Assembly (NCBI GenBank): GCA_030041515.1
Contig: JASHNS010000098.1
Coordinates: 1 to 64,000 of the forward strand
Source of the DNA: Acidobacteriaceae bacterium
GTDB lineage: Bacteria; Acidobacteriota; Terriglobia; Terriglobales; Acidobacteriaceae
Length of the DNA: 64,000 nt
Direction of reading: 5' to 3'
Below the pieces are notes generated by a model. That model searched no databases. It was not told the DNA's origin and was given only the letters and a program-made list of their open reading frames with translations. The position numbers were made by a program, and so were the translations under genes. This document shows positions 1 through 64,000 of the stretch, one piece after another (the first letter of the stretch is position 1; every line of letters starts with the position of its first letter).

Positions 1-1247
1 AGCAGAACAATTACCCCGGCTTCTTCAATCAGCCCTTTTTCCAGCAGTTTTTCGGGCAGCAGATGCAGCCCCAGCAACAGCCGCAATCCGAGCGTGAAGA
101 GAGCCTCGGATCAGGCGTCATCGTAAATTCCAACGGCTACATCATCACCAATAACCACGTGATCGATGGCGCCCAGAACATTCAGGTCTTTACACAAAAC
201 CGCCAGGAATACACGGCGAAGCTGATCGGTACCGATCCGCAAACCGATATCGCCGTTCTCAAAATCGATGCCACAAATCTGCCGACGGTGACGCTGGGCG
301 ACTCGAACAATTTGAAGGTGGGCGACATGGTCTTTGCCATCGGCGACCCCTTCGGCATTGGCCAGACTGCCACGTCGGGCATTGTGAGCGCCACCAACCG
401 CGCACCCGGCGGAATCGAGCATTACGAAAACTTTATCCAGACCGACGCTGCCATCAACCCTGGTAACTCCGGCGGAGCCTTGATCGACCTGCACGGCGAC
501 CTCATCGGCATCAACACCGCGATCATTGCCGGCGAACAGGGCGGCGGGAATGAGGGCATCGGTTTCGCTATCCCCATCAACATGGCCGTCAACATCATGA
601 ATCAGATCGTCGAAACCGGCAAAGTCGTGCGCGGCTATCTCGGCGTCCATGTCCAGCTCGTCACTCCGCAGATGGCCAAATCCTTTGGCCTGACCCATGG
701 CGGCGGTGCGCTGGTTGCCGATGTCAGCCCCGACGGGCCCGCGGCGAAGGCCGGCATCGAGCGTGGCGATATCATCGAAGACCTCAACGGTCACACGATC
801 CTCGACAGCGAACAACTGAGCGTCGAGATCTCCGAAATGACTCCAGGGACCGTCGCCCATCTCACCGTCTTCCGCAACGGCCAGACGCTGCAGAAGGACG
901 TGACGCTGGGCACCCTGCCCACCATGGGCAAGGGTGAATCCGCCAACGGCATGGAACCCGGTGCCGCTCTCAAAGGCCTCGCCGTGCAGTCCCTCACTCC
1001 CGATATCCGGCAGCAGCTCAACCTGCCCTCCGGCGTCGCGGGAGTCGTAGTCAGCAACATCGACCCCAACAGCCCGGCCGCTGTCGCCGGCGTCCAGCAG
1101 GGGGATGTGATCGAGGAAGTCAACCACAAGCCCGTGCAGAACATGGACGCGTATCAGGCCGCCGCTTCCGGTATTGGCGATCAGCCGGTTCTGCTGCTCA
1201 TCTACCGCAATGGCATGACGATCTACCTGGTCGTCCAACCGCAGTAA
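1..1247 (+). CDS. HtrA/DegP-type periplasmic serine protease, 5' end outside window
   Basis: Periplasmic trypsin-like protease and chaperone that degrades misfolded envelope proteins. The reading frame is already open at base 3, so the N-terminus (signal peptide or anchor) lies upstream. Counting from the in-frame Met at 63, the triad is visible as His32 (TNNHVIDG), Asp62 (QTDIAVLKI) and Ser136 (NPGNSGGAL). Two PDZ domains follow, at roughly residues 190-285 and 300-390. A Gln/Phe/Pro-rich linker precedes the protease domain, as in many acidobacterial and proteobacterial Do-like proteases. A strong hairpin terminator follows the stop. DegP, DegQ and MucD subtypes cannot be told apart here, so no symbol is given. 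Confidence 0.93.
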   Translation, partial: QNNYPGFFNQPFFQQFFGQQMQPQQQPQSEREESLGSGVIVNSNGYIITNNHVIDGAQNIQVFTQNRQEYTAKLIGTDPQTDIAVLKIDATNLPTVTLGDSNNLKVGDMVFAIGDPFGIGQTATSGIVSATNRAPGGIEHYENFIQTDAAINPGNSGGALIDLHGDLIGINTAIIAGEQGGGNEGIGFAIPINMAVNIMNQIVETGKVVRGYLGVHVQLVTPQMAKSFGLTHGGGALVADVSPDGPAAKAGIERGDIIEDLNGHTILDSEQLSVEISEMTPGTVAHLTVFRNGQTLQKDVTLGTLPTMGKGESANGMEPGAALKGLAVQSLTPDIRQQLNLPSGVAGVVVSNIDPNSPAAVAGVQQGDVIEEVNHKPVQNMDAYQAAASGIGDQPVLLLIYRNGMTIYLVVQPQ

Positions 1248-1264
1248 GTTCAGCCACTATCGCA

Positions 1265-1298
1265 GCGGGACACGGACCTTTCCGTGTCCCGCCTTTTC
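1265..1298. terminator. Rho-independent terminator after htrA
   Basis: A perfect 12-bp stem (1265-1276 with 1281-1292) with a CCTT loop is followed by CTTTTCC. It lies between the convergent htrA and CPBP protease genes, so it may serve both, though the T-rich tail favours the plus strand. Confidence 0.75.
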
Positions 1299-1314
1299 CT
1301 TGCCGCTTGAAGAT

Positions 1315-2073
1315 CTACCCTCGGACTGCGCCACGAGCCGCCGTCCATCGCTGCAACGTCGGGCGGATGACCAATCCCACCAGATCCAGCAGAGCGTGCG
1401 CTCCGATGGCAATCCACAAACTGCCGGTCCACAGGTACATCGCCGCTAAAAGTCCCCCAAGGATCGTCGTCCCCACAATGCCGGCAATCCCCTGATAGAA
1501 ATGCACGGCCCCGAAAATCAGCCCCGCAATGACAAATGCTGCGAGCGCGTTCCCGCAAACCGGCACGAGCAACAGCGGCAGGAGCAATCGGAAATAGAAC
1601 TCTTCGCCGATCCCGGCATTCAGCGAGAGCAGCGCCGTCCACATCGTCTCGGCGCCGTTGCGCGGCAATAGAGCCGCAATGTCCCCCACCTGCACCGGCT
1701 TGGGCCGCCTGCGCAGCAGCCGCGGAAGCAGGAGTCCGGCCATCAACCCGCCTGCCAGGGCGCCCACAAAGACGCCGACCACGCCCCCGTTGAACGTGGA
1801 AGCCCCCTCAGCGTGAGGATTCAGATCCAGAAAGAGGGGCCGGAACTCCGGCGGCAACGCCCTGAGCGCCCTCAGCCGGCCCAAAATCGCCAACGCTGCC
1901 ACTGCTGTGCACGTGAAAAGCAGAAATGCCTTCACCAACCACGCTCGGTAGCATCGCTGGCGCTCGGCGGTTTCGGTCAGAAGCTTAAACGCTCGATACT
2001 CGGCCCGGTCGTTGCGGACAAACCACGCCAGCGATCCCAGGCAGAAGGCAAGCAGAATGCCGGAACGGATCAT
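1315..2073 (-). CDS. CPBP-family intramembrane metalloprotease (CAAX protease-like)
   Basis: Predicted polytopic inner-membrane protease of the CPBP/Abi family (252 aa). The three family motifs are present: EEFYFR (glutamates and Arg of motif 1), AVHFYQG (His of motif 2) and IGAHALLDL (His of motif 3). They sit in the C-terminal half between hydrophobic helices; the N-terminal half adds about three membrane segments. The motif glutamates and histidines should make the protein catalytically competent. It ends convergently with htrA and follows the 519-aa PD-(D/E)XK-like gene by 18 bp on the same strand, so the two are probably co-transcribed. The substrate is unknown; bacterial members act in prenyl-protein processing, bacteriocin immunity or signalling. 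Confidence 0.85.
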   Translation of the reverse strand: MIRSGILLAFCLGSLAWFVRNDRAEYRAFKLLTETAERQRCYRAWLVKAFLLFTCTAVAALAILGRLRALRALPPEFRPLFLDLNPHAEGASTFNGGVVGVFVGALAGGLMAGLLLPRLLRRRPKPVQVGDIAALLPRNGAETMWTALLSLNAGIGEEFYFRLLLPLLLVPVCGNALAAFVIAGLIFGAVHFYQGIAGIVGTTILGGLLAAMYLWTGSLWIAIGAHALLDLVGLVIRPTLQRWTAARGAVRG

Positions 2074-2091
2074 AGGGGAAGTACGGCCATG

Positions 2092-3651
2092 TTACCGGAT
2101 CGCACTCCGCTTGCGCAGAACCACGCGAACCTGCTCCCGCCAGTGCTCGTCGAGCGCAATCAGCTCCCATGGCACTGAGGGCGCCAGCTGTCGTAACACG
2201 ATCTCATTCGCGGGATGAATATGCAGCGCCGGCGCTACCAACAGCAGCAGCGGATCGTCCTCCGCCAGTTCCACCCCCGCGAAATATCCCTGCCGCGCCA
2301 GTTCGCCTCCTCGATGCAGCTCCCTAACCCGCGCCCAGTAATCCAGCGCCTGCAGCGGCAAATGCAGATCGTCGTCGGCCTTCAGTTCCAGCACCGCCAG
2401 CCGCCCCTGCCGCGTCACCGTCAGCAGATCGAGCAGGGACCGGCTGGCCGAGGCAAACGCCGGAACCTGCGAATACACCGGCCCTGCCCCGAGCGCCGGA
2501 TCGAGCAGGGAAAGATCTCGCCGCAGCCTCGACTCCAGCCAGCGCTCCGGCTGCAACCGGTAGAGCGGATCACAGGCGGATCCTTCAGCGTGGCGCCCGC
2601 GAAACAGCCGATCCATCAGATCCAGAAAAAGGTCTTCGGTCGTATCATCCAGGGCCGTCTCGCTGGGCCCGGCACCAAAGACAATTTCCGTCTGGCGAGC
2701 GAACGAGCGGGGCGCCCACTTCTGGCGTACCCGTGCATACTCCAGCCCGTGCAGCGCAAATGCAATTTCGTTCGCGCTGCGGGCGCGGATCTCCGTCGCC
2801 TCCAGCAGGTCCGCGGGCAGCATCCCCCGCAGTTGATCCACCCCGACAGCACACCGCTCGAAACCGGCCTGCGGATCAAATGCGTGAGGCAAATCGATGG
2901 CCAGGTTTCCGGTGTCGGCCACACAGCGCGCACCCAGATCCCCACTCGCGGGATCCAACTCGTAAAGCTCCCACTGCGCGGCGGCGCGATCCAGCCAGCT
3001 CATGCGGTTCTGCGCGACAGACGCGCATCCGCGGGGCACCACCAGCCTTAGTCCGTGAAACACCTGCCGCCCGTCCAGATGTTGTCGGCAGTGCGCCAGC
3101 CACAGGATTCCCAGCGTCAGCGCGCCTTCGATCGTCGCCGGCGGCTCTTCCGGCCCCACTCCCAGCACAGCCCACGCCGCCTGTCCGCGTACCAGCATCC
3201 CGCGCGCATACGCCGGCCCAAAGCTGTTCTCCAGATCCATCGCCGAGCGGAAGCTCTGCAGCCGCCACTCCGGGAACGCAACACCGAGTGCCCGCTCCAG
3301 TCCGCGTTGATATCTCTTGCGCTCCGTATCCCGCGCCGTCGGCGTCCGGCAATCCGCATCCGGCTGGAGCGTCAGGATCTGCGGCCTGGTCTGCCCGAAA
3401 CGCCGCGTCTCCACGCGCAGCGTCTCGCGCCGCGGTGTAATCGCTGTAACCGTGCGCACCATGTTCCGCTCGTCGGACCACAGATGCAGCAGGCAGCGCC
3501 CGTGCTCCGCAGTCACCGAGCAGCGCGCCAGGCGCAGGTCGAAGAGCAGCCGACCATCCTCAAAGACAGCGATGGCTGGCCATGCGGCGAAGAAATTCTC
3601 CAGTGCACGTGCCAGTGCGCTCGGGTCGGCGGCTGCGGAAACGGCAGGCAT
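2092..3651 (-). CDS. Uncharacterised 519-aa protein with C-terminal PD-(D/E)XK nuclease-like motif
   Basis: I do not recognise a named family over the whole length. The last third shows a pattern expected of PD-(D/E)XK nucleases: E373 in WLES, D408 in SLLDLL, then E422-x-K424 in LAVLELKAD on a predicted strand, and Q434 in the helix LQALDYW. The first 370 residues are Arg-rich, soluble and without a clear domain; there is no signal peptide. It lies between DinB/YfiT (upstream, 45 bp) and the CPBP protease (downstream, 18 bp) on the same strand. The nuclease assignment is inference from motif spacing. The fold also occurs in non-nuclease proteins, so DNA cleavage is not established. Confidence 0.6.
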   Translation of the reverse strand: MPAVSAAADPSALARALENFFAAWPAIAVFEDGRLLFDLRLARCSVTAEHGRCLLHLWSDERNMVRTVTAITPRRETLRVETRRFGQTRPQILTLQPDADCRTPTARDTERKRYQRGLERALGVAFPEWRLQSFRSAMDLENSFGPAYARGMLVRGQAAWAVLGVGPEEPPATIEGALTLGILWLAHCRQHLDGRQVFHGLRLVVPRGCASVAQNRMSWLDRAAAQWELYELDPASGDLGARCVADTGNLAIDLPHAFDPQAGFERCAVGVDQLRGMLPADLLEATEIRARSANEIAFALHGLEYARVRQKWAPRSFARQTEIVFGAGPSETALDDTTEDLFLDLMDRLFRGRHAEGSACDPLYRLQPERWLESRLRRDLSLLDPALGAGPVYSQVPAFASASRSLLDLLTVTRQGRLAVLELKADDDLHLPLQALDYWARVRELHRGGELARQGYFAGVELAEDDPLLLLVAPALHIHPANEIVLRQLAPSVPWELIALDEHWREQVRVVLRKRSAIR

Positions 3652-3696
3652 CTGACCCGATCTTCCGCGTCCCCGAGGCCCGGGGCAACAAAAACC

Positions 3697-4245
3697 CTAC
3701 CAGCTCTTACGCTTTCGTAACTCGGTAATATGGGCCACGTGGTGGCGCGAGTGCCACGCGTAGAGCGCCGCAGCCTCGGCGAGGGTTTGGCGTCCGTTGT
3801 CCGGATGCACATAGCCCCGCCGCCACTGTTGTTCCGTCAGTGAGCCGAGCAGCAGCACCCAGCGCTCGTGCAGCGCCATCAGCAGATTCAGCGAGACCTC
3901 GACCGGAGCGGTACTTGCGTCCGAAAGCTGCGCCCACAGCTTCTCGTCGTAGGGCTGAATCGTCGGCCAGTCTTCGGTCAGCGCCAGCCGCATACGAACG
4001 TACGAATTCATATGGCTGTCCGCCACGTGATGCACCAGTTGCCGTATCGTCCAGCCGCCCTCGCGGTAGGGCGTGTCGAGTTGCGCTGCGCTCAGGCCGT
4101 CCACCGCGGCTCGCAGCTTCTCCGGCAGCGCGGCGATGATGGCAATCGCCGCCCCATGATCGGTCACGTTCGCCTCGGCGCGGCGAAACTTCCCGACTGG
4201 ATAGCGAGGATCAATCTCAGTTTGAGGATTGGCTGTGGCGCTCAT
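3697..4245 (-). CDS. DinB/YfiT-like putative metal-dependent hydrolase
   Basis: Member of the DinB-like four-helix-bundle superfamily (182 aa), closest in pattern to the YfiT/BstA branch, which includes thiol-transferases and metal-dependent hydrolases. The three expected metal-ligand histidines can be placed in LVHHVADSH and in the C-terminal HSRHHVAHI. Typical YfiT features are the N-terminal DPRYPVGKF, the central GGWTIRQLVHH, and a C-terminus ending soon after the last His helix. It is cytosolic. It is first of a likely three-gene minus-strand run with the PD-(D/E)XK-like and CPBP genes. Acidobacteria are not established bacillithiol users, so the thiol substrate is uncertain. Confidence 0.85.
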   Translation of the reverse strand: MSATANPQTEIDPRYPVGKFRRAEANVTDHGAAIAIIAALPEKLRAAVDGLSAAQLDTPYREGGWTIRQLVHHVADSHMNSYVRMRLALTEDWPTIQPYDEKLWAQLSDASTAPVEVSLNLLMALHERWVLLLGSLTEQQWRRGYVHPDNGRQTLAEAAALYAWHSRHHVAHITELRKRKSW

Positions 4246-4308
4246 GCATCAAGGGATACGCGAAGACGCTTTGCGGGTCAAGAATCGCCAGGTGCCGGCG
4301 ATGGACGG

Positions 4309-4566
4309 TTACAGGCGGTGCTTTTTGCTTCGCTTCGGCTTCTTCTGCTTCGGCAAATTCGAATTCTTCGGGTGGTTTTGCGCCAGCTTGTGCCGCTCTT
4401 TGCGCACCTGGGACTGCTGGAATTGGGGGTTCTTCTCGCGCTTCTTCGGGTATTGCGGGTTCTTCGCGTGCCGCGCCACCGGGTGTGGATGATGCTTCGG
4501 CACGTGCACGCCAAACACCGGCGCGGCCAGCAGCAAAGCCAACGGAAGCAGGAAAGTCCTTCGCAT
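4309..4566 (-). CDS. Small secreted lysine/histidine-rich protein, unknown function
   Basis: An 85-aa frame starting MRRTFLLPLALLLAAP, a clear signal peptide, followed by a very basic mature region rich in Lys, His, Gln and Asn with several HPK/KNP-type clusters and a Lys/Arg-rich end. The start at 4566 is chosen because AAAGGA lies about 9 nt upstream; an in-frame GTG at 4584 would add six residues. It precedes the DinB/YfiT gene on the same strand. Small highly charged secreted proteins like this are common in acidobacterial genomes without known role. Other frames here are open too, so the call rests on the signal peptide and ribosome site. Confidence 0.45.
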   Translation of the reverse strand: MRRTFLLPLALLLAAPVFGVHVPKHHPHPVARHAKNPQYPKKREKNPQFQQSQVRKERHKLAQNHPKNSNLPKQKKPKRSKKHRL

Positions 4567-4660
4567 CCTTCCCGATCCTTTCACACTTTCCCGGTCCCAG
4601 GTCCGGAATTCCGAGGAGTATCATCTAACACTTCAGGGCCATCCCCATCTGGAGACGCGC

Positions 4661-6088
4661 GTGGATCACAAGCGGTATTTCTTTGAAAAATTCGGCGTCA
4701 CCGAGCGCCTGCTGGAGCGCTGCCTCGGCGAGGCTCTCTCCGCCGGCGGCGATTACGCAGATCTCTACTTCGAATCCGTGGCTTCCACCTCGCTCGGCCT
4801 CGACGAGTCCATCATCAAGTCCGCAAGCCAGGGGGTCAGCGCCGGCTGCGGCATCCGCGTTGTCTCGGGCGAGCGCACCGGCTACGCCTACACAGACGAC
4901 CTTAGCGCCGATCGCCTCCTCCGCGCCGCCCGCACCGCTGCACTCATCGCCAGCGGCCCCGCGAAGCAGCCTGTTCAGGGATTTACCGAGACCAGCGTAC
5001 CCAGCCTTTATCCGGCACCCGCCGCCGACCTCGACAGCGATCTTTCCCCCAAGCTCGATCTTCTGATGCGCGCCGATCGCGCCGCTCGCCGCTACGATCA
5101 GCGCGTCACTCAGGTCCGCGCCAGCTATGCGGACGAACTCCGCCGCATCCTCATCGCTGCCTCCGATGGCACCTTCGCCAGCGACACCCAGCCCCTTGCG
5201 CGCATGAGCGTCTTCGTTCTCGCCAAAGAGAACGAACGCACTGCCCGCGGCAGCTCCGGCGGCGGCGGCCGCGTTGAGATCGGCTACTTCACCGGCGCCA
5301 AAGGTCCGGAGTTCTTTGCCACGGAAGCCGCCCGCACCGCGGTGCTTCAGCTTGGCGCGATCGCTGCTCCCGCCGGCGAAATGGAGGTCATCCTCGGCCC
5401 CGGCTGGCCCGGCGTCCTGCTCCACGAAGCCGTCGGCCACGGCCTCGAAGCCGACTTCAATCGCAAGAAGACCTCTGCCTTTGCCGGCCTCATCGGCCGT
5501 CCCGTTGCCAGCTCAAAGGTGACAGTCGTCGACAACGGCCGCATGGCCCTCCGTCGCGGCTCGCTCAATGTCGACGACGAAGGCTCCGCCACCCAGGAAA
5601 CCGTCCTCATCGAAGGCGGCATCCTCAAGGGCTATCTCAGCGATAAGCTCTCTGCGCGCGTCATGGGCATCCCTTCCACCGGCAATGGCCGCCGCGAAAG
5701 CTATCAGCAGATCCCCATGCCGCGCATGACGAACACCTACATGCTCCCCGGCGACGATGCGCCCGAAGACATCCTGCGCAGCGTCAAGCGGGGCCTCTAC
5801 GCTGTCAACTTTGGCGGCGGCCAGGTCGACATCACCAGCGGCAAGTTTGTCTTCTCCGCTTCCGAGGCCTACTTGATCGAGGACGGGAAAGTCACCGCGC
5901 CGGTGCGCGATGCGACCCTCATCGGCAACGGCCCCGAGGCGCTCAAGCACGTCTCCATGGTCGGCAACGATCTCGCCCTCGACGAGGGCATCGGCACCTG
6001 CGGCAAAGACGGCCAGAGCGTCCCCGTCGGCGTCGGCATGCCCACCGTCAAACTCGACCGCATGACCGTCGGCGGGACGCGGTCCTAG
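4661..6088 (+). CDS. tldD: TldD metalloprotease subunit
   Basis: Large catalytic subunit of the TldD/TldE (PmbA) zinc protease, which trims peptides threaded into the heterodimer and is known from microcin B17 maturation and CcdA turnover. The TldD signature HEAVGHGLEADF carries the zinc-binding H255-E256-x3-H260 motif. The 475-aa length fits the family. Translation starts at GTG 4661, with GGAG about 7 nt upstream. tldE follows 49 bp later on the same strand, the usual operon pair. A TldD/E protease can also act on modified peptides, of interest because an MNIO peptide operon lies 8 kb away, but no link is shown. Confidence 0.95.
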   Translation: MDHKRYFFEKFGVTERLLERCLGEALSAGGDYADLYFESVASTSLGLDESIIKSASQGVSAGCGIRVVSGERTGYAYTDDLSADRLLRAARTAALIASGPAKQPVQGFTETSVPSLYPAPAADLDSDLSPKLDLLMRADRAARRYDQRVTQVRASYADELRRILIAASDGTFASDTQPLARMSVFVLAKENERTARGSSGGGGRVEIGYFTGAKGPEFFATEAARTAVLQLGAIAAPAGEMEVILGPGWPGVLLHEAVGHGLEADFNRKKTSAFAGLIGRPVASSKVTVVDNGRMALRRGSLNVDDEGSATQETVLIEGGILKGYLSDKLSARVMGIPSTGNGRRESYQQIPMPRMTNTYMLPGDDAPEDILRSVKRGLYAVNFGGGQVDITSGKFVFSASEAYLIEDGKVTAPVRDATLIGNGPEALKHVSMVGNDLALDEGIGTCGKDGQSVPVGVGMPTVKLDRMTVGGTRS

Positions 6089-6137
6089 CCGGACCGCATC
6101 GGCGCCGCGCATTTCAATCAGGAGACCGAGCAAAGAC

Positions 6138-7520
6138 GTGGCGACAGCAGCAGAAACGCGCATCGACCTGCAGAACATCGCCTCCAGCATTGTGGACCGC
6201 GCTCTCCGTGCCGGCGCTTCCGATGCCGAAGTCACCATCCGCGAAGGCGACGAGTTCTCCACCAGCGTCCGCCTCGGCGAAGTTGAGACCCTGAAGGAAT
6301 CCGGCTCGCGCGGCGTCGGTCTGCGCGTCCTGCTCCAGGCCGACAACGGCTACCGCGTCGCCAGCACCTCCTCCAGCGACTTCACCCCGGACGGCATCGA
6401 GCACCTCGTGCGCGGGGCCGTCGCGCTCGCGCGTCTCCCCTCCGTCGACCCTTTTGCCGGCCTGGCCGAGCTCGGCGAGTTCGGCCAGCTCTCCGGTGAT
6501 CTCTGCCTCTATCACGACGACGTCTACTCTCTGCCCACTGAGCAACGTATCGCCTGGGCCCGCCGCGCCGAAGCCGCTGCCATGGCTGTCGATGCGCGCC
6601 TCGTCAACAGTGACGGCGCGGGCTTCGACGCCGCCACCGGCCGGCGCGTCTTCGCCAACTCCCGCGGTTTCCTCGGCGAATACCGCTCCTCGTACTGCTC
6701 CATCGCCGCCAGCCCCATCGCACAGGACGCGAGCGGCGAGATGCAGCGCGATTCCTGGTGGTCCCAGGCCCGCGCCTTCCGCGATCTCGAATCCCCCGAA
6801 TCCGTCGGTCAGGAGGCCGCCCGCCGCACGCTGCGCCTTCTCGGCGCGCGCCGCGTCCCCACGCAGCAGGCGCCCATTGTCTTTGCTCCCGAAGTCGCTC
6901 GCGGCATCGTCGGCGCCATCTTCGATGCCGCCGCCGGCGACGCCATCTACCGCGGCGCCTCCATCTTCGCCGGCAAGCTCGGCGAAACGGTTGCCGCGCC
7001 CTCGGTCACCGTCATCGATGACGGAACCATTCCTGGCGGCTTCGGCACCTCGCCCTTCGACGCCGAAGGCCTGCCCAGCCGCCGCACCGTCATCGTCGAG
7101 CAGGGCGTCCTGCGCAGCTACATTCTCAACACCTACGCCGCGCGCAAGCTCGGCATGAAGAGCACCGGCAACGCCGGCCGCGGCCTCGCCGGCAATCCCT
7201 TCCTCGACTCCGGCAATCTTTTTCTTGAACCCGGAAAGGCATCCGCCGACGACATCATTCGCTCCGTCGATCGCGGGCTCTATGTCACCCGCCTCATGGG
7301 ACAGGGCGTCAATCTCGTCACGGGCGACTACTCGCGTGGCGCGACCGGCCTCTGGATCGAGAATGGCGAGTTCACCTTCCCCGTGCAGGAGATCACGATC
7401 GCCGGCAACCTGAAAGACATGCTCCGCAGCATCACCGCCATCGGCAGCGATCTGGAATTCCGCTCCGCCACCGCCGCGCCGACCCTCCGCATCGACGGCA
7501 TGACCATCGCGGGCGAGTAG
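6138..7520 (+). CDS. pmbA: TldE/PmbA metalloprotease partner subunit
   Basis: Second subunit of the TldD/TldE heterodimer (460 aa). It shares the TldD-like fold but has no HExxxH, as expected of the non-catalytic partner. Typical PmbA sequence is seen in SRGVGLRVLL near the N-terminus and in the C-terminal GVNLVTGDYSRGATGLWIENG, with a final SDLEFRSATAAPTLRIDGM. Start is GTG 6138, with AGGAGA about 12 nt upstream, so the ribosome site is slightly distant. It is directly downstream of tldD and probably co-transcribed. Confidence 0.93.
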   Translation: MATAAETRIDLQNIASSIVDRALRAGASDAEVTIREGDEFSTSVRLGEVETLKESGSRGVGLRVLLQADNGYRVASTSSSDFTPDGIEHLVRGAVALARLPSVDPFAGLAELGEFGQLSGDLCLYHDDVYSLPTEQRIAWARRAEAAAMAVDARLVNSDGAGFDAATGRRVFANSRGFLGEYRSSYCSIAASPIAQDASGEMQRDSWWSQARAFRDLESPESVGQEAARRTLRLLGARRVPTQQAPIVFAPEVARGIVGAIFDAAAGDAIYRGASIFAGKLGETVAAPSVTVIDDGTIPGGFGTSPFDAEGLPSRRTVIVEQGVLRSYILNTYAARKLGMKSTGNAGRGLAGNPFLDSGNLFLEPGKASADDIIRSVDRGLYVTRLMGQGVNLVTGDYSRGATGLWIENGEFTFPVQEITIAGNLKDMLRSITAIGSDLEFRSATAAPTLRIDGMTIAGE

Positions 7521-7562
7521 CGGCCAGGTAAGATCAAAGCGGGAAGCCTGCGTCAGCGCAAC

Positions 7563-8816
7563 ATGTTGCCCCACTCCATCCCGTTCGACCCCGCCCACTC
7601 GGCATGGGACGCGATTCCCGCCGCACCCGGCGTTTTCGCACTGTATGCTGCCGACGCGCGCGCGGAGCCCTACATCAGCCGCACGCCCAATCTCCGCCGC
7701 CGCCTGCGCCGCCTGCTCGATCCTCGGCCCGATCAGAGCAAACGCCTCCAGCTCGCCGGACGCGTCGCCCGCGTCGAGTATGCCCTCACCGCCTCCGATT
7801 TCGAATCGCTGCTGCGCCTCTACCTGGTCACCCGCCATTTCTTCGGCGAGCGAGCCCGCAAGCGCCTGCACCTGCATCAGCCCCCGTTGGTGCGCATGAT
7901 GGTTGAAAACCCCTACCCGCGCGTATACGTAACGAATCACGTCACAAAATCCGCCCTCGATGACCTCTACGGCCCATTCCCCTCCCGCGCCACCGCAGAA
8001 AAATTCCTTGAGGACATGCTCGACCTCTTCAAGCTCCGTCGCTGCCATGAGGAACTGCACCCCGACCCCGCCTTCCCAGGCTGCGTTTATTCGGAGATGA
8101 AGAAATGCCTCGCGCCCTGTTTCCAGGGCTGCACGGACGAGCGCTATGCCGAGGAAGCCGCAGCCGTCCGCGCTTTTCTCCGCACCCGCGGCGCCAGCCT
8201 GGCCGACTCTCTCCGCCACGAGCGCGAAGCCGCCTCTGCTCTCCTCGAATTCGAGAAGGCCGCCGAGCTCCACGCGCGTCTCACCCGCGCCGAAGCGGTC
8301 GCCGCCGAAGCTCCCGAAGCCATGCGCCCCCTCGCGCATCTCGACGCCGTCATCATCCAGCCCGCAACACAAGCTGAGTCTGTCGCCCTCTTCCGTCTCG
8401 CCCAGGGCATACTCTGCGGTCCCGCCTTCTACTCCGTCGCCGGCATGCGCCATCCCAACGAAGCCGCCGGATCCACCTCACTCTTCGCGCAACCGGTTGC
8501 CGCCATGGAAGCCGTCCCCCTCGACGCGCCCGCCGTCACGCTCGCGTCGCGCGACGAGCTCGAGCAACGTCTCGACGCCGCGCTTGCCCATCTGAATCCG
8601 GCCCCCGGTCGCCCCAGTCAGCGCGTCTCATCGGCTGACCTCTCCGACTTCCTCTGCCTCTTCGCCCGCTGGTTCTACCGTCCGCTCACAAAGCGCACCG
8701 GCGAAATTGTCTTCGCCGATGCCGAAAATAAAATCCCCTCTCGTGCCGTCCTTCGCTGCATTTCCCGCGTCTGGCGAGCAGCCCAAAGCAGCGCGGACGG
8801 CCCCGCTGAAACGTAA
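7563..8816 (+). CDS. UvrC-like protein lacking the C-terminal nuclease half, with degenerate GIY-YIG domain
   Basis: A 417-aa relative of the N-terminal half of excinuclease UvrC. An N-terminal GIY-YIG-type segment reads PGVFALY then YISRTPNLRRRLRRLL. A cysteine cluster follows (RRCHEE, PGCVYSEMKKCLAPC, GCTDERY), matching the CxxAPC region of UvrC, then a UVR-like helix (ALLEFEKAAELHARL). The RNase H-like 3' nuclease and HhH domains are missing. The Glu usually found in the ALLLE helix and the later Asn appear replaced (FESLLRLYLV, TRHFFGERAR), so nuclease activity is doubtful. It lies 42 bp after tldE on the same strand. It could be a UvrC/Cho paralogue with a binding or regulatory role. Confidence 0.75.
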   Translation: MLPHSIPFDPAHSAWDAIPAAPGVFALYAADARAEPYISRTPNLRRRLRRLLDPRPDQSKRLQLAGRVARVEYALTASDFESLLRLYLVTRHFFGERARKRLHLHQPPLVRMMVENPYPRVYVTNHVTKSALDDLYGPFPSRATAEKFLEDMLDLFKLRRCHEELHPDPAFPGCVYSEMKKCLAPCFQGCTDERYAEEAAAVRAFLRTRGASLADSLRHEREAASALLEFEKAAELHARLTRAEAVAAEAPEAMRPLAHLDAVIIQPATQAESVALFRLAQGILCGPAFYSVAGMRHPNEAAGSTSLFAQPVAAMEAVPLDAPAVTLASRDELEQRLDAALAHLNPAPGRPSQRVSSADLSDFLCLFARWFYRPLTKRTGEIVFADAENKIPSRAVLRCISRVWRAAQSSADGPAET

Positions 8817-8887
8817 CTTGGGCCCTCCCGAAGGCACCTGCCTCGACGGCCCCTCTCAAGCTCCTGATTCCAGAGGCCTAACCGGGG

Positions 8888-8916
8888 TTGTCGAACGCTA
8901 ACTCTTCCCGTATCAT
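8888..8916 (+). promoter_or_regulatory. Candidate sigma-70 promoter of gyrA
   Basis: TTGTCG at 8888-8893 and TATCAT at 8911-8916 are separated by 17 bp, a good match to the -35/-10 consensus. This places a start site about 75 bp before the gyrA ATG, in the 180-bp gap after the UvrC-like gene. Prediction only. Confidence 0.45.
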
Positions 8917-8996
8917 AGAGATAGTCCTTCGGTCGGCTATCCCGGCGCAGCTTTCCCACCGCCACTCTAGGTTGACCTTCGGTCCGGCAAAACTCT

Positions 8997-11633
8997 ATGG
9001 CAGACGATCAGAACCCACAGCTTCCCCTTGGCGGCAACTCGGGCGACGGATCCATCGGTCCCGGCGCAGCCAACCTGGTCCCCATCAACATTGAAGAGGA
9101 GATGCGCCGCTCGTATCTCGACTACTCAATGTCGGTCATCATCGGGCGCGCCCTGCCCGACGCCCGTGACGGCCTCAAGCCCGTCCACCGCCGCATTCTC
9201 TACACCATGTATGAGATGGGCCTGCAGGCCAACAAGAAGTACACCAAGTGCGCCAAGGTCGTCGGCCAGGCGATGGGTGTCTACCACCCCCACGGCGACT
9301 CCGCCATCTACGACGCTCTCGTCCGAATGGCTCAGCCGTTCTCCATGCGCTATCCGCTCGTCGACGGCCAGGGCAACTTCGGCTCCGTTGACGGCGATCC
9401 GCCCGCGGCCATGCGGTACACCGAGTGCCGCATGACGCGCATCGCCGGCGAAGTCCTCGCCGACATCGAGATGGAGACGGTGGACTTCGGGCTCAACTAC
9501 GACGAATCCACGCCCGAACCCTCCGTTCTGCCCTCGCGCATTCCCAATCTCATCGTCAACGGTTCCAACGGCATCGCCGTCGGCATGGCGACCAACATCC
9601 CCCCGCACAACCTCACCGAGATCGTGAACGCCGCCATCGAGATGGTGAACAATCCCCATGCCGGCCTGGCCGAAGTGCTGAAGCACGTGCAGGGACCGGA
9701 CTTCCCTACCGGTGGCTTCATCTACGGGCGTGGCGGCATCGCCCAGGCGTACAAGACGGGGCGCGGCCGCTTCCTGATGCGCGCAAAATGCGCGACTGAG
9801 AACATCACCGGCGGACGCCAGGCGATCATCGTCAGCGAAATTCCCTACCAGGTCAACAAGAACACCCTCATCAAGCGAATCGCCGAACTGGTCAACGACA
9901 AGACCGTCGACGACATCGGCGATGTGCGCGACGAGAGCGACCGCGACGGCATGCGCATCGTCATCGAGCTCAAGCGCGGCGCCGAGGCCCAGATCGTTCT
10001 CAACCAGCTCTACAAGCACACCCAGATGCAGGAAAGCTTCTCCATGATCTTCCTGGCCGTCGTCAACGGCCAGCCCCGCGAGCTGCCTCTGCCCGAGGCC
10101 ATCCGCGTCTTCATCGATCACCGCATGGACGTGGTGCGCCGTCGCACCGCCTTCCTGCTGCGCAAAGCGCGCGAGCGCGAGCACATCCTGCTCGGCTACC
10201 AGATCGCGCTCGATCACCTCGATAACGTCATCAGGATCATTCGCGGATCGTCTTCCCGCGCCGACGCCCGCGAGAACCTCTTCCAGTTCTTCTCCGGCCG
10301 CACCATCACGGTGCGCAACCAGAAGTTCGACGGCGTCAAGCTGGATCCGAAGAAGTACGCGGTCGATCCCGCGACGATGATCGCGCCGACGCTGACCCTG
10401 AGCTATCGCCAGATCGATGCCATCCTCGAACTGCAGCTCTATCGCCTCACCCAGCTCTCCATCGACGAACTCCTGAAGGAGCTGGCCGAAGTCCGCGAAA
10501 ACATCGCCGAATACGAATCCATCCTCGCCTCGGAGAAGAAGCTGCGCGGCGTGATCGTGAAGGAACTCGAAGCCGTCCGCAAGGAATACGGCGACGAGCG
10601 CCGCACCCAGATCCTCGACGAAACCGCCGAGCTCCAGCTCGAAGACCTCATCGCCGACGAGCAGGTCGCGGTCACGGTTTCCCATTCCGGCTACCTGAAG
10701 CGGACGCCCATTTCCACTTACCGCCAGCAGCGGCGAGGCGGCCAGGGGCGCCTTGGGATGAAGACCCGCGAGGAAGACTTCGTCTCGCAGCTCATCGTCG
10801 ACTCCACGCACGCCTGGCTGCTCTGCTTCACCAACAAGGGCCGCGTCTACTGGCTCAAGGTCTACGAGATCCCGGACGTGGGCGCTGCTGGCAAGGGCAA
10901 ATCCATCGCCAGCCTCCTCAATCTCCAGCCCGGCGAGACCGTCCGCACCATCCTGCCCGCCCGCGACCTGGAAGAAGAGGGTAAATTCATCTTCTTCGCC
11001 ACGCGAAAGGGCACCGTGAAGAAGACCCCGCTCAAAGACTTCTGCAACGTCATGGCTCGCGGCATCATCGCTATCGGCATTGATGAAGACGACGAACTCG
11101 TCAAGGTGGCCCTCACCGACGGCAACCAGATCGTTTTCCTTGCCACCCATGAAGGCATGGCCATCCGCTTCTCTGAGGAAGACGTCCGCTCTATGGGCCG
11201 TCCCGCCTACGGCGTCCGCGGCATCGAAATCGGCAAGAACGACTACCTCGTCGGCATGGCCGTCACGCCAAAGAAAAACGGCGACGTTCACCGCATCCTT
11301 TCGGTCACCGAGAACGGCTTCGGCAAGCGCACCGATGTCGAAGAGTATCGTCTCCAGACACGCGGCGGCAAGGGCGTCATCAACGTTAAAACCACCACGA
11401 AAAACGGCAAGGTCGTCGCCATCCAGCTCGTCGATGAAACGTCGGAGTTGATCGTCATCAGCCAGTACGGCAAGATCATCCGCATCGATACGACCACCGT
11501 CCGCGCTGCCGGCCGCTCCACGCAGGGCGTCAAGCTGCTCAACATCGAAGACGGTGATAAGGTAGCCGCAGCCGTGGTGATTCCGCCGGAAGAAAAAGCC
11601 ACGGAGCCGGAGAACGGGACGCTGCTGCAATAA
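8997..11633 (+). CDS. gyrA: DNA gyrase subunit A
   Basis: Breakage-reunion subunit of DNA gyrase (878 aa), which introduces negative supercoils with GyrB. The catalytic tyrosine sits in [10 protein letters not shown]. The quinolone-resistance region reads [13 protein letters not shown], keeping the Ser and Asp of sensitive enzymes. The C-terminal beta-pinwheel carries a GyrA-box, QRRGGQG, around residues 578-584, which separates it from ParC. About 30 residues of Gly/Pro-rich sequence precede the conserved [16 protein letters not shown]. No gyrB is nearby, so the gene stands alone with its own promoter and a strong terminator. Confidence 0.98.
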
Positions 11634-11653
11634 GGTGCACGCCATTTCCAGCC

Positions 11654-11685
11654 GAAGGCCCCCAGCAAGGGGGCCTTCCTGTTTT
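11654..11685 (+). terminator. Rho-independent terminator after gyrA
   Basis: A perfect 10-bp GC-rich stem (11654-11663 with 11669-11678) and AGCAA loop are followed by CTGTTTT, 20 bp after the gyrA stop. Confidence 0.85.
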
Positions 11686-11853
11686 AGAAACAATGCCGAG
11701 TAGCCGCCTTCCCGCCCTTACCTGCGCGAGCGGCGCCGGCCAGGTTCACCCCATAGCAAGAAGCAAATTCCCTGGCCGCTCAATTTTCAATGCACATCGA
11801 AGCATCCCACCTCTCGAAAGTACCGTCCTGCAGCTCAGGCTTAACCTAACGTT

Positions 11854-12531
11854 GTGCGCTTCTTCGTCTCTTTCCGTTGGTTCGACATCTTCGAGCTCCT
11901 GGTCGCCTACAGCCTCATCCTCGCCGTCATCTGGACGCCCGGCGTCGAGCAGCGCGTCCTCTACTGGACGGCTTTCGCCTGGATCGTCATCACCGCGTGG
12001 CTGCGCCGCAGCCAGACCCGCCCCATCGGCCTCGGAGTCCATGGCCTCTGGCCCTCCCTCTGGATCATCCCCGCAGCCATCGTCCTTTTCCTGATCGGTA
12101 TCGGCATCGCCGATCGCGTCCACACCCTGCACGAACTCTATGGTCCGTTGCCCGTCATCCAGCACGTGGCCGAATACTCGCTCTGGTCCCTCATGCAGCA
12201 ATTCATTCTGCAGGTGTACGTGCTGCTGCGTCTGCTGCGCCTGGGAATGCGCCGCGTTCCAGCCATCGCCATCGCGGCGCTGATGTTTGCCGCCGCGCAT
12301 ATCCCCAACCCCGTGCTGGTCCCGGCAGCTCTCATCTGGGCTGCGATCAGTTGCTGGCTCTACCTCAGATATCGCAATCTCTACTCCATTGCCGTCGCCC
12401 ATGCGCTGCTCGGCATGTGCCTTGCCTTCTGCGTGCCAAACTCCATCAATCACCACATGCGCGTTGGCCTCGGATACCTCCGCTATGGGCACGAACACGT
12501 TCGTCCCGGCCTCGAGCTCACTGATCGCTGA
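11854..12531 (+). CDS. CPBP-like membrane protein with substituted active-site motif
   Basis: A 225-aa polytopic membrane protein resembling the CPBP intramembrane protease family. Motif 2 (AAAHIPNP) and motif 3 (IAVAHALLG) keep their histidines. Where the family has EExxxR, this protein has QQFILQ (in LWSLMQQFILQVYVLLRL), so both glutamates and the Arg are replaced by Gln. It starts at GTG 11854 with about seven hydrophobic segments. It ends 3 bp from the convergent MFS gene. Either it is a non-proteolytic relative or it belongs to a divergent subfamily; the substitution is direct, the loss of activity is inferred. Confidence 0.65.
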   Translation: MRFFVSFRWFDIFELLVAYSLILAVIWTPGVEQRVLYWTAFAWIVITAWLRRSQTRPIGLGVHGLWPSLWIIPAAIVLFLIGIGIADRVHTLHELYGPLPVIQHVAEYSLWSLMQQFILQVYVLLRLLRLGMRRVPAIAIAALMFAAAHIPNPVLVPAALIWAAISCWLYLRYRNLYSIAVAHALLGMCLAFCVPNSINHHMRVGLGYLRYGHEHVRPGLELTDR

Positions 12532-12534
12532 GGC

Positions 12535-13722
12535 TCATGACACAGCCATCCTCTTCCGCACCGCGAAGAAAAACGGCAGCGACGCCAACCCCGCGGCCAC
12601 GCAGAACCCCACCGCATCCCGCACCGACACGTCATACAGGAACCCAATCGCCGCGCTGCCGGCGAACCAGGAAATCCCGTACGCCGCCGTAAACAACCCA
12701 TACGCCGAGGGCCGCCGCTCCGGCGCCACCATCCCCGCGACCGCCGCCGGAATGATGGACTCATGAACGCCCATTCCCAGCCCCCAAACCGCCGCCCCCA
12801 CCAGCGCCATGTAGAATCCGCCCAAAAACACCAGCGGCGCCGACAAAATCGAGAGGAACGTCAGCGGAATCAGCACTCCCACCCCATACCGGTCGAACCA
12901 CTTGCCGAACAGCATCGATCCCGCCCCGCCCGTCGCCATCGCCACGGAGTAAAAGATCGGGATCCACACCAGCGGCGCGATCCCCTGCTTCTGCAGGTGA
13001 AACGCGATTAGCTGATAATCCGCAAAGCCCGCAGCCACAAGCGACGCGCCCGCCAGGTAAATCCAAAACCCCTTGCCCATTCCCGCCGCGTGCAGCTCCG
13101 TCGTCTTCCGCTCCAGATCCTCCGGCCGCGGATACATCAGTCGCGTCGCCACAATCAGCGCCATCGTGATCGCCGCCGGAACCGCCAGCGTGGCGAAGGC
13201 CATCTGGAACTTCAAGTGCCAGGCCAGAAACAGCGCCATCAGCAGCGGGCCGATCAGGGCTCCCGCCTGGTCCAACCCCTCCTTCAGCCCGAACGCCCAG
13301 CCCAGCCCAATCTCCTTCCCCGCGTGCGACAACATGACGTCCCGCGGAGGATTCCGGATCGCCTTCCCGATCCTCTCCGTCACAATCAGCACTGAAGCTG
13401 CCTGCCACGTCCCCGTCAGCGCAAGAGCCGGAACGCTCACCATTTGCACCAGATAGCCGAAGATCGTCATCGGCCACAGCTGTTTTGTCTTCTCGCTCAC
13501 CTTGCCGGAAAAGAATCGCAGCGCATACCCCAGCAGTTCTCCCAGCCCGGCCACCACCCCGACCACGGCGCCGCTCGCTCCCAGTGTCGCCAGGAACGGC
13601 CCCGTCACGCTGCGGGAGCCCTCGTACGTGAAGTCGGCAAACAGGCTCACCACGCCGATCATCAGCACAAACCGCAGCGCATGGCTTCCAAAGCGGTTCT
13701 CGCGGGTTTTTGGGGAATCCAT
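12535..13722 (-). CDS. Major facilitator superfamily transporter
   Basis: A 395-aa twelve-helix MFS carrier of the inner membrane. The N-terminal half shows ADFTYEGSRSVTGPFL and ERIGKAIRNPPRDVML, a pattern found in a widespread group of uncharacterised bacterial MFS proteins. The basic loop RPEDLERKTTELH marks the central cytoplasmic linker. ATG 13722 is preferred over the TTG one codon upstream. It is divergent from the MNIO operon across a 225-bp gap and convergent with the CPBP-like gene. The substrate cannot be read from sequence; a metal or peptide link with the adjacent operon is only a possibility. Confidence 0.85.
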   Translation of the reverse strand: MDSPKTRENRFGSHALRFVLMIGVVSLFADFTYEGSRSVTGPFLATLGASGAVVGVVAGLGELLGYALRFFSGKVSEKTKQLWPMTIFGYLVQMVSVPALALTGTWQAASVLIVTERIGKAIRNPPRDVMLSHAGKEIGLGWAFGLKEGLDQAGALIGPLLMALFLAWHLKFQMAFATLAVPAAITMALIVATRLMYPRPEDLERKTTELHAAGMGKGFWIYLAGASLVAAGFADYQLIAFHLQKQGIAPLVWIPIFYSVAMATGGAGSMLFGKWFDRYGVGVLIPLTFLSILSAPLVFLGGFYMALVGAAVWGLGMGVHESIIPAAVAGMVAPERRPSAYGLFTAAYGISWFAGSAAIGFLYDVSVRDAVGFCVAAGLASLPFFFAVRKRMAVS

Positions 13723-13821
13723 CAATCTCTTTTAGACCGTATCCTGGTGATCCCGTTGCTCCGCCCGCAGCGAAACTGCGGCAAAGCCTTTGTCATCGCC
13801 TGCGAAAAATCATCCGATCCG

Positions 13822-13855
13822 GTGACAGCGAACGTATAGATTATGTAGTCTAATC
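13822..13855 (+). promoter_or_regulatory. Candidate promoter/operator of the MNIO (bufferin-type) operon
   Basis: GTGACA (13822-13827) and TAGTCT (13846-13851), 18 bp apart, form a weak sigma-70-like promoter about 95 bp before bufA. The inverted repeat GATTA-N7-TAATC (13839-13843 and 13851-13855) overlaps the -10, a typical position for a repressor. A strong AGGAGGA ribosome site precedes the bufA ATG. The regulator is unknown. Confidence 0.3.
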
Positions 13856-13947
13856 CGCACCGCAGGGTTTCCCGCCCGGCATTCCCCGACTCCCTGGAAT
13901 CGTGCCCGGCCTGAACCTGTCTGCGGAAATCCGAGGAGGAAGCACAC

Positions 13948-14244
13948 ATGAAGCAATCGATGAAGGCTTTGCTCGCTGCCGCTGCTGTATCCGGGCTCAT
14001 GAGCGGCGCTACCGCTCTTGCGTCCGTCACCAGCTCCCCATCTGGCACCGCTCCCATGCTGAACGCCGGCTCCGCGTCGTTCACCAGCAGCCTGCTCGCC
14101 CATGTCCACAAGCACTCCTGCAAGGGCAAAAACAACTGTAAGGGCCAGGGTGGCTGCAAGAGCGGCGACAACGGCTGCAAGGGCAAGAACAGCTGCAAGG
14201 GCAAGGGGGGCTGCGCAACCGACGGCTCCAAGATGCCTGGCTAG
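13948..14244 (+). CDS. bufA: Secreted six-cysteine MNIO precursor peptide (bufferin/HvfA-type metallophore)
   Basis: A 98-aa precursor with a signal peptide (MKQSMKALLAAAAVSG..., likely cut after ATALA), a Ser/Thr-rich spacer, then a Cys/Lys/Gly core. Cysteines are at 58, 64, 70, 77, 83 and 89, spaced 6-6-7-6-6. The core is two copies of C-K-G-K-N-x-C-K-G-x-G-G-C. In known bufferin and HvfA systems an MNIO (DUF692) enzyme oxidises such Cys residues into thiooxazole- or oxazolone-type groups that bind copper in the periplasm. The next genes encode exactly that enzyme, its DUF2063 partner and DoxX. The core repeat suggests the BufA2-like class, but the modification is inferred. Confidence 0.88.
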   Translation: MKQSMKALLAAAAVSGLMSGATALASVTSSPSGTAPMLNAGSASFTSSLLAHVHKHSCKGKNNCKGQGGCKSGDNGCKGKNSCKGKGGCATDGSKMPG

Positions 14245-14268
14245 ACCGCCCGGTCAGGATTCACCCGC

Positions 14269-14295
14269 GGTGGGCCGCCGGTTGCGCGGCCCATC
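14269..14295 (+). promoter_or_regulatory. Intercistronic hairpin between bufA and bufB
   Basis: A stem of about 10 bp (14269-14278 with 14286-14295, one G-T pair, perfect 8-bp core) and 7-nt loop lies in the 76-bp gap between the precursor and enzyme genes. There is no T-tract, so it is more likely an RNA stabiliser or partial attenuator favouring precursor over enzyme. Confidence 0.4.
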
Positions 14296-14320
14296 CGCAT
14301 TCAGTTCCCCTGAGGTCCGC

Positions 14321-15277
14321 ATGCCCCCGAATCGCTTCAACGGATTCACCGATTACGGCGTGGGCATCGGTCTGCGCATTCCCCACTATCAGCACATCCT
14401 CAGCCGCAAGCCGGTCGTCGACTGGTTCGAGATTATTTCTGAAAACTACATGGTCGACGGCGGCCGCCCCCTCGAAATCCTCGACCAGATTCTCGAGCAG
14501 TACCGCGTCATCCAGCACGGGGTCTCCATGTACTTCGGCTCCGCCGATCCGCTCAACCGCGAGCACCTGAAGCGCCTCAAATCTCTCGTCCGCCGCACCG
14601 GCACGCGCTGGCTCTCCGACCATCTCTGCTGGGGCTCCGTCGACGGCCGTTATACGCACGATCTGCTCCCCATGCCCTACACCTGGGAGGCTGTCGAAAT
14701 CACCGCGCAGAAGATCCGTCAGGTCCAGGACTTTGTCGAGGTCCCTGTCGTCGTCGAGAACGTCTCCAGCTATGCCGAATTCCACGTCTCCGAGATGACC
14801 GAGTGGGAGTTCCTCACCGAGGTCGTTGAGCGCGCCGACTGCGGCATGCTGCTCGACGTCAACAACATCTACGTCTCCTCGAAGAACCACACCTTCGACC
14901 CCTTCACCTACCTGAACTTCGTCCCCGCGCACCGCGTCGCCCAGATTCACATCGCCGGCCACAGCAAATTCGAGAAGTACATCCTCGACACCCACGACCA
15001 CCCCGTGCTTCCCGCCGTCTGGCGCCTCTATGCCCGCGCTATCGAGCGCTGTGGCCCCACCGCAACCCTCCTCGAGTGGGACGACAACATCCCCACCTTC
15101 GACGAAGTCCACGCCGAAGCTCTCAAAGCCACGAAATTCCTGAAATCCGCCGCATCTGCCGGCCTCGCCGGCATCGAGTCTTCCTCAAATGAAAATGCTG
15201 TCATCCTGAGCGAAGTCCCGCGCAGCGGGACGAAGTCGAAGGACCTGCATCTTGCGGAAGTTGGAGCTACCCGATGA
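14321..15277 (+). CDS. bufB: MNIO-family (DUF692) multinuclear iron oxidative enzyme
   Basis: A 318-aa TIM-barrel enzyme of the DUF692/MNIO family, which uses two or three iron ions and oxygen to modify cysteines of a partner peptide. Likely metal ligands are visible in VIQHGVS, SDHLCW, VVENVSS, LLDVNNIYV, QIHIAGH, DTHDHP and LEWDDN. The open frame extends upstream, but ATG 14321 begins the conserved N-terminus (GVGIGLRIPHY after a short lead). The last ~25 residues (from about 294) are encoded by a dispersed hairpin repeat and are unlike the family. The stop overlaps the bufC start (ATGA), indicating translational coupling. Confidence 0.95.
   Translation: MPPNRFNGFTDYGVGIGLRIPHYQHILSRKPVVDWFEIISENYMVDGGRPLEILDQILEQYRVIQHGVSMYFGSADPLNREHLKRLKSLVRRTGTRWLSDHLCWGSVDGRYTHDLLPMPYTWEAVEITAQKIRQVQDFVEVPVVVENVSSYAEFHVSEMTEWEFLTEVVERADCGMLLDVNNIYVSSKNHTFDPFTYLNFVPAHRVAQIHIAGHSKFEKYILDTHDHPVLPAVWRLYARAIERCGPTATLLEWDDNIPTFDEVHAEALKATKFLKSAASAGLAGIESSSNENAVILSEVPRSGTKSKDLHLAEVGATR
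15200..15253 (+). repeat. Dispersed hairpin repeat, family A, inside the 3' end of bufB
   Basis: The left half TCATCCTGAGCGAAG and right half GTCGAAGGACCTGCAT flank a perfect 7-bp stem (15215-15221 with 15225-15231). The same halves recur at 34215-34280 and 57510-57571 around different stems. Here the element is translated as the C-terminal tail of the MNIO enzyme. Confidence 0.75.
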
Positions 15278-16191
15278 GCCAGCTCCTCGACATTCAGCGC
15301 CGCATGGCCGCTGCGGTCATGCATCCCCTCACTCGTGCCGAGACGATGCCGCGCCGCCGTCGCGACGGCGCCTCCAATATCGCTGAGGCCGAAGCAATCA
15401 TCCAACCCAACGACCGGCTCACCTCATTCGAGCGCCTCGAAATTTACAACCGCCAGTACTGGTTCCGTCTCTACGGCTGTCTTGAAGAGGATTTTCCCGG
15501 CCTTCAGGCCATCGTAGGCCGCGCCAGATTCGACGCCCTCATGCGCGCCTATCTCACCGACTGCCCTTCGCAGTCCTTCACCCTCCGCAATCTCGGCTCC
15601 CGCCTCGAATCGTGGCTCACCGGGCATCCCGAGCTTATCCAGCCCCACTCCACGCTTGCCCTCGATATGGTCCGCCTCGAGTGGGCGCACATCGAAGCCT
15701 TCGATTCAGAGGAAAGGCCACGACTTGCCGCTGAAGATCTCGCTGCGATCGACGAAAATTCCACGCTTTCCCTCCAGCCCTGTCTGCGCCTGCTCGCCCT
15801 CTCGTATCCGGTCGAGGATCTGCTCCTTCAGGTCCGCAACGAAGACGGCAGTTCCGCCTCTTCCGCAAATAACGCCAGCGTCGCCCGCAAACGGAAACAT
15901 GTCCGCCGCTTCGCCGCGCTCCAGCCGAAACCCATCTGGCTCGCCGTCCATCGCCTCGAAAACACCGTCTGGTACAAGCCCATTGCGGAGGAGGAATTTC
16001 GCCTGCTCTCCGCGCTCCTCGCCGGGCAAACTCTCGGCCAGGCCATCGACGCCGCTTTTGCCGGCGGCTCTCTCTCCGAAGAAGCCCGCCCCTCTTTTCT
16101 TCAGGCCGCCTTCGCCAACTGGGCTATGCTGGGATGGTTTACTCAGCCAGACCCACTGCACGCGATAGAATCGTTGACTCCTGATTCCTGA
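15274..16191 (+). CDS. bufC: DUF2063 protein, MNIO partner (BufC/HvfC-like)
   Basis: A 305-aa protein of the DUF2063 family that accompanies MNIO enzymes and is thought to deliver or recognise the precursor peptide. The family hallmark is ERLEIYNRQYWFRLYG followed by LEEDFPGLQAIVG near residues 50-80. The C-terminal half is a separate domain containing LAVHRLENTVWYKPIAEEEF, suited to peptide binding. It is cytosolic and overlaps bufB by 4 bp. The C-terminal codons and the short gap to doxX consist of a TCCTGAT-like simple repeat. Confidence 0.92.
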   Translation: MSQLLDIQRRMAAAVMHPLTRAETMPRRRRDGASNIAEAEAIIQPNDRLTSFERLEIYNRQYWFRLYGCLEEDFPGLQAIVGRARFDALMRAYLTDCPSQSFTLRNLGSRLESWLTGHPELIQPHSTLALDMVRLEWAHIEAFDSEERPRLAAEDLAAIDENSTLSLQPCLRLLALSYPVEDLLLQVRNEDGSSASSANNASVARKRKHVRRFAALQPKPIWLAVHRLENTVWYKPIAEEEFRLLSALLAGQTLGQAIDAAFAGGSLSEEARPSFLQAAFANWAMLGWFTQPDPLHAIESLTPDS

Positions 16192-16206
16192 TTTCGGATT
16201 CCTGAC

Positions 16207-16710
16207 ATGAGCACGCCCACGACTCCCGCCGTAGCCTCCCGGCCAACCCTCTTCTGCCGCATCAGAACCGCCTACAATGCCTTCCAGCACGGCTCGGCGG
16301 CACTGCAGTCACCTTTTCTGCTCCTCATCCGGCTGTATTGGGGATGGCAGTTCGCCCAAACCGGCTGGGCAAAGCTCCACAACCTCTCTCACGTCACGAT
16401 TTTTTTTACGAGCCTCCACCTCCCGCTGCCAGGCCCCTCCGCCTTCTTCGTTTCGCTGTTGGAATTCGTCGGCGGCATTTTGCTTATCCTCGGCCTCGGT
16501 ACCCGCGTCATCGGCTTCCTGCTCGCCGCCGACATGTTTGTGGCCTACCTAACCACGGATATTCACGCCCTGGCCACCATCCTCAGCAATCCCGACAACT
16601 TCTACAGCGATGCCGCTTATACCTTTCTCATCGCTTCGATGATCGTCTTCATTTTCGGGGCCGGCCGCTTCTCGGTCGATTATCTGGTATTTCGCCGGCG
16701 CAAATCGTGA
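16207..16710 (+). CDS. DoxX-family membrane protein of the MNIO operon
   Basis: A 167-aa four-helix membrane protein of the DoxX family. The typical core is LLLIRLYWGWQFAQTGWAKL followed by FVSLLEFVGGILLILGLGTRV. DoxX proteins are recurrent fourth members of hvf/buf operons, where a role in membrane redox or peptide handling is suspected. It follows bufC by 15 bp. The C-terminus carries a short Arg-rich tail, suggesting a cytoplasmic end. Confidence 0.88.
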   Translation: MSTPTTPAVASRPTLFCRIRTAYNAFQHGSAALQSPFLLLIRLYWGWQFAQTGWAKLHNLSHVTIFFTSLHLPLPGPSAFFVSLLEFVGGILLILGLGTRVIGFLLAADMFVAYLTTDIHALATILSNPDNFYSDAAYTFLIASMIVFIFGAGRFSVDYLVFRRRKS

Positions 16711-16798
16711 GGATTCCATGGCATCTGTCCCGCCGCCACGAAACCCCTCAGGGTGTCGGTGCGTCTAACTGCTGATTCAGGAACACTCAGGCACACCT

Positions 16799-17893
16799 AT
16801 GAATGTTCGCCCCTCTCGCATCGCACGATCCGCTTCCGCTGCGCTCCTCCCCCTGCTCTTCGCCGCCGCGCCCGCCCAGCAGACTTCCGGCACCGGTCCT
16901 GTTGTTTCCTCCGCCATCGGCACCATCAGCCTGCCTGTTACGGTGGTGGACGATCACGGCAATCCGGTAAAGAACTTCACGGCCTCCGACCTCACCCTGA
17001 CCGACAGCGACGTCAGGCAAACCATCCAGTCCTTCGGACCGGACCCCAATCGCCAACTCACTTTCGGCATCATCGCCCAGGCCGGCGATTCCGTGCGTGC
17101 TGAACTCGGCGACGAGCGCCTCGCCACGGTCCACTTCATCGACCACACGCTGCCCGGCGTCTCCGACCGCGGCTTCATCGTCCAGTACGATACGGAAGTC
17201 GACCTGCTGACGAACCCCACGCCTGCCGCCAACACCCTCCATGACGGTACCAATCAGATCGGCTCACCGCAGTTCGGCGGGACCTCCGGCAGTTCCGGCT
17301 CTGAGGGCGGTGGCACCCTCTACGACGCCATCTACCTGGCCTCCCGCGAAGTCATCGGCAGGGAGCCCGGCCGTCATGTCCTCATCCTCTTCACTGACGG
17401 CGTTGATCATGGCAGTAAGGAATCTCTGGATGATGCGATCGCTGCCGCGCAGAACGCGAACGCCGCCATTTTCGCCGTCTACTTCCGGGGCGAAGAAGAG
17501 CAGGAGAGGAATCCCAATCAGGGCATGGGCCATCACGGCGGCATGGGTTATCCTGGCGGCGGCTATCCCGGTGGCGGGGGCTACCCCGGCGGCGGCTATC
17601 CCGGCGGCGGCCGCCAGCAGCGCCAACCCGAATCGGAGAGGCCGCACATCGACGGCAAGCGAATCCTCGAGCAACTCTGCAATGCTACCGGCGGCTACAT
17701 GGTCGAGGGGAAGCGCGACAAGGCCGATGACGCATACAACCGGATTCTTGCTCTCCTCCAGCACTCCTACCTCATCACCTGGAAGCCCGACGCCAAGACG
17801 GCGGACCTGAGCTATCATCGCCTTTCGCTGACCACCGACAAGAAGAACGTCTGGGCCATCATGCAGACCGGCCTCACCACCGGCCCGCAATAA
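16799..17893 (+). CDS. Secreted VWFA-related protein of the acidobacterial type
   Basis: A 364-aa secreted protein with a signal peptide (ending near APAQQ) and a von Willebrand A-like domain of the type expanded in Acidobacteria. The N-terminal part (PVTVVDDHGNPVKNFTASDL) is the beta-sandwich lead-in that accompanies this domain. The VWA core shows GGGTLYDAIYLAS and HVLILFTDGVDHGS; the canonical DxSxS site is not obvious. A low-complexity insert of YPGGG units lies at about residues 242-265 (DNA 17530-17615). It probably acts in the envelope as a binding protein. A hairpin of repeat family B follows the stop and may end transcription. Confidence 0.85.
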   Translation: MNVRPSRIARSASAALLPLLFAAAPAQQTSGTGPVVSSAIGTISLPVTVVDDHGNPVKNFTASDLTLTDSDVRQTIQSFGPDPNRQLTFGIIAQAGDSVRAELGDERLATVHFIDHTLPGVSDRGFIVQYDTEVDLLTNPTPAANTLHDGTNQIGSPQFGGTSGSSGSEGGGTLYDAIYLASREVIGREPGRHVLILFTDGVDHGSKESLDDAIAAAQNANAAIFAVYFRGEEEQERNPNQGMGHHGGMGYPGGGYPGGGGYPGGGYPGGGRQQRQPESERPHIDGKRILEQLCNATGGYMVEGKRDKADDAYNRILALLQHSYLITWKPDAKTADLSYHRLSLTTDKKNVWAIMQTGLTTGPQ

Positions 17894-17915
17894 TCCGGCG
17901 TGCGCCGCCGGGTGC

Positions 17916-17946
17916 CCCATATCTGCCCGGCTTTGGCAGATATGGG
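17916..17946. repeat. Dispersed hairpin repeat, family B (12-bp stem, 7-nt loop)
   Basis: A perfect stem, CCCATATCTGCC with its complement, and loop CGGCTTT, preceded by GGTGC and followed by AAAGCACA. Sister copies lie at 35999-36034, 55148-55184 and 55204-55234. It sits 22 bp after the VWA gene and could double as a terminator. Confidence 0.75.
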
Positions 17947-18042
17947 AAAGCACAATCCAACCACACTGCGGAACCGGCTCATCCGGCATTCATCGTTTCG
18001 CGCCGATTCGTAAGTCGCGTCGCCCGGCTGCTATCATGCCTC

Positions 18043-18420
18043 ATGCGACGCGTGATGGCGGCCGTGCTGGTTCTCGCCTTTTCCGGCCCGCTCATCGCCC
18101 CTGTCTTTACCGCCTCCATCAATGAGGCGAATCTTCCCGCCTGCTGCCGCCGCAATGGCAAGCACCACTGCATGATGTACTGGATGGCGATGGGCCGGGT
18201 CCCCTGGCCGTATCGCACGGTCGAGGACAAGTGCCCCTACTCGCCCTTCGCCCATCTTTCCATCCTTCTTTTCCACGGATACTTCGGCCACGATCGCCCT
18301 CCCGCCATCGCTCACTCTGCTGTGCGCGCCCCTCGGATTCGTCAGGCGGAAGCCGGCTACCGCATCTCCTTCTCCCGTTCCCGCCAGAAGCGCGGCCCTC
18401 CCCGCCTCGCAGCCATCTAG
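18043..18420 (+). CDS. Small envelope protein with CC/HHC motif, linked to TonB receptor
   Basis: A 125-aa protein with an N-terminal hydrophobic segment (MRRVMAAVLVLAFSGPLIAP), probably a signal peptide or anchor. The motif LPACCRRNGKHHCMM follows at about residues 31-45, and the C-terminal third is basic. The paired Cys and HHC group looks like a metal-binding site, with further His, Met and Cys nearby. It lies 101 bp upstream of the TonB-dependent receptor on the same strand. In acidobacteria such small CC/HHC proteins tend to sit beside TonB receptors, which suggests a metal-uptake unit. Function is inferred only. Confidence 0.6.
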   Translation: MRRVMAAVLVLAFSGPLIAPVFTASINEANLPACCRRNGKHHCMMYWMAMGRVPWPYRTVEDKCPYSPFAHLSILLFHGYFGHDRPPAIAHSAVRAPRIRQAEAGYRISFSRSRQKRGPPRLAAI

Positions 18421-18521
18421 TCATTCCCCAGGCAAGCAGGACCGGCAAGGACGCGCCCCGGCGCATCCCCGCCTGTTTGTGTCGATGACTGTTCCATAAG
18501 CACGACGTAAGGAGTCTTGAT

Positions 18522-20810
18522 ATGCTGCGACGGCTTCTGCCCGCGCTGGCGCTCTTTTGCCTGCTCCCGGGATCGCTCGCCCACGCCTCGCTTCCCGGCC
18601 AGGTGCAGGGAATCGTCCATGATCCTCAGCATCGCCCCATCCAGGGCGCTCGCATCGCCCTCCACGCGGTGCATTCCGCACTCGCATTCTCCGCGTCCAG
18701 CGATGCCAGCGGTTATTTCTCCATCCCCAATGTCCCTCCCGGCGTCTACACCATCGCAGTCTCCAGCCAGGGATTCGCCACCGTCCGGCAGACCCTCCTG
18801 GTCACTTCCTCGGGCTCGCCGGTTCTCCACTTCCCGCTCGCCGTCGCCGCCGCCCACGAAACCGCCGTCGTCCACGCCGAGCAGAACACCGCCAACCCCA
18901 ATTCCGTTACCCCTACTACCGTCGTCACCCGCACTGCAATCCAGCAAACTCCAGGCGCCGACCTCACCAATTCCATGGCCATGATCACCGACTTCACTCC
19001 CGGCGCTTACATGACCCACGACATGCTCCACATGCGCGGCGGCCATGAGCTCAACTGGATGATCGACGGCGTCCCCATCCCCAACACCAATATCGCCGCC
19101 AACGTCGGTCCCCAGATCGATCCCCGCGACATCGACACCATCGAGATCGACCGCGGCAGCTACTCCGCCGATCTCGGCGACCGCACCTACGGCATGTTCA
19201 ACGTCATCCCCCGCACCGGCTTCGAGATGTACCGCGAGGGTTCGCTCGTCACCACCCTCGGCAGCGCCGACCAGACCGATGATCAGCTCAGCCTCGGCAA
19301 TCACTCCGAGCGTTTCGCATGGTTCGTCGCCGCCAATGGTAATCGCTCGAACCTCGGCCTCATGGCGCCCATCGAAAAGTCCGTCCACGACGCTGAGAAC
19401 GGATATGGCGGCTTCACTTCGCTCATCTATAACCGCGATCCCCACGATCAGCTTCGCCTGGACTCGCAGCTCCGCACCGACTACTACCAGGTCCCTTACG
19501 ACCCCTACCCCAACGACTGGGAAAACCAGCTTTACAACACCTATTCCCTCCGCGATGGCGATCACGAAACCGATGGCTTCTCCACCTTCTCCTGGATTCA
19601 CACCTTCAGCCCCACTACGCTCACTGAGGTTTCCCCGTTCTATCACTACAACGAAGCCCTCTATCAGCCGTCGCCCAACGATTACCCGGCCGCTACCACC
19701 GCCCGCCAGACCGGCCAGTACACCGGGGCGCAGGCTTACTTCTCATCCAGCATCGCGCGCAACTCCTTCAAGGCCGGCCTCTACGGCTACGACCAGCATG
19801 AGAACGACCTCTTCGGCGTTGTCTTCAACGACGGCAGCTCAAAGCCCTTTTCTTACAATTCCATCGTCAACGCCGGCGTCGAGGAAGCCTTTATCGAGGA
19901 TCATTACCATCCCACCCGCTGGCTCACCCTCATTGGCGGCGAGCGCCAGTCGCACTTCACCGGCACCGTCACGGAGAACGCCATCTATCCTCGCATCGGC
20001 GCCGCCGTGCTCATCCCCAAACTCGGCTGGGTTCTGCGCGGCTTCTACGGCCACTTCTATCAGCCGCCGCCGCTCACCAGCATCTCCGGTCCGCTGCTCC
20101 AGTACGCGCAATCCGCCAACACCAGCTTCGTCCCTCTCAAAGGCGAGCGCGACGAGGAGCACCAGTTCGGCCTGCAGATTCCCTGGCGCGGCTGGCTCCT
20201 CGACGCCGACACCTTTGAAACCCTCGCCACCAATTTTCTCGACCACAACAACATCGGCGAATCCGATGTCTTCATCCCCATCACCGTCCAGGGCGCGAAA
20301 ATCAATGCCTGGGAACTGACCATCCGCTCGCCCGAGCTCTGGCGCTACGGCCAGGCGCACCTCGCGTACTCCAACCAGCTTGCTCAGCAGATTGGCCCCA
20401 CCACTGGCGGTCTCATCTGCTATGACCCCTCCAATCCGGGCTACTGCGCCGGCACCGTCGTCCCCGGCTACTCGGCGCTCGATCACGATCAGCGCAATAC
20501 GCTCAACGTTGGCTTCGACGGCCATTTGCCCCGCCGCGCCTTTGCCTCCTTCAACGTCTATTACGGCTCAGGCTTCTCCAACGGCTACACCAGCCCGCCC
20601 TCACCCTACTCCGGAGCGTATCTGCCCGGCCACATCACCTGCGATCTCTCCGCCGGCAAGGACATCGGCGAAAACTGGTCCCTTAGCGCCGATGCCACCA
20701 ACATCGCCAACACCCGCGTCCTGCTCGATAACAGTCTCACCTTCGGCGGCTTCCACGAGAATGATCCCCGTCAAATCTATGGACAGCTCCGTTATCGCTT
20801 TCACTTCTAA
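18522..20810 (+). CDS. TonB-dependent outer-membrane receptor with carboxypeptidase-regulatory-like domain
   Basis: A 762-aa outer-membrane receptor. The signal peptide ends near AHA. An N-terminal carboxypeptidase-regulatory-like beta-sandwich follows (GIVHDPQHRPIQGARIAL to SIPNVPPGVYTI). The plug shows MRGGHELNWMIDGVPIPNTN and IDTIEIDRGSYSADLGDRTYG, then a beta-barrel ending in RYRFHF, the terminal aromatic expected by the BAM machinery. A good ribosome site (AAGGAG) precedes ATG 18522. The substrate is unknown; the CC/HHC protein just upstream points to a metal or metal chelate. Right after the stop the last ~12 bases (TTTCACTTCTA) are duplicated. Confidence 0.9.
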   Translation: MLRRLLPALALFCLLPGSLAHASLPGQVQGIVHDPQHRPIQGARIALHAVHSALAFSASSDASGYFSIPNVPPGVYTIAVSSQGFATVRQTLLVTSSGSPVLHFPLAVAAAHETAVVHAEQNTANPNSVTPTTVVTRTAIQQTPGADLTNSMAMITDFTPGAYMTHDMLHMRGGHELNWMIDGVPIPNTNIAANVGPQIDPRDIDTIEIDRGSYSADLGDRTYGMFNVIPRTGFEMYREGSLVTTLGSADQTDDQLSLGNHSERFAWFVAANGNRSNLGLMAPIEKSVHDAENGYGGFTSLIYNRDPHDQLRLDSQLRTDYYQVPYDPYPNDWENQLYNTYSLRDGDHETDGFSTFSWIHTFSPTTLTEVSPFYHYNEALYQPSPNDYPAATTARQTGQYTGAQAYFSSSIARNSFKAGLYGYDQHENDLFGVVFNDGSSKPFSYNSIVNAGVEEAFIEDHYHPTRWLTLIGGERQSHFTGTVTENAIYPRIGAAVLIPKLGWVLRGFYGHFYQPPPLTSISGPLLQYAQSANTSFVPLKGERDEEHQFGLQIPWRGWLLDADTFETLATNFLDHNNIGESDVFIPITVQGAKINAWELTIRSPELWRYGQAHLAYSNQLAQQIGPTTGGLICYDPSNPGYCAGTVVPGYSALDHDQRNTLNVGFDGHLPRRAFASFNVYYGSGFSNGYTSPPSPYSGAYLPGHITCDLSAGKDIGENWSLSADATNIANTRVLLDNSLTFGGFHENDPRQIYGQLRYRFHF

Positions 20811-20835
20811 CCGTTTTCACTTCTAGAATGGTGCT

Positions 20836-21747
20836 GTGGCTCTGGTTGCCCCAGCACCATCACCACCCGATGCCGCAACGGAGGAACGGCGCTTGCTCAG
20901 CCCGCGCTCCCTTCCCGTCTACTGGCATCTCCTCAGCCTCGACGCACCGACGGTCGCCGTGCTGTGGGCGTGGAGCTTCGCCCGCGCGGTTCATGCTCCC
21001 CAATCCTCAAGCGCCCTCGCCGTGCTCGGCCTGGGCACCTGGCTCCTCTACATTGCCGACCGGCTTCTCGACGGCCGCCCCGGTACGCATGTCGAGCTCC
21101 GCGAGCGACACATCTTTCACGCCCGCCATCGCCGCGCCTTCCTCATCGCCGGCCTGGTCGCGCTCGCCCCGCTGGGATGGCTCCTCGTCATCATGCCCGC
21201 CGCCGCCCGCCTGGAGAACGCCTGCCTCTTCGGCGCCGCCCTGCTCTATTTCGCAGCCATCCATCTGCCCTATCCCCCGATCCTGCGCCGTCTTCGCTTT
21301 CCGGGCAGCTTGGCGGTCGCCGTCATCTTCGCCTGCGCTTCCGCAGTTCCCGCCTGGTCTGCCTCTGATGCGGCGCACGTCGACCTCGTCTGGATCGCTG
21401 GCCTCTTCGCTGCACTTTGTTGGCTCAACTGTGCCTCTATCCATGCCTGGGAGCGCGCGCAGCCCCCCCGCCGCTGGTCGCTGGTCTCAACCTGCGCCCT
21501 CGCGTTCGCCGCCCTCACGGCGATCCTCATGACCGCCGCCCGCGCTCACCCGTACGTCTTCTTTCTGCTGGGATCGATGGTCGCCTCCGCCCTGCTCCTC
21601 TTCGCTCTCGATCGCGACTTCACCCGCGCCCACCGCTCAGACTCTTCTCAGGAGGGTCTTTCCCCGCTCGCACTCCGCATTTTGGCCGATGCCGTCCTGC
21701 TGACCCCCCTCGTTCTTCTGCTTCCCTGGCATACGCACAGGAGATAA
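20836..21747 (+). CDS. Multi-pass membrane protein, UbiA prenyltransferase-like
   Basis: A 303-aa membrane protein with about eight hydrophobic helices, starting at GTG 20836. LLYIADRLLDGR resembles the first Asp-rich motif of UbiA-family prenyltransferases, and LFALDRDF near residue 255 could be a weak second motif. The full DxxxD pairs are not clear, so catalytic assignment is tentative. It precedes a SAM-dependent methyltransferase by 12 bp on the same strand, and the two probably form an operon, perhaps modifying a lipid or quinone-like compound. Confidence 0.55.
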   Translation: MALVAPAPSPPDAATEERRLLSPRSLPVYWHLLSLDAPTVAVLWAWSFARAVHAPQSSSALAVLGLGTWLLYIADRLLDGRPGTHVELRERHIFHARHRRAFLIAGLVALAPLGWLLVIMPAAARLENACLFGAALLYFAAIHLPYPPILRRLRFPGSLAVAVIFACASAVPAWSASDAAHVDLVWIAGLFAALCWLNCASIHAWERAQPPRRWSLVSTCALAFAALTAILMTAARAHPYVFFLLGSMVASALLLFALDRDFTRAHRSDSSQEGLSPLALRILADAVLLTPLVLLLPWHTHRR

Positions 21748-21759
21748 AGCTACGCGCCC

Positions 21760-22533
21760 ATGGTCGATTTCAGCTGCATCCCTGCCGACACCCGAACCGC
21801 ATCCGCTGGGTATCCCGCCCCTGTCTCCACCACGGCCAGGGGGACGTCGAGTGACCTTCCACAATTCGATCGCGTCGCCGCCATCTACCAGACCGGAGAA
21901 TACCTCTCTTTTGGCCCGCTCCTCGAGCGCTGCCGCTTCTGGTTCATACCCGAACTCGCCGCCTCTCGCCGCGCTCTTATCCTCGGCGATGGCGATGGCC
22001 GCTTTCTCGCCCGCCTGCTGGCAGCTGCGCCCGGACTTCACGCTCACGCTGTCGACGCCAGTCCCGCCATGCTGCGGCGTCTCCGCGCCCGCGTCACGCG
22101 CGCCGGCGCCGCTGCACGTCTTACCACAACCTCCGCCGACATTCGCACCTTCAGGCCTCCGGCGCGCGGTTTCAGCGGAGCCTGCGATCTCGTCGCCAGC
22201 CACTTCTTCTTCGATTGCCTCACCCCGGGCGAAACCGACGCTCTCGTCACCCGCCTGCGTCCGCATCTCGCTCCCGGAACCGCCTGGGTCGTCTCCGAAT
22301 TCGAAATTTCCGGCGCCGGTCCTTTGCGTGCCGCCGTCTGTCGCTTCATCATTGCGGGGCTTTACGCTGCCTTCCGTGTCCTCACCGGCCTGCGCGTCTG
22401 CCAAATCCCGCCATGGCGCGAATCGCTCATGCGCGCCGGCTTCGTCCGCATGGCCTCTCGCTCCCACCTCGGCGGCCTGCTCGTCTCAGAACTCTGGCAG
22501 TTGCAGCAGGCAACCGCTTTCAGCCCGTCGTGA
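21760..22533 (+). CDS. Class I SAM-dependent methyltransferase
   Basis: A 257-aa methyltransferase. Motif I is ALILGDGDGRFLARLL (residues ~72-87), followed by an acidic residue in AHAVDASPAML and a motif IV-like CDLVASHFFFDCL. The N-terminal FDRVAAIYQTGEYLSFGPLLERCR is shared by a set of small bacterial methyltransferases of unknown substrate. The C-terminus has a hydrophobic stretch. It follows the UbiA-like membrane gene by 12 bp, so the substrate may be the product of that protein; this is inference. Confidence 0.8.
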   Translation: MVDFSCIPADTRTASAGYPAPVSTTARGTSSDLPQFDRVAAIYQTGEYLSFGPLLERCRFWFIPELAASRRALILGDGDGRFLARLLAAAPGLHAHAVDASPAMLRRLRARVTRAGAAARLTTTSADIRTFRPPARGFSGACDLVASHFFFDCLTPGETDALVTRLRPHLAPGTAWVVSEFEISGAGPLRAAVCRFIIAGLYAAFRVLTGLRVCQIPPWRESLMRAGFVRMASRSHLGGLLVSELWQLQQATAFSPS

Positions 22534-22545
22534 TCCCAATCAGCA

Positions 22546-22716
22546 GTGTTCAATTTCTTCGCCACACCCGGCCCGCTTCCTGGCATCGATCCGGGACCGG
22601 AACCCGCTCCCGCTATTCCCCGGCCACCGGAGCCTGTACCGGCTCCCGGTCCGCCCCCTGAGCCCGACCCGGAGCCTTACCCGGGCCCTATTCCGGCGCC
22701 CCAGCCCGTCACCTGA
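22546..22716 (+). CDS. Possible small proline-rich protein (56 aa)
   Basis: A short frame starting GTG 22546 that encodes almost only Pro, Gly, Glu, Ala, Asp, Val and Ile in PxPxP order (for example PGPEPAPAIPRPPEPVPAP). It is in the same frame as the methyltransferase, 12 bp after its stop. No good ribosome site is seen. The strictly in-frame proline pattern is unlike random GC-rich DNA and resembles small proline-rich proteins annotated in other bacteria, but the frame could be a non-coding remnant. The rest of the 310-bp gap before the SRAP gene shows nothing else recognisable. Confidence 0.35.
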   Translation: MFNFFATPGPLPGIDPGPEPAPAIPRPPEPVPAPGPPPEPDPEPYPGPIPAPQPVT

Positions 22717-22844
22717 GCACCACAGCATCTGTCTCAGCGAGACATGTCCAGAAGTCCTTCCGGGTGCCTTACACTCGCCGCGCGCCCTTGCGCCGCAGGC
22801 TGGGAGCTTCGCAGATATGGGACAATGCTCCTGCTTCGACTCCC

Positions 22845-23534
22845 ATGTGCGGCCGCTACTATCGCCGATCCGACAAGCAGCGCATCGCCGACGCCTTCCG
22901 CATCGGCGTCCCGCCCTCTTTTGACATCCTGCCCTCCTACAACATCGCTCCGCAGACCTTCCAGCCCATCGTCCGCCTCGATGCGGAAACCCATCAGCGC
23001 GAACTCGCCCTGCTGCGCTGGGGCCTCATCCCCTGGTGGGCAAAGGACGCAAAGATTGGCTACAGCACCATCAACGCCAAAGCGGAAACATTGACCACCA
23101 GCCCCACTTTCCGCGAGGCGCTCCAGCGCCGCCGCTGCCTCGTACCCGCCGACGGCTTCTACGAGTGGCAGACCCTCGACTCCAGGACAAAGCAACCCTG
23201 GGCCATCTCCCTCAGGGATGGCTCACCTCTGGCCTTCGCCGGCCTTTGGGATACCTGGAAGGACAAGACCACCGGCCAGCCCCTCGAGACCTACACCATC
23301 ATCACCACGGAGCCCAACGAACTCACCGCGAAGCTCCACAACCGCATGCCGGTCATCCTCGCGCCCCGGGATTATGACCGCTGGATGGCGCCCGCCGATC
23401 CCGCCCGCCTTCCCGTCGACCTCCTCCGCCCCTATGACGCCGGCCTCATGACCTCCTGGAAGGTCAGCCCCGCCGTTGGCAACGTCCGCAACAACTCGCC
23501 GGACCTCTGTGCTCAAGTCCCCATCGGCCATTAG
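22845..23534 (+). CDS. yedK: SRAP/YedK (HMCES-like) abasic-site-binding protein
   Basis: A 229-aa SOS-response-associated peptidase-fold protein that forms a thiazolidine cross-link with abasic sites in single-stranded DNA through Cys2. The open frame runs further upstream, but ATG 22845 must be the start because it gives MCGRYY with the catalytic Cys at position 2. Other active-site residues are visible: Asn in PSYNIAPQ, Glu in DGFYEWQ and His in KLHNRMPVIL. The WGLIPWWAKD and INAKAETL motifs are also intact. It is probably transcribed alone. Length and motifs are complete. Confidence 0.95.
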   Translation: MCGRYYRRSDKQRIADAFRIGVPPSFDILPSYNIAPQTFQPIVRLDAETHQRELALLRWGLIPWWAKDAKIGYSTINAKAETLTTSPTFREALQRRRCLVPADGFYEWQTLDSRTKQPWAISLRDGSPLAFAGLWDTWKDKTTGQPLETYTIITTEPNELTAKLHNRMPVILAPRDYDRWMAPADPARLPVDLLRPYDAGLMTSWKVSPAVGNVRNNSPDLCAQVPIGH

Positions 23535-23690
23535 ACCCGGCGCCTTTTTGCCCCCCGCTCTTCTCTGCCTCCTATGTACCCTCCGTGGTAAACGCTCCCC
23601 GTGGGCCCTGCGAAATTAACATTCGCTGACTGATCCGATTGTTACAATCCGGTTAAAGCCCGTCCACGGGCCCCTGACTGCCGTCCGCCC

Positions 23691-24218
23691 ATGAATCTCT
23701 ACATCCTTCGTCATGCCAGTGCCGGGACCCGCCGGGCCAATCCCAAACTCGACCTCAAGCGCCCCATCGATAAGGAAGGCAAGCAGCAGTGTCTCGTCGT
23801 CGGCAGCTGCCTCTCCGCGCTCAACGTGCAGTTCGATCGAGTCGTCTCAAGTCCGCTCAAACGCGCCCTGCAAACTGCCTCTCTCGTCAGCAACGAAACC
23901 GGCTACGACAGCAAAATCGAGATCAGCGAGGCCCTCCTGCCCGAGGCTTCCGTCACCAAATTCCAGGAGCTCATTCGCGCGCTGCAGAGATACGACAACG
24001 TTCTCGTCGTCGGCCACAATCCCAATCTGCCCGTCTTTCTGGGCTCGCTCATCGCCCCCGCCGGCCGCATGAGCATCCGCCTGCGCAAGGGCGCCGTCGC
24101 CCGCATCGACTGCGACCGCCTGCCTGGCACCCTCCACTGGCTGGTCGATCCTCGCATCCTCCGCGGTATTTACTCCAAAGCCACGAAGAGATCGCGCTCG
24201 AAGACCTCGCGAAAGTAG
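23691..24218 (+). CDS. sixA: SixA-type phosphohistidine phosphatase
   Basis: A 175-aa histidine-phosphatase-superfamily protein. The catalytic RHG-like motif is LRHASAG (Arg7-His8) and the second His is in VVGHNPNLPVF. The length and C-terminal extension fit SixA, which removes phosphate from phosphohistidine proteins such as phosphocarriers. The last 49 bp overlap the 3' end of the convergent ppx/gppA gene, so the basic C-terminal tail (KATKRSRSKTSRK) is encoded by DNA also coding for Ppx on the other strand. It stands beside Ppx/GppA and a CHAD protein, a phosphate-themed group. Confidence 0.9.
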   Translation: MNLYILRHASAGTRRANPKLDLKRPIDKEGKQQCLVVGSCLSALNVQFDRVVSSPLKRALQTASLVSNETGYDSKIEISEALLPEASVTKFQELIRALQRYDNVLVVGHNPNLPVFLGSLIAPAGRMSIRLRKGAVARIDCDRLPGTLHWLVDPRILRGIYSKATKRSRSKTSRK

Positions 24219-25702
24219 TTCGCTTCCTTGCGCAGCGACCACAGCTCCAGTTCTGCGCCTGTCCGCCCCGGTTCCAGTTCCAGCACCACCCGCTTCGGGT
24301 AGACACGCACTCGTACCTGCAGTACATCGCTCGCGCGATCCTGATTCAGCGCTACCGCCAGCCGCAGCAGCACCACCGCCCGCCGCACCTGCTCGTACTC
24401 CACGGCAGGAACCTGCCGCATCGTTCGCCCCTCGCGCTCCGGGCGGCTCTTCCCCAGGTAGCGCGCAATCGCCGACGTGATCACCCGCTGTTGCGGCGTG
24501 AATCCGTACAGCTCCGAGTTGGCGACGATGTACTGCGCATGCCGGTGATACCCCTGGTGGTTCAGGAATTTCCCCACATCCCGCAACATCGCTGCGGCTT
24601 CCAGCCACGTCTGGTACTCCTCGGGCAGCTTATGCACGCTTTCCAGATCCCGAAACAGCTGTGCTGCATGATGCCGTACCGGCTCCGCCTGCCGAGGATC
24701 GATCCCGTACCGCCGGCACGTTTCCTCGACCGCCTTCCAGCGCTCGCGCTCGAACTCCCGGTGCACCACCGCCCGCGGATCCTGTTCCGCCAGCATCTGG
24801 GCCAGCATCCCGTCGCGAAGCCCCAGCGGTGAGTATCGAAAGCCAGAGAGCCCAAAGCATTCCAGCAAATCGGCGTATACGTGTGCTCCGGCCACAATGA
24901 TCTCCGAGCGCCGCGGCCCAATTCCCGGAACCAGCGCGCGCTCGGCGTTCTTCATCTTCGTCAGCTTCCTTGCCAGCCGCCGTACCGTCGCTGCCGGAGC
25001 CGCATCGCGGCCGCCTCGCCGCCCTTTGCCCTTGCCCAGCGCCCGGCTCGCATCCGCCAGCGCCGCAGCCGTGCCGGAAGTCGCAATCGTCAGCCGTACG
25101 CCCGCGGCGTCCACGCGCCTTCGCGCTCGCCGCAGCTCGCGCGCGATGAACTGCCGCAGCCGCGCGACGTCCTCCTTACCCGGAACATCGCTGCGCAGAA
25201 AATCCTGCGTCAGCCGCACCGCGCCCAGCGGCAGGCTGATCGTCTCCCGAATCCGCTTGTGCTCCGACAGCGTCACCTCGCAGCTGCCGCCGCCCAGGTC
25301 AATCAGAAGGCACCGTCCGCCCGCCCCCGGCTCATTCTCCACCACCCCCCGATGGATCAGCCTCGCCTCTTCCAGCCCCGAGATGATCTCCACATCCCAC
25401 CCGGTCTCGTCATGCACCCACGCCAGAAACGCCCGCGAATTCCGTGCGTCGCGCATCGCCGAGGTGGCTACCACGCGTACCTTGTCCGTTCCATGCGTCT
25501 GCACTGCGCGATTGAATCGCTTCAGCGTCTTCAGCGTCGCCGCCATCGCTTCCGGAGAAACAATGCCCGACTCAAAAACGCTCGCGCCCAGCCGCGTAAC
25601 CTCGCGATCCTCATGGACCGTACGCAGCCGGTGCTGCACTACCCTGCCGATCTTCAGCCGGCAGGAGTTCGATCCGATATCGATGGCCGCATAGGTCTGC
25701 AT
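24170..25702 (-). CDS. Ppx/GppA-family exopolyphosphatase
   Basis: A 510-aa protein that hydrolyses polyphosphate ends or pppGpp. The actin-like phosphatase half begins AAIDIGSNSCRLKIG and contains SGLEEARLIHRGV and LLIDLGGGSCEVTL. A C-terminal HD-like helical half carries AAMLRDVGKFLNHQGYHRHAQYIV. A linker rich in Arg/Lys at about residues 190-240 holds the basic insertion GKGKGRRGGRDA. It ends inside the convergent sixA gene and follows the CHAD gene on the same strand with a 62-bp gap. Ppx and GppA activities cannot be told apart from sequence alone. Confidence 0.9.
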   Translation of the reverse strand: MQTYAAIDIGSNSCRLKIGRVVQHRLRTVHEDREVTRLGASVFESGIVSPEAMAATLKTLKRFNRAVQTHGTDKVRVVATSAMRDARNSRAFLAWVHDETGWDVEIISGLEEARLIHRGVVENEPGAGGRCLLIDLGGGSCEVTLSEHKRIRETISLPLGAVRLTQDFLRSDVPGKEDVARLRQFIARELRRARRRVDAAGVRLTIATSGTAAALADASRALGKGKGRRGGRDAAPAATVRRLARKLTKMKNAERALVPGIGPRRSEIIVAGAHVYADLLECFGLSGFRYSPLGLRDGMLAQMLAEQDPRAVVHREFERERWKAVEETCRRYGIDPRQAEPVRHHAAQLFRDLESVHKLPEEYQTWLEAAAMLRDVGKFLNHQGYHRHAQYIVANSELYGFTPQQRVITSAIARYLGKSRPEREGRTMRQVPAVEYEQVRRAVVLLRLAVALNQDRASDVLQVRVRVYPKRVVLELEPGRTGAELELWSLRKEANYFREVFERDLFVALE

Positions 25703-25764
25703 CTTCAGCCAGCAATCCCTCTCTTCACAGATTCACTCAGCACCATACATGAAACGCACCGTGC

Positions 25765-26859
25765 TCATCCGCGCTGCGCGCCTCGTTGTTGACCAGCTCC
25801 TCGCGAATCACCTTTCGCCTGAGCGCTTTTCCGCTGTCCGGTTCTCCGCCGGCCGGTTCCCCGCTGACCGCCTTTTAGCTGCCCGCTTCTTAGCTGACCG
25901 GCCCTTAGCTGACCGCCTTTTACCTGATTGACCGCCAGCCACTCCCCCATCAGACGCCCTCTCAGCTTCCCCGCCATTTGTATCGCCGCCGCAAAATGCC
26001 GGTCCCGTTCCGCCTCGATCAATGCGATAAGCTCTATCGCGCCGGCGCCCCCCGCAGTATGAGCCTCATCAGCCAGCACCAGCCAGTCGTGCCAGTCCCC
26101 GATCTCGTCCTGCAGCTTCTTCAGCGTCTCGCCCACACGTCCCGCTTCGCCGTCCCCGCTGGCGGCCAATTCGGCGACATAGCGCGCCTTTTTCGCTCCC
26201 TTGCGAAAATCGTGCAGATTCCCCGCATGCAGCGCCTGCATCTCCGTCGCCAGACGCGCAAACCTCTCGAGAGCCATCACCGCCGGCGGCTTCGCCTTCC
26301 TGCGCCGCAAACCCCGCGATCGCAGCGCCGCCTGCAGAGCCGCTACACGCTTGTCAAATTTAGGCAACGTCACGGCAGCCTTCGCTTTCAACTCCTGAGC
26401 CAGCGACTCTCTCCGGCGCTTCAGCCATGCGTCCAGCTCATCCGCCTGCTGCGCCAGCGGCGTCACGCGCCGCCCAGCCCGGGGTGTCTCCAGCGCTGGC
26501 CCGGCGGCAACTGCATCCGGCACTGCCTCGTCCCCAGGGTGCTTCCGTGCTTTTTCAGGATTCACCGCTCGCTTCGTCAGCTTGCTCAGCAGCTTCCGAT
26601 GCACATCCAGATCCCGCACCGGCCCCGCCGCGCGACGAATCCTCTTCAGCATTCGTATCATCGCCGCACCGGCTTCTCGCACCGCGGCGCCGCAGCCACG
26701 CTCCGGCATCTCTCGAACCAGGCTCTCGATCGTCGCCTGTAGCCGCCGCGTTCCCGTCCTCGAATCGTGGACGGGGTCCACGTCCGGATCGCCCGCGCAC
26801 TTCGCCAAATTCTCCCTCAGCTCTCCGGCCAGCGTCCGTACGTGTTGGAGATCGTTCAT
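25765..26859 (-). CDS. CHAD-domain protein (polyphosphate-binding type) with repetitive C-terminal tail
   Basis: A 364-aa cytosolic protein with a CHAD domain, a helical bundle with conserved His/Arg/Lys known to bind inorganic polyphosphate. The signature is seen as VHDSRTGTRRLQATIESL and LHDFRKGAKKARYVAEL. A longer frame continues into the opposite-strand glycosyltransferase, but ATG 26859 gives the conserved start (MNDLQHVRTLAGELREN). After the domain, a tail of about 45 residues is made of 5-aa units such as LRAGQ, LRSGQ and LKGGQ, from a 15-bp DNA repeat. It lies next to ppx/gppA and is divergent from the glycosyltransferase. Confidence 0.88.
   Translation of the reverse strand: MNDLQHVRTLAGELRENLAKCAGDPDVDPVHDSRTGTRRLQATIESLVREMPERGCGAAVREAGAAMIRMLKRIRRAAGPVRDLDVHRKLLSKLTKRAVNPEKARKHPGDEAVPDAVAAGPALETPRAGRRVTPLAQQADELDAWLKRRRESLAQELKAKAAVTLPKFDKRVAALQAALRSRGLRRRKAKPPAVMALERFARLATEMQALHAGNLHDFRKGAKKARYVAELAASGDGEAGRVGETLKKLQDEIGDWHDWLVLADEAHTAGGAGAIELIALIEAERDRHFAAAIQMAGKLRGRLMGEWLAVNQVKGGQLRAGQLRSGQLKGGQRGTGRRRTGQRKSAQAKGDSRGAGQQRGAQRG
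25811..25930. repeat. 15-bp tandem repeat encoding the CHAD protein tail
   Basis: Eight imperfect 15-bp units (core TTAGCTGACCG on the plus strand) run through 25811-25930. On the minus strand they encode LKxGQ-type pentapeptides at the C-terminus of the CHAD protein. The tract also stays open on the plus strand as ADRLL-like pentads. Confidence 0.7.
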
Positions 26860-26910
26860 CCTTCGCCCCGGCTGCCTGCTCCTATCCCGCTCACTGTTAT
26901 TCTGAACTTT

Positions 26911-28944
26911 GTGGCTGGCCCTGACCAAACAACCCTTCGCCGTCCCCCCCACGATGCGGCGGCTCCCTCGCAGACTGCGCTTTTCTCCACGCCCCGCAAG
27001 GCCTGGACGCTGCTGCTTCTCGTTTTCATTGCCGTTTATTTCGCCGCGCTCTTCTCGCCGGCCCTGCTCGACGATGCCGATGCATCGCACGCCCAGGCGG
27101 CGCAGCACATCCTCTCCAGCGGCGACTGGGTCACGATGTACGTCGACGGCATTCGCTACCTCGAAAAGCCGCCTCTGCCCTACTGGATGGCCGCCGTCGA
27201 CTACACCATCTTTGGCCAGAATGTCTTCGCCACACACTTGCCCATGGCCCTTGGCGTGCTCGGCTGCGCCATCCTCATCTGGTTCTGGACGCGCCGCGCC
27301 TGGGGCGATCGCGCTGCCTTTTACGCCGCTCTCGGCCTGTTCACATCTGTCGGTGTCTTCCTTTTCACGCGATTCTTTATCCCGGAATCGGTTCTGACTT
27401 TTTTCGAGATCCTCGCCCTCTGGTGTTTTCTCACCGGGCTCGAAGATCGCAAGCCGCTTCGCCTCTGCTTCGCGTATGCAGCCGTCGCCGTGGCACTCCT
27501 CGCGAAAGGGCTCATTGCGCCCGTCTTCTTCGTCGCTGCCCTGGTGCCCTGGCTCATCATCACCGGCGAGTGGCGCCGCTGGCGCGAATTCCGCCTCTTC
27601 ACCGGCCTGCTTGTCTTCCTCGCCATCGGCGCTCCCTGGCACATCCTCTGCGGCCTCGCCAATCCCGACCATGGCCACCCGGTCGGCAACGTTCCCCACC
27701 CCGGCAACGTTCACGGATTCTTCTACTTCTATTTCATCAACGAGCACTTCCTCCGCTTCCTCGGCAGGCGCTATCCGGATGACTATAACCGCCAGCCCTG
27801 GTTTGTCTTCTGGCTCGGCCAGCTCATCTGGATCTTTCCCTGGAGCCTGTTCATCCCCGTCGCTCTCCGCCGCGCATGGCGCAATCGCCGGCTCTTTCTG
27901 GCCGATCTGCGCTACTCCTCGACCAACACCATCCAGTTTCTCGATCCGAAACTCACCGCCTCGGAATCCTCCACGCTCGCTGCACGCCTCCGCTTCCGCG
28001 CGCGCACCAGTCTGCTGCTGGCCCTCTATGCGGGCTTCATCCTCGTCTTCTTCTCCATCTCCACAAATCAGGAGTACTACACCTGGCCGATTTATCCGGC
28101 CGTGATCATGCTGATTGCCGGCGGCCTCGCCATGGTCGAGGAGTCTTCCGACACGAACCAATCCGCATCACGGTGGATACAGGCGGCCCATATCGCCTTC
28201 GTTGTCCTCGGATTGCTGGCGGCCGCGGCGTTATCCTACGGCCTCTGGGAATCGCGCCATCTCCCCTACATTGCCGATATCGGAACGCTGATGGCTCACC
28301 GCGATGTCGGCGGCTATACGTTATCGCTCTCGCATTTCTTCGACATCACCGGCAATGCCTTCGCGGCGCTGCGCCTGCCCGCCGTCATCGCTGCCGTCAC
28401 GTTTCTGCTGGGACCTCTGGCCGCGTGGCGCCTTCGCCGCCGCGCTCATCCCGTCGAAGCCACCGTCACCGTCGCCCTTACCATGGCGGCCATCCTCATC
28501 GCCGCTCACATCGCCCTGGCCCGATTCCAGCCCATGCTGTCCTCAAAAGCCATGGCCGAGACCATCAACCGCATCACCGCGGAACCGGGCAATGCCAACG
28601 CCCAGTTCATGATTTATGGCGACCAGTCCGAGGCCTCTTCAATCATTTTTTACACCCATCGCCCCGCTCTGCTCGTCCATGGCAAGACCTGGTATTTCCA
28701 GCCTGGCAAGGAAGACCATGGCGAACTCTTCGGCTCCTCCATGATCTGGGGGTCTTGCTATCCGGACGCGCCCCACATCTTCCTCAGCGATCAGGATCTG
28801 CTCCGCCTGTGGGGGACTGGTCCGCTCCACTTCCTCTTTGTCCCGCAGAAGTACCACCGCCATGTGAAGCAGTTGCTCGGTAAACGCCTCTTCAGGGTTC
28901 AGGAGCTCTCCGATAAGACCCTCTACGCCGACCGGCCCCTCTGA
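26911..28944 (+). CDS. ArnT-like glycosyltransferase (GT39/GT83 family)
   Basis: A 677-aa inner-membrane glycosyltransferase of GT-C fold that would transfer a sugar from a polyprenyl-phosphate donor. The first periplasmic loop has the catalytic-type motif LLDDADASHAQAAQHIL, followed by RYLEKPPLPYWMAA, the ArnT/PMT signature. About twelve helices follow, then a soluble periplasmic C-terminal domain. GTG 26911 is preferred because the upstream frame overlaps the divergent CHAD gene and lacks similarity. The acceptor may be lipid A or another envelope glycan; sequence alone does not decide. Confidence 0.85.
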   Translation: MAGPDQTTLRRPPHDAAAPSQTALFSTPRKAWTLLLLVFIAVYFAALFSPALLDDADASHAQAAQHILSSGDWVTMYVDGIRYLEKPPLPYWMAAVDYTIFGQNVFATHLPMALGVLGCAILIWFWTRRAWGDRAAFYAALGLFTSVGVFLFTRFFIPESVLTFFEILALWCFLTGLEDRKPLRLCFAYAAVAVALLAKGLIAPVFFVAALVPWLIITGEWRRWREFRLFTGLLVFLAIGAPWHILCGLANPDHGHPVGNVPHPGNVHGFFYFYFINEHFLRFLGRRYPDDYNRQPWFVFWLGQLIWIFPWSLFIPVALRRAWRNRRLFLADLRYSSTNTIQFLDPKLTASESSTLAARLRFRARTSLLLALYAGFILVFFSISTNQEYYTWPIYPAVIMLIAGGLAMVEESSDTNQSASRWIQAAHIAFVVLGLLAAAALSYGLWESRHLPYIADIGTLMAHRDVGGYTLSLSHFFDITGNAFAALRLPAVIAAVTFLLGPLAAWRLRRRAHPVEATVTVALTMAAILIAAHIALARFQPMLSSKAMAETINRITAEPGNANAQFMIYGDQSEASSIIFYTHRPALLVHGKTWYFQPGKEDHGELFGSSMIWGSCYPDAPHIFLSDQDLLRLWGTGPLHFLFVPQKYHRHVKQLLGKRLFRVQELSDKTLYADRPL

Positions 28945-28991
28945 CGCAGGCCCTGAAGCTGTGCGCAACTGCCAGGCCGTACATCTCCACG

Positions 28992-30248
28992 CTATTTGTT
29001 CCGCGAGATGTTCTTGTCCGCGTACATGCTTCGATCCGCCGCAATGCGCAGCATTTCGGCCGTCTCCGCGTCGTCGGGGTAGACCGCAATGCCAACGCTC
29101 GCCCCCACTGCCACCGTGTGCTTCTCGACCTCAATGGGTTCTTCCAGCAGCCGGATCAGAGCCTCTCCTACCCGCTCTGCGTCCGCGCGGCTGGTCGGAT
29201 CTTCCAGGATAATGCAAAATTCATCCCCCCCCGTCCGCGCCACGGTGTCGGAGCGTCGTACGCGGCCCAGAAATAGGCTGCTTACCCGCTGTAGCAGCAG
29301 ATCGCCAATATGATGCCCAACCGTGTCGTTCACCCTCTTGAAGTGATCCAGGTCGATCAGCAGCAGCGCCACACGCGTCCCGTTTCGCCGGGCCCGTTCC
29401 AGCGCGCTCGCAATCCGGTCGTGGAAGAGCCGCCGGTTCGGAAGTCCGGTTAGCTCGTCGTGCAGTGCCAGGTACTTGTTGTGGTCTACCTGCTGTTCCA
29501 GCAGCAGCAGGATCATGCCCACAGCCACCACATATTTCGGCAGGTTCCATACTTCGCTCTGCACGTGTATGCCCGGGAAATACGAATCCATGATCGGGCT
29601 TACGACGAACACTGCCGCCCACGCCGCGAAGCCCGCAATCGTGACAAAAGAGCCCGCCGTCGCGCGCCGGAATGCATACCAGAAGTGAATGCAGCAGCCA
29701 AAGTAAATCGTGAAGATCACGCCGTCGAATGCAAGGTCCGTCCCGTTCGGCGTCCGTTGCTGCACCGCCAGCAGAAACACCGCCAGTGCCACATTCAGCG
29801 CCATCAGCACCCAGCGCAGCGGGTGCGTGAATCCCCGGCGCATCGTCCACAATCCGATTGTCAGCGGCACCGCCCCCAGCAGGATCGCCGCTGCCGTCAG
29901 CGCCCACACCGTATGCGGAACCGTGGACATCAGGCTGATGTACAACGTGTTCCCGGCCAGCAGTGCCATCAGCATCCACCGGCTCGACGGCCGCTGGCGG
30001 TAGGGCACGCACGCCCACATGAACAGAATTCCGCCCCACGCCAGGGCATCCAGCCCGACTGTCGATGCCAGCGTGCCCCACGCTCCAGGCGCATTGTCAA
30101 ACAGAAATGCCGCAAAATGCAGCACGATCGCCAACCAGCCGGTCAGCCACAGCCGCGCTCCCCGCGTAAGCCCGCGCCGCGCCACAGACCCGAATGCGCA
30201 GGTCAGCAGCGCCACCGCGCACAGGTCCGGCAATGTGGTCCAGTCCAT
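28992..30248 (-). CDS. Membrane-bound diguanylate cyclase (GGDEF)
   Basis: A 418-aa c-di-GMP synthase. About seven N-terminal membrane helices (residues ~1-235) form a sensor region of unknown ligand. The GGDEF domain starts at HDELTGLPNRRLFHDRI, with LIDLDHFKRVND for metal binding and an intact RTGGDEF. An RxxD sequence (RRSD) five residues before GGDEF is the inhibitory I-site, so product feedback is likely. ATG 30248 is used; a TTG one codon upstream is possible. It is convergent with the glycosyltransferase and downstream of the lipoprotein gene. Confidence 0.93.
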   Translation of the reverse strand: MDWTTLPDLCAVALLTCAFGSVARRGLTRGARLWLTGWLAIVLHFAAFLFDNAPGAWGTLASTVGLDALAWGGILFMWACVPYRQRPSSRWMLMALLAGNTLYISLMSTVPHTVWALTAAAILLGAVPLTIGLWTMRRGFTHPLRWVLMALNVALAVFLLAVQQRTPNGTDLAFDGVIFTIYFGCCIHFWYAFRRATAGSFVTIAGFAAWAAVFVVSPIMDSYFPGIHVQSEVWNLPKYVVAVGMILLLLEQQVDHNKYLALHDELTGLPNRRLFHDRIASALERARRNGTRVALLLIDLDHFKRVNDTVGHHIGDLLLQRVSSLFLGRVRRSDTVARTGGDEFCIILEDPTSRADAERVGEALIRLLEEPIEVEKHTVAVGASVGIAVYPDDAETAEMLRIAADRSMYADKNISRNK

Positions 30249-30353
30249 CAAACCACCATCTACCTCTTTTCCTGATCCTTTACCATGTTACCGCTGAAGG
30301 GCTGCCGTTACGATAACTCCGCGTCGCATGTCCTGCAAAGATATTTGTTCAGA

Positions 30354-31250
30354 TTAATGCAGAACGCGCACATTTGCGCCCTTCGGGATCGTCACTGTAA
30401 ACGTGTCGCTGGTTACCGGCAAATTGACTTTTAGCTTCTCAAGTGTAATCAGAATCTGTTGCTGTTGCAGCGGCCAGCGCAGGGTAATGGTTCCCGGAAA
30501 TAACTCCGTGCCATAAGTCTGCAGCGGCCCGTAGAGCGCCTGTGTCTGAATTTGACCGTTCTGGTCGTAAACGTCTTCCTCCGACGGCCGCAGGTTGAGC
30601 CGGCTGAAGTGGATCACACGGTGCACCAGCAGCAGACTGCTGTCGCCCTGCCGGCTTTCCACCGTCAGCAGATACTCCGGCTCAATCTCCAGCTTCTTCG
30701 TCTTCGGGTCCACTACAGTGTTGCTGTCTCCCGTCACCGTCAGCAGATCATCCGGCCCAATCTTTGGTATCAGCAACGAATCGAAGAACATATACGGCCG
30801 CATGTTCTCGAACGAATTCGACGATTCCTCCCCAACCGCATTTGTCCCTTCCACCGCTTCATTTTTCGGCGGAATCCACAGTTTGAAGGTTTTCCCGTCA
30901 CTGGCCATATCAAACGCCTGCGTATGCACCACCGGAACGTAGCCGATGACCCGCAACGATTCCGGCTTCTGAATCCATATGTATCCGCTGAATGGAGCGA
31001 TGGTCTTCTCGCTCCCCTTCAGAGATCCGCCCTGCGTCGCCGTGAAGGTGACTGCCGCGAACATCGAGTTCACCGCATCGTATTGCTGGTTGATGATCTG
31101 CACCAGCTGCTGCGGCGTCGCCGTCAGCACATTCACCGGCATCACCGCCTTGGGCACCCGGCGCGTGTGCCAAAGGCACCCGGTCAGTGCAGGCAGAGCC
31201 AGCATCAGCGCCAGAGAGACTCCTTTTCGGATTCGCCGCCAGTCGTTCAA
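30354..31250 (-). CDS. Outer-membrane lipoprotein, LolA/LolB-like fold suspected
   Basis: A 298-aa lipoprotein with a signal peptide and lipobox ALTGC (Cys at about residue 25). The body begins with LVQIINQQYDAVNSMFAAVTFTAT and has repeated beta-strand-like segments (GYIWIQKPESLRVIGYVP), a pattern of LolA/LolB-like lipid-binding halves of a barrel. The only good start is a TTG at 31250; no upstream ATG is in frame. It follows mltG by 15 bp on the same strand, so both probably act in envelope assembly. The LolB-like role is inferred. Confidence 0.75.
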   Translation of the reverse strand: MNDWRRIRKGVSLALMLALPALTGCLWHTRRVPKAVMPVNVLTATPQQLVQIINQQYDAVNSMFAAVTFTATQGGSLKGSEKTIAPFSGYIWIQKPESLRVIGYVPVVHTQAFDMASDGKTFKLWIPPKNEAVEGTNAVGEESSNSFENMRPYMFFDSLLIPKIGPDDLLTVTGDSNTVVDPKTKKLEIEPEYLLTVESRQGDSSLLLVHRVIHFSRLNLRPSEEDVYDQNGQIQTQALYGPLQTYGTELFPGTITLRWPLQQQQILITLEKLKVNLPVTSDTFTVTIPKGANVRVLH

Positions 31251-31265
31251 TTCAGCATCCTGGAG

Positions 31266-32291
31266 TTATGGCCTTTCCTCGCTGTTCCCTTGACCCTTGC
31301 TGCGCGCCGCTCGCCGTACCGCCTCGCGATACGCCTGCACGTCTTTCCTGTGTTCATCCAGTGTCGCGGAAAAACGCGAGGTTCCGGAAGGATCCGCGCC
31401 CGCCGCTACAAAATACAGATAATCCGTCTGCGCTGGGTGCATCGCCGCTTCCAGCGATGGCACACCCGGATTGCAGATCGGCCCCGGAGGCAAACCGGTG
31501 TGCTGATATGTGTTATAGGACGACGCAGACTCGAGATCGGATTCGTAAATCGCTCCCCGATACCGCCCCTCCAGCAGCGCCGCGTAGATCACCGACGGGT
31601 CCGTCATGAGTGGCATGTCCTTCCTGAGCCGATTCACAAAAACGCTCGCCACCAGCGGACGCTCCGATTCGATCGGCGTTTCCTTCTCGACCAGCGATGC
31701 CAGCGTAACAACCCGGTGATAGTCCGACTTCAATCCGATCGACCCAGCCGCGTTGCGAAATTGCCCCACCATGGAAGCCACAATCTCTCGAGGTGTCGCC
31801 TGCGGATTGAATTTATACGTATCAGGAAACAGGTAACCCTCCAGACTCGGAGCCTGCGGATCGAGATCTGCCACAAGATCCGTGTCCTGCTTCGCGGCTC
31901 TCAGAAAAGCGCCCTTCGCCACCAGTCCCGCAGATTCCAGCCGCGCTCCTATATCGAAGATGTTCGACCCCTCCGGGATCGTAACGGTGATTGTGTAGAC
32001 GTCTCCGCGTTCCAGCCGGCTCCAAACCTCTTCCATCCGCGCCGGATGGTCGAAGCGGTACTCCCCAGCCTTTAGCGTGCGGCCCCGCACCAGCGCCAGC
32101 ACAACAAAAACATACCGGCTCCGGATCAGCCCCGCTTCCTTCAGCTCGCGCGCAATCCTGGCCGTGGACGTTCCCGGGGCGATCTGCACAAAAGTCGCCG
32201 TCTGCGGCCCAGCCGGCACGAGCACCGCGAAGACGACGGCGCCCGCCGCCGCCACGGCTATCACCACCAGCAGAAGGAAGAAACGTCGCAC
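31266..32291 (-). CDS. mltG: Endolytic murein transglycosylase MltG (YceG)
   Basis: A 341-aa single-pass membrane enzyme that cuts nascent glycan strands and sets their length. An N-terminal anchor (RRFFLLLVVIAVAAAGAVVF) is followed by a LysM-like subdomain and the YceG domain. The catalytic Glu is in ASLVEKETP, and SYNTYQHTGLPPGPICNPG is the family signature. GTG 32291 is preferred, with TTG one codon upstream possible. It is divergent from ruvX, a common neighbour of mltG in bacteria, and upstream of a lipoprotein gene. Confidence 0.94.
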   Translation of the reverse strand: MRRFFLLLVVIAVAAAGAVVFAVLVPAGPQTATFVQIAPGTSTARIARELKEAGLIRSRYVFVVLALVRGRTLKAGEYRFDHPARMEEVWSRLERGDVYTITVTIPEGSNIFDIGARLESAGLVAKGAFLRAAKQDTDLVADLDPQAPSLEGYLFPDTYKFNPQATPREIVASMVGQFRNAAGSIGLKSDYHRVVTLASLVEKETPIESERPLVASVFVNRLRKDMPLMTDPSVIYAALLEGRYRGAIYESDLESASSYNTYQHTGLPPGPICNPGVPSLEAAMHPAQTDYLYFVAAGADPSGTSRFSATLDEHRKDVQAYREAVRRAARSKGQGNSEERP

Positions 32292-32372
32292 CAATCCGAC
32301 AACCCGTTCCCTTTGATTCTCTAACTCATTGTAAGATGCTGGCTTTCTCTCGTGCTTGCGCTACGATGAAGA

Positions 32373-32807
32373 GTGCCGCCCCGCCTCCTCGGCCTCGACT
32401 ATGGCTCCCGCCGCATCGGCGTGGCCGTTTCTGACCAGCTCGGCCTCACCGCGCAGCCCGTGCTCACCCTCACCCGCAAAAGCCTTCGCCAGGACCTCAG
32501 GTCTCTCGGCCGGCTCCTTCGCAGGTTCGACTGTTCCGCCATTATTCTCGGGAATCCCCTGTATCTTTCCGGCGACCTGAGCCCCCAGGCCGCCAAAACC
32601 CAGGCCTTCGCCGAAACCCTCCGCGAATCCTTCGCCCTTCCCGTGCACCTCTGGGATGAGCGTCTCACCTCGGCCGAGGCTCACCGCCATCTCGATGCCT
32701 CCGGCCGATCCCGCGAAACCCACCGCGAAGTGGTCGACCAGGTGGCTGCCGTGTTGATTTTGCAAAGCTTTCTCGATGCCCAGCGCCCCCCCGGCGGCAT
32801 CGTATAA
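32373..32807 (+). CDS. ruvX: RuvX/YqgF putative pre-16S rRNA nuclease
   Basis: A 144-aa RNase H-fold protein of the YqgF family, involved in 16S rRNA 5'-end maturation and first described as a Holliday junction resolvase-like protein. Conserved parts are LGLDYGSRRIGVAVSD (catalytic Asp), ILGNPLYLSG, LWDERLTSAEAH and DQVAAVLILQ (second Asp). Start is GTG 32373; the nearby ATG 32365 is out of frame. The stop codon lies inside a perfect TATAAT, a possible greA promoter. Confidence 0.93.
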   Translation: MPPRLLGLDYGSRRIGVAVSDQLGLTAQPVLTLTRKSLRQDLRSLGRLLRRFDCSAIILGNPLYLSGDLSPQAAKTQAFAETLRESFALPVHLWDERLTSAEAHRHLDASGRSRETHREVVDQVAAVLILQSFLDAQRPPGGIV

Positions 32808-32808
32808 T
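32803..32808 (+). promoter_or_regulatory. TATAAT hexamer at the ruvX stop, possible greA promoter
   Basis: A perfect -10 hexamer whose TAA is the ruvX stop codon, 157 bp before the greA start. No good -35 is seen at 17 bp (CCAGCG), so this is a weak call. A small hairpin lies between it and greA. Confidence 0.25.
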
Positions 32809-32825
32809 CGAGAAAGAGACAGTAC

Positions 32826-32848
32826 CCCGGCCTTCGTTTGCCGGGTTT
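32826..32848 (+). terminator. Short hairpin terminator candidate after ruvX
   Basis: A 6-bp stem, CCCGGC with GCCGGG (32826-32831 and 32840-32845), and an 8-nt loop are followed by TTT. The stem is short, so it may instead be a leader hairpin of greA. Confidence 0.4.
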
Positions 32849-32964
32849 CCCATTTTCACGGTGATCCGTTCCTCCTTCGTCGCGTCGGACAACGTCCGCC
32901 GCGACTGCCAGTAGTTTTTGCTTCAGCGCGCAATCGGGGACCGGAATCGATAGCGACAAACTGC

Positions 32965-33453
32965 ATGCCCGAACACATTAAAAAGAAGCTTCAGGAAGAA
33001 ATTCGACAGCTCGAGCATGAACTGGCTCACGAGCTGCCCGCCGAAATCAAAAAGGCCGTCGCCATGGGCGATCTGAGCGAAAACGCCGAGTACCACATGG
33101 CGAAACAGCGCCAGGATTTCGTCAACGCCCGCCTCGGCCAGCTCAAAAAACGCATGGCCGAACTCGCTCTCGTCAATCTCGCGAACATCCCCCGCGATCG
33201 CGCCGCTTTCGGCTCCACCGTGCTCGTCTACGACACCGCCAAGGATGAGAAAATCGAGTACAAGCTCGTGACCAGCGAGGAGTCCGACGTGAGTAAGGGC
33301 CTCATCTCCACCACCTCTCCCATCGGTAAAGCGATTGTCGGTAAGCAGGTCGGCGACATGGCCACAGTCGTCACCCCCAATGGCAAGCGTGATCTCGAAA
33401 TCCTCAAGCTTGCCACCATCCACGACGAAGAGCAGGCCGAAGCCGGAAAGTAG
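32965..33453 (+). CDS. greA: Transcription elongation factor GreA
   Basis: A 162-aa factor that enters the RNA polymerase secondary channel and stimulates cleavage of backtracked transcripts. The N-terminal coiled coil (residues ~1-75) carries the acidic tip in GDLSENAEYHMAK. The C-terminal FKBP-like domain shows ISTTSPIGKAIVGKQVGD. The open frame extends 63 codons upstream, but ATG 32965 matches the family start (MPEHIKKKLQEEI). The CDP-alcohol phosphatidyltransferase gene follows 6 bp later, so they are probably co-transcribed. Confidence 0.95.
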   Translation: MPEHIKKKLQEEIRQLEHELAHELPAEIKKAVAMGDLSENAEYHMAKQRQDFVNARLGQLKKRMAELALVNLANIPRDRAAFGSTVLVYDTAKDEKIEYKLVTSEESDVSKGLISTTSPIGKAIVGKQVGDMATVVTPNGKRDLEILKLATIHDEEQAEAGK

Positions 33454-33459
33454 CGCCAC

Positions 33460-34206
33460 ATGGGCCGCGATCAACACACGCCGATCACCTGGACCAGCGC
33501 CTTCGGGCGCGCCTGCGGCGTTTTGCTCCAGGCCATCGTGAATGGCCTCTCCCTCACCCGCATTTCCCCCAACGCGCTCACCTTCATCGGCCTCCTCATC
33601 AACACCGGCGCCGCCGTCTGCTTCGGCTTCGCCAACCCCCACAACTACGTCCGCATGTTCCTCTATGCCGGCCTCATCATCATCGGCGCCGGCATCTTCG
33701 ATATGGTCGACGGCCGCGTCGCCCGTCAAACGCAGCAGGTCACCGTCTTCGGCGCGTTCTTCGATTCCGTCATCGACCGCTATTCCGATGTCGTTCTGTT
33801 CTTCGGACTGCTCGTCTTCTACGCGCGCGGCAACCGCCTCTTCTACGTCTTCCTCGCCGCGTTCGTCATGGTCACCTCGCTGATGGTCAGCTACACCCGC
33901 GCCCGCGCGGAAGCCCTCATCGGCAAATGCAAGGTCGGTTTCATGGAGCGCCCCGAACGCGTCGTCCTCATCATCCTCGGCGCCCTCTTCGAGCGCTGGG
34001 ACGTCATGGCCCCCGTCCTCTGGGTCCTCGCCGTCATCTCCACCATCACTGTCATCCACCGCGTCCTCTACACCTACCAGCAGACGCGCCATCTTGCGCC
34101 GGTCCGCGAGACGCCGCCTCTCATCCAGGCCGGCCAGACGATCGCCGCCCGTCAGGCCGACCCCCGTCCCGACCAGTTCCCCGCTCCCAACGCCCCACAC
34201 GCCTGA
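33460..34206 (+). CDS. CDP-alcohol phosphatidyltransferase family protein
   Basis: A 248-aa inner-membrane phospholipid-synthesis enzyme that joins an alcohol to a CDP-linked lipid with release of CMP. The complete signature D-x2-D-G-x2-A-R-x8-G-x3-D-x3-D is visible as DMVDGRVAR followed by GAFFDSVIDRYSD. About six helices surround it, and a soluble Pro/Gln-rich tail of ~35 residues ends the protein. The alcohol (glycerol-phosphate, inositol-phosphate or serine) cannot be fixed; the pattern is nearer to PgsA/inositol-phosphate types. It follows greA by 6 bp. Confidence 0.88.
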   Translation: MGRDQHTPITWTSAFGRACGVLLQAIVNGLSLTRISPNALTFIGLLINTGAAVCFGFANPHNYVRMFLYAGLIIIGAGIFDMVDGRVARQTQQVTVFGAFFDSVIDRYSDVVLFFGLLVFYARGNRLFYVFLAAFVMVTSLMVSYTRARAEALIGKCKVGFMERPERVVLIILGALFERWDVMAPVLWVLAVISTITVIHRVLYTYQQTRHLAPVRETPPLIQAGQTIAARQADPRPDQFPAPNAPHA

Positions 34207-34214
34207 ATTTTCAA

Positions 34215-34280
34215 GATGTCATCCGCAGCGAAGTTAGCTCGCATCAGCGAGCGAACGCAGTCGAAGGACCTGCATCTTCT
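34215..34280. repeat. Dispersed hairpin repeat, family A
   Basis: The left half GTCATCCGCAGCGAAG and right half GTCGAAGGACCTGCATCTTC surround a 6-bp stem, GCTCGC-ATCA-GCGAGC (34237-34252). It lies between two convergent genes. The halves match the copies at 15200 and 57510; the stem does not. Confidence 0.7.
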
Positions 34281-34342
34281 TTCCCTGTTGCTGCGACAGG
34301 GTGGTTGGTAACTCCTGAACCGCAAACCGTAGAGTCTGACAC

Positions 34343-35953
34343 TTACAGTTCCGGTAGTCCCTTCAACCTCGTTCGCAGAAATTTGTAGAAGATCTCCATC
34401 TTCGCAACCCGCGGCACCCGTTCCGGCCCGACCCTCGTTCCCAGCTCCTGGCATTCGTTTTCGCTGCTCCGAAACTCCGGCCACTCCGGCAATCCCCCAC
34501 CGTTCGGATCTCCCGTCTTCACGAAATCGCTCCAGTACCCCACCAGCGTCCGCGACAATGCGGCGTCACCCGGCTGATGGACCCACGTCGTCCAGAAATG
34601 CCGGCTCAGAAACATCAGCTCTTCCGAGTGGAACGCCCCCAGCTTTGCAAACGGCCCCGCACCCACATACGTGAAGCGATAGAGGTAGGCACTCTTCCCC
34701 GTCTGCGGCGTGTCTCGCGCCAGCAGCCACGCGCTGAAGGCAAAGTCGTAATCGCTGAACATCGTCCGAAACACGCCTGGCACCTCGCCATCTGTCTGCG
34801 CCGGATACGCCGCAAACACCCTTGCGGCAACGTCGCTCCCAAACCCCCGCTGCAGCCACGCATGGTATTCCGCCACAGTCTTCGGCCGATATGCCGTCGC
34901 GCCCACGATGGGGCTGGCAAAGATGGAAACTTCTTCCTCATTCGTGCCCACCATCACCGCCACCCGCGCCTGCTGACCCCGGGCGAACGTGATCCCCGGC
35001 TGCTCCGGCAGCATCCATCCATCGATCGTCGGCCCCAGGTCGAGATTCCCGTCCTTCGCCGCCGTCTCCAGAATCCGCTCCGCGGGAATCGCCCGCAGCT
35101 TCTCGAGCGCATCCGGCCCCGCCGTCACGCCTAAGTCCCCCAGCAAGTGCCCGTCGCTCGCCTCTTCCTCCTTCAGCTTCGGATAAACCGAGTCCACGCA
35201 CGTCCCGCTCTCCAGAATCGCGCCCTCGAACAATCCTCGCGCCAGCGGCGATGCCATCAGGAGGCAAACGTCCTCCGATCCCGACGACTGTCCCGCAATT
35301 GTCACCCTCTGCGCATCGCCCCCGAACGCCGCAACATTGCGCCGCACCCACTTCAAAGCCGCGATCTGGTCCAGATTCCCGTAATTCCCCGAAACCTGAT
35401 GGCGGGACTCGCCATTCAGCCTCGGACTTGCGAAAAATCCGAATGCCCCCAGCCGATAGTTCAAACTCACGACGACAATCCCGGTCTGCGCCAGGGTCGG
35501 CCCTAACCCTTCAGGCCACTCCCCGGACCCCTCCACATTCCCGCCACCATGAATCCACACCAGTACCGGCAGCTTCTTCGCCGGATCGAGTTCCGGCGTC
35601 CACACATTCACATATAGGCAAGCCTCGCTGGTCGGCATCTCCCGAACGCCCAGCATCTCCGGTAGCCAGGTGCTTGGGCGTTGCATGCAGGCCGGCCCCC
35701 ACACGGTCGCCGCGCGCACACCCGACCAGTGCGGAGCCGGCTCCGGCGCCCGCCAGCGCAGCGCGCCCACCGGCTGCGCGGCGTACGGGATGCCCAGAAA
35801 CTCCCCGCCCTGCGGCAGCCCCGTCAGAGGCACTCCCCGCACCACCCCGCTGTCGATCCGTGCTTCCGGCGCCCTGCCATGAGCCTGCGCCTGCGCCGCA
35901 ACAGCCAACGCCATCCACCCCGCCATCACCACGCCCAATCGCATCCGTCGCAT
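34343..35953 (-). CDS. Secreted type-B carboxylesterase/lipase
   Basis: A 536-aa alpha/beta-hydrolase of the carboxylesterase type-B family, exported by a signal peptide (ending near AVAAQAQAHG). Hallmarks are FLGIPYAAQPVGALRWR, the oxyanion segment WIHGGGN, and the nucleophile elbow GQSSGSE with Ser in place of the usual GESAG context. The acid and His of the triad are expected in EEEVSIFASP and KLGAFHSEEL. It probably hydrolyses esters of plant or microbial origin in the periplasm. A family B hairpin lies just upstream of its start. Confidence 0.9.
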   Translation of the reverse strand: MRRMRLGVVMAGWMALAVAAQAQAHGRAPEARIDSGVVRGVPLTGLPQGGEFLGIPYAAQPVGALRWRAPEPAPHWSGVRAATVWGPACMQRPSTWLPEMLGVREMPTSEACLYVNVWTPELDPAKKLPVLVWIHGGGNVEGSGEWPEGLGPTLAQTGIVVVSLNYRLGAFGFFASPRLNGESRHQVSGNYGNLDQIAALKWVRRNVAAFGGDAQRVTIAGQSSGSEDVCLLMASPLARGLFEGAILESGTCVDSVYPKLKEEEASDGHLLGDLGVTAGPDALEKLRAIPAERILETAAKDGNLDLGPTIDGWMLPEQPGITFARGQQARVAVMVGTNEEEVSIFASPIVGATAYRPKTVAEYHAWLQRGFGSDVAARVFAAYPAQTDGEVPGVFRTMFSDYDFAFSAWLLARDTPQTGKSAYLYRFTYVGAGPFAKLGAFHSEELMFLSRHFWTTWVHQPGDAALSRTLVGYWSDFVKTGDPNGGGLPEWPEFRSSENECQELGTRVGPERVPRVAKMEIFYKFLRTRLKGLPEL

Positions 35954-35998
35954 CGCCAGCTACCCTCGATTGTCATAGCCAGGAACCCCCACCGGGTG

Positions 35999-36034
35999 CC
36001 CACCCTTGTCGCCCGTCGTTGGCGACAGGGTGGG
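35999..36034. repeat. Dispersed hairpin repeat, family B
   Basis: A stem CCCACCCTTGTCGCC with its near-complement (one base missing on the right) and the 7-nt loop CGTCGTT, preceded by GGGTG. It lies between the esterase and DUF4440 genes. The architecture matches the copies at 17916, 55148 and 55204. Confidence 0.7.
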
Positions 36035-36098
36035 GATGACGATCACCACGAATCGCCACGCACGTCTTCCCTGTCCGCCTCCACGGCTGCGATTCAAC

Positions 36099-36524
36099 TC
36101 AGCTCGCTGGAAACGCATCGTCCTCTTCCGCCTCGACCATCGTCCCCTGGTGATAGAGAATCCGCCAGCCGTCCGCGGTCTTCTGCCAGATCGTCGTGCG
36201 CCGCGTGACGCGCTCCAGTTGCCGCAGCGTGTAGGTCATCAGATAGGTATCCGGACTCAGTTGCCGCACCGCGTGATCTCGGCTCTGCCAGCCCGCCGCA
36301 GCCGCATCCACCGGCGGACGTTTCTCCAGCCCGTCCAGAATAAATTCCCGGCTGTACCGCCGCCCCGACGCGCCCACTTCCCAATAATCCGGCGCGGTGG
36401 CTTTCTCAAATTCCGCCCGCGATCTTCCGAATTCCGAGGTATGAAAGATGGGCTCGCGACGCTTCAGCTCGTCCAGCACCGGCAGCAGCCTGGTATCCGT
36501 GTGCGCAAAGATTTCCCTGCTCAT
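36099..36524 (-). CDS. DUF4440/NTF2-like small protein
   Basis: A 141-aa protein of the NTF2-like/DUF4440 type, a cone-shaped fold used for ligand binding. Typical sequence is LLPVLDELKRREPIFH at the N-terminus, FILDGLEKRPP in the middle and TIWQKTADGWRILYHQGT near the C-terminus. ATG 36524 (MSREIF) is preferred over an in-frame ATG nine codons upstream. No signal peptide is present. It lies between the caa3 operon end and the esterase on the same strand. The function is unknown. Confidence 0.75.
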   Translation of the reverse strand: MSREIFAHTDTRLLPVLDELKRREPIFHTSEFGRSRAEFEKATAPDYWEVGASGRRYSREFILDGLEKRPPVDAAAAGWQSRDHAVRQLSPDTYLMTYTLRQLERVTRRTTIWQKTADGWRILYHQGTMVEAEEDDAFPAS

Positions 36525-36593
36525 GCTCGGGATTTTACCCGCCGCATGCACAGGCCTTCAGGCTGAAGGAATGCAGCCGGATGAAATCAGGCC

Positions 36594-36950
36594 TTACCAG
36601 CGCCCCCACGCGCGGCTCGCGTAGTCCGTCATGGTCATTGTGATCAGCACCAGGAAGGTAAAGATACCCGACGCCACCGTCAGCTTCGTCAGCTTGGAGC
36701 TGTACTTGATGTGCATGAAGAACAGCACTACCAGCGATGCCTTGATGCATGCGATCGCGATGGCCACCACAGCATTAAACACTCCCAGTTCCACGTAGGA
36801 GATGGCCGTTGTCGCCGCCGTCAGCACCAGCAGGCAGCCCCCAATCACCAAATAGGTCATCGGGCTCACAATACGAAACGGAGTATGCGTCGGTTCCGAC
36901 GGCTCCGGATGCGGCAGGTGATGATGATGCTCGTGCTGATGCTGTTCCAT
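36594..36950 (-). CDS. Cytochrome c oxidase subunit IV (caa3 type)
   Basis: A 118-aa small membrane subunit of the haem-copper oxidase. Three helices are visible (YLVIGGCLLVLTAATTAIS, then FNAVVAIAIACIKASLVVLFFMH, then IFTFLVLITMT). KASLVVLFFMHIKYSSKLT is the family signature. The N-terminus holds a His-rich run (HQHEHHHH) of unknown meaning. ATG 36950 is preferred to the TG-rich upstream codons. It is the last gene of the long act-cox operon, 43 bp after subunit III. Confidence 0.88.
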   Translation of the reverse strand: MEQHQHEHHHHLPHPEPSEPTHTPFRIVSPMTYLVIGGCLLVLTAATTAISYVELGVFNAVVAIAIACIKASLVVLFFMHIKYSSKLTKLTVASGIFTFLVLITMTMTDYASRAWGRW

Positions 36951-36993
36951 TCCCCGGCTCCTGACGACTCGCAACTGGTAACGAACAACTGCT

Positions 36994-37737
36994 TCACTGG
37001 TGTCGACTGATCAGATACAAAAGCGGAAATAAAAAGATCCACACAATATCGACGAAATGCCAGTACAGCCCAAAATTCTCCACTGGCGCAATATGCCCGT
37101 TTGTAAACGCTCCGCCCCGCGCCCGAATCAGCAGAATTGCCAGCAGGCTCACGCCGATGATCATGTGCAGCGCGTGCATGCCCGTCATCACAAAGTACAG
37201 CGAATAGTAAATCTGCGTCTTCTCCGCCATGTCCGGAGCCAGCGGCTTGTCTCCGGGGTACGCCGGATTCGTATGCGTGAACTCCTGAATGCTGAAGTTC
37301 AGCCCCGGCACGTGGTGGTTCACCCATTCGTCGTGCCACTCATACGCCTTCACACACAGGAATCCGCAGCCCAGCACGATCGTCAGGACCATCCAGCGAA
37401 GCAGCGGTCCCCGATGCCGCACCTCCGCAGCATGCACCGCCATCGCCATCGTAAAGCTGGAGATGATCAGCAGCGTCGTATTCAGCGTGCCGGCCCAGAT
37501 GTGCAGCGTATGGCTGCCCGCCACGAACGCCGGATAGTACCAGTTGCGGAAGATCAGATAGGCGCAGAACAGGCCGCCGAAGAACATGATCTCCGTCAGC
37601 AGGAACAGCCACATCCCGAACGTCGCCGCCTCTCGCTGCTGGGCGACGTTCTCGAAATGATGGCGCAGAAACGCCGGATGTTCGTGCTCGAGATGGGCCG
37701 GCTCCGCGGTCTGGGCGGCTATGCTGTGGCTATCCAA
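36994..37737 (-). CDS. ctaE: Cytochrome c oxidase subunit III
   Basis: A 247-aa seven-helix subunit of the caa3 oxidase that stabilises the catalytic core and oxygen channel. Signatures are [27 protein letters not shown] and [13 protein letters not shown], and the C-terminal [22 protein letters not shown]. The start is TTG 37737, inside the end of subunit I (8-bp overlap, TTGGATAG), with GAGGT upstream, so translation is coupled. The His/Glu-rich N-terminus is short and cytoplasmic. Confidence 0.93.
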
Positions 37738-39391
37738 CGGTCGTTACCTCGTTCCTGGTCTTGTTCGCCAACCAGTCGTAGTCGTAAGCCTCGTGCGTCA
37801 CAATCGGCGTCTTGTCGAAATTCTCGGTCAGCGGCGGCGACTGGATCTGCCACTCCAGCCCCGTGGCCTGCCAGGGATTCGGTCCCGCGATCTTGCCGTA
37901 TTTCAGCGACCACGTCAGATACAGCAGCGGCAGCAAATACCCAATGCCCAGGACGCTCGCGCCCGCGCTCGAGAATACATTCAGCACCTGGAACTCAGGC
38001 GGATACGCCGCATACCGCCGCGGCATCCCGAGGTAGCCGAGAACAAATTGCGGGAAGAACGTGAGGATGAATCCTACGAAGGTAATGACTGCCGCCAGCC
38101 GCGACACACCCTCCGGATACATGCGCCCCGTGATCTTCGGCCACCAGAAGTGCACCCCCGACAAATACGCCATCAGCATGCCGCCCACCATCACGAAGTG
38201 GAAGTGCGCCACGATAAAGTACGTTTCCGTCAGGTGAATGTCCATGCCCAGCGACCCGAGAAACACCCCCGTGAGCCCGCCAATCGTGAACAGCCCCAGA
38301 AATCCGAAGGCGTACAGCATCGGCGTCTCAAACGTGATCGAGCCCTTGTACAGCGTCGCTGCCCAGTTGAAAATCTTGATTGCAGAGGGCACTGCCACCA
38401 GCATCGTCAGCAGCGAAAACACCAGTGCCGAGTAGTTCGAGATGCCCATGATGAACATGTGGTGCGCCCATACGAAGAATCCGAACACTGCGATCGCGAC
38501 CGAAGAAAACGCCACCGCCGTGTAACCGAACACCCTCTTGCGCGAGAAGGTGCTGATCACCTCGGATATAACGCCCATCCCCGGCAGAATCATGATGTAC
38601 ACGGCCGGATGCGAATAGAACCAGAACAAGTGCTGGAACAGCAGCGGATCGCCGCCTCGAGTCGGATCGAAAACTCCGATGCCGATCGTCCGCTCCAGCA
38701 CCACCAGCGTCAGCGTAATCGCCAGCACCGGCGTACCCAGCACCATCAGGATGGACGCCGCGTAATGGGACCAAACGAACAGCGGCAGCCGGAACCACGT
38801 CATCCCAGGCGCGCGCATGCGATGAATCGTCACGATGAAGTTCAGTCCGGTAAAGATCGAACTGAATCCCGCGACAAAAACCGCCAGTCCCGCCGTAACC
38901 ACATTGGTGTTCAGATAGTGCGTGCTCAGCGGGGTCGTAAAGGTCCAGCCTGTATCTACGCCGCCGAAGGTCAGCACGCAGATCATCATGATTCCGGCGG
39001 CCACGTACAGATACCAGCTCAGCAGGTTGATCTTTGGGAAGGCCAGATCCTTGGCGCCTACCATGATCGGAATGCAGAAGTTCCCAATCGTCGCCGGCAC
39101 CGACGGCACCAGAAAGAAGAACACCATGATGAGCCCGTGGGCGGTAAACACCTTGTTATAGGTGTCAGCGGCCAGCAGGTCTCCGTACGGAGTCAGCAGT
39201 TGCAGCCGGATCAGCGCCGCCATCGCGCCGCCGATAAAGAAGAAGAACGTGATCGAGATCATGTACAGAACCGCGATCCGCTTGTGGTCTCCCGTCAGGA
39301 GCCAGCTCTTCAGCCCGTATTCTTTGTTCAGATACGAAACCTTGGGCAGCCTCGCTGTTGACTGGTCGGGCAAAGATACGATTGTGCTCAT
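37730..39391 (-). CDS. ctaD: Cytochrome c oxidase subunit I
   Basis: A 553-aa catalytic subunit that reduces O2 at the haem-CuB site and pumps protons. Twelve or more helices are present. [16 protein letters not shown] holds the low-spin haem His. [21 protein letters not shown] carries the CuB His with the cross-linked Tyr seven residues later in the usual A-family pattern (HPAVY). WAHHMFIMG adds the other CuB histidines, and [14 protein letters not shown] the haem ligands. It overlaps subunit II by 4 bp (ATGA). It is an A-type oxidase, consistent with caa3. Confidence 0.96.
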
Positions 39392-40470
39392 GGCTTCACC
39401 GCTCCTGGCGCCAGCGGGGGAGCGCTTGTCCCTGCCGGCGTCGCGCCCGTCTGCACGGGCTGGCCTGCGCTGTTGTCAATGGTCTGGTCAATTCGGTAAT
39501 TCGAATTGAGCCGCTTGATGTATTCCACCAGGTCGATCAGGCCGTCCTCGCTCACCTGACCCTGATAGGTCGGCATGATCGGGGCGTACCCGGCAACTTC
39601 GTGCAGCGTTGGGTTCAGAATCGTGTCGCGAAGGAAGGCATCGTCCACCGTCGTGTACTGCCCGTTTGCCAGTTGAACGTGCGATCCGTAGACGCTCGCA
39701 AGGTTGGGCCCGTGCGCGTTGGGCGTGCTGTTGTGGCAGGAATTGCATCCCAGGCTGGCAAACAGACGCTCACCGTTTTGCGCCAGCGAGTGCCCGCTGG
39801 TCGACCCCGCCGCCCACGCCTGGTAATCGTCAGGTTTCATCGCATACACCCAGCCAATCATCTGCGAATGCAGCGTCCCGCAGTACTGGGTGCAGAACAG
39901 GTGGTAGACTCCCGGCCGGGTGGCTTCGAACCACACCGTGGTGTAACGGCCCGGAATCGCTTCGCGCTTCACGCGGAACGCCGGCACCGAGAAGCTGTGA
40001 AATACATCCTGCGAAATCAGCGTGAGCTGAATGGGCTGATTGATGGGGATATGCAGCGCGTTGATTTCATGCTGTCCGCCCGGATGCTCGATCTTCCACA
40101 TCCACTGTTTTCCGACTACGTAGATGTTCATCGCGTTCGGCGGCGGGCTGTAAATCCTGAAATACAGCAGCGCGCCCCACACGAACGTGATCATGAACAG
40201 GATCAGCGGAATGATCGTCCAGGTCGCTTCCAGAATCGTCGAGCCCTCGATCTGCGTCGCCACCGGATTCCGGCTCTGCCGGTAACGGATCGAGAACCAT
40301 GTCACCAGAATCGCGACCGCACCCAGCCCGATCACCGAGATGAAGATCAGGAAGAAATACAGCGCATCCGCATACGGCGCGATGCTCGACGCTTCCGGCG
40401 GGAAGATCGCGAAGTGCGTAAGCCACTTAACCAGAAACTGCCACAGTACCGGACTGATGAAATGCTGCAT
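39388..40470 (-). CDS. ctaC: Cytochrome c oxidase subunit II with fused cytochrome c domain (caa3)
   Basis: A 360-aa subunit II. Two N-terminal helices anchor a cupredoxin domain whose CuA site is [18 protein letters not shown] (two Cys, His, Met, with an upstream His in DVFHSF). A C-terminal cytochrome c domain follows with CNSCH and a Met ligand probably in APIMPTYQG. This fusion defines the caa3 type, in which electrons come straight from Alternative Complex III without a soluble cytochrome. It follows the SCO gene by 6 bp and overlaps subunit I by 4 bp. Confidence 0.95.
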
Positions 40471-40476
40471 CGCCCT

Positions 40477-41412
40477 TTATCCGTTCACCACAGTGTTGGT
40501 CCGTCCTTGGTTCCCCGTGAGCCGATACAGCCGTGCCTCCCGCACATCGCGCCGGAAATTCACGATCATGTAGGCCCCCAGCAGCAGCATCGTCAGCAGG
40601 CACCCTGCCTGCACGATCCGCGAAATGATCAGGCTGTGCCGATTCAGCGCCGGATCGTAGCGGTAGCAATAGGTCAGCAGATTGTCGACCGGCGATCCGA
40701 TCGCTCCCTGTCCCGCTTCAACCAGCCCCAGGTCCAGGTCCTTCGGCGAGAATTCAACGCCCAGGTAATACTGCGACAGCCGTCCCTGCGGCGTCAGCAC
40801 CTCAATCGAACTGGCATGCGCGTACTGCGACAGCTTGCCGTCCGGCCCCTGTACCTTCACATAGCCAAAGCCCACTGCTCTGGCCAGCTTCTCAATCGCC
40901 GGCTGCTGCCCGGTGAGAAAGTGCCATCCGTTCGCCGTTCCCGGCCGCCCGTAACGGCTCACGTAGAGCGCCTTCTCCTTCGCGGCCATCGCTGGCGTCT
41001 CCGTCGGATCGATGCTGACAAAAACCACGTTAAAGTCCCGGCCGGCATTGAATTTGACCATGTCCAGCGCGCTCACCAGCCCGTCCATCTCTTCGGGGCA
41101 AAGGATCTTGCACTGGTAATACACCAGCGACAGAATCACGGGCCGTTTGCCGAAATAATCGCCAAGATGCACCAGTTTGCCGGTCTCGTCGCGGAATGCC
41201 AGATCCAGCGGGATCTGTTGATTCAGCCGCTGTGCGATCGTGATCTTTTTCAGCATCGATGGCTGCTGTTCGGCCGTCGGACCAATGTGCTTCTCGCCGT
41301 ACCACGAGCTTTGCCCCTGGCACGCCGGGAGGACGCAGAGGCCCAGCAGCGCGCAGGCCAGCAGCAGCCCTGCTCCTTTCGTGCTGCTCCGTCTTGTCAC
41401 CGTCTCTCGCAT
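40477..41412 (-). CDS. SCO1/SenC copper chaperone for the CuA site, lipoprotein
   Basis: A 311-aa thioredoxin-fold protein that delivers copper to subunit II. The copper-binding C-x3-C is VYYQCKILCPEEMDG and the third ligand His is probably in QYAHASSIEV. The N-terminus is a lipoprotein signal ending VLPAC. A C-terminal helix (IISRIVQAGCLLTMLLLGAYMIV) adds a membrane anchor beyond the usual SCO length. ATG 41412 is preferred to the TTG two codons upstream. It sits between the 212-aa membrane protein and coxB, as in other ACIII-caa3 operons. Confidence 0.9.
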   Translation of the reverse strand: MRETVTRRSSTKGAGLLLACALLGLCVLPACQGQSSWYGEKHIGPTAEQQPSMLKKITIAQRLNQQIPLDLAFRDETGKLVHLGDYFGKRPVILSLVYYQCKILCPEEMDGLVSALDMVKFNAGRDFNVVFVSIDPTETPAMAAKEKALYVSRYGRPGTANGWHFLTGQQPAIEKLARAVGFGYVKVQGPDGKLSQYAHASSIEVLTPQGRLSQYYLGVEFSPKDLDLGLVEAGQGAIGSPVDNLLTYCYRYDPALNRHSLIISRIVQAGCLLTMLLLGAYMIVNFRRDVREARLYRLTGNQGRTNTVVNG

Positions 41413-41430
41413 TCCCAAACTCTTTTTCTC

Positions 41431-41466
41431 CGATCAGTGACGACTGATCACTGACCACCGACTACT
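41431..41466. repeat. Degenerate CTGATCA/TGACGAC simple repeat in the sco upstream gap
   Basis: The gap and adjoining codons are built from degenerate words such as GATCAGTGACGACTGATCACTGA. Similar words occur at 44191-44222, 46228-46268, 49411-49437 and, off the operon, 16176-16206. Confidence 0.5.
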
Positions 41467-42100
41467 GCTTTTCCGATTCCTGTTCCAGCTCCGCTTCCCG
41501 GTTCGCCTGCATCTGCTGGTCGTAAGCAGTCGGCGCAAACCCATCCGTCAGCGGCATCTGTACGGTCGGCGTTGAGTCGCCCGTCATCAGCGGCTGCCGC
41601 TGTTCCGCCGGTGCCACCGGCAATCCCTGCTGCGCAATCAGCTCCATCGCCCGCCCGATCGGAATCCGCACCGTTCCCTTGCTCTCATCTGCCCAGCTGT
41701 AATAGTTCAGCAGCAGATCTTCGCGATCATGCAGCGTCGCCAGGTCCGAATTTCCGTTGTCAATCTGCACCTGCGGATAAGGAAACTGCTTCGTCAGCTT
41801 CGCCAGCTGTTCCTGCTCCAGTTGCGGATTCGAACGTAGCGCCTTCGTCGGCGCCACCTGGTAAGGCGCCATCCACTTGTTGGTCGGACCGTCCGCTTTG
41901 TTCATTCCGTTGTTGATCACGATCCCGAAAACGTAGCAAACCGCGAAGAAGATTCCGACCGAAACCGCCAGTCCAATCAGAAACACCACGATGCCGCCGG
42001 TGCTGGCATCGGTGACTTCGTATCCTTCCCGAACCGACTCGTCACTCAGGTGCTGCTTCGGGTCCAGATTCGGATCCTTCCCGGGACTAGGCATGGACAT
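41462..42100 (-). CDS. Unnamed single-helix membrane protein of the ACIII-caa3 operon
   Basis: A 212-aa protein encoded between actF and sco. A short soluble N-terminus is followed by one helix (TGGIVVFLIGLAVSVGIFFA), then a periplasmic domain containing PNAW-free, Gln/Pro-rich sequence (PNPQLEQEQLAKL-like) and LLNYYSWADESKGTVRIPIGRAMELIAQQGLP. The last part resembles a short signature that recurs at ACIII loci in other bacteria. No haem or metal motif is seen. It overlaps actF by 14 bp, so it is made with the complex. It may be a linker or assembly subunit between ACIII and the oxidase; no function is known to me. Confidence 0.75.
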   Translation of the reverse strand: MSMPSPGKDPNLDPKQHLSDESVREGYEVTDASTGGIVVFLIGLAVSVGIFFAVCYVFGIVINNGMNKADGPTNKWMAPYQVAPTKALRSNPQLEQEQLAKLTKQFPYPQVQIDNGNSDLATLHDREDLLLNYYSWADESKGTVRIPIGRAMELIAQQGLPVAPAEQRQPLMTGDSTPTVQMPLTDGFAPTAYDQQMQANREAELEQESEKQ

Positions 42101-43391
42101 AGTCGTGCTCCAATATCTCAGCAAGATGCGGATCGTTGGTCGGGATCAGCGGGCGCCGCGTCAGCTGCCAGAAGTAATAGACCAGCCAGAAACAGAACAG
42201 AGCCGCCGGAACCGCGACGTACTCCAGAATCCCCCAGCTCAGCCGCAGATCCCGCGCCGCATCGCGATAACTGGGTTCGATCAGCCAGAACAGATCCCAG
42301 AACCCGGCGAAGATCATCACGCAGCACGCCACGGTGAGCTTGCTCTGGATTCGCTTCAGATCGCGCGACAGCAGCAGACTGAACGGAATCAGCCAGTGGA
42401 AGATCACATCCAGCGTCGCAATCACACCCCATCCCCCGCGAATCCGGTCCAGATACCACGGAATCTCTTCCGGCGAATTCCCCGACCAGATAATCAGGAA
42501 CGCGCCGAACGCGAAGTAGATGTTCAGCATGACCAGGGCGAAGCACAGCTTGCCCAGATCGTGCTGCTCGATCACCCGGAATGTGCTGCGAATCGGCTCA
42601 GCTTTGCTCAATCCGATCAGCGTCAAAATCGCCAGCGGCAACACCATAAAGGCTTCGCCCACCAGGTATTGGAACCCGTAAATGGTCGAGTACCACGTCG
42701 GGTCGATTGACATCACCCAGTAAATGACCAGCCCGAACAGCAGGATGGCGAACAGCACTACGCCGAACCCGCTCAGGTTCTCGAACTTCGTCCGCCAGTA
42801 CGCCACGTTCGGCTCAGGATCCGCATCCCGCTGCAGCGACCACTTGTTCAGCAGGATCGAGTAGAACGACAAAATCGCCAGGCACGCCAGCGAGAACCAC
42901 CAGTAGTTGTGCACGTTCAGCATCGGCTGCTTCCAGCGGATGGCGTGCGCCTGATCGTTGTCGATCAGCCCCTTCTTCAGCGCATCGGCCCAGTTCGAAT
43001 ACTGCGCCCAGATGTAGAGCCTGCCGTCCGTTGCGCCCACCCACGCTACCGGCAGGAACATCAGCACGATCATCGGCCATGTGCGGCACATCGCCTCCAG
43101 TGGCCGCCGTACGATCAGTCCCCACTTGCCACCCGACAGATGCTGCACCATCAGCAGCGCCATGCCGCCGAAGCAGAACCCAAAACACGCCACATAACCG
43201 TCCAGCCAGCCCCGCCAAAAATGGATCCAGCCCAGATGTTGCGCATCCTGTCCCTGCCCCAGAAACGCCAGAACCACCGCGATCACCGCGAACACAACGC
43301 CGGCAATCAGCGCCTTCCTGCGCCAATTGTCCACAAAGGGCGGCGCGTTCAGCGTCGATGGCAATCCTTTGGAAAACGATGTGTTGCCCAT
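42087..43391 (-). CDS. actF: Alternative Complex III subunit ActF (NrfD/PsrC-like)
   Basis: A 434-aa ten-helix membrane subunit of the quinol:cytochrome c oxidoreductase ACIII, a half-copy partner of ActC. Typical sequence is QHLGWIHFWRGWLDGYVACFGFCFGGMALLMVQHLSGG split across helices, then WIGATDG-like VGATDGRLYIWAQ and GGWGVIATLDVIFHWLIPFSLLLSRD. It probably carries no functional quinone site in known structures but helps proton transfer. It follows actE by 15 bp and overlaps the 212-aa gene. Confidence 0.92.
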   Translation of the reverse strand: MGNTSFSKGLPSTLNAPPFVDNWRRKALIAGVVFAVIAVVLAFLGQGQDAQHLGWIHFWRGWLDGYVACFGFCFGGMALLMVQHLSGGKWGLIVRRPLEAMCRTWPMIVLMFLPVAWVGATDGRLYIWAQYSNWADALKKGLIDNDQAHAIRWKQPMLNVHNYWWFSLACLAILSFYSILLNKWSLQRDADPEPNVAYWRTKFENLSGFGVVLFAILLFGLVIYWVMSIDPTWYSTIYGFQYLVGEAFMVLPLAILTLIGLSKAEPIRSTFRVIEQHDLGKLCFALVMLNIYFAFGAFLIIWSGNSPEEIPWYLDRIRGGWGVIATLDVIFHWLIPFSLLLSRDLKRIQSKLTVACCVMIFAGFWDLFWLIEPSYRDAARDLRLSWGILEYVAVPAALFCFWLVYYFWQLTRRPLIPTNDPHLAEILEHDYVHA

Positions 43392-43406
43392 TCGCTCCTG
43401 CGCTCC

Positions 43407-44147
43407 TTATGGCTTCGCTGGCGCGCGGCCAGTCGTTCCTTTCGTGGACGGTTTCGCCGCATGGACCGGTGGCGGCGCCGGATTCAGCCCCGGCGCGCCT
43501 GAGAACTCTCCCACCGGTTTTGTCGGCCACACCGCTGTTGCCGGCATCGGCCACGGTCCCGTATCGCTTTCCGGATATCCCTGCTCCTGCGCGATCGTCT
43601 TCAGGCTCTGCACCTGCACCCCGGACGGAACATCTTTCAGCGTTGCATCCTGGCTCAGTTGCAGCGCGCGAATGTATGCGGCAATCGCCCACCGGTCCTG
43701 CGGCGCAATCTGCGCCTTGTAATCCGGCATAGCGCCATAGCCGTTGGTCATCACATAAAAATAGTGGCTGATCGGTTGGTTCAGATGTCGCGGATCATGG
43801 AAATTCGCCGCCGGCTTGTAGCCCCGCTCCACGATCATTCCCGCTCCGTTGCCTACGCGCGAGTGACACGGCGTGCAGTAGATGTTGAACCGCTCCTGGC
43901 CCCGCGCCAGCACCTGCATCGTCACCGGAAACGGCATCAGATTCGCCTCTTTGCCGTTCATCAACCCCGTATAGAAGTAGTCGCTCTCGTAAAGCTGGCC
44001 CCGCGCCACGGTATGAAGCACCTGCGGTCGCACCGACCGCCCCGATGCAAACATCGAGCTGCCCCGTTGCGGAAACATTCTCGGCTGGTTCTGCATGTCC
44101 TGCCGGCAGCCCGCCGCCAGGATCAGCACGCTGACCGCTCCCAGCAT
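43407..44147 (-). CDS. actE: Alternative Complex III cytochrome c subunit ActE, lipoprotein
   Basis: A 246-aa periplasmic monohaem cytochrome c. A lipoprotein signal ends in LILAAGC. The haem-binding motif CTPCH lies at about residues 98-102, with the distal Met probably in GYGAMPDYKAQI. The N-terminal segment (MQNQPRMFPQRGSSMFASGR) is the typical ActE lead. A Pro/Ala-rich tail of 50 residues follows. It passes electrons from ActA to the fused cytochrome of oxidase subunit II. It is 15 bp upstream of actF. Confidence 0.93.
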   Translation of the reverse strand: MLGAVSVLILAAGCRQDMQNQPRMFPQRGSSMFASGRSVRPQVLHTVARGQLYESDYFYTGLMNGKEANLMPFPVTMQVLARGQERFNIYCTPCHSRVGNGAGMIVERGYKPAANFHDPRHLNQPISHYFYVMTNGYGAMPDYKAQIAPQDRWAIAAYIRALQLSQDATLKDVPSGVQVQSLKTIAQEQGYPESDTGPWPMPATAVWPTKPVGEFSGAPGLNPAPPPVHAAKPSTKGTTGRAPAKP

Positions 44148-44223
44148 CGCCCCCCGCCGTATCCAGGTCGAGGAGAGCGGGGATATCCGGCTGATCGCTG
44201 TTCGCTGCTCCCTGATCGCTGTC

Positions 44224-44766
44224 TTAATACTCCACCTCCACCACCGAAAGCGGCGACTGCGCCTCCAGAAAGCTCCGCGATCCGGCGACGTCGAACTTCG
44301 GATCGGTCGCCTCCAGACACAGAAAGAATTTGTCGCTCGTCGCGCCGTTACGGAAGTTCGGCGCGTTGAAAACCGGGTGATACGGCTTGGGCAGCCCGTT
44401 CAGCGCCAGCATCCCAAAGCATGCCGAAAGCCCCGCCCACAAAATCGTCCATTCGTACGCCGGAACACAGAAGGCCGGCCATGAAAAATAAGGCCGCCCC
44501 GCGATATTCAGCGGAAACGCCCAGACCGCAATCCACGTTTCCAGCCCGAACATCGCCGCCAGTCCCAGCAGCCCGCCAATCAGGCACACCAGCGAAACCT
44601 CATCCCGATGGAAACCGATCGCCTCCGCCGCCTCTTCCACCGGATAGGGCGTATAGCAGTCCATGCGCCGGTAGCCCGCCTTGCGCGCCTCGTGCGCCGC
44701 ATGCACCAAAGCGGTGGGCGTCTCGAATTCCGCCATCAGGCAATAGACCCCTTCAGGTAAAGGCAT
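44224..44766 (-). CDS. actD: Alternative Complex III subunit ActD (DUF3341)
   Basis: A 180-aa membrane subunit with two helices (VSLVCLIGGLLGLAAMFGLE and YEWTILWAGLSACFGMLAL). The N-terminal domain MAEFETPTALVHAAHEARKAGYRRMD is the DUF3341 hallmark, and the C-terminal PVFNAPNFRNGATSDKFFLC is also conserved. It overlaps actC by one base (ATG within TGATG). It is a structural subunit at the membrane surface. Confidence 0.93.
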   Translation of the reverse strand: MPLPEGVYCLMAEFETPTALVHAAHEARKAGYRRMDCYTPYPVEEAAEAIGFHRDEVSLVCLIGGLLGLAAMFGLETWIAVWAFPLNIAGRPYFSWPAFCVPAYEWTILWAGLSACFGMLALNGLPKPYHPVFNAPNFRNGATSDKFFLCLEATDPKFDVAGSRSFLEAQSPLSVVEVEY

Positions 44767-46205
44767 CAGTCACCGGCCTCCGGCACCGGGGTTCCCGTCG
44801 AATGAGGTTCGGCTTTCTCCCGCACCTTCGCTCCCGGTAACATCAGCCGCAGCTCGCTCATCGGGATCATAGGCAGGAAGCGGATAAACAGGAAGAACAT
44901 GAACGTAAAGAATCCCAGTGTGCCCGCGAACGTCATATAGTCCCACCGCGTAGCGCGGTAGGTTCCCCACGACGACGGCAGAAAGTCGCGCGACAGGCTG
45001 GTTACCACAATCACGAAGCGCTCGAACCACATGCCCGTGTTCACAATCAGCGACATCAGGAACATGAATCCGATATTGGACCGGAGCTTGCGGACCCACA
45101 TCAGCTGCGGCAGCGCGATGTTACATGTAATCAGCGTCCAGTAAGACCACCCCATCGGCCCGAACATCCGGTTCCACATCATGAAGTATTCCCAATGGCT
45201 GGCCGAATACCACGCCATGAACACTTCCGACGAATACCCGTAAGCCACGATCATGCCCGTAGCCAGCATCACCTTCGCGCAGTTATCGATGTGCCGGATC
45301 GTGATCAGATCTTCGAGGTGGTAGAACTTCCGGATCGGAATCGCCAGCGTCAGCACCATCGCGAACCCGGAATAAATCGCGCCCGCCACAAAGTACGGCG
45401 GGAAAATCGTCGTGTGCCAGCCCGGCATGAAAGCCACCGCGAAATCGAGGCTGATCACGCTGTGGACTGAAAGCACCAGCGGCGTCGCCAGTCCGGCCAG
45501 CAGGATCGACGCCGTCTCATAGCGCACCCAGTGCCGCACCGATCCCCGCCAGCCCAGCGATACCAGGCCGTACATGAACTGCGCGAACTTCGACTGCGCC
45601 CGGTCGCGCATCGTCGCCAGATCCGGAATCATTCCCATGTACCAGAACACCACCGAGATCGTCGCGTACGTCGACACCGCGAACACATCCCACATCAGCG
45701 GCGACCGGAACTGCGGCCAGTAATTCATCGAGTTCGGATAAGGGAACAGCCAGTACCCCAGCCATGGGCGCCCCAGATGCAGCACCGGGAACATGCCCGC
45801 GCACATGACCGCGAATATCGTCATGGCCTCGGCAAAGCGGTTGATGGAATTACGCCATCCCTGCTTGAACAGCAGCAGAATTGCTGAGATCAGCGTCCCG
45901 GCATGGCCGATGCCGATCCACCAGACAAAGTTGATGATCGCGAATCCCCACGCCACGGGAATCGTGATGGCCCAGATGCCCACGCCTTTCACGAAGAGCC
46001 ACGTGACCGCCGTGGTCAGCATGCACACGAAACCGCCGGCGACCAGGAACCCAAACCACCACCCCAGCGGGGTGTGCGTCGTCAGCACGATCCGGCTTAC
46101 CTTGTCCGTGACCGACTTGAAGGTATGCCCCGGCGCGATCACGCGGTATTCGCCGGTGACGGGATCGATCATCGGATTCGTTACAGGTGCGTCCTTTGTT
46201 GCCAT
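44766..46205 (-). CDS. actC: Alternative Complex III quinol-oxidising subunit ActC (NrfD/PsrC-like)
   Basis: A 479-aa membrane subunit with ten helices of the NrfD/polysulfide-reductase type that binds and oxidises quinol. Conserved parts are TPLGWWFGFLVAGGFVCMLTT, WWIGIGHAGTLISAILLLF (with the His at the quinol site) and FGLYWHF-like VSTYATISVVFWYMGMIPDLATMRDR. Electrons pass to the ActB iron-sulfur chain. It is separated from actB by a 77-bp gap that contains simple repeats. Confidence 0.94.
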   Translation of the reverse strand: MATKDAPVTNPMIDPVTGEYRVIAPGHTFKSVTDKVSRIVLTTHTPLGWWFGFLVAGGFVCMLTTAVTWLFVKGVGIWAITIPVAWGFAIINFVWWIGIGHAGTLISAILLLFKQGWRNSINRFAEAMTIFAVMCAGMFPVLHLGRPWLGYWLFPYPNSMNYWPQFRSPLMWDVFAVSTYATISVVFWYMGMIPDLATMRDRAQSKFAQFMYGLVSLGWRGSVRHWVRYETASILLAGLATPLVLSVHSVISLDFAVAFMPGWHTTIFPPYFVAGAIYSGFAMVLTLAIPIRKFYHLEDLITIRHIDNCAKVMLATGMIVAYGYSSEVFMAWYSASHWEYFMMWNRMFGPMGWSYWTLITCNIALPQLMWVRKLRSNIGFMFLMSLIVNTGMWFERFVIVVTSLSRDFLPSSWGTYRATRWDYMTFAGTLGFFTFMFFLFIRFLPMIPMSELRLMLPGAKVREKAEPHSTGTPVPEAGD

Positions 46206-46282
46206 TCGCTCCGATTCCCCTGGTCTGCCGCTAACTTGCTGCCTCGCTAACCTGCTGACTTGCTGTCCTGCGCACTCGCCTG

Positions 46283-49200
46283 TTACGCCCTGTATTCCCC
46301 CAGCTCCTTCGCCAGGTCCTCATTCACGTTGATCACTTCCGCCAGATACGTCGTCCGCGGCCGCGTATTCAGGTCCGCCAGCACTCCATACGTTCTCGCG
46401 TTCGCCTTCAGCTTCGCCACTTCGCTGGTCTTGTCGTTGATGTTCCCGAACACGATCGCATTCGTCGGGCACGCCTGCTGGCATGCTGTCCGGATTTCTC
46501 CATCGCATATCGGACGGTTATCCTTATCCGCCTCGATCTTCACCGCCTCGATCCGCTGCACACAGTAGGTGCACTTTTCCATCACGCCACGGCTGCGAAC
46601 CGAAACGTCCGGATTCCGCATCAGCTTCAGACTCGGCGTATCCCAATCCGAATACAGAAGGAAATTGAACCGCCGCACCTTATAAGGACAGTTATTCGAG
46701 CAGAACCGCGTGCCTACGCACCGGTTGTAAACCATCAGGTTGATGCCTTCCGGTGAATGCACTGTCGCGCCCACCGGGCATACCAGCTCGCAGGGCGCAT
46801 TCTCGCACTGATGGCACGTCATAGGCTGGAAATGCGCTCGCGGTGCCGCCAGATCCCCCTCAAAATACGTGTCGATCCGGATCCACTGCAGGATGCGGCC
46901 GATCTTCGTCTGCAGCCGCCCTACCACCGCGATGTTGTTCTCCGCGTAGCAGGATGCAATGCAGGCGTTGCATCCCACGCACGAGTTCAGATCGATCGAC
47001 ATCCCCCATGCGTTCTTGTCATACCGGTACGCGGGGAACATGCTTTCATTCGGCCCCGGCGTCCAGTGCCCCACGCCTTGATTCGCGAAGCCAGGATCGG
47101 ACTTGTATTCCGTCAGCGAGGCGTAGCGGATAATCCCGCGGTCCAGTGATTCGTTCCCTTCCAGCGAATGTGTCCCGCTGCCGTCCCCGCCATGCGAAAC
47201 CGAACGCTGGTCGATGTAGTCTTCCCTCGGCACGCACAGGTCGTAAATGTCGCCGGTCTTCTCCACGCCTGCCCCCGGCTGCATCCATGGGCCGCCCGAC
47301 TGCTGGATCAGATACCCGTTGTACCCCACGCCTCCAGCCACGCGCCCTGTGCTGCGCCCCTGCCCCAGCGTGATCACGACCACGTCATCGGCCTGCCCGG
47401 GAACCGGCAGTGCCCCGCCGATGATATATTTGCCGCCCAGGCTGACCTTCACCGCAGCGTTCTGCGCCAGCCCGAACTTTTCCAGCGTCGCGTAGCTCAT
47501 CTGTACCGCGTTGTCCCACGACAAATAGGTCACCGGCCGCGGAATCTCCTGCAGCCAGCCCACGTTCGCGTAGCGCCCGTCGTACGTGTGCAGGTCGGGA
47601 CGGAAAACGACCTCGATCCCGTTCCCCGCCGGCGCCGGCGCCTTCGGAAGTGTCACCTTTGCTGTGACATTCTTCGGCGTGTACGCAGTGTTCTCCAGCC
47701 AGCCGTCATGCAGCACCTTGCGCCACGCGAAATCCGCATCGGCCGCAGCGGCAGCCGCTCCGGCGGTCGCGCCCTTCGCTTTCTGCGGTGCAGGACTCCC
47801 CCCGGAAACCACACCCTTCCACGTGGTCCGCACCGCCTCGTACGGCGATACGTCCGGATTATCCAGCAGCGACTGCAGAATCTCGTGCTCGGAGTGCCCG
47901 TCGTACAGAGGTGCAATCATCGGCTGCACCACGCTCACCGTGCCGTCATACGCGCGCGCATCCGACCACTTCTCCAGATAATGTTGATTGTTGATGTGCC
48001 AGTGCGCGACCTCGCTGGTCTCGTCCGAATGTGAGCTGAGCTGAACGATGGTTCCCACGTGATTCAGCGCATCCACGAAATCCAGATCCGTCGGCGTCGC
48101 ATACACCGGGTTGGCGTTCAGGATCACCAGCCAGTCGACCTTGCCGGCGTTCATATCCGCCACCAGCGACTTCAGATCGTCCATCTGGATCGACGGCATC
48201 GGGTTCACGGGATCGGTATAGACCACCGTCTTTCCCACATTCCCCAGCGCCTGGTTCATCGCAAAGGCGGCCAAATGCACTTCCGGAGCTGCATATTCCC
48301 CCGGAATCACAACGCATTTGCCGGCATTCGCCTTCAGGTCGGCAGCCAAACCCTGCAGATAAGTCGCCTGGTGCGATGTCCAGTTGTATCCGACAGCACC
48401 ATTGCCCGCGCCCACAGCCGCCGCCAGATCCAGCGCGAACGGCGCCACCTGGCTCGGACGCACCTGCAGCCGATGCTCCGCTTTGAATCCTGTCGCCGTC
48501 GTTACCGCCTCAACGACGTACAGCCGGTTCATCTCCGTATTGCCCTGGAGCTTGCGCCGGCTCGCGTAGTCCTTCGCCAAACGATGGAATCCCGGGAACT
48601 GCGCGCCGCCCAGAAAATCCGCGTCGAGCGACACAATCACGTCCGCCTGATCCAGGCGATACTGCGCGTCTACATAATCGCCAAAGGCCTGCTTCGCCGC
48701 AACGTAATGCGCATCGCGGTTCGCTGGATCGTACTGGACGAACTTCGCCTGCGGATAATTCTTCTGGCCTTCCTGCCATTGCCGAGCCAGCGTCGGCGAT
48801 GTCACCGTCGAGCTCAGGAAATACAATCCCTTACCACCGGATGCCTTCTTGTCCGCCAGCATCGCGCGAAACTCCGCCTCGAACGCAACCCACGACCGCG
48901 TCTCCCCGCGGTACCGCACGTGCTGAGCCCGGTCCGGATCGTACATGTCCAGCAATGTCGCCTGGGTGATCGGATCCGATCCGCCCTGGTTATACGGATG
49001 CTCGGGATTCCCATCCACCTTAATCGGGCGATAGGCGTCGCTCTTGATGAGCACCGGAACTGCGCCCGTGGCAAATGGAAACGCCGAAGCGAAATACACG
49101 GGCTTGCCCAGAATCAGATCTTCCGGCGCATTCACATAGGGATAAATCAGCTCATCGGGCTGCTTCGTGCATCCTGCCAGCCCCGCTAGCGCCAGCGACG

Positions 49201-49453
49201 CTCCCATGACCTTCAGGAACCCTCGGCGCGAAACCGGGTCCAGCCACTCCGAAGCGTGTTGTGGGAACTCCCGCTCCAGCGCCTCCTGGAACTCCGGAGT
49301 ATTGGCCAGTTCGTCGATCGAGCGCCAGTACCGCTTGCCCTTCTGCTTCGCCAGCTTCGCCCGTACTTCCTCGAGCGTGAGCTTTCGTTCCGGCGTGCCG
49401 GCCGTCTCGCCTGATTGCTGATCGCTGATCACTGATCCCCCGTTCGTGCTCAT
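46283..49453 (-). CDS. actB: Alternative Complex III iron-sulfur subunit ActB (molybdopterin-like + 4Fe-4S)
   Basis: A 1056-aa periplasmic subunit with two parts. The N-terminal ~750 residues are like a molybdopterin oxidoreductase that holds no cofactor in known ACIII. The C-terminal part is a ferredoxin-like domain with four Cys clusters (CVGCNACIASC, CHQCENAPCELVC, CSNNC, CTYC, CQQAC). A Tat signal (SRRGFLKVMGASLALAGLAGC) suggests export folded and lipidation. The start ATG 49453 overlaps the actA stop. The N-terminal linker (SVISDQQSGETAG) is encoded by degenerate simple repeats. Confidence 0.95.
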   Translation of the reverse strand: MSTNGGSVISDQQSGETAGTPERKLTLEEVRAKLAKQKGKRYWRSIDELANTPEFQEALEREFPQHASEWLDPVSRRGFLKVMGASLALAGLAGCTKQPDELIYPYVNAPEDLILGKPVYFASAFPFATGAVPVLIKSDAYRPIKVDGNPEHPYNQGGSDPITQATLLDMYDPDRAQHVRYRGETRSWVAFEAEFRAMLADKKASGGKGLYFLSSTVTSPTLARQWQEGQKNYPQAKFVQYDPANRDAHYVAAKQAFGDYVDAQYRLDQADVIVSLDADFLGGAQFPGFHRLAKDYASRRKLQGNTEMNRLYVVEAVTTATGFKAEHRLQVRPSQVAPFALDLAAAVGAGNGAVGYNWTSHQATYLQGLAADLKANAGKCVVIPGEYAAPEVHLAAFAMNQALGNVGKTVVYTDPVNPMPSIQMDDLKSLVADMNAGKVDWLVILNANPVYATPTDLDFVDALNHVGTIVQLSSHSDETSEVAHWHINNQHYLEKWSDARAYDGTVSVVQPMIAPLYDGHSEHEILQSLLDNPDVSPYEAVRTTWKGVVSGGSPAPQKAKGATAGAAAAAADADFAWRKVLHDGWLENTAYTPKNVTAKVTLPKAPAPAGNGIEVVFRPDLHTYDGRYANVGWLQEIPRPVTYLSWDNAVQMSYATLEKFGLAQNAAVKVSLGGKYIIGGALPVPGQADDVVVITLGQGRSTGRVAGGVGYNGYLIQQSGGPWMQPGAGVEKTGDIYDLCVPREDYIDQRSVSHGGDGSGTHSLEGNESLDRGIIRYASLTEYKSDPGFANQGVGHWTPGPNESMFPAYRYDKNAWGMSIDLNSCVGCNACIASCYAENNIAVVGRLQTKIGRILQWIRIDTYFEGDLAAPRAHFQPMTCHQCENAPCELVCPVGATVHSPEGINLMVYNRCVGTRFCSNNCPYKVRRFNFLLYSDWDTPSLKLMRNPDVSVRSRGVMEKCTYCVQRIEAVKIEADKDNRPICDGEIRTACQQACPTNAIVFGNINDKTSEVAKLKANARTYGVLADLNTRPRTTYLAEVINVNEDLAKELGEYRA

Positions 49454-50331
49454 CGATGACAAACCTCGCAACTGGTCAGCTCACGCGGCGGACGAATCTT
49501 GTAGTGCTGGATCAGGAACACACCCAGCGCCTCCTGGCTTGTGAATCTTGTGTAGTGCAGACCGGCTGGCAACTCGACAGGCGCCGTGTTCTGGCTGTCC
49601 AGCGCTGTTCCCACCGTCTGCGCGTGAAATCCCGCGAGCGGAGGACTCAGGTCTGCCATCTGCACGCCCTGTTTGGGTCGCGTCTCCGTACACGTCACGC
49701 TCTCCGCTGTCGGCGTGCCCTCATTCACGGTCTCGGACGCGCACCACACCGGATGCAGCTCGGACGCCCCCGTCCACGCCATGTTGTAGATCTCGCTCGT
49801 CGGCCGCAGGTTCTTCGCCGGATTGCGGTGGCAGTTCAGGCACCACTCCATCTGCAGGGAGTTCTGCGCGTACATAATAGGCATCTCGTCCACGCGCCCA
49901 TGGCACGTCGAGCACCCAATGCCCTTATTCACATGAATCTCGTGATTGAAAAAGACGAAGTCCGGCAGGTCGTGCACCCGCGTCCACGTGATCGACTTGC
50001 CCGTTTCCCAGCTCGTCCGCACAGGCTGCAGAATCTGCGCATCCGTCCAGATCTGCGAGTGGCAGTTCATGCACGTGTGCGTCGGAGGAATGCCCGCATA
50101 GCTCGATTCCTCCACCGTCGTGTGGCAGTACTGGCACTGCAGACCCAGTCCTTCCACATGGTGCTTATGGCTGAACGGCACCGGCTGGTCGGCCCGCTGC
50201 CCCTGCCGCGTCACCCACGGCGATCGTTGCAGCGCGTCCAGCGTCAGTCCCAGGGCGATGATCAGCAGCCCCGTCAGTATCAGGCTCATTCGTGCCAGAG
50301 CATTTGAGCTGCGATCGAAAATCTGCGGCAT
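49450..50331 (-). CDS. actA: Alternative Complex III pentahaem cytochrome c ActA
   Basis: A 293-aa membrane-anchored multihaem cytochrome. An N-terminal helix (LARMSLILTGLLIIALGLTL) is followed by five CxxCH motifs: CQYCH, CMNCH, CSTCH, CLNCH and CEVCH. SHKHHVEGLGL supplies further His ligands. It takes electrons from ActB and hands them to ActE. It is the first gene of the twelve-gene operon and overlaps actB by 4 bp. Two CRP/FNR-like sites lie about 190-230 bp upstream. Confidence 0.94.
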   Translation of the reverse strand: MPQIFDRSSNALARMSLILTGLLIIALGLTLDALQRSPWVTRQGQRADQPVPFSHKHHVEGLGLQCQYCHTTVEESSYAGIPPTHTCMNCHSQIWTDAQILQPVRTSWETGKSITWTRVHDLPDFVFFNHEIHVNKGIGCSTCHGRVDEMPIMYAQNSLQMEWCLNCHRNPAKNLRPTSEIYNMAWTGASELHPVWCASETVNEGTPTAESVTCTETRPKQGVQMADLSPPLAGFHAQTVGTALDSQNTAPVELPAGLHYTRFTSQEALGVFLIQHYKIRPPRELTSCEVCHR

Positions 50332-50727
50332 GACTGCGTTCGCTTCTCCTGTGAATCACCACAGTTTCAGGGCGCTTGCCCTAACTTCGCCGACTCAGCG
50401 CCGGCCGCTGCTGCCCAGTCATCATGGGCTGCCGGGCACACCGCGAGCCGCCCTGCTTTGGAGCCCACGCACAGTGCTTTTCCCTCGGGTCATGGCCTGT
50501 GCACTGGACTGTTTTGAATTGTGTCCTGAATCACACCCGATTGTGACCTGCATCACAGTTTCTGCGTAAAAGGCACTATACCGACTCAAATGCTCGATAG
50601 GCAAGACTCGCCCCGCGCTCGAAATTTTTTTTGTGGAAAAGATAACGAATGTGTCAACAGCGGAACGAGCGCCCTTTCCCTCGAGCGGTTCGCATCACTT
50701 CGTTACGCAGGAGAACTTCGCCGCTGA
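50332..50727 (-). other. 396-bp non-coding region upstream of actA
   Basis: It holds the tandem CRP/FNR-like palindromes at 50520-50557 and a GC-rich leader of about 190 bp before actA. Bases 50625-50640 have a T-run (AATTTTTTTTGTGG on the plus strand). No other ORF is convincing on either strand. Confidence 0.6.
50520..50557 (-). promoter_or_regulatory. Tandem CRP/FNR-family operators upstream of the act-cox operon
   Basis: TGTGA-CCTGCA-TCACA at 50542-50557 is a perfect CRP-type palindrome. TGTGT-CCTGAA-TCACA at 50520-50535 differs by one base. Centres are 22 bp apart, two helical turns, so two dimers would bind the same face of DNA. They lie 189-226 bp before the actA ATG. Regulation by a CRP/FNR-family protein is inferred. 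Confidence 0.6.
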
Positions 50728-51378
50728 TCAGCGCCTGTCTGGCGCTGTCTCGCTCAGTGCTTCATCAATCATCGCGAACAGCCGTGTGCGATCCACGACC
50801 TCCACGAAGGGCGTGCCGCTCTTTCGGTTCGTCACCACCCAGATCGTCGGCGTGTGCTGGATGCCCACGGTCATTCCCAGTTCGAAATCCGCCTTCACCA
50901 GTTCACGCAATTTGCCCTGCGGATCGACCACCATCGGGAACTGCAAGCCGTGCTTTTGCGCGAAGCTCGTCGCAAAGCGTCGCAAATCTTCCTGGCTCTG
51001 GATCGTCTCCTGCGCCGCAAACACCGCATCGCGAAACGCATCTCCCAGCCGCTTCGATCGCGTGTCGAACCACCGCGCATCCACGGCCGCCTGAAAACTC
51101 CACGCATGAAACGGCAGCGGAAAATCATGCCGCACCCAGGGAATGTGGTATCTTGCCGACGCCTCAGCCAGCAGAGGGTTCGCCCGCGCGCAGTCGGGGC
51201 ACTCCAGATCTTCCCATTCCACAATCGCCACGCGCGCACCCGCCGGAGGCCGCAGCGCCGCCGTATTGTGCACCTGCGTCGTCGATGTTTCCGGATTTGA
51301 AAACTGCGCCGGGGTCGGCGTGGCCAGCGCCACAGCCGCCGCTACCGGCAATGCGATGCGGCAAAGAAGGCTGTTCAT
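50728..51378 (-). CDS. DsbA-like thioredoxin-fold secreted protein (CPDC)
   Basis: A 216-aa exported thiol-disulfide protein. The signal peptide is MNSLLCRIALPVAAAVALATPTPA, followed by a short linker and a thioredoxin domain of the DsbA/DsbG type. The redox site is CPDC in EWEDLECPDCARA, with a helical insertion after it and the cis-Pro in QHTPTIWVV. ATG 51378 is used because GAGGG lies about 8 nt upstream; a longer ATG at 51393 is possible. Since it precedes the cytochrome operon by 400 bp, a role in periplasmic disulfides needed for c-type cytochromes is possible but not shown. Confidence 0.85.
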   Translation of the reverse strand: MNSLLCRIALPVAAAVALATPTPAQFSNPETSTTQVHNTAALRPPAGARVAIVEWEDLECPDCARANPLLAEASARYHIPWVRHDFPLPFHAWSFQAAVDARWFDTRSKRLGDAFRDAVFAAQETIQSQEDLRRFATSFAQKHGLQFPMVVDPQGKLRELVKADFELGMTVGIQHTPTIWVVTNRKSGTPFVEVVDRTRLFAMIDEALSETAPDRR

Positions 51379-51446
51379 GGCAGTTGCCCTCATTGTAGGT
51401 CCGGGTTGCCCTCGCTCGCCGTATACTGTCCGCGATCCGAGGGCCC

Positions 51447-52052
51447 ATGCCCCACACCAAAGTCACTCCGCGCCAGAGGCGCCCCGCCCGGACCGTCCTC
51501 TCCGGCGCCCGTCCTGCGGAAGCTTCCAACCGCCCCCGCCCCTGGAAATCCACCGATGCCGCCGATGCCGCGCGTGAGTTCTTCTCTGGCCATCGCGTTC
51601 GGGCCGCGCGAGACTTGATCCGCGCCCTCTGTTCCGCTGACCCTTATCAGCATCGCTGCGCCGCCGAGGTCGCCCGCCTCATCGGCCGCCGCCAACCCGG
51701 CTTGCTGGCCGCTTACGCCGACCTGCTCGCTGAAGTAGCCGCCGAGCTTCCTGAAGAAGAATGGCAATCCCGCGGATATATATTGGTGGCCGCCGCTCTC
51801 AACGCAACGACCTCGGCCCAGCGCATGCGCCTGCTCCCGCTCATCCGCGCCCGTCTCGAAGAAGGCCGCATCGCCGTCCGCGCCATGGCCCTCGAAGCCT
51901 TCGCCGATCTCGCCGCCGCCGAGCCCGGCCTCCGCGACGAAGCCCTCACCCTCCTCGAAGCCGCCCGCCACAGCACCGACTTCGCGATGCGATCCCGCGC
52001 CCGCCTCATGCTGCCACTCCTGCTCAAGGCAGAAACCACAACGAGGCGATAG
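51447..52052 (+). CDS. HEAT-like helical repeat protein, unknown function
   Basis: A 201-aa protein. An Arg/Pro-rich, probably disordered N-terminus (residues 1-40) is followed by about four pairs of helices resembling HEAT/ARM repeats (AARDLIRALCSADPYQHRCAAEVARLI, split by loops, then LLPLIRARLEEGRIAVRAMALEAFADLAAAEPGLRDEAL). These repeats usually mediate protein contacts. No signal peptide or catalytic motif is seen. It ends at a terminator shared with the convergent radical-SAM gene. Not recognised further. Confidence 0.7.
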   Translation: MPHTKVTPRQRRPARTVLSGARPAEASNRPRPWKSTDAADAAREFFSGHRVRAARDLIRALCSADPYQHRCAAEVARLIGRRQPGLLAAYADLLAEVAAELPEEEWQSRGYILVAAALNATTSAQRMRLLPLIRARLEEGRIAVRAMALEAFADLAAAEPGLRDEALTLLEAARHSTDFAMRSRARLMLPLLLKAETTTRR

Positions 52053-52070
52053 CTCCACCCCGCCAAAGCA

Positions 52071-52096
52071 AAGGCCATCCGTTTCCGGATGGCCTT
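52071..52096. terminator. Bidirectional terminator
   Basis: A perfect 11-bp stem (52071-52081 with 52086-52096) with TTTC loop lies between the convergent HEAT-like and radical-SAM genes. T and A runs on each side are short. Confidence 0.65.
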
Positions 52097-52131
52097 CTGT
52101 CATTGCCGCGAAGCGGCGATTGCCTGGACGG

Positions 52132-54222
52132 CTAGTCCCCCATCACCGGCTCAGCTTTTTCAGCCGCCTTCGGCGCCGGCGCGATCCCATTGATCGACAC
52201 CAGCCCCTCCACCGGCTTCTCGCCCAGAATGTGCTCGCGGTACAGCTTCGCCATCTTCGCGTTCTCGGCGTCCTGCTTCAGCTTCGCCTCGCGCGCCCGC
52301 AGCTTCTCTTCGCGCGCGTTCTTGGCGATGCCCAGCTTGTCCAGCGAGTCGTTGGCGGCGGCATCCACATGCTCCTGGTTCAGAAGCAGCGTGTGCTGCG
52401 TCGTCTCCATCCCCACTTTCTTCCCGCCGGCGAAGATCTCGTGCCGCCCATGCTCCTCGTACCACTTCGTCAGCGTCGAGGTCATGTGCATCTTCTCGAT
52501 AATGTTCCGCCAGCCGATCCCCGTGTTATACGCGCAGAAGCTGATCTCGCCTTCCTGCGTCGCGTACGGAATAATGCACTGCTCCGTCCGCCGGAAATCG
52601 TAGTTGAACAGATCCTGGAACCACATGCCCGCGATGAACAGGAAATTCCACCGGTCCGCGCGCCGTTTCTCGATGTCCGCCATCGTCCGGTCGCCCGTGA
52701 CTTTACCGTAGTTCCGGCCCGTCGCCCCGAAGCACTTATCGAACTTCTGCAGCAGGTCGAGAATCCGGAAGTGTGTCGGCGACTTGGTCGGATCGTAATT
52801 CCGCAGCAGCGCCAGCGAGACGCCCAGGATCGACAGAAACTTCCCGCGCGCCGCGTCGTTCACCTTGGCCACGTCCTTCGCCAGCCGGTCCGCGTTCAGG
52901 AACGCCGTCACCGGCACCGCTTCCTTCGTCTCCTTGTCGATCATCAGCGCCATGCCGATCCCGCAGTTCGGATGGCATCCGCAGGAGAGCTGCCCCCAGT
53001 CGTGGTTCGGCCCGTGCACCAGGTCCGCCCAGTCCGAGAACGTGCTCATAAAGCTGATCGGGAACCAGTCCCGCGTCGGCTCACCCAGTCCCGTCTGGTT
53101 CTTGATGTCGTGCGCCATGTGGCTCAGCGTGTAACGCTGCGCCGCGCGCCGCTCATCCGTGATGTCCTCGTCGCGGCCCGTAAAGCTCACCGGCTGGAAG
53201 CTCAGGAAGTTGATCTTCTTCGGATTGTCCAGCGCGAACTGGATGATATGGCCAACCTGCTCATTGTTGATGCCGTTGATGATCGTCGTCACGGGCACGA
53301 TGTCCACGCCTGCTTCGTGCAGGTTGTGGATTGCCTGCAGCTTCACATCGAACAGATTGCCGACCTTGCGGTGCGAGTTCGCCGCGTTGCCGATGCCGTC
53401 GAATTGCAGGTACGCATAGCGCAGGCCCGCCTCCGCAGCCGCGCGGCACAGCTCCTTCGACTTCGCAAACTCGATGCCATTCGTCGCCGCCTGCACCGAG
53501 TTGTAGCCCACCTTGCGCGCATACGCCACGGCGTCCAGGAAGTACGGCGACAACGTCGGCTCGCCGCCCGAGAACTGCACGGACATCTGGCGCCGCGGCT
53601 TGATCGTGATCGCGTTGTCCAGCATCTGCTTGATTTCTTCCCACGTCAGCTCGTGCACGAACCCAACCTGATTGGCGTCCATGAAACACGGATCGCACAT
53701 CATGTTGCAGCGGTTCGTCAGGTCGATCGTCAGCACCGATCCGCGTCCGTGGGTCACCGTCGACGTGCCGTGATTGTGCAGCTTGTCATCGTTGTGCGCG
53801 CGGATATCCCGCCCGGGAAAGACTTCTTCCAGGTGCTTGAAGAACGCCGTGTCGATCGACATCAGGTCTTCAAAGTGTCCATGCTTCGGGCAATCCTTCA
53901 CCATCAGGATTTTGCCGTCGCGCTCAATAATTTGCGCCTTAATCTCTCCGACCTTCTCGTTCAGCAGGATCTCGTGCGGAAGCTTGCCATCCAGAATCTG
54001 CTGGCGAATCTCCGGAACGCACTTCGGACACAACGAATCCGTGGTCCGCGGCCAACCCAGCGGCGGCTTCTCTTTCTGCCACGATTTCAGCAGCGGCTTA
54101 TCCGACCACTTCGGCGTAAACGAGGGGTTCGGACGGATGCTGTTCACTTTCTCGAATACGGTCCAGGCCCCCTGGGCCGCCATCGTCACCGCGCGCTCTG
54201 CGTATTTCACAGCTTTCGACAT
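52132..54222 (-). CDS. Large radical SAM protein of the MJ0619/tetraether-synthase type
   Basis: A 696-aa radical SAM enzyme. An N-terminal zinc or rubredoxin-like segment has Cys65-x2-Cys68 (SLCPKC) and CPKHGHFEDL at 111-120, a hallmark of MJ0619-type proteins. The radical SAM cluster is Cys172-x3-Cys176-x2-Cys179 (NRCNMMCDPCF), followed by FSGGEPTLSP. A C-terminal Cys-rich part (LSCGCHPNCGIGM) may hold auxiliary clusters. Relatives join lipid tails into membrane-spanning lipids (Tes, Mss) or methylate pterins. Acidobacteria make iso-diabolic-acid membrane lipids, so this is a good candidate for that step. AGGAGA precedes ATG 54222. The C-terminal ~100 residues are Lys/Glu-rich coiled coil. 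Confidence 0.85.
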   Translation of the reverse strand: MSKAVKYAERAVTMAAQGAWTVFEKVNSIRPNPSFTPKWSDKPLLKSWQKEKPPLGWPRTTDSLCPKCVPEIRQQILDGKLPHEILLNEKVGEIKAQIIERDGKILMVKDCPKHGHFEDLMSIDTAFFKHLEEVFPGRDIRAHNDDKLHNHGTSTVTHGRGSVLTIDLTNRCNMMCDPCFMDANQVGFVHELTWEEIKQMLDNAITIKPRRQMSVQFSGGEPTLSPYFLDAVAYARKVGYNSVQAATNGIEFAKSKELCRAAAEAGLRYAYLQFDGIGNAANSHRKVGNLFDVKLQAIHNLHEAGVDIVPVTTIINGINNEQVGHIIQFALDNPKKINFLSFQPVSFTGRDEDITDERRAAQRYTLSHMAHDIKNQTGLGEPTRDWFPISFMSTFSDWADLVHGPNHDWGQLSCGCHPNCGIGMALMIDKETKEAVPVTAFLNADRLAKDVAKVNDAARGKFLSILGVSLALLRNYDPTKSPTHFRILDLLQKFDKCFGATGRNYGKVTGDRTMADIEKRRADRWNFLFIAGMWFQDLFNYDFRRTEQCIIPYATQEGEISFCAYNTGIGWRNIIEKMHMTSTLTKWYEEHGRHEIFAGGKKVGMETTQHTLLLNQEHVDAAANDSLDKLGIAKNAREEKLRAREAKLKQDAENAKMAKLYREHILGEKPVEGLVSINGIAPAPKAAEKAEPVMGD

Positions 54223-54564
54223 CGCTGAAATCTCCTGTATTCAGGAATACCGTACGGGTTGCCCAGGAATCAGATAAGTCATTGCACCGCCGGGCTTTGC
54301 CACTCTCAACTTAGATGAACTCGCTGCCAACGCGGAACGAAACGGGGCCGAACGGCGAAAATCCGCCTCCGGGCGGCGAAACCTGTGCCCGAATGGGACA
54401 GCCCCCGTCTCCGAATCGGCCTCGGAAAACTGCCTCCTTTGATCCCCTGCGGCCCAGGAAACACGAAGCGATCCAGCGTTCATTCCGTCCATTTCCCATC
54501 CTCCGCCGCCGGTGCGACAATCGTGGGCGCAGGATTGTCCTCTGCCCGAAGGAGAATTACCGCC
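54223..54564. other. 342-bp intergenic region between divergent radical-SAM and DUF2911 genes
   Basis: It should contain both divergent promoters. Bases 54340-54380 form a GC-rich segment with possible hairpins (around GGCGAAAATCCGCCTCCGGG). The AAGGAG ribosome site of the DUF2911 gene is at 54549-54554. I see no ORF or RNA gene I can support. Confidence 0.4.
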
Positions 54565-55128
54565 ATGAAGCGTTTCCTGTTGTGCATGGGCCTCGTCGCT
54601 CTCGCCCTCCCGCTCTCCGCTCAGAGCATGAATTCGTCGAAGCCGAAGAAGCCGCCTCTCAGCCCCCCTGAGATCGCCACGGCGACCATCGGTGGCCACG
54701 GCATCACCATCATGTATTCCTCTCCGCGCGTTCGCGGCCGCGAAGGGCACATCTTCGGATCGGGCGGCCTCATCAGCAAGGATCCTCATTATCCCGTCTG
54801 GCGCGCCGGCGCCAATGCTGCCACCACCCTCAAAACCGACGCTGATCTCACCATCGGCGACCTGACCGTTCCGAAAGGCACCTACACCCTCTTCGTCGAC
54901 ATCTCCAATCCGGAGCAGTGGACCATGATCGTCAGCAAAGACACAGGCGAGTGGGGCCTGAAGTACAACGCCGCCGACGATTTGGGCCGCGTGCAGATGC
55001 ACATGAGCAAACCCTCGCACATGGTTGAGGATCTCATCTGGACCATCTCGCCGGCCGGGCACGGCAAAGGCAGATTCACTCTGGCCTGGGAGGACCACCG
55101 CGCGTCGGTGCCCTTCACCGTTCAGTAG
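54565..55128 (+). CDS. Secreted DUF2911 protein
   Basis: A 187-aa exported protein of the DUF2911 family. The signal peptide is MKRFLLCMGLVALALPLSAQS. Typical family sequence is TIMYSSPRVRGREG, WRAGANAATTLKTDADL and PKGTYTLFVDI, with a C-terminal TLAWEDHRASVPF. The ORF is open 60 codons upstream, but ATG 54565 has a good AAGGAG and the signal peptide. Biochemical function is unknown. It is followed by two family B hairpins. Confidence 0.88.
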   Translation: MKRFLLCMGLVALALPLSAQSMNSSKPKKPPLSPPEIATATIGGHGITIMYSSPRVRGREGHIFGSGGLISKDPHYPVWRAGANAATTLKTDADLTIGDLTVPKGTYTLFVDISNPEQWTMIVSKDTGEWGLKYNAADDLGRVQMHMSKPSHMVEDLIWTISPAGHGKGRFTLAWEDHRASVPFTVQ

Positions 55129-55147
55129 GCCAAATCAGCACAGGTGC

Positions 55148-55184
55148 CCCACCCTTATCTCCCCGCTTTTGGAAGATAGGGTGG
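55148..55184. repeat. Dispersed hairpin repeat, family B (first of a pair)
   Basis: A stem beginning CCCACCCTTATCT pairs with AGATAGGGTGGG (one base deleted) around a 7-nt loop, preceded by GGTGC. It lies 20 bp after the DUF2911 stop. Confidence 0.7.
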
Positions 55185-55203
55185 GTACTCCCACTCCTGG
55201 TAC

Positions 55204-55234
55204 CCCACTTCTGCCCGCAGTTGGCAGAAGTGGG
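55204..55234. repeat. Dispersed hairpin repeat, family B (second of a pair)
   Basis: A perfect 12-bp stem, CCCACTTCTGCC with GGCAGAAGTGGG, and loop CGCAGTT, followed by AAAGCACA, the same tail as the copy at 17916. Confidence 0.75.
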
Positions 55235-55292
55235 AAAGCACACTCTGTGAAAGCACCCCCGCCATCTGCTTCCCTTAATATGGTGGTGGAGG

Positions 55293-55907
55293 ATGCCCGT
55301 TCGAATGCGTTTCCAGAAGTTTTGCCTGCCCATCCTGTTTGCAGCGTCGGCTCTCGTCTGTTCGGCCCAAACCACGAAATCTCTTGCGAACACCGACGTC
55401 GCCGTGGAAGGCCTCTATCAGACCACCTCGACTGCGAGCGGCGACGGCATCTCCGTTACGGCCACCCACTCCGCCGGCGGCGCTGCCTTCCTCAGCCACA
55501 GCTACCACTGGTGGCTCGGCTGGCAGGCGGGGTACGTCAACACCCGCTACACGAACTACTACACCGGCCAGATCTTCGGCGTGCAGACCAACATGCATGA
55601 AATCGCGGGCTCCTATTACGTCCGCGGCCCCCGCGCTCTCGGCATTCAGCCCTTTGCTACCGCCGGTGTGAGTGCCGTCATCTTTTCTCCAACCCTGAAC
55701 GGTGGCCAGAACGCCGCATGGCAGGCGCGGCCCGGCATCAACTTCGGCGTCGGCGTAAATGTCCCCCTCCTCAGCAGCCATTTCGGCCTTCGCGTGCAAT
55801 ATCGCGGCATCGATTACAAGACTCCCGACTTCGAACAGACCCGATACACCACCGGCGCTTTCCGCATGACCTCGGAGCCGATGGCCGGTCTCTATCTCCG
55901 TTTCTAG
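55293..55907 (+). CDS. Small outer-membrane beta-barrel protein
   Basis: A 204-aa exported protein. The signal peptide (MRFQKFCLPILFAASALVCSAQ) is followed by alternating amphipathic strands with Gly and aromatic residues, for example SHSYHWWLGWQAGYVNTRY and FGVGVNVPLLSSHFGLRVQYRG, and a terminal Phe (LYLRF), the OMP C-terminal signature. An in-frame ATG at 55305 gives the same signal peptide with better spacing from GGAGG, so the start may be there. It resembles eight-stranded barrel proteins. Function is unknown. It precedes the HIT gene by 14 bp and may be co-transcribed. Confidence 0.75.
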   Translation: MPVRMRFQKFCLPILFAASALVCSAQTTKSLANTDVAVEGLYQTTSTASGDGISVTATHSAGGAAFLSHSYHWWLGWQAGYVNTRYTNYYTGQIFGVQTNMHEIAGSYYVRGPRALGIQPFATAGVSAVIFSPTLNGGQNAAWQARPGINFGVGVNVPLLSSHFGLRVQYRGIDYKTPDFEQTRYTTGAFRMTSEPMAGLYLRF

Positions 55908-55921
55908 CCTGCGAGGCTCCG

Positions 55922-56260
55922 ATGGATTGCATCTTCTGCAAGATCGCGGCTGGCAGCATCCCCGCGAAGAAAGTTCGTGAGAACGATCAACTGGTCGCCT
56001 TCTTCGACATCGACCCGAAGGCCCCCACACATATCCTCGTCATCCCAAAAAAGCACATCGCTTCGCTCGGCCACGCGGAACCCGGCGATGCGCCCCTTCT
56101 CGGCCGCCTGCTCGAAGCCGCCGCCGATATCGCCCGCGAGCAGGGCCTCTCCCAGGGCTATCGCGTAGTCATGAACACCGGCCCCGAGGGCGGACAGGTC
56201 GTCGACCACCTGCACGTCCACCTCCTTGGTGGCCGCCAGATGCACTGGCCTCCCGGCTAA
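55922..56260 (+). CDS. HIT-family (HINT-type) nucleotide hydrolase
   Basis: A 112-aa HIT-superfamily protein, a purine-nucleoside phosphoramidate hydrolase of the HINT branch. The active-site histidine triad is HLHVHLLGG near the C-terminus. The N-terminal CIFCKIAAGSIPAKKV and PTHILVIPKKHIAS are characteristic, with the zinc-site Cys pair CxxC at residues 3-6. ATG 55922 starts the conserved domain; the open frame runs upstream without similarity. It is cytosolic. Confidence 0.93.
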   Translation: MDCIFCKIAAGSIPAKKVRENDQLVAFFDIDPKAPTHILVIPKKHIASLGHAEPGDAPLLGRLLEAAADIAREQGLSQGYRVVMNTGPEGGQVVDHLHVHLLGGRQMHWPPG

Positions 56261-56309
56261 CCTCCATCCGGCACGATCGGCTAACAAAACTTCATAGGAT
56301 GAATGCCTG

Positions 56310-56410
56310 TCATTCTGAGCGAACGGGGCCCCGAACGCACCAGGGGCCCCAAAGAGCGTTCGCGCTCTTTGGGGTAGGTTCGGGGGTTGTGAGCAAAGAA
56401 TCTGCGGTTG
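56310..56410. repeat. TCATTCTGAGCGAA-type intergenic repeat with TTCG-capped hairpin
   Basis: The element begins GTCATTCTGAGCGAACGG and ends GAGCAAAGAATCTGCGG. Its core is a perfect 12-bp stem (56347-56358 with 56363-56374) closed by TTCG, an unusually stable tetraloop. GGGGCCCC-type half-palindromes flank it. It may terminate the HIT transcript. Confidence 0.6.
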
Positions 56411-56476
56411 CCTCTGCTCCCTTCCAAAGTCCCTGTCCACATCGCGGTCGTCCTCCAAAAAGCAGATTCCCGAGTC

Positions 56477-56965
56477 TCACGCCGTCCCAATCCGTTCCAC
56501 CGTCACCACGCCTTCCGGCAATCCCGCATACGCCCGAGCGCTGCTCCACGCCCATTCCTCGGCGCTCACCGCCAGCCCCGCCTTCACCGGCTCCGCGTGC
56601 ATCTGCGCCAGACTCGCCGCAACCGCCTCCCCACCCACCACGTGCGCGTCCGAGTACCGGCTCTCCCACACCTGCTCATCCAGCCGCGCGGAGCTGTTAT
56701 ACCTCCGCCGATACCGAGCCTGAATGGTTTCCACCGCATTCGCCGCCGTATCGATCTCCGGCTCCCGCATCAGCAGCCGAAAATGGTCCGGCATCACCGC
56801 ATACCCAACGACGGCGAAGCGAAACTTCACCCGCACTTCTTCAACCAGCCGCACAAACACGTCCCTGTGCTTCTCTTCCCCCAGCTTCGGCATCTTCCGG
56901 AAACACACGCACGTCACCAGATGCAGATGGCCCTTGCCGTAAACAGCCTCGCGCGACTTAGGCAT
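56477..56965 (-). CDS. RAYT-type (REP-associated) tyrosine transposase, HUH motif altered
   Basis: A 162-aa Y1 (IS200-like) transposase of the REP-associated type, with FVRLVEEVRVKFRFAVVGYAVMPDHFRLLMREPE. Active relatives carry HFH or HVH at that place; here it is HFR, so the second metal-binding His is lost. ATG 56965 is the start (MPKSREAVYGKGHLHLVTCVCFRK); the open frame runs through the tandem repeats upstream without similarity. The catalytic Tyr is not certain. It is bordered on the upstream side by the REP-like hairpins and the 54-bp repeat array, the expected partners of RAYTs. Confidence 0.75.
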   Translation of the reverse strand: MPKSREAVYGKGHLHLVTCVCFRKMPKLGEEKHRDVFVRLVEEVRVKFRFAVVGYAVMPDHFRLLMREPEIDTAANAVETIQARYRRRYNSSARLDEQVWESRYSDAHVVGGEAVAASLAQMHAEPVKAGLAVSAEEWAWSSARAYAGLPEGVVTVERIGTA

Positions 56966-57000
56966 AGGCTTCAGTGTAGAGTGCGTTGCACAAATCTGTT

Positions 57001-57330
57001 TTGTATCGGGGCACGACTGCAGCCCCTGCGGAAAAGACACACCGAGACAGGGGCTTTGTATCAGGGCACGGCTGCACGGCCCGCGGAGACAGGGGCCTTG
57101 TATCAGGGCACGGCTGCACAGCCGCGGAAATACACATAGAGACAGGGGCTTTGTATCAGGGCACGACTGCACAGCCTGCGGAAAAACGCATGGAGACAGG
57201 GGCCTTGTATCAGGGCACGGCTTCACAACCTGCGGAAAAACGCATGGAGACAGGGGCTTTGTATCAGGGCACGACTGCACAGCCTGCGGAAATACACATG
57301 GAGACAGGGGCTTTGTATCAGGGCACGAGT
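57001..57330. repeat. 54-bp tandem repeat array, about seven units
   Basis: Units begin TTGTATC at 57001, 57056, 57098, 57151, 57205, 57259 and 57313 (spacings 55, 42, 53, 54, 54, 54). The unit core is GGGCACGACTGCACAGCCTG then CGGAAAAACGCATGGAGACA. The last unit ends in a REP-like hairpin instead of the usual core. Three further degenerate units lie at 57810-57960. Confidence 0.8.
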
Positions 57331-57423
57331 TCACTCGTGCCGTAACGGTCCCAAAATGAGTCCGGCTTCAGCCGCTGCGGGGTCCCTCGCTCCCTCACCC
57401 GGAGTTTTTCCGCAAGCTCTTCA
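57301..57423 (+). repeat. 123-bp direct repeat, copy 1
   Basis: Matches 57958-58080 with three mismatches over 123 bp by eye. It contains the last array unit, the GGCACGAGT hairpin and the segment AACGGTCCCAAAATGAGTCC. Confidence 0.85.
57322..57341. repeat. REP-like hairpin GGCACGAGT-TC-ACTCGTGCC, copy 1
   Basis: A perfect 9-bp inverted repeat closed by TC. The same sequence recurs at 57979-57998. A different sequence of identical build is at 57730-57749. Confidence 0.8.
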
Positions 57424-57509
57424 CTCGCGCCGCAAGCGGTCCAGGAATGGCCGGGCTTCAGCTCCTGAAAATGACGCCATCCCGCCAATCCCGCACCCCC
57501 AAACAATCC

Positions 57510-57571
57510 GTCATCCTGAGCGCAGTGGAGCGCGCCACGGGCGCGGTCCACGCAGTCGAAGGACCTGCATT
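57510..57571. repeat. Dispersed hairpin repeat, family A
   Basis: The left half TCATCCTGAGCGCAG and right half GTCGAAGGACCTGCAT surround a 12-bp stem with one mismatch (57525-57536 with 57540-57551). It is a sister of the copies at 15200 and 34215. Confidence 0.7.
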
Positions 57572-57729
57572 GTGGCGCTTTCCATCACCCGCGACCCCAG
57601 CCCACGCCGCAGCCGCGCGCGCCGGAGGCGCCGGGCTTTTGGTCCTGCGATTTTCAGCATCCCCAAGCCTCGCGCGCGAACGCGGAGGTCCGCGACACAC
57701 CACGCGCCGGAGGCGCAACGCAGCAACAG

Positions 57730-57749
57730 CCCAGCACTTCAGTGCTGGG
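57730..57749. repeat. REP-like hairpin CCCAGCACT-TC-AGTGCTGGG
   Basis: A perfect 9-bp inverted repeat with TC loop, the same build as the hairpins at 57322 and 57979 but with a different stem sequence. Confidence 0.7.
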
Positions 57750-57957
57750 AAAGCAACAAAAAAGGAGGAGTCCCGGAGGGACGACGCGATCCGCCCATCA
57801 ATCGCCGCCCTGTATCACCGCACGACTCCACGCCTCACGGACAATCCTCCGAGCGACAGGCCCTGCATCCGGGCGCGACTCCACGCCCCGCGAACAATTC
57901 CCTGAGGGAGAGGCCCTGTATCCGGGCACGACTGCACAGCCCGCGGAAAGACACATA

Positions 57958-58080
57958 GAGACAGGGGCCTTGTATCAGGGCACGAGTTCACTCGTGCCGA
58001 AACGGTCCCAAAATGAGTCCGGCTTCAGCCGCTGCGGGGTCCCTCGCTCCTTCACCCGGAGTTTTTCCGCAAGCTCTTCA
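57958..58080 (+). repeat. 123-bp direct repeat, copy 2
   Basis: Nearly identical to 57301-57423 and directly oriented. It includes the hairpin at 57979-57998. Confidence 0.85.
57979..57998. repeat. REP-like hairpin GGCACGAGT-TC-ACTCGTGCC, copy 2
   Basis: A perfect 9-bp inverted repeat with TC loop, carried within the second 123-bp repeat. Confidence 0.8.
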
Positions 58081-58443
58081 GTCGTCCCGAAAAGGGTGAT
58101 AAACAAAGGGCTCCAGCCCCTGAGCCCTTCGACCCTTGACCGGTCGATTCATTTTTGAAACACGCCCTTGGAGGCGGCGGCAGCCGCGTCAGAACTCCCC
58201 ACACACCTGCGCGCGATCCGCAAGGCCGTGTCCCAGCGACTCAACCACGCAGGCTGCCATATCATAGCTGCACACAAGCTGACTTATCGTTCCCGATCCT
58301 GGGTCGATGAGCGACTCAGCGACCATGCGTGAAGTCAGGGTCCTCTGGGCCGGGTCGACGCTTCTCGGCACCTTATGCCGTAGTGCAGGAAATTGTGTAA
58401 ATATCGGCGTATCGTCACATACCGATTGCGAGGGAGAGACATC

Positions 58444-59433
58444 GTGCTCACTTTGATAGCAGAGGTCAAAGGTGCGGAGCGACAACATCGCAAACAGCTC
58501 CAAGATTTCATGAGCCAGACTAAATACACCTTGCGTATCGCGAGCGCCTATGTAAGCGAAACAGAACTTCTGTCGGATATAAAGGATCGAGATGTGCGCC
58601 TTCTGACCCATATATCAAAAATGGACCTCGTTGTAGGGGCCTCTTCGCTAGAATCCTTGGCCGCGCTTATTAATGCGGGCGTGCAATGTCGCTACACTTC
58701 CGGACGGCCACGGCTGCATGCCAAGGTTTATCTCTTCGACGATCAGTCTGCGGTCGTAACATCTGCCAATCTGACCCGGAGAGCATTGGACGAGAACGTT
58801 GAGGTGGGTGTTCGCCTGTCCGGCACATCGGCAGCACAACTAATCGGCTGGTTCGATTCGTTGTGGGAAAGGGCCGATGAGCTGGACTTGGAAACCTTGG
58901 CCAGATGGTCGCGGGAGACCAAGGCGGAAAGAACTGAGTATTCCGATTTACGGAAGAAGCTCGAAGGACAGCCGCCGCTTTCACCTGGCCGAGCGACGAA
59001 GATGCTTGGTCTCTATGAGACCGCAAATCAATTCTTCGTATGCAACACGAACCGCAAATATTCCCATGAGGATGAGAAGCGCATGCATAATCGGGGGTAC
59101 GCAGCCGCATGGGAGCCCTTCCGTTTCCGGAGCCACATGGAAAGGGTCAAAAAGGGGCATGCAATCCTTATGTACGCGAAGGGCCACGGGATTATCGGCA
59201 TAGGGGTAGCAAAAGGTCCGTTCCAGAAGCTTGAACCAGGCGATCCTGACAGGGTCGCGCCAGGTAAAACGTGGGAGTGGAGAGTTCCAGTAGACTGGCT
59301 GGCTTGGAAGGAGGATAGCGACGCCTGTCCAGAAAAGAGTCAGAACAGCACCTTCTTTGATGTGAGCGGAGAGAAATATACTGGGCTACTTGAAAACACC
59401 AAGAAGCATTTTCTGAGCCTCAGTGTTCGCTGA
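58444..59433 (+). CDS. PLD-family nuclease fused to a PUA/EVE-like domain, putative defence protein
   Basis: A 329-aa protein with a phospholipase-D-type half (residues ~1-150). A single HKD motif is visible: His92-x-Lys94-x4-Asp99 (LHAKVYLFDD), then TSAN (106-109) and NVE (118-120). One HKD per chain means it should dimerise, as in NgoFVII/BfiI-type restriction nucleases. The C-terminal part (~200-329) contains GHAILMYAKGHGIIGIGVAKG and WEWRVPVDWLAW, resembling PUA/EVE-like modified-base readers. GTG 58444 is chosen for the GAGGGAGAG just upstream. It is visibly less GC-rich than its neighbours, which suggests transfer. No methyltransferase is adjacent. Confidence 0.7.
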   Translation: MLTLIAEVKGAERQHRKQLQDFMSQTKYTLRIASAYVSETELLSDIKDRDVRLLTHISKMDLVVGASSLESLAALINAGVQCRYTSGRPRLHAKVYLFDDQSAVVTSANLTRRALDENVEVGVRLSGTSAAQLIGWFDSLWERADELDLETLARWSRETKAERTEYSDLRKKLEGQPPLSPGRATKMLGLYETANQFFVCNTNRKYSHEDEKRMHNRGYAAAWEPFRFRSHMERVKKGHAILMYAKGHGIIGIGVAKGPFQKLEPGDPDRVAPGKTWEWRVPVDWLAWKEDSDACPEKSQNSTFFDVSGEKYTGLLENTKKHFLSLSVR

Positions 59434-59626
59434 TCTGCCTAGGAATGACCTTGGATCGACGATAACGGCTCAAATCGCCAATTTACTCCGGCCTGTGCAT
59501 GCCCGATGCGACTGGTATCCGTCAAACACGCTTTCCTCCACCCATCACCCCTCCCTCGCGATCGCCGAGCACGCCGCACCCTCCACACAACTCCACCCCC
59601 GCCCCCGCTCGCGCTACCCTAATCCC

Positions 59627-60403
59627 ATGTCCCCTGTCCCACTCTCTCTGGAGGGCAAAGTCGCCCTCATCACCGGAGGCTCGCGCGGCATCGGCGCGGC
59701 CACCGTCCGCCTCTTTCGAGAGGCCGGAGCCCGCGTCGCCTTCAGCTACCGCTCCGCCCGCGAGACGGCCGAATCCCTCGCCGCCTCCTGCGGCGGTCCC
59801 GATGCCTGCCGCGCCTTCCAGGCCGATCTCGCCAGCCCCGAAGACGGCCGCGCCCTCGTCCGCAGCGCCATCGAAGCCTTCGGCCGACTCGACATCCTCG
59901 TCGCCAACCACGGCGTCTGGCCGCCCCATGACGCCCCCATCGCGGAACTGCCCGAATCCCAGTGGCGCACCACCCTCGCCGTCAACCTCGACAGCGTCTA
60001 CGGCCTCATCCAGGCCGCGGTCGCCCAGTTCCAGGCGCAATCGAGCCCCGGCCACGTCGTTTTAATCAGTTCCACCGCCGGCCAGCGCGGCGAAGCCTTC
60101 CACGCCGACTACGCCGCCGGCAAGGGCGCTCTCATCTCGCTCACCAAGGGCCTGGCAACGGAGCTCGCTCCCCACGGCATCCAGGTCAACTGCGTCGCCC
60201 CCGGATGGGTCCGCACTGACATGTCCGCTTCCACCCTCGACAACCCCGGCTCCCGCGACCGCGTCCTCCAGGCCATTCCCCTCGGCCGCCCCGCCGATCC
60301 CATCGAAATCGCCGGCCCCATCCTCTTTTTATGCACGCCGCTTGCTGGCTTTATCACCGGCGAAATCGTCAATGTCAATGGAGGCGCTGTCCTCGTCGGC
60401 TGA
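59627..60403 (+). CDS. Short-chain dehydrogenase/reductase (FabG-like)
   Basis: A 258-aa NAD(P)-dependent oxidoreductase of the classical SDR type. The cofactor motif is TGGSRGIG, the NNAG-type motif reads VANHG, and the catalytic Ser is in LISSTAG with YAAGK as YxxxK. The C-terminal VNVNGGAVLVG is typical of FabG. The open frame runs upstream, but ATG 59627 begins the conserved domain. The downstream LolA-like gene starts 2 bp after the stop, so they are co-transcribed. The substrate is unknown. Confidence 0.92.
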   Translation: MSPVPLSLEGKVALITGGSRGIGAATVRLFREAGARVAFSYRSARETAESLAASCGGPDACRAFQADLASPEDGRALVRSAIEAFGRLDILVANHGVWPPHDAPIAELPESQWRTTLAVNLDSVYGLIQAAVAQFQAQSSPGHVVLISSTAGQRGEAFHADYAAGKGALISLTKGLATELAPHGIQVNCVAPGWVRTDMSASTLDNPGSRDRVLQAIPLGRPADPIEIAGPILFLCTPLAGFITGEIVNVNGGAVLVG

Positions 60404-60404
60404 T

Positions 60405-61196
60405 ATGAAGAAACTTCCCGTCCTGCTTTTCCTCGCCTGCGCTCTGCCCCTCGCCGCGCAAACACCGGCTGGATCCACCGGCAGCAATGTCGACAAGGCC
60501 CGAGCCGCTCTCAACGCCATGGTCCAGGCGCTTGGCGGCAACCGCTGGCTCTCCGCCCAGGACAGCTACGTCGAGGGCACCATCGCCGCCTTCTACGAAG
60601 GCAAACCCACCGGCGTGAACGTCCGCTACTGGCAGTGGAGCACGCCCTCCGAAGAGCGCATCGACCTCAACGAGAAAACGCACGACAAGCTCAACTGGAT
60701 CCAGATCTACACCGGCCGCCAATGCTGGGAGATCACCTGGCAGGGGAAAAAGGCGATGGCGAAAGACGTCTGCGACTCCGCCATCCGCCGCCGCAATCAC
60801 TCCATCGAGACGGCAATCCGCGTCTGGATGAAGAACCCCAACACCCTGCTCATCGATGACGGCCAGTCTCTCGCCGAGCGCCATCTCGCGGAACAGGTCA
60901 CGCTCATCGACGAAGGCAACGACGCCATCACCATCCAGATGGATGCGGATACCCACCTGCCGCTCAGCTGTTCCTGGTCCTGGCGCGACCCCGTCTACCA
61001 CGACAAGGATACGGATGTGGAAGAGTTTGCCGACTACCATCAGATCGACGGCATTGCCACCCCATTCACCATCACCCGCCTGCATAACGGGGATATGGTC
61101 CAGCAGCGCTTTGTTCTGAAAGCTGCTTACAATGTGCCCCTGCCGCCGGACGGCTTCGATATCGATGCGATCGCGGCCCACGTAGTCCGGCCCTGA
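60405..61196 (+). CDS. Secreted LolA-like/outer-membrane lipoprotein-sorting-like protein
   Basis: A 263-aa exported protein. The signal peptide is MKKLPVLLFLACALPLAAQ. The rest resembles the half-barrel of LolA/LolB-type proteins: ALNAMVQALGGNRWLSAQDSY, repeated strand-turn-strand elements, and DVEEFADYHQIDGIATPFTITRLHNG, a common motif of acidobacterial outer-membrane lipoprotein-sorting-like proteins. No lipobox Cys is at the cleavage site. It starts 2 bp after the SDR stop and is probably co-transcribed. Function is unknown. Confidence 0.75.
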   Translation: MKKLPVLLFLACALPLAAQTPAGSTGSNVDKARAALNAMVQALGGNRWLSAQDSYVEGTIAAFYEGKPTGVNVRYWQWSTPSEERIDLNEKTHDKLNWIQIYTGRQCWEITWQGKKAMAKDVCDSAIRRRNHSIETAIRVWMKNPNTLLIDDGQSLAERHLAEQVTLIDEGNDAITIQMDADTHLPLSCSWSWRDPVYHDKDTDVEEFADYHQIDGIATPFTITRLHNGDMVQQRFVLKAAYNVPLPPDGFDIDAIAAHVVRP

Positions 61197-61339
61197 AGCG
61201 CATCAGCGCGCAAAAGCGCCCGCGCCGGGACACGCCTTGAGGTGAAAACGGCAGATCGGCCGGCCTCATGTTTTGAAGACTGAAGGGCGCAGACCGGGGA
61301 AAGCACGGGGCTGCTTCGGTCCCGTCGGACCGCATCCGG

Positions 61340-61567
61340 CTATCGCGGATTGATCGGCGGCGGAATCGTCTCGGACTTCGAGGCCGCGTCCTGCCGCTGC
61401 GCAGCATCGGAGGGGGTTTCCGTGCCGCCCTTGATGCCATCCTTGAAGCCGCGAAACGCCTCGCCCAATCCCTTACCCAGCCCAGGCAGTTTGCTGGGAC
61501 CAAAGATGAGCAGGCAAATGACCAGGATGATCAGCAGGTGTTCGGGTTTGAACAGGTTGTCAAACAT
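61340..61567 (-). CDS. tatA: Sec-independent protein translocase subunit TatA/E
   Basis: A 75-aa subunit of the twin-arginine translocase, which exports folded proteins such as the Tat-dependent ActB in this window. A single N-terminal helix (HLLIILVICLLIFGPSKLP) is followed by the amphipathic helix GLGKGLGEAFRGFKDGI and a short Ser/Pro-rich tail. The FGPSKLPGLGKGLGEAFRGF core is nearly invariant in the family. ATG 61567 is used; a TTG one codon upstream is possible. TatB and TatC are not adjacent. Confidence 0.93.
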   Translation of the reverse strand: MFDNLFKPEHLLIILVICLLIFGPSKLPGLGKGLGEAFRGFKDGIKGGTETPSDAAQRQDAASKSETIPPPINPR

Positions 61568-61724
61568 CAAAAGTCTCCCGGAGAAAATCGCGCGGCCTGG
61601 CGCGGTTCGCTCCTCGTTTTATTGTCGCACAGAACCCTTTTGCCGATGAGATTACGTTCGGCGCCCGTCGAATCCTCCACGCGGGACCGCTCGAATGCAC
61701 GACTACACTGATGGCAGGAGGCCC

Positions 61725-64000
61725 ATGACCACCCCCGAGCGCGCCATCTGCATCCACGGCCACTTCTATCAGCCGCCCCGGGAAAATCCCTGGCTGGAAA
61801 CCGTTGAGGCGCAGGAGTCCGCCGCTCCCTGGCATGACTGGAACGACCGCATCACCGCCGAGTGCTACGCGCCCAACGGCGCCGCCCGCATCGTCAACAA
61901 CAAGAATCGGATCATCCGCATTCTCAACAACTACGCCCGCATCAGCTTCAATTTCGGCCCCACCCTCCTCTCCTGGCTCCTGGAAAACGCGCCTCGCGTC
62001 CATACCGCCATCGTCCATGCCGACCGCCGCAGCCAGGCCCGCTTCTCCGGCCACGGCTCGGCCATGGCCCAGGTCTACAACCACATCATCATGCCGCTCG
62101 CGAGCACCCGCGACCGCATCACCCAGATCCGCTGGGGCATTGCCGACTTCCGCCACCGCTTCGGCCGCCTCCCCGAAGGCATGTGGCTCCCTGAAACCGC
62201 CGTCGATTCCGGCTCCCTCGACCTCCTCGCGAAGCACGGCATCCGCTTCGTTCTCCTCGCGCCGCACCAGTGTGCCGCCATCCGGCCCCTTGCCTCGCCG
62301 CGCTCTGCCGCGACCCTCAAAGCCTCCTCGCATCCCAAAGACAAATCCGAGCCCGCCTGGACCGAGACCCCCGACGCCACCGTCGACACCACCCACCCCT
62401 ACCTCATTCGCCTGAAAGAAGGCCGCAGCATCGCCGTCTTCTTCTACGACGGTCCCCGCTCCCGCGCCATTGCTTTCGAAGGGCTGCTCAACAACGGCGA
62501 AACCTTCGCCCAGCGCCTCATGAGCGGCTTTCACCCCGACACCGGCCACGCCCAGCTCGTCCACGTCGCCACCGACGGCGAGAGCTATGGCCATCACCAC
62601 AAATACGGCGAAATGGCCCTCGCCTGGATGCTCCACTTTGTCCAGGATGAGGACCACCGCCCCGAGCAGGAAGACATCCACCTCACCAACTACAGCGAAT
62701 TCCTCACGAACCATCCACCCCAGTTCGAGGCCCGCATCGTCGAGGACACCTCCTGGTCCTGCGCCCACGGCGTCGAGCGCTGGCGCTCCGACTGCGGCTG
62801 CTCCAGCGGCCATCCCGGCTGGAACCAGAAGTGGCGCACGCCCCTCCGCGAAGCCCTCGACTGGCTCCGCGACACGGTCGCTCCCCTCGTTCGCGAAGCC
62901 TCAGCCCCGCTCTTCACCGACCACGACGAGGCCCGCAACGGCTACATCTCCGTCATTCTCGATCGCTCGCGCGACTCCCGCGACGCCTTCCTGGCCGCCC
63001 ACGCCACCCACAAACTCTCCACCAGCGAGCGCGTCCGCGCCTTCATGCTCATGGAGCTGGAACGCCACGCCCTGCTCATGTACACCAGCTGCGGCTGGTT
63101 CTTCGACGACATCTCCGGCATCGAGACCATTCAGATCATCGCCTACGCCAGCCGTGTCCTGCAGTTGGCCGCGGAGCTCTTCGGCGACCGCGCCGCCGGC
63201 CTCGAAGACGAGTTCGTCCGCCGCCTCGCCGCCGCCAAAAGCAATGACCCTGACCAGAAGGACGGCGCCGCCATCTACAACCGCTACGTCCTCCGCATGC
63301 GGGTCGGGCTCGAGCAGGTCGCCGCGCACTACGCCATCAGCTCCATCTTCACCAGCTATCCCGACGAGGCCGACCTCTTCTGCTACTCCGTCCGCCGCCA
63401 GTCCTACGAAGCCGTCTCCTCCGGCCGCGTGCGCCTCGTCATGGGCCAGGCTCAGGTCTCCTCCCGCATCACCGAAGCCTCCGAAACCGTCGCCTTCGCC
63501 GTCTTTCACTTCGGCGACCAGAACATCACCGCCGTCGTCAAGCCGTGGAATCCCAAAGAGATCGCCGCCTGGCAGCAGTTCGTCGCCGACGCCAAAGACG
63601 CTGTCAGCCGTGCCGACTTCCCCCAGGTCGTCCGCTGCTTCGATCGCGAGTTCGGCCCCCAGGCCTACTCCATCCGCTCCCTCTTCCGCGACGAGCAGAA
63701 ACGCATCCTCGACATCCTGCTCACCAGCACCATCTCCGAGGTGGAAAGCAGCCTCTCCACGATCTACGAGAACCAGGCCTCGCTGCTCCACTTCCTCACC
63801 CAGAGCGGACTGCCCCAGCCGCCGGCGCTCACCCTGGCTGCCACCTTCGCGATCAATGCCGGCCTCCGGCGCGCGCTCGAAAGCGACCCCATCGACGCGG
63901 TCCAGGCCCGCATCTGGCTCAACCTGGCCCAGTCCGATCAGGTCATCCTCGACCGCCCCGCCCTCGGCTACCTCGTCGACCTGCGCATGAAGCGGGCCAT
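61725..64000 (+). CDS. GH57/DUF3536 glycoside hydrolase, 3' end outside window
   Basis: A large protein (at least 758 residues visible) still open at the window end. The N-terminal GH57 motif is HGHFYQPPRENPW (HxHxPP type). The nucleophile region is GMWLPETAVD, and TDGESYGHHHKYG holds the acid. The DUF3536 region is seen from NNGETFAQRLMSGF onward, with TSCGWFFDDISGIETIQI. AGGAGG lies just before ATG 61725. It is expected to act on alpha-glucans such as starch or glycogen; the substrate is inferred from the family. A run of Arg/Glu helices ends the visible part. Confidence 0.93.
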   Translation, partial: MTTPERAICIHGHFYQPPRENPWLETVEAQESAAPWHDWNDRITAECYAPNGAARIVNNKNRIIRILNNYARISFNFGPTLLSWLLENAPRVHTAIVHADRRSQARFSGHGSAMAQVYNHIIMPLASTRDRITQIRWGIADFRHRFGRLPEGMWLPETAVDSGSLDLLAKHGIRFVLLAPHQCAAIRPLASPRSAATLKASSHPKDKSEPAWTETPDATVDTTHPYLIRLKEGRSIAVFFYDGPRSRAIAFEGLLNNGETFAQRLMSGFHPDTGHAQLVHVATDGESYGHHHKYGEMALAWMLHFVQDEDHRPEQEDIHLTNYSEFLTNHPPQFEARIVEDTSWSCAHGVERWRSDCGCSSGHPGWNQKWRTPLREALDWLRDTVAPLVREASAPLFTDHDEARNGYISVILDRSRDSRDAFLAAHATHKLSTSERVRAFMLMELERHALLMYTSCGWFFDDISGIETIQIIAYASRVLQLAAELFGDRAAGLEDEFVRRLAAAKSNDPDQKDGAAIYNRYVLRMRVGLEQVAAHYAISSIFTSYPDEADLFCYSVRRQSYEAVSSGRVRLVMGQAQVSSRITEASETVAFAVFHFGDQNITAVVKPWNPKEIAAWQQFVADAKDAVSRADFPQVVRCFDREFGPQAYSIRSLFRDEQKRILDILLTSTISEVESSLSTIYENQASLLHFLTQSGLPQPPALTLAATFAINAGLRRALESDPIDAVQARIWLNLAQSDQVILDRPALGYLVDLRMKRA

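Follow-up and report, generated by a model that had tools for sequence, protein, structure and literature searches.

Bacterial homologues of Tes have already been connected in print with the membrane-spanning lipids of Acidobacteriota. Zeng et al. 2022 (PMC8941075) reported 456 of them, named Acidobacteria among the carriers and proposed a role in brGDGT synthesis; the same paper states that iso-branched bacterial tails and isoprenoid tails have identical ends. Halamka et al. 2022 (PMC10087280) proposed the same role for one or both of the Solibacter homologues. A Black Sea paper of 2025 (PMC11868695) calls the Tes activity of bacteria unconfirmed, and an mLife paper of the same year (PMC12042123), in which the brGDGT pathways are called largely unknown, describes GDGT made in Escherichia coli with the archaeal mj0619 and not with a bacterial homologue. 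For its own route, a 2026 AEM paper (PMC13274423) proposes Mss and Ger. Our literature search, which covered titles and the starts of abstracts, returned no test of any bacterial Tes homologue and no paper that divides those of acidobacteria according to their clusters. The lipid hypothesis for these homologues is therefore already in print, and the cluster-reduced clade presented below is undescribed as far as the searched literature goes.

In soils and sediments, the lipids concerned, brGDGTs and iso-diabolic lipids, serve as a record of past temperature and pH. That acidobacteria contain iso-diabolic acid, which the first-pass annotation of the DNA had pointed out, agrees with published reports: the acid is described for subdivisions 1, 3, 4 and 6, and at 20-40% in cultures of subdivisions 1 and 3 (PMC13274423), whereas a review finds it to be substantial in only three of 17 strains (PMC11767167).

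The window, i.e. the whole stretch of 64,000 nucleotides that was analysed (positions 1 to 64,000 of contig JASHNS010000098.1, from an Acidobacteriaceae genome), codes for a 696-residue radical SAM protein on the minus strand (52132..54222), with an ATG start. The motifs picked out by the first-pass annotation lie where it had placed them, namely SLCPKC at residues 63-68, CPKHGHFEDL at residues 111-120, the CxxxCxxC radical SAM motif at residues 172-179, which reads CNMMCDPC, and the late CGCHPNC cluster at residues 414-420. Pfam analyses detected the Radical_SAM domain PF04055 at 72 bits, above its cut-off (core at residues 168-330, 53233..53721; cluster motif CX3CX2C at 53686..53709), and the HMPTM N-terminal zinc ribbon PF23545 at 50.7 bits for a cut-off of 27. 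Among homologues in named records, 39 align with the window protein at 76-95% identity, including that of Acidipila rosea (91%) and those of two acidobacterial MAGs (94-95%), which points by itself to a host from the Acidobacteriaceae. As both Pfam domains score above their cut-offs and the protein also matches the Tes model, PDB entries and homologues, the ORF is real and not a chance product; the ORF that overlaps it on the plus strand (52120..54228) is attributed to the GC-richness of the gene and taken for its antisense shadow.

The first-pass annotation had called the protein an MJ0619/Tes-like enzyme. The kinship holds, but not at the level of a Tes equivalog. The best NCBIfam model is indeed that of Tes (NF045702, E 7e-97), with a score of ~325 bits that falls short of the curated cut-off of 450. 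By sequence, the closest solved relative is GDGT-MAS, MJ0619 (PDB 7tol/7tom, E 5e-62), and a fold search with the AlphaFold model retrieved the same two entries (7tom, E 3.5e-23; 7tol, E 6.5e-23) far ahead of the next PDB entry (1.1e-5). In its own genome, the window gene is the only match to the Tes model at E 1e-20, and no other match in the protein search is better than 3e-7. Among 297 phylum genomes, 179 have a match to the model at E 1e-20 and 34 have one above the cut-off. The scores of the matches listed fall into two groups, which we called Tes-type (472-619 bits) and type B (about 350 bits and below), the window protein belonging to the latter. In a third group, type C, the match to the Tes profile stops near position 314. 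The five type-C sequences extracted match the TrsS model over its full length with 260-328 bits, short of the 490 required, and cover part of the Tes model with 232-263 bits. When scored against the window protein, with incomplete ORFs left out, 147 type-B sequences give 710-1639 bits, 32 Tes-type sequences at most 334 and five type-C sequences at most 107.

The placement relative to Tes that the first-pass annotation had called for was obtained in part from a tree of 63 rows. Type B forms a single clade with full support (100*), while the Tes rows do not group as one clade. The stem of type B is long, with 2.16 changes per column, and its nearest rows are three Tes-type sequences (L031, L033 and L034), a placement that comes with a long-branch warning from the tree program. 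On these sequences we consider type B to be one clade, and we make no claim as to its deeper placement. Relative to the Tes-type rows of alignment A1, the window protein has 30-36% identity.

We next mapped the metal sites described for MJ0619 by Lloyd et al. (PMC9433317) onto 144 distinct type-B, 29 Tes-type and five type-C sequences; MJ0619 was aligned over residues 15-492, and its C9 and C12 were paired with C65 and C68 by their CxxC spacing. In the rubredoxin-like, or zinc-ribbon, domain (53857..54051), C65, C68, C111 and H114 are invariant in type B (144/144). C65 and C68 are likewise found in 29/29 Tes-type sequences, and C111 and H114, equivalent to C33-x2-H36, are kept in all three groups. 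The same is true of the radical SAM cysteines (C172, C176 and C179 in the window protein), present in 144/144 type-B sequences. The C-terminal cluster site is also intact. The equivalents of C338, C455, C470, Met439 and Tyr459 are present in all 144 type-B and all 29 Tes-type sequences, and each position is kept in at most one of the five type-C sequences. In the window protein, C420 of the CGCHPNC motif (52963..52983) corresponds to C338, and the rest of the site lies at 52522..52629, with M533 (= M439), C549 (= C455), Y553 (= Y459) and C563 (= C470). Their conservation suggests that C420, C549 and C563 are the cysteine ligands of this cluster. As the Y459F and Y459L variants of MJ0619 remain active (PMC9433317), the conservation of the tyrosine is no proof of function.

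The N-terminal [Fe4S4] cluster of MJ0619 is a different matter. It lies on the surface of the protein and is bound by C73, C77, C80 and a histidine (PMC9433317). The three cysteines are found in 29/29 Tes-type and 5/5 type-C sequences but in none of the 144 type-B sequences, in which an HxHGxS motif occupies their place (53737..53790); His151 (144/144) and Ser154 (143/144) stand where C77 and C80 would be. Thus, to judge by the aligned residues, type B is devoid of one of the four metal sites of MJ0619, a loss on which the first-pass annotation is silent, and retains the coupling site. Type B also has an invariant extra cysteine, Cys414, and an insert of ~22 residues in the rubredoxin loop that none of the five Tes-type rows in A1 shares. 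That the lost cluster had an electron-relay role, one that has adjusted to oxygen or to a different redox partner, is a guess. A possible selenocysteine was considered because, in a single genus, three genomes (G024, G050 and G298) have one in-frame TGA under the type-B match; in G050 (L056), the one read, this codon is simply the stop with which the gene ends, and the idea was dropped.

The AlphaFold model of the window protein is weak (mean pLDDT 66.5, pTM 0.71), with pLDDT values below 50 at residues 145-162, 178-188 and 535-604. Since the low-confidence segments include part of the C-terminal cluster site, the model is no test of the pocket. It predicts an amphipathic N-terminal helix at residues 3-27 (54142..54216; block pLDDT 88-94), whose best 18-residue hydrophobic moment, 0.52, is reached by 78 of 5000 shuffles; contact of this helix with the membrane is possible. 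At the other end, the first-pass annotation had described a long Lys/Glu-rich coiled coil. The composition is as described, with 11% Lys, 12% Glu and 16% Ala over the last 92 residues, but the model shows a single low-confidence helix (residues 636-664, 52231..52317). The tail varies within type B and does not define the clade. It is long in the close relatives of the window protein and short in others of A1, among them the type-B proteins L040, L042, L046, L079 and L081, which have no K/E-rich stretch.

We propose that type B is a stand-alone enzyme for the ω-ω coupling of the iso-C15 acyl tails of phospholipids, yielding iso-diabolic-acid membrane-spanning lipids, and we assign this reading a probability of about 0.58. 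By homology to MJ0619, SAM bound at the CX3CX2C cluster would give a 5'-deoxyadenosyl radical, which would take a hydrogen from the end of one lipid tail. The resulting carbon radical would be held on the C-terminal [Fe4S4] cluster, with its three cysteines and a labile Met533, until SAM is used a second time, now on the other tail, and a C-C bond forms between the terminal methyl carbons; ether linkages would arise in a step of their own. The conserved methionine and three cysteines fit such a two-radical mechanism, with the first carbon radical on the C-terminal cluster. We infer the substrate, product and mechanism of type B, as well as the membrane contact of its N-terminal helix. The tail-to-tail coupling put forward by the first-pass annotation keeps the residues used by the coupling chemistry in its favour, but one metal site is lost and any identity with Mss would be conjecture.

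Because a metal site has disappeared across the sampled clade and the stem is long, the substrate or the chemistry may have changed. Type B could then be a lipid enzyme of the Tes fold with another product, formed by intramolecular macrocyclization, cross-linking, dehydrogenation or the coupling of other tails. Apart from the missing cysteines and the long stem, the newly conserved His149, His151 and Cys414 speak for a change of function, as do the DPCFMDANQVG and GMWFQD motifs present in most of the rows seen. In addition, three genomes of the family have a Tes-type gene within 6 kb of the type-B gene (G073, G121 and G265, the two being adjacent in the last), so that redundancy between them is not required. 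However, the residues of the radical-holding cluster are fully conserved in type B, and most sampled genomes of a family with iso-diabolic acid as a main lipid encode a type-B protein. We regard a change of product as rather unlikely.

The distribution of type B was determined in two genome samples. In the phylum sample, 235 of 396 genomes match the window protein at E 1e-10, and 184, belonging to 44 families, have type B, counted as a best E below 1e-150, a threshold under which fragments fall and are missed. In the Acidobacteriaceae sample, at E 1e-100 and with fragments included, type B was found in 130 of 150 genomes, 101 of the 110 good genomes and 74 of 79 genera, G451 and G413 counting only through a match of 42-44% identity that is perhaps a paralogue; the 20 genomes without a match at this threshold include nine good ones. 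The best 80 of at least 579 homologues in named records comprise 29 from Terriglobales, 17 from Bryobacterales and one from Vicinamibacterales, a Luteitalea MAG; the carriers named among them include Edaphobacter, Granulicella, Acidicapsa, Paludibaculum and a 'Ca. Solibacter usitatus' MAG. We take Terriglobales, Bryobacterales and Luteitalea to stand for subdivisions 1, 3 and 6, and the clade of Occallatibacter, Telmatobacter and Terracidiphilus to be part of the family Acidobacteriaceae. In five table columns for that clade, iso-diabolic acid makes up 27-49% of the fatty acids (PMC12935467).

Two earlier observations can be related to these groups. The Koribacter and Solibacter homologues of Zeng et al. 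2022 (PMC8941075) are 42% and 40% identical to MA_1486, identities that suggest Tes-type proteins. By contrast, Edaphobacter aggregans, which makes brGDGTs, has one Tes homologue with 32% identity to the archaeal query in the same paper. This value, set beside the 30-36% between the window protein and the Tes-type rows and the 86% between the window protein and the type-B protein of Edaphobacter modestus, indicates that the E. aggregans homologue is probably of type B. A tblastn search of PLSDB gave six records, all below 30% identity, and hence no sign of mobility on plasmids.

In the window, the type-B gene is flanked by a DUF2911 gene on one side and, on the other, by a small ORF that has no Pfam match. 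No lipid operon was found among 142 type-B loci, the commonest neighbour cluster being present in 15 of them. The two commonest clusters (15 and 14 loci) occur mostly in the family of the window genome and were set aside as local synteny. In favour of the proposed role, the host also codes for a 1285-residue protein with two BcrAD_BadFG stretches and a DUF2229 domain; this is the architecture described for the ether-forming Ger, although sequence alone cannot separate Ger from PlsA (PMC13274423).

PF04055 marks 22 places in the host genome, the window gene included, and we scanned the other 21 against family models. Fourteen received a name, 12 of them above the curated cut-off; the remaining two, Rv2578c-like and QueE-like, are below it and their names are loose. 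Seven have no family name (L207, L215, L216, L219, L223, L224 and L226). Four of these were followed in 43 genomes of the family, where L207 is present in 43, L223 in 20, L216 in eight and L219 in three (L215, L224 and L226 were left out). Since L207 occurs in every one of these genomes, type B is not the sole universal radical SAM candidate.

L207 is a protein of 349 residues that matches the Tes model at 50 bits and the MoaA model at 76 bits, both far below cut-off. Six C-terminal cysteines are conserved in six aligned L207-type sequences and look SPASM-like by eye, although Pfam detects no SPASM domain in L207. Homologues with 60-72% identity adjoin the type-B gene on the same strand in five of 142 loci, upstream in four and downstream in one. 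An L207-type gene on the same strand, with its end 112-468 bp upstream of the type-B match, is present in at least nine genomes from five families (f10, f60, f72, f77 and f84); the count of nine is a lower bound from a by-eye comparison of match lists, and three of the nine (G132, G259 and G267) are also among the five adjoining loci. By simple arithmetic, such a pair is expected by chance far less than once in 118 genomes, with the proviso that genomes of the same family are not independent. Over the phylum, 126 of 396 genomes have L207-type at E 1e-50, a few of them (such as G069, G099 and G269) through matches of 41-46% identity alone. Type B is present in 118 of these 126 genomes and in 66 of the 270 others (Fisher p 5e-42), or in 74 of 82 versus 66 of 270 when the host family is excluded (p 1e-27), both tests ignoring kinship. 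The eight genomes with L207-type and without type B at the E threshold include three of family f39 (G066, G221 and G341). We read these data as indicating that L207-type and type B share a pathway, which falls short of proof.

Iso-diabolic acid might accordingly be made by another radical SAM enzyme, L207-type or a homologue of Mss, with type B acting elsewhere in the same pathway. The presence of L207-type throughout the family, its co-occurrence with type B, its position just upstream and its conserved cysteines are in line with this possibility, and Mss does exist in bacteria, a Black Sea survey having assigned it to 11 of its 97 Acidobacteria MAGs (PMC11868695). On the other hand, 66 of the 184 type-B genomes have no L207-type at E 1e-50, and the resemblance of L207 to the known enzyme is slight, its 7tol match being limited to the core (E 1e-5). 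We thus deem a different coupling enzyme quite unlikely. That type B is a methyltransferase of pterins or other small molecules, as the HMPTM name of its zinc ribbon and the old annotation of MJ0619 would have it, or a TrsS-like enzyme, is very improbable, given that MJ0619, a lipid enzyme, itself has a C-x2-C...C-x2-H site of the HMPTM kind, that pterin methylation by MJ0619 is not corroborated and its hydrophobic pocket was argued to make it unlikely (Lloyd et al., PMC9433317), that type B reaches 211.5 bits with the TrsS model NF045646 for a cut-off of 490, and that type C, which aligns to that whole model, is devoid of the C-terminal cluster residues kept by type B.

Were type B the coupling enzyme, a single gene, which 101 of the 110 good Acidobacteriaceae genomes sampled carry, would make the question directly testable; the same gene would provide a marker that the Tes cut-off misses, and tail coupling would prove able to proceed without one of the metal clusters. 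The linked L207-type gene is a concrete lead. A bolder and tentative extension, which we hold to be possible though not probable, is that Acidobacteriota form their membrane-spanning lipids with this cluster-reduced Tes-superfamily enzyme, whose loss of a surface Fe-S cluster would be an adaptation to aerobic life, and that in many lineages it works with the L207-type protein, encoded just upstream of it in five families. The pair would then supply the aerobic pathway that has been lacking for iso-diabolic acid and the precursors of brGDGTs, distinct from Tes in archaea as well as from anaerobic Mss. Taken on its conserved residues, type B is a well-conserved variant with a plausible, testable role and a good candidate for the enzyme behind these climate-record lipids.

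Compared with the known systems, type B resembles Tes and GDGT-MAS (MJ0619) in having, in identical succession, the rubredoxin-like site, the radical SAM cluster and the C-terminal [Fe4S4] site with counterparts of Met439 and Tyr459. It differs from MJ0619 by the absence of the N-terminal [Fe4S4] cysteines and by its extra N-terminal helix, its insert in the rubredoxin loop and its C-terminal extension. The Tes-type genes of acidobacteria belong to the same superfamily and phylum, but they score 472-619 bits and keep the N-terminal cluster cysteines (29/29). The TrsS-like type-C proteins (NF045646) have in common with type B the rubredoxin-like C33/H36 site and the radical SAM core; they keep the N-terminal cluster cysteines without the C-terminal cluster residues, which is the reverse of type B. 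Finally, models of Mss superpose on Tes (PMC13274423). The genome of Thermotoga maritima, used as a genome control and not as an Mss sequence, gives nothing with the Tes model at E 1e-20 and matches at 1e-15 only, versus 1e-96 for the window gene. Mss of Thermotoga and Clostridia condenses two fatty acyl tails, as reported to be confirmed by expression in E. coli (PMC13274423), and this is the very reaction that we propose for type B.

The host genome (G000) carries two related, uncharacterised radical SAM genes, L207 (G000:C54:3531-4577, minus strand) and L215 (G000:C20), which share 53% identity. Genes of the L207 type are present in all 43 Acidobacteriaceae genomes tested, and their linkage to type B, the clade of the Tes-like radical SAM protein, extends over five families. 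The host family also contains divergent type-B-like matches at 39-44% identity (G454:C159, G451:C61, G444:C214 and G413:C169), which are possibly paralogues. Among the best 80 of at least 579 homologues in named records, type B was found in MAGs titled Bordetella parapertussis (L179, CALQCC020000001.1; 79% identity) and Acidimicrobiia (L200, VFZG01000016.1; 76% identity). Both are probably mislabelled acidobacteria.

Elsewhere in the window, at 56477-57945, an IS200-like transposase ORF with a Y1_Tnp score just above the cut-off adjoins tandem repeats of 42/54/108 bp and 53 bp, with units of the GTATCAGGGCACG type. Part of the array lies inside the reading frame of the ORF, and the arrangement is REP-like. 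A run of minus-strand genes coding for a multihaem cytochrome c, a large Fer4 protein and NrfD (44766-50331) resembles part of an alternative complex III operon.

Two other host genes may have roles in lipid formation or methylation. L219, on contig C59, codes for a B12-binding radical SAM protein with a DUF4070 domain, a possible lipid or hopanoid methylase of a type present in 3/43 family genomes. L204 (L204:1349-5206, plus strand, contig C55) codes for a 1285-residue protein with two BcrAD_BadFG stretches and a DUF2229 domain, the architecture described for Ger. This PlsA/Ger-like protein is a candidate for the step that forms ether lipids.
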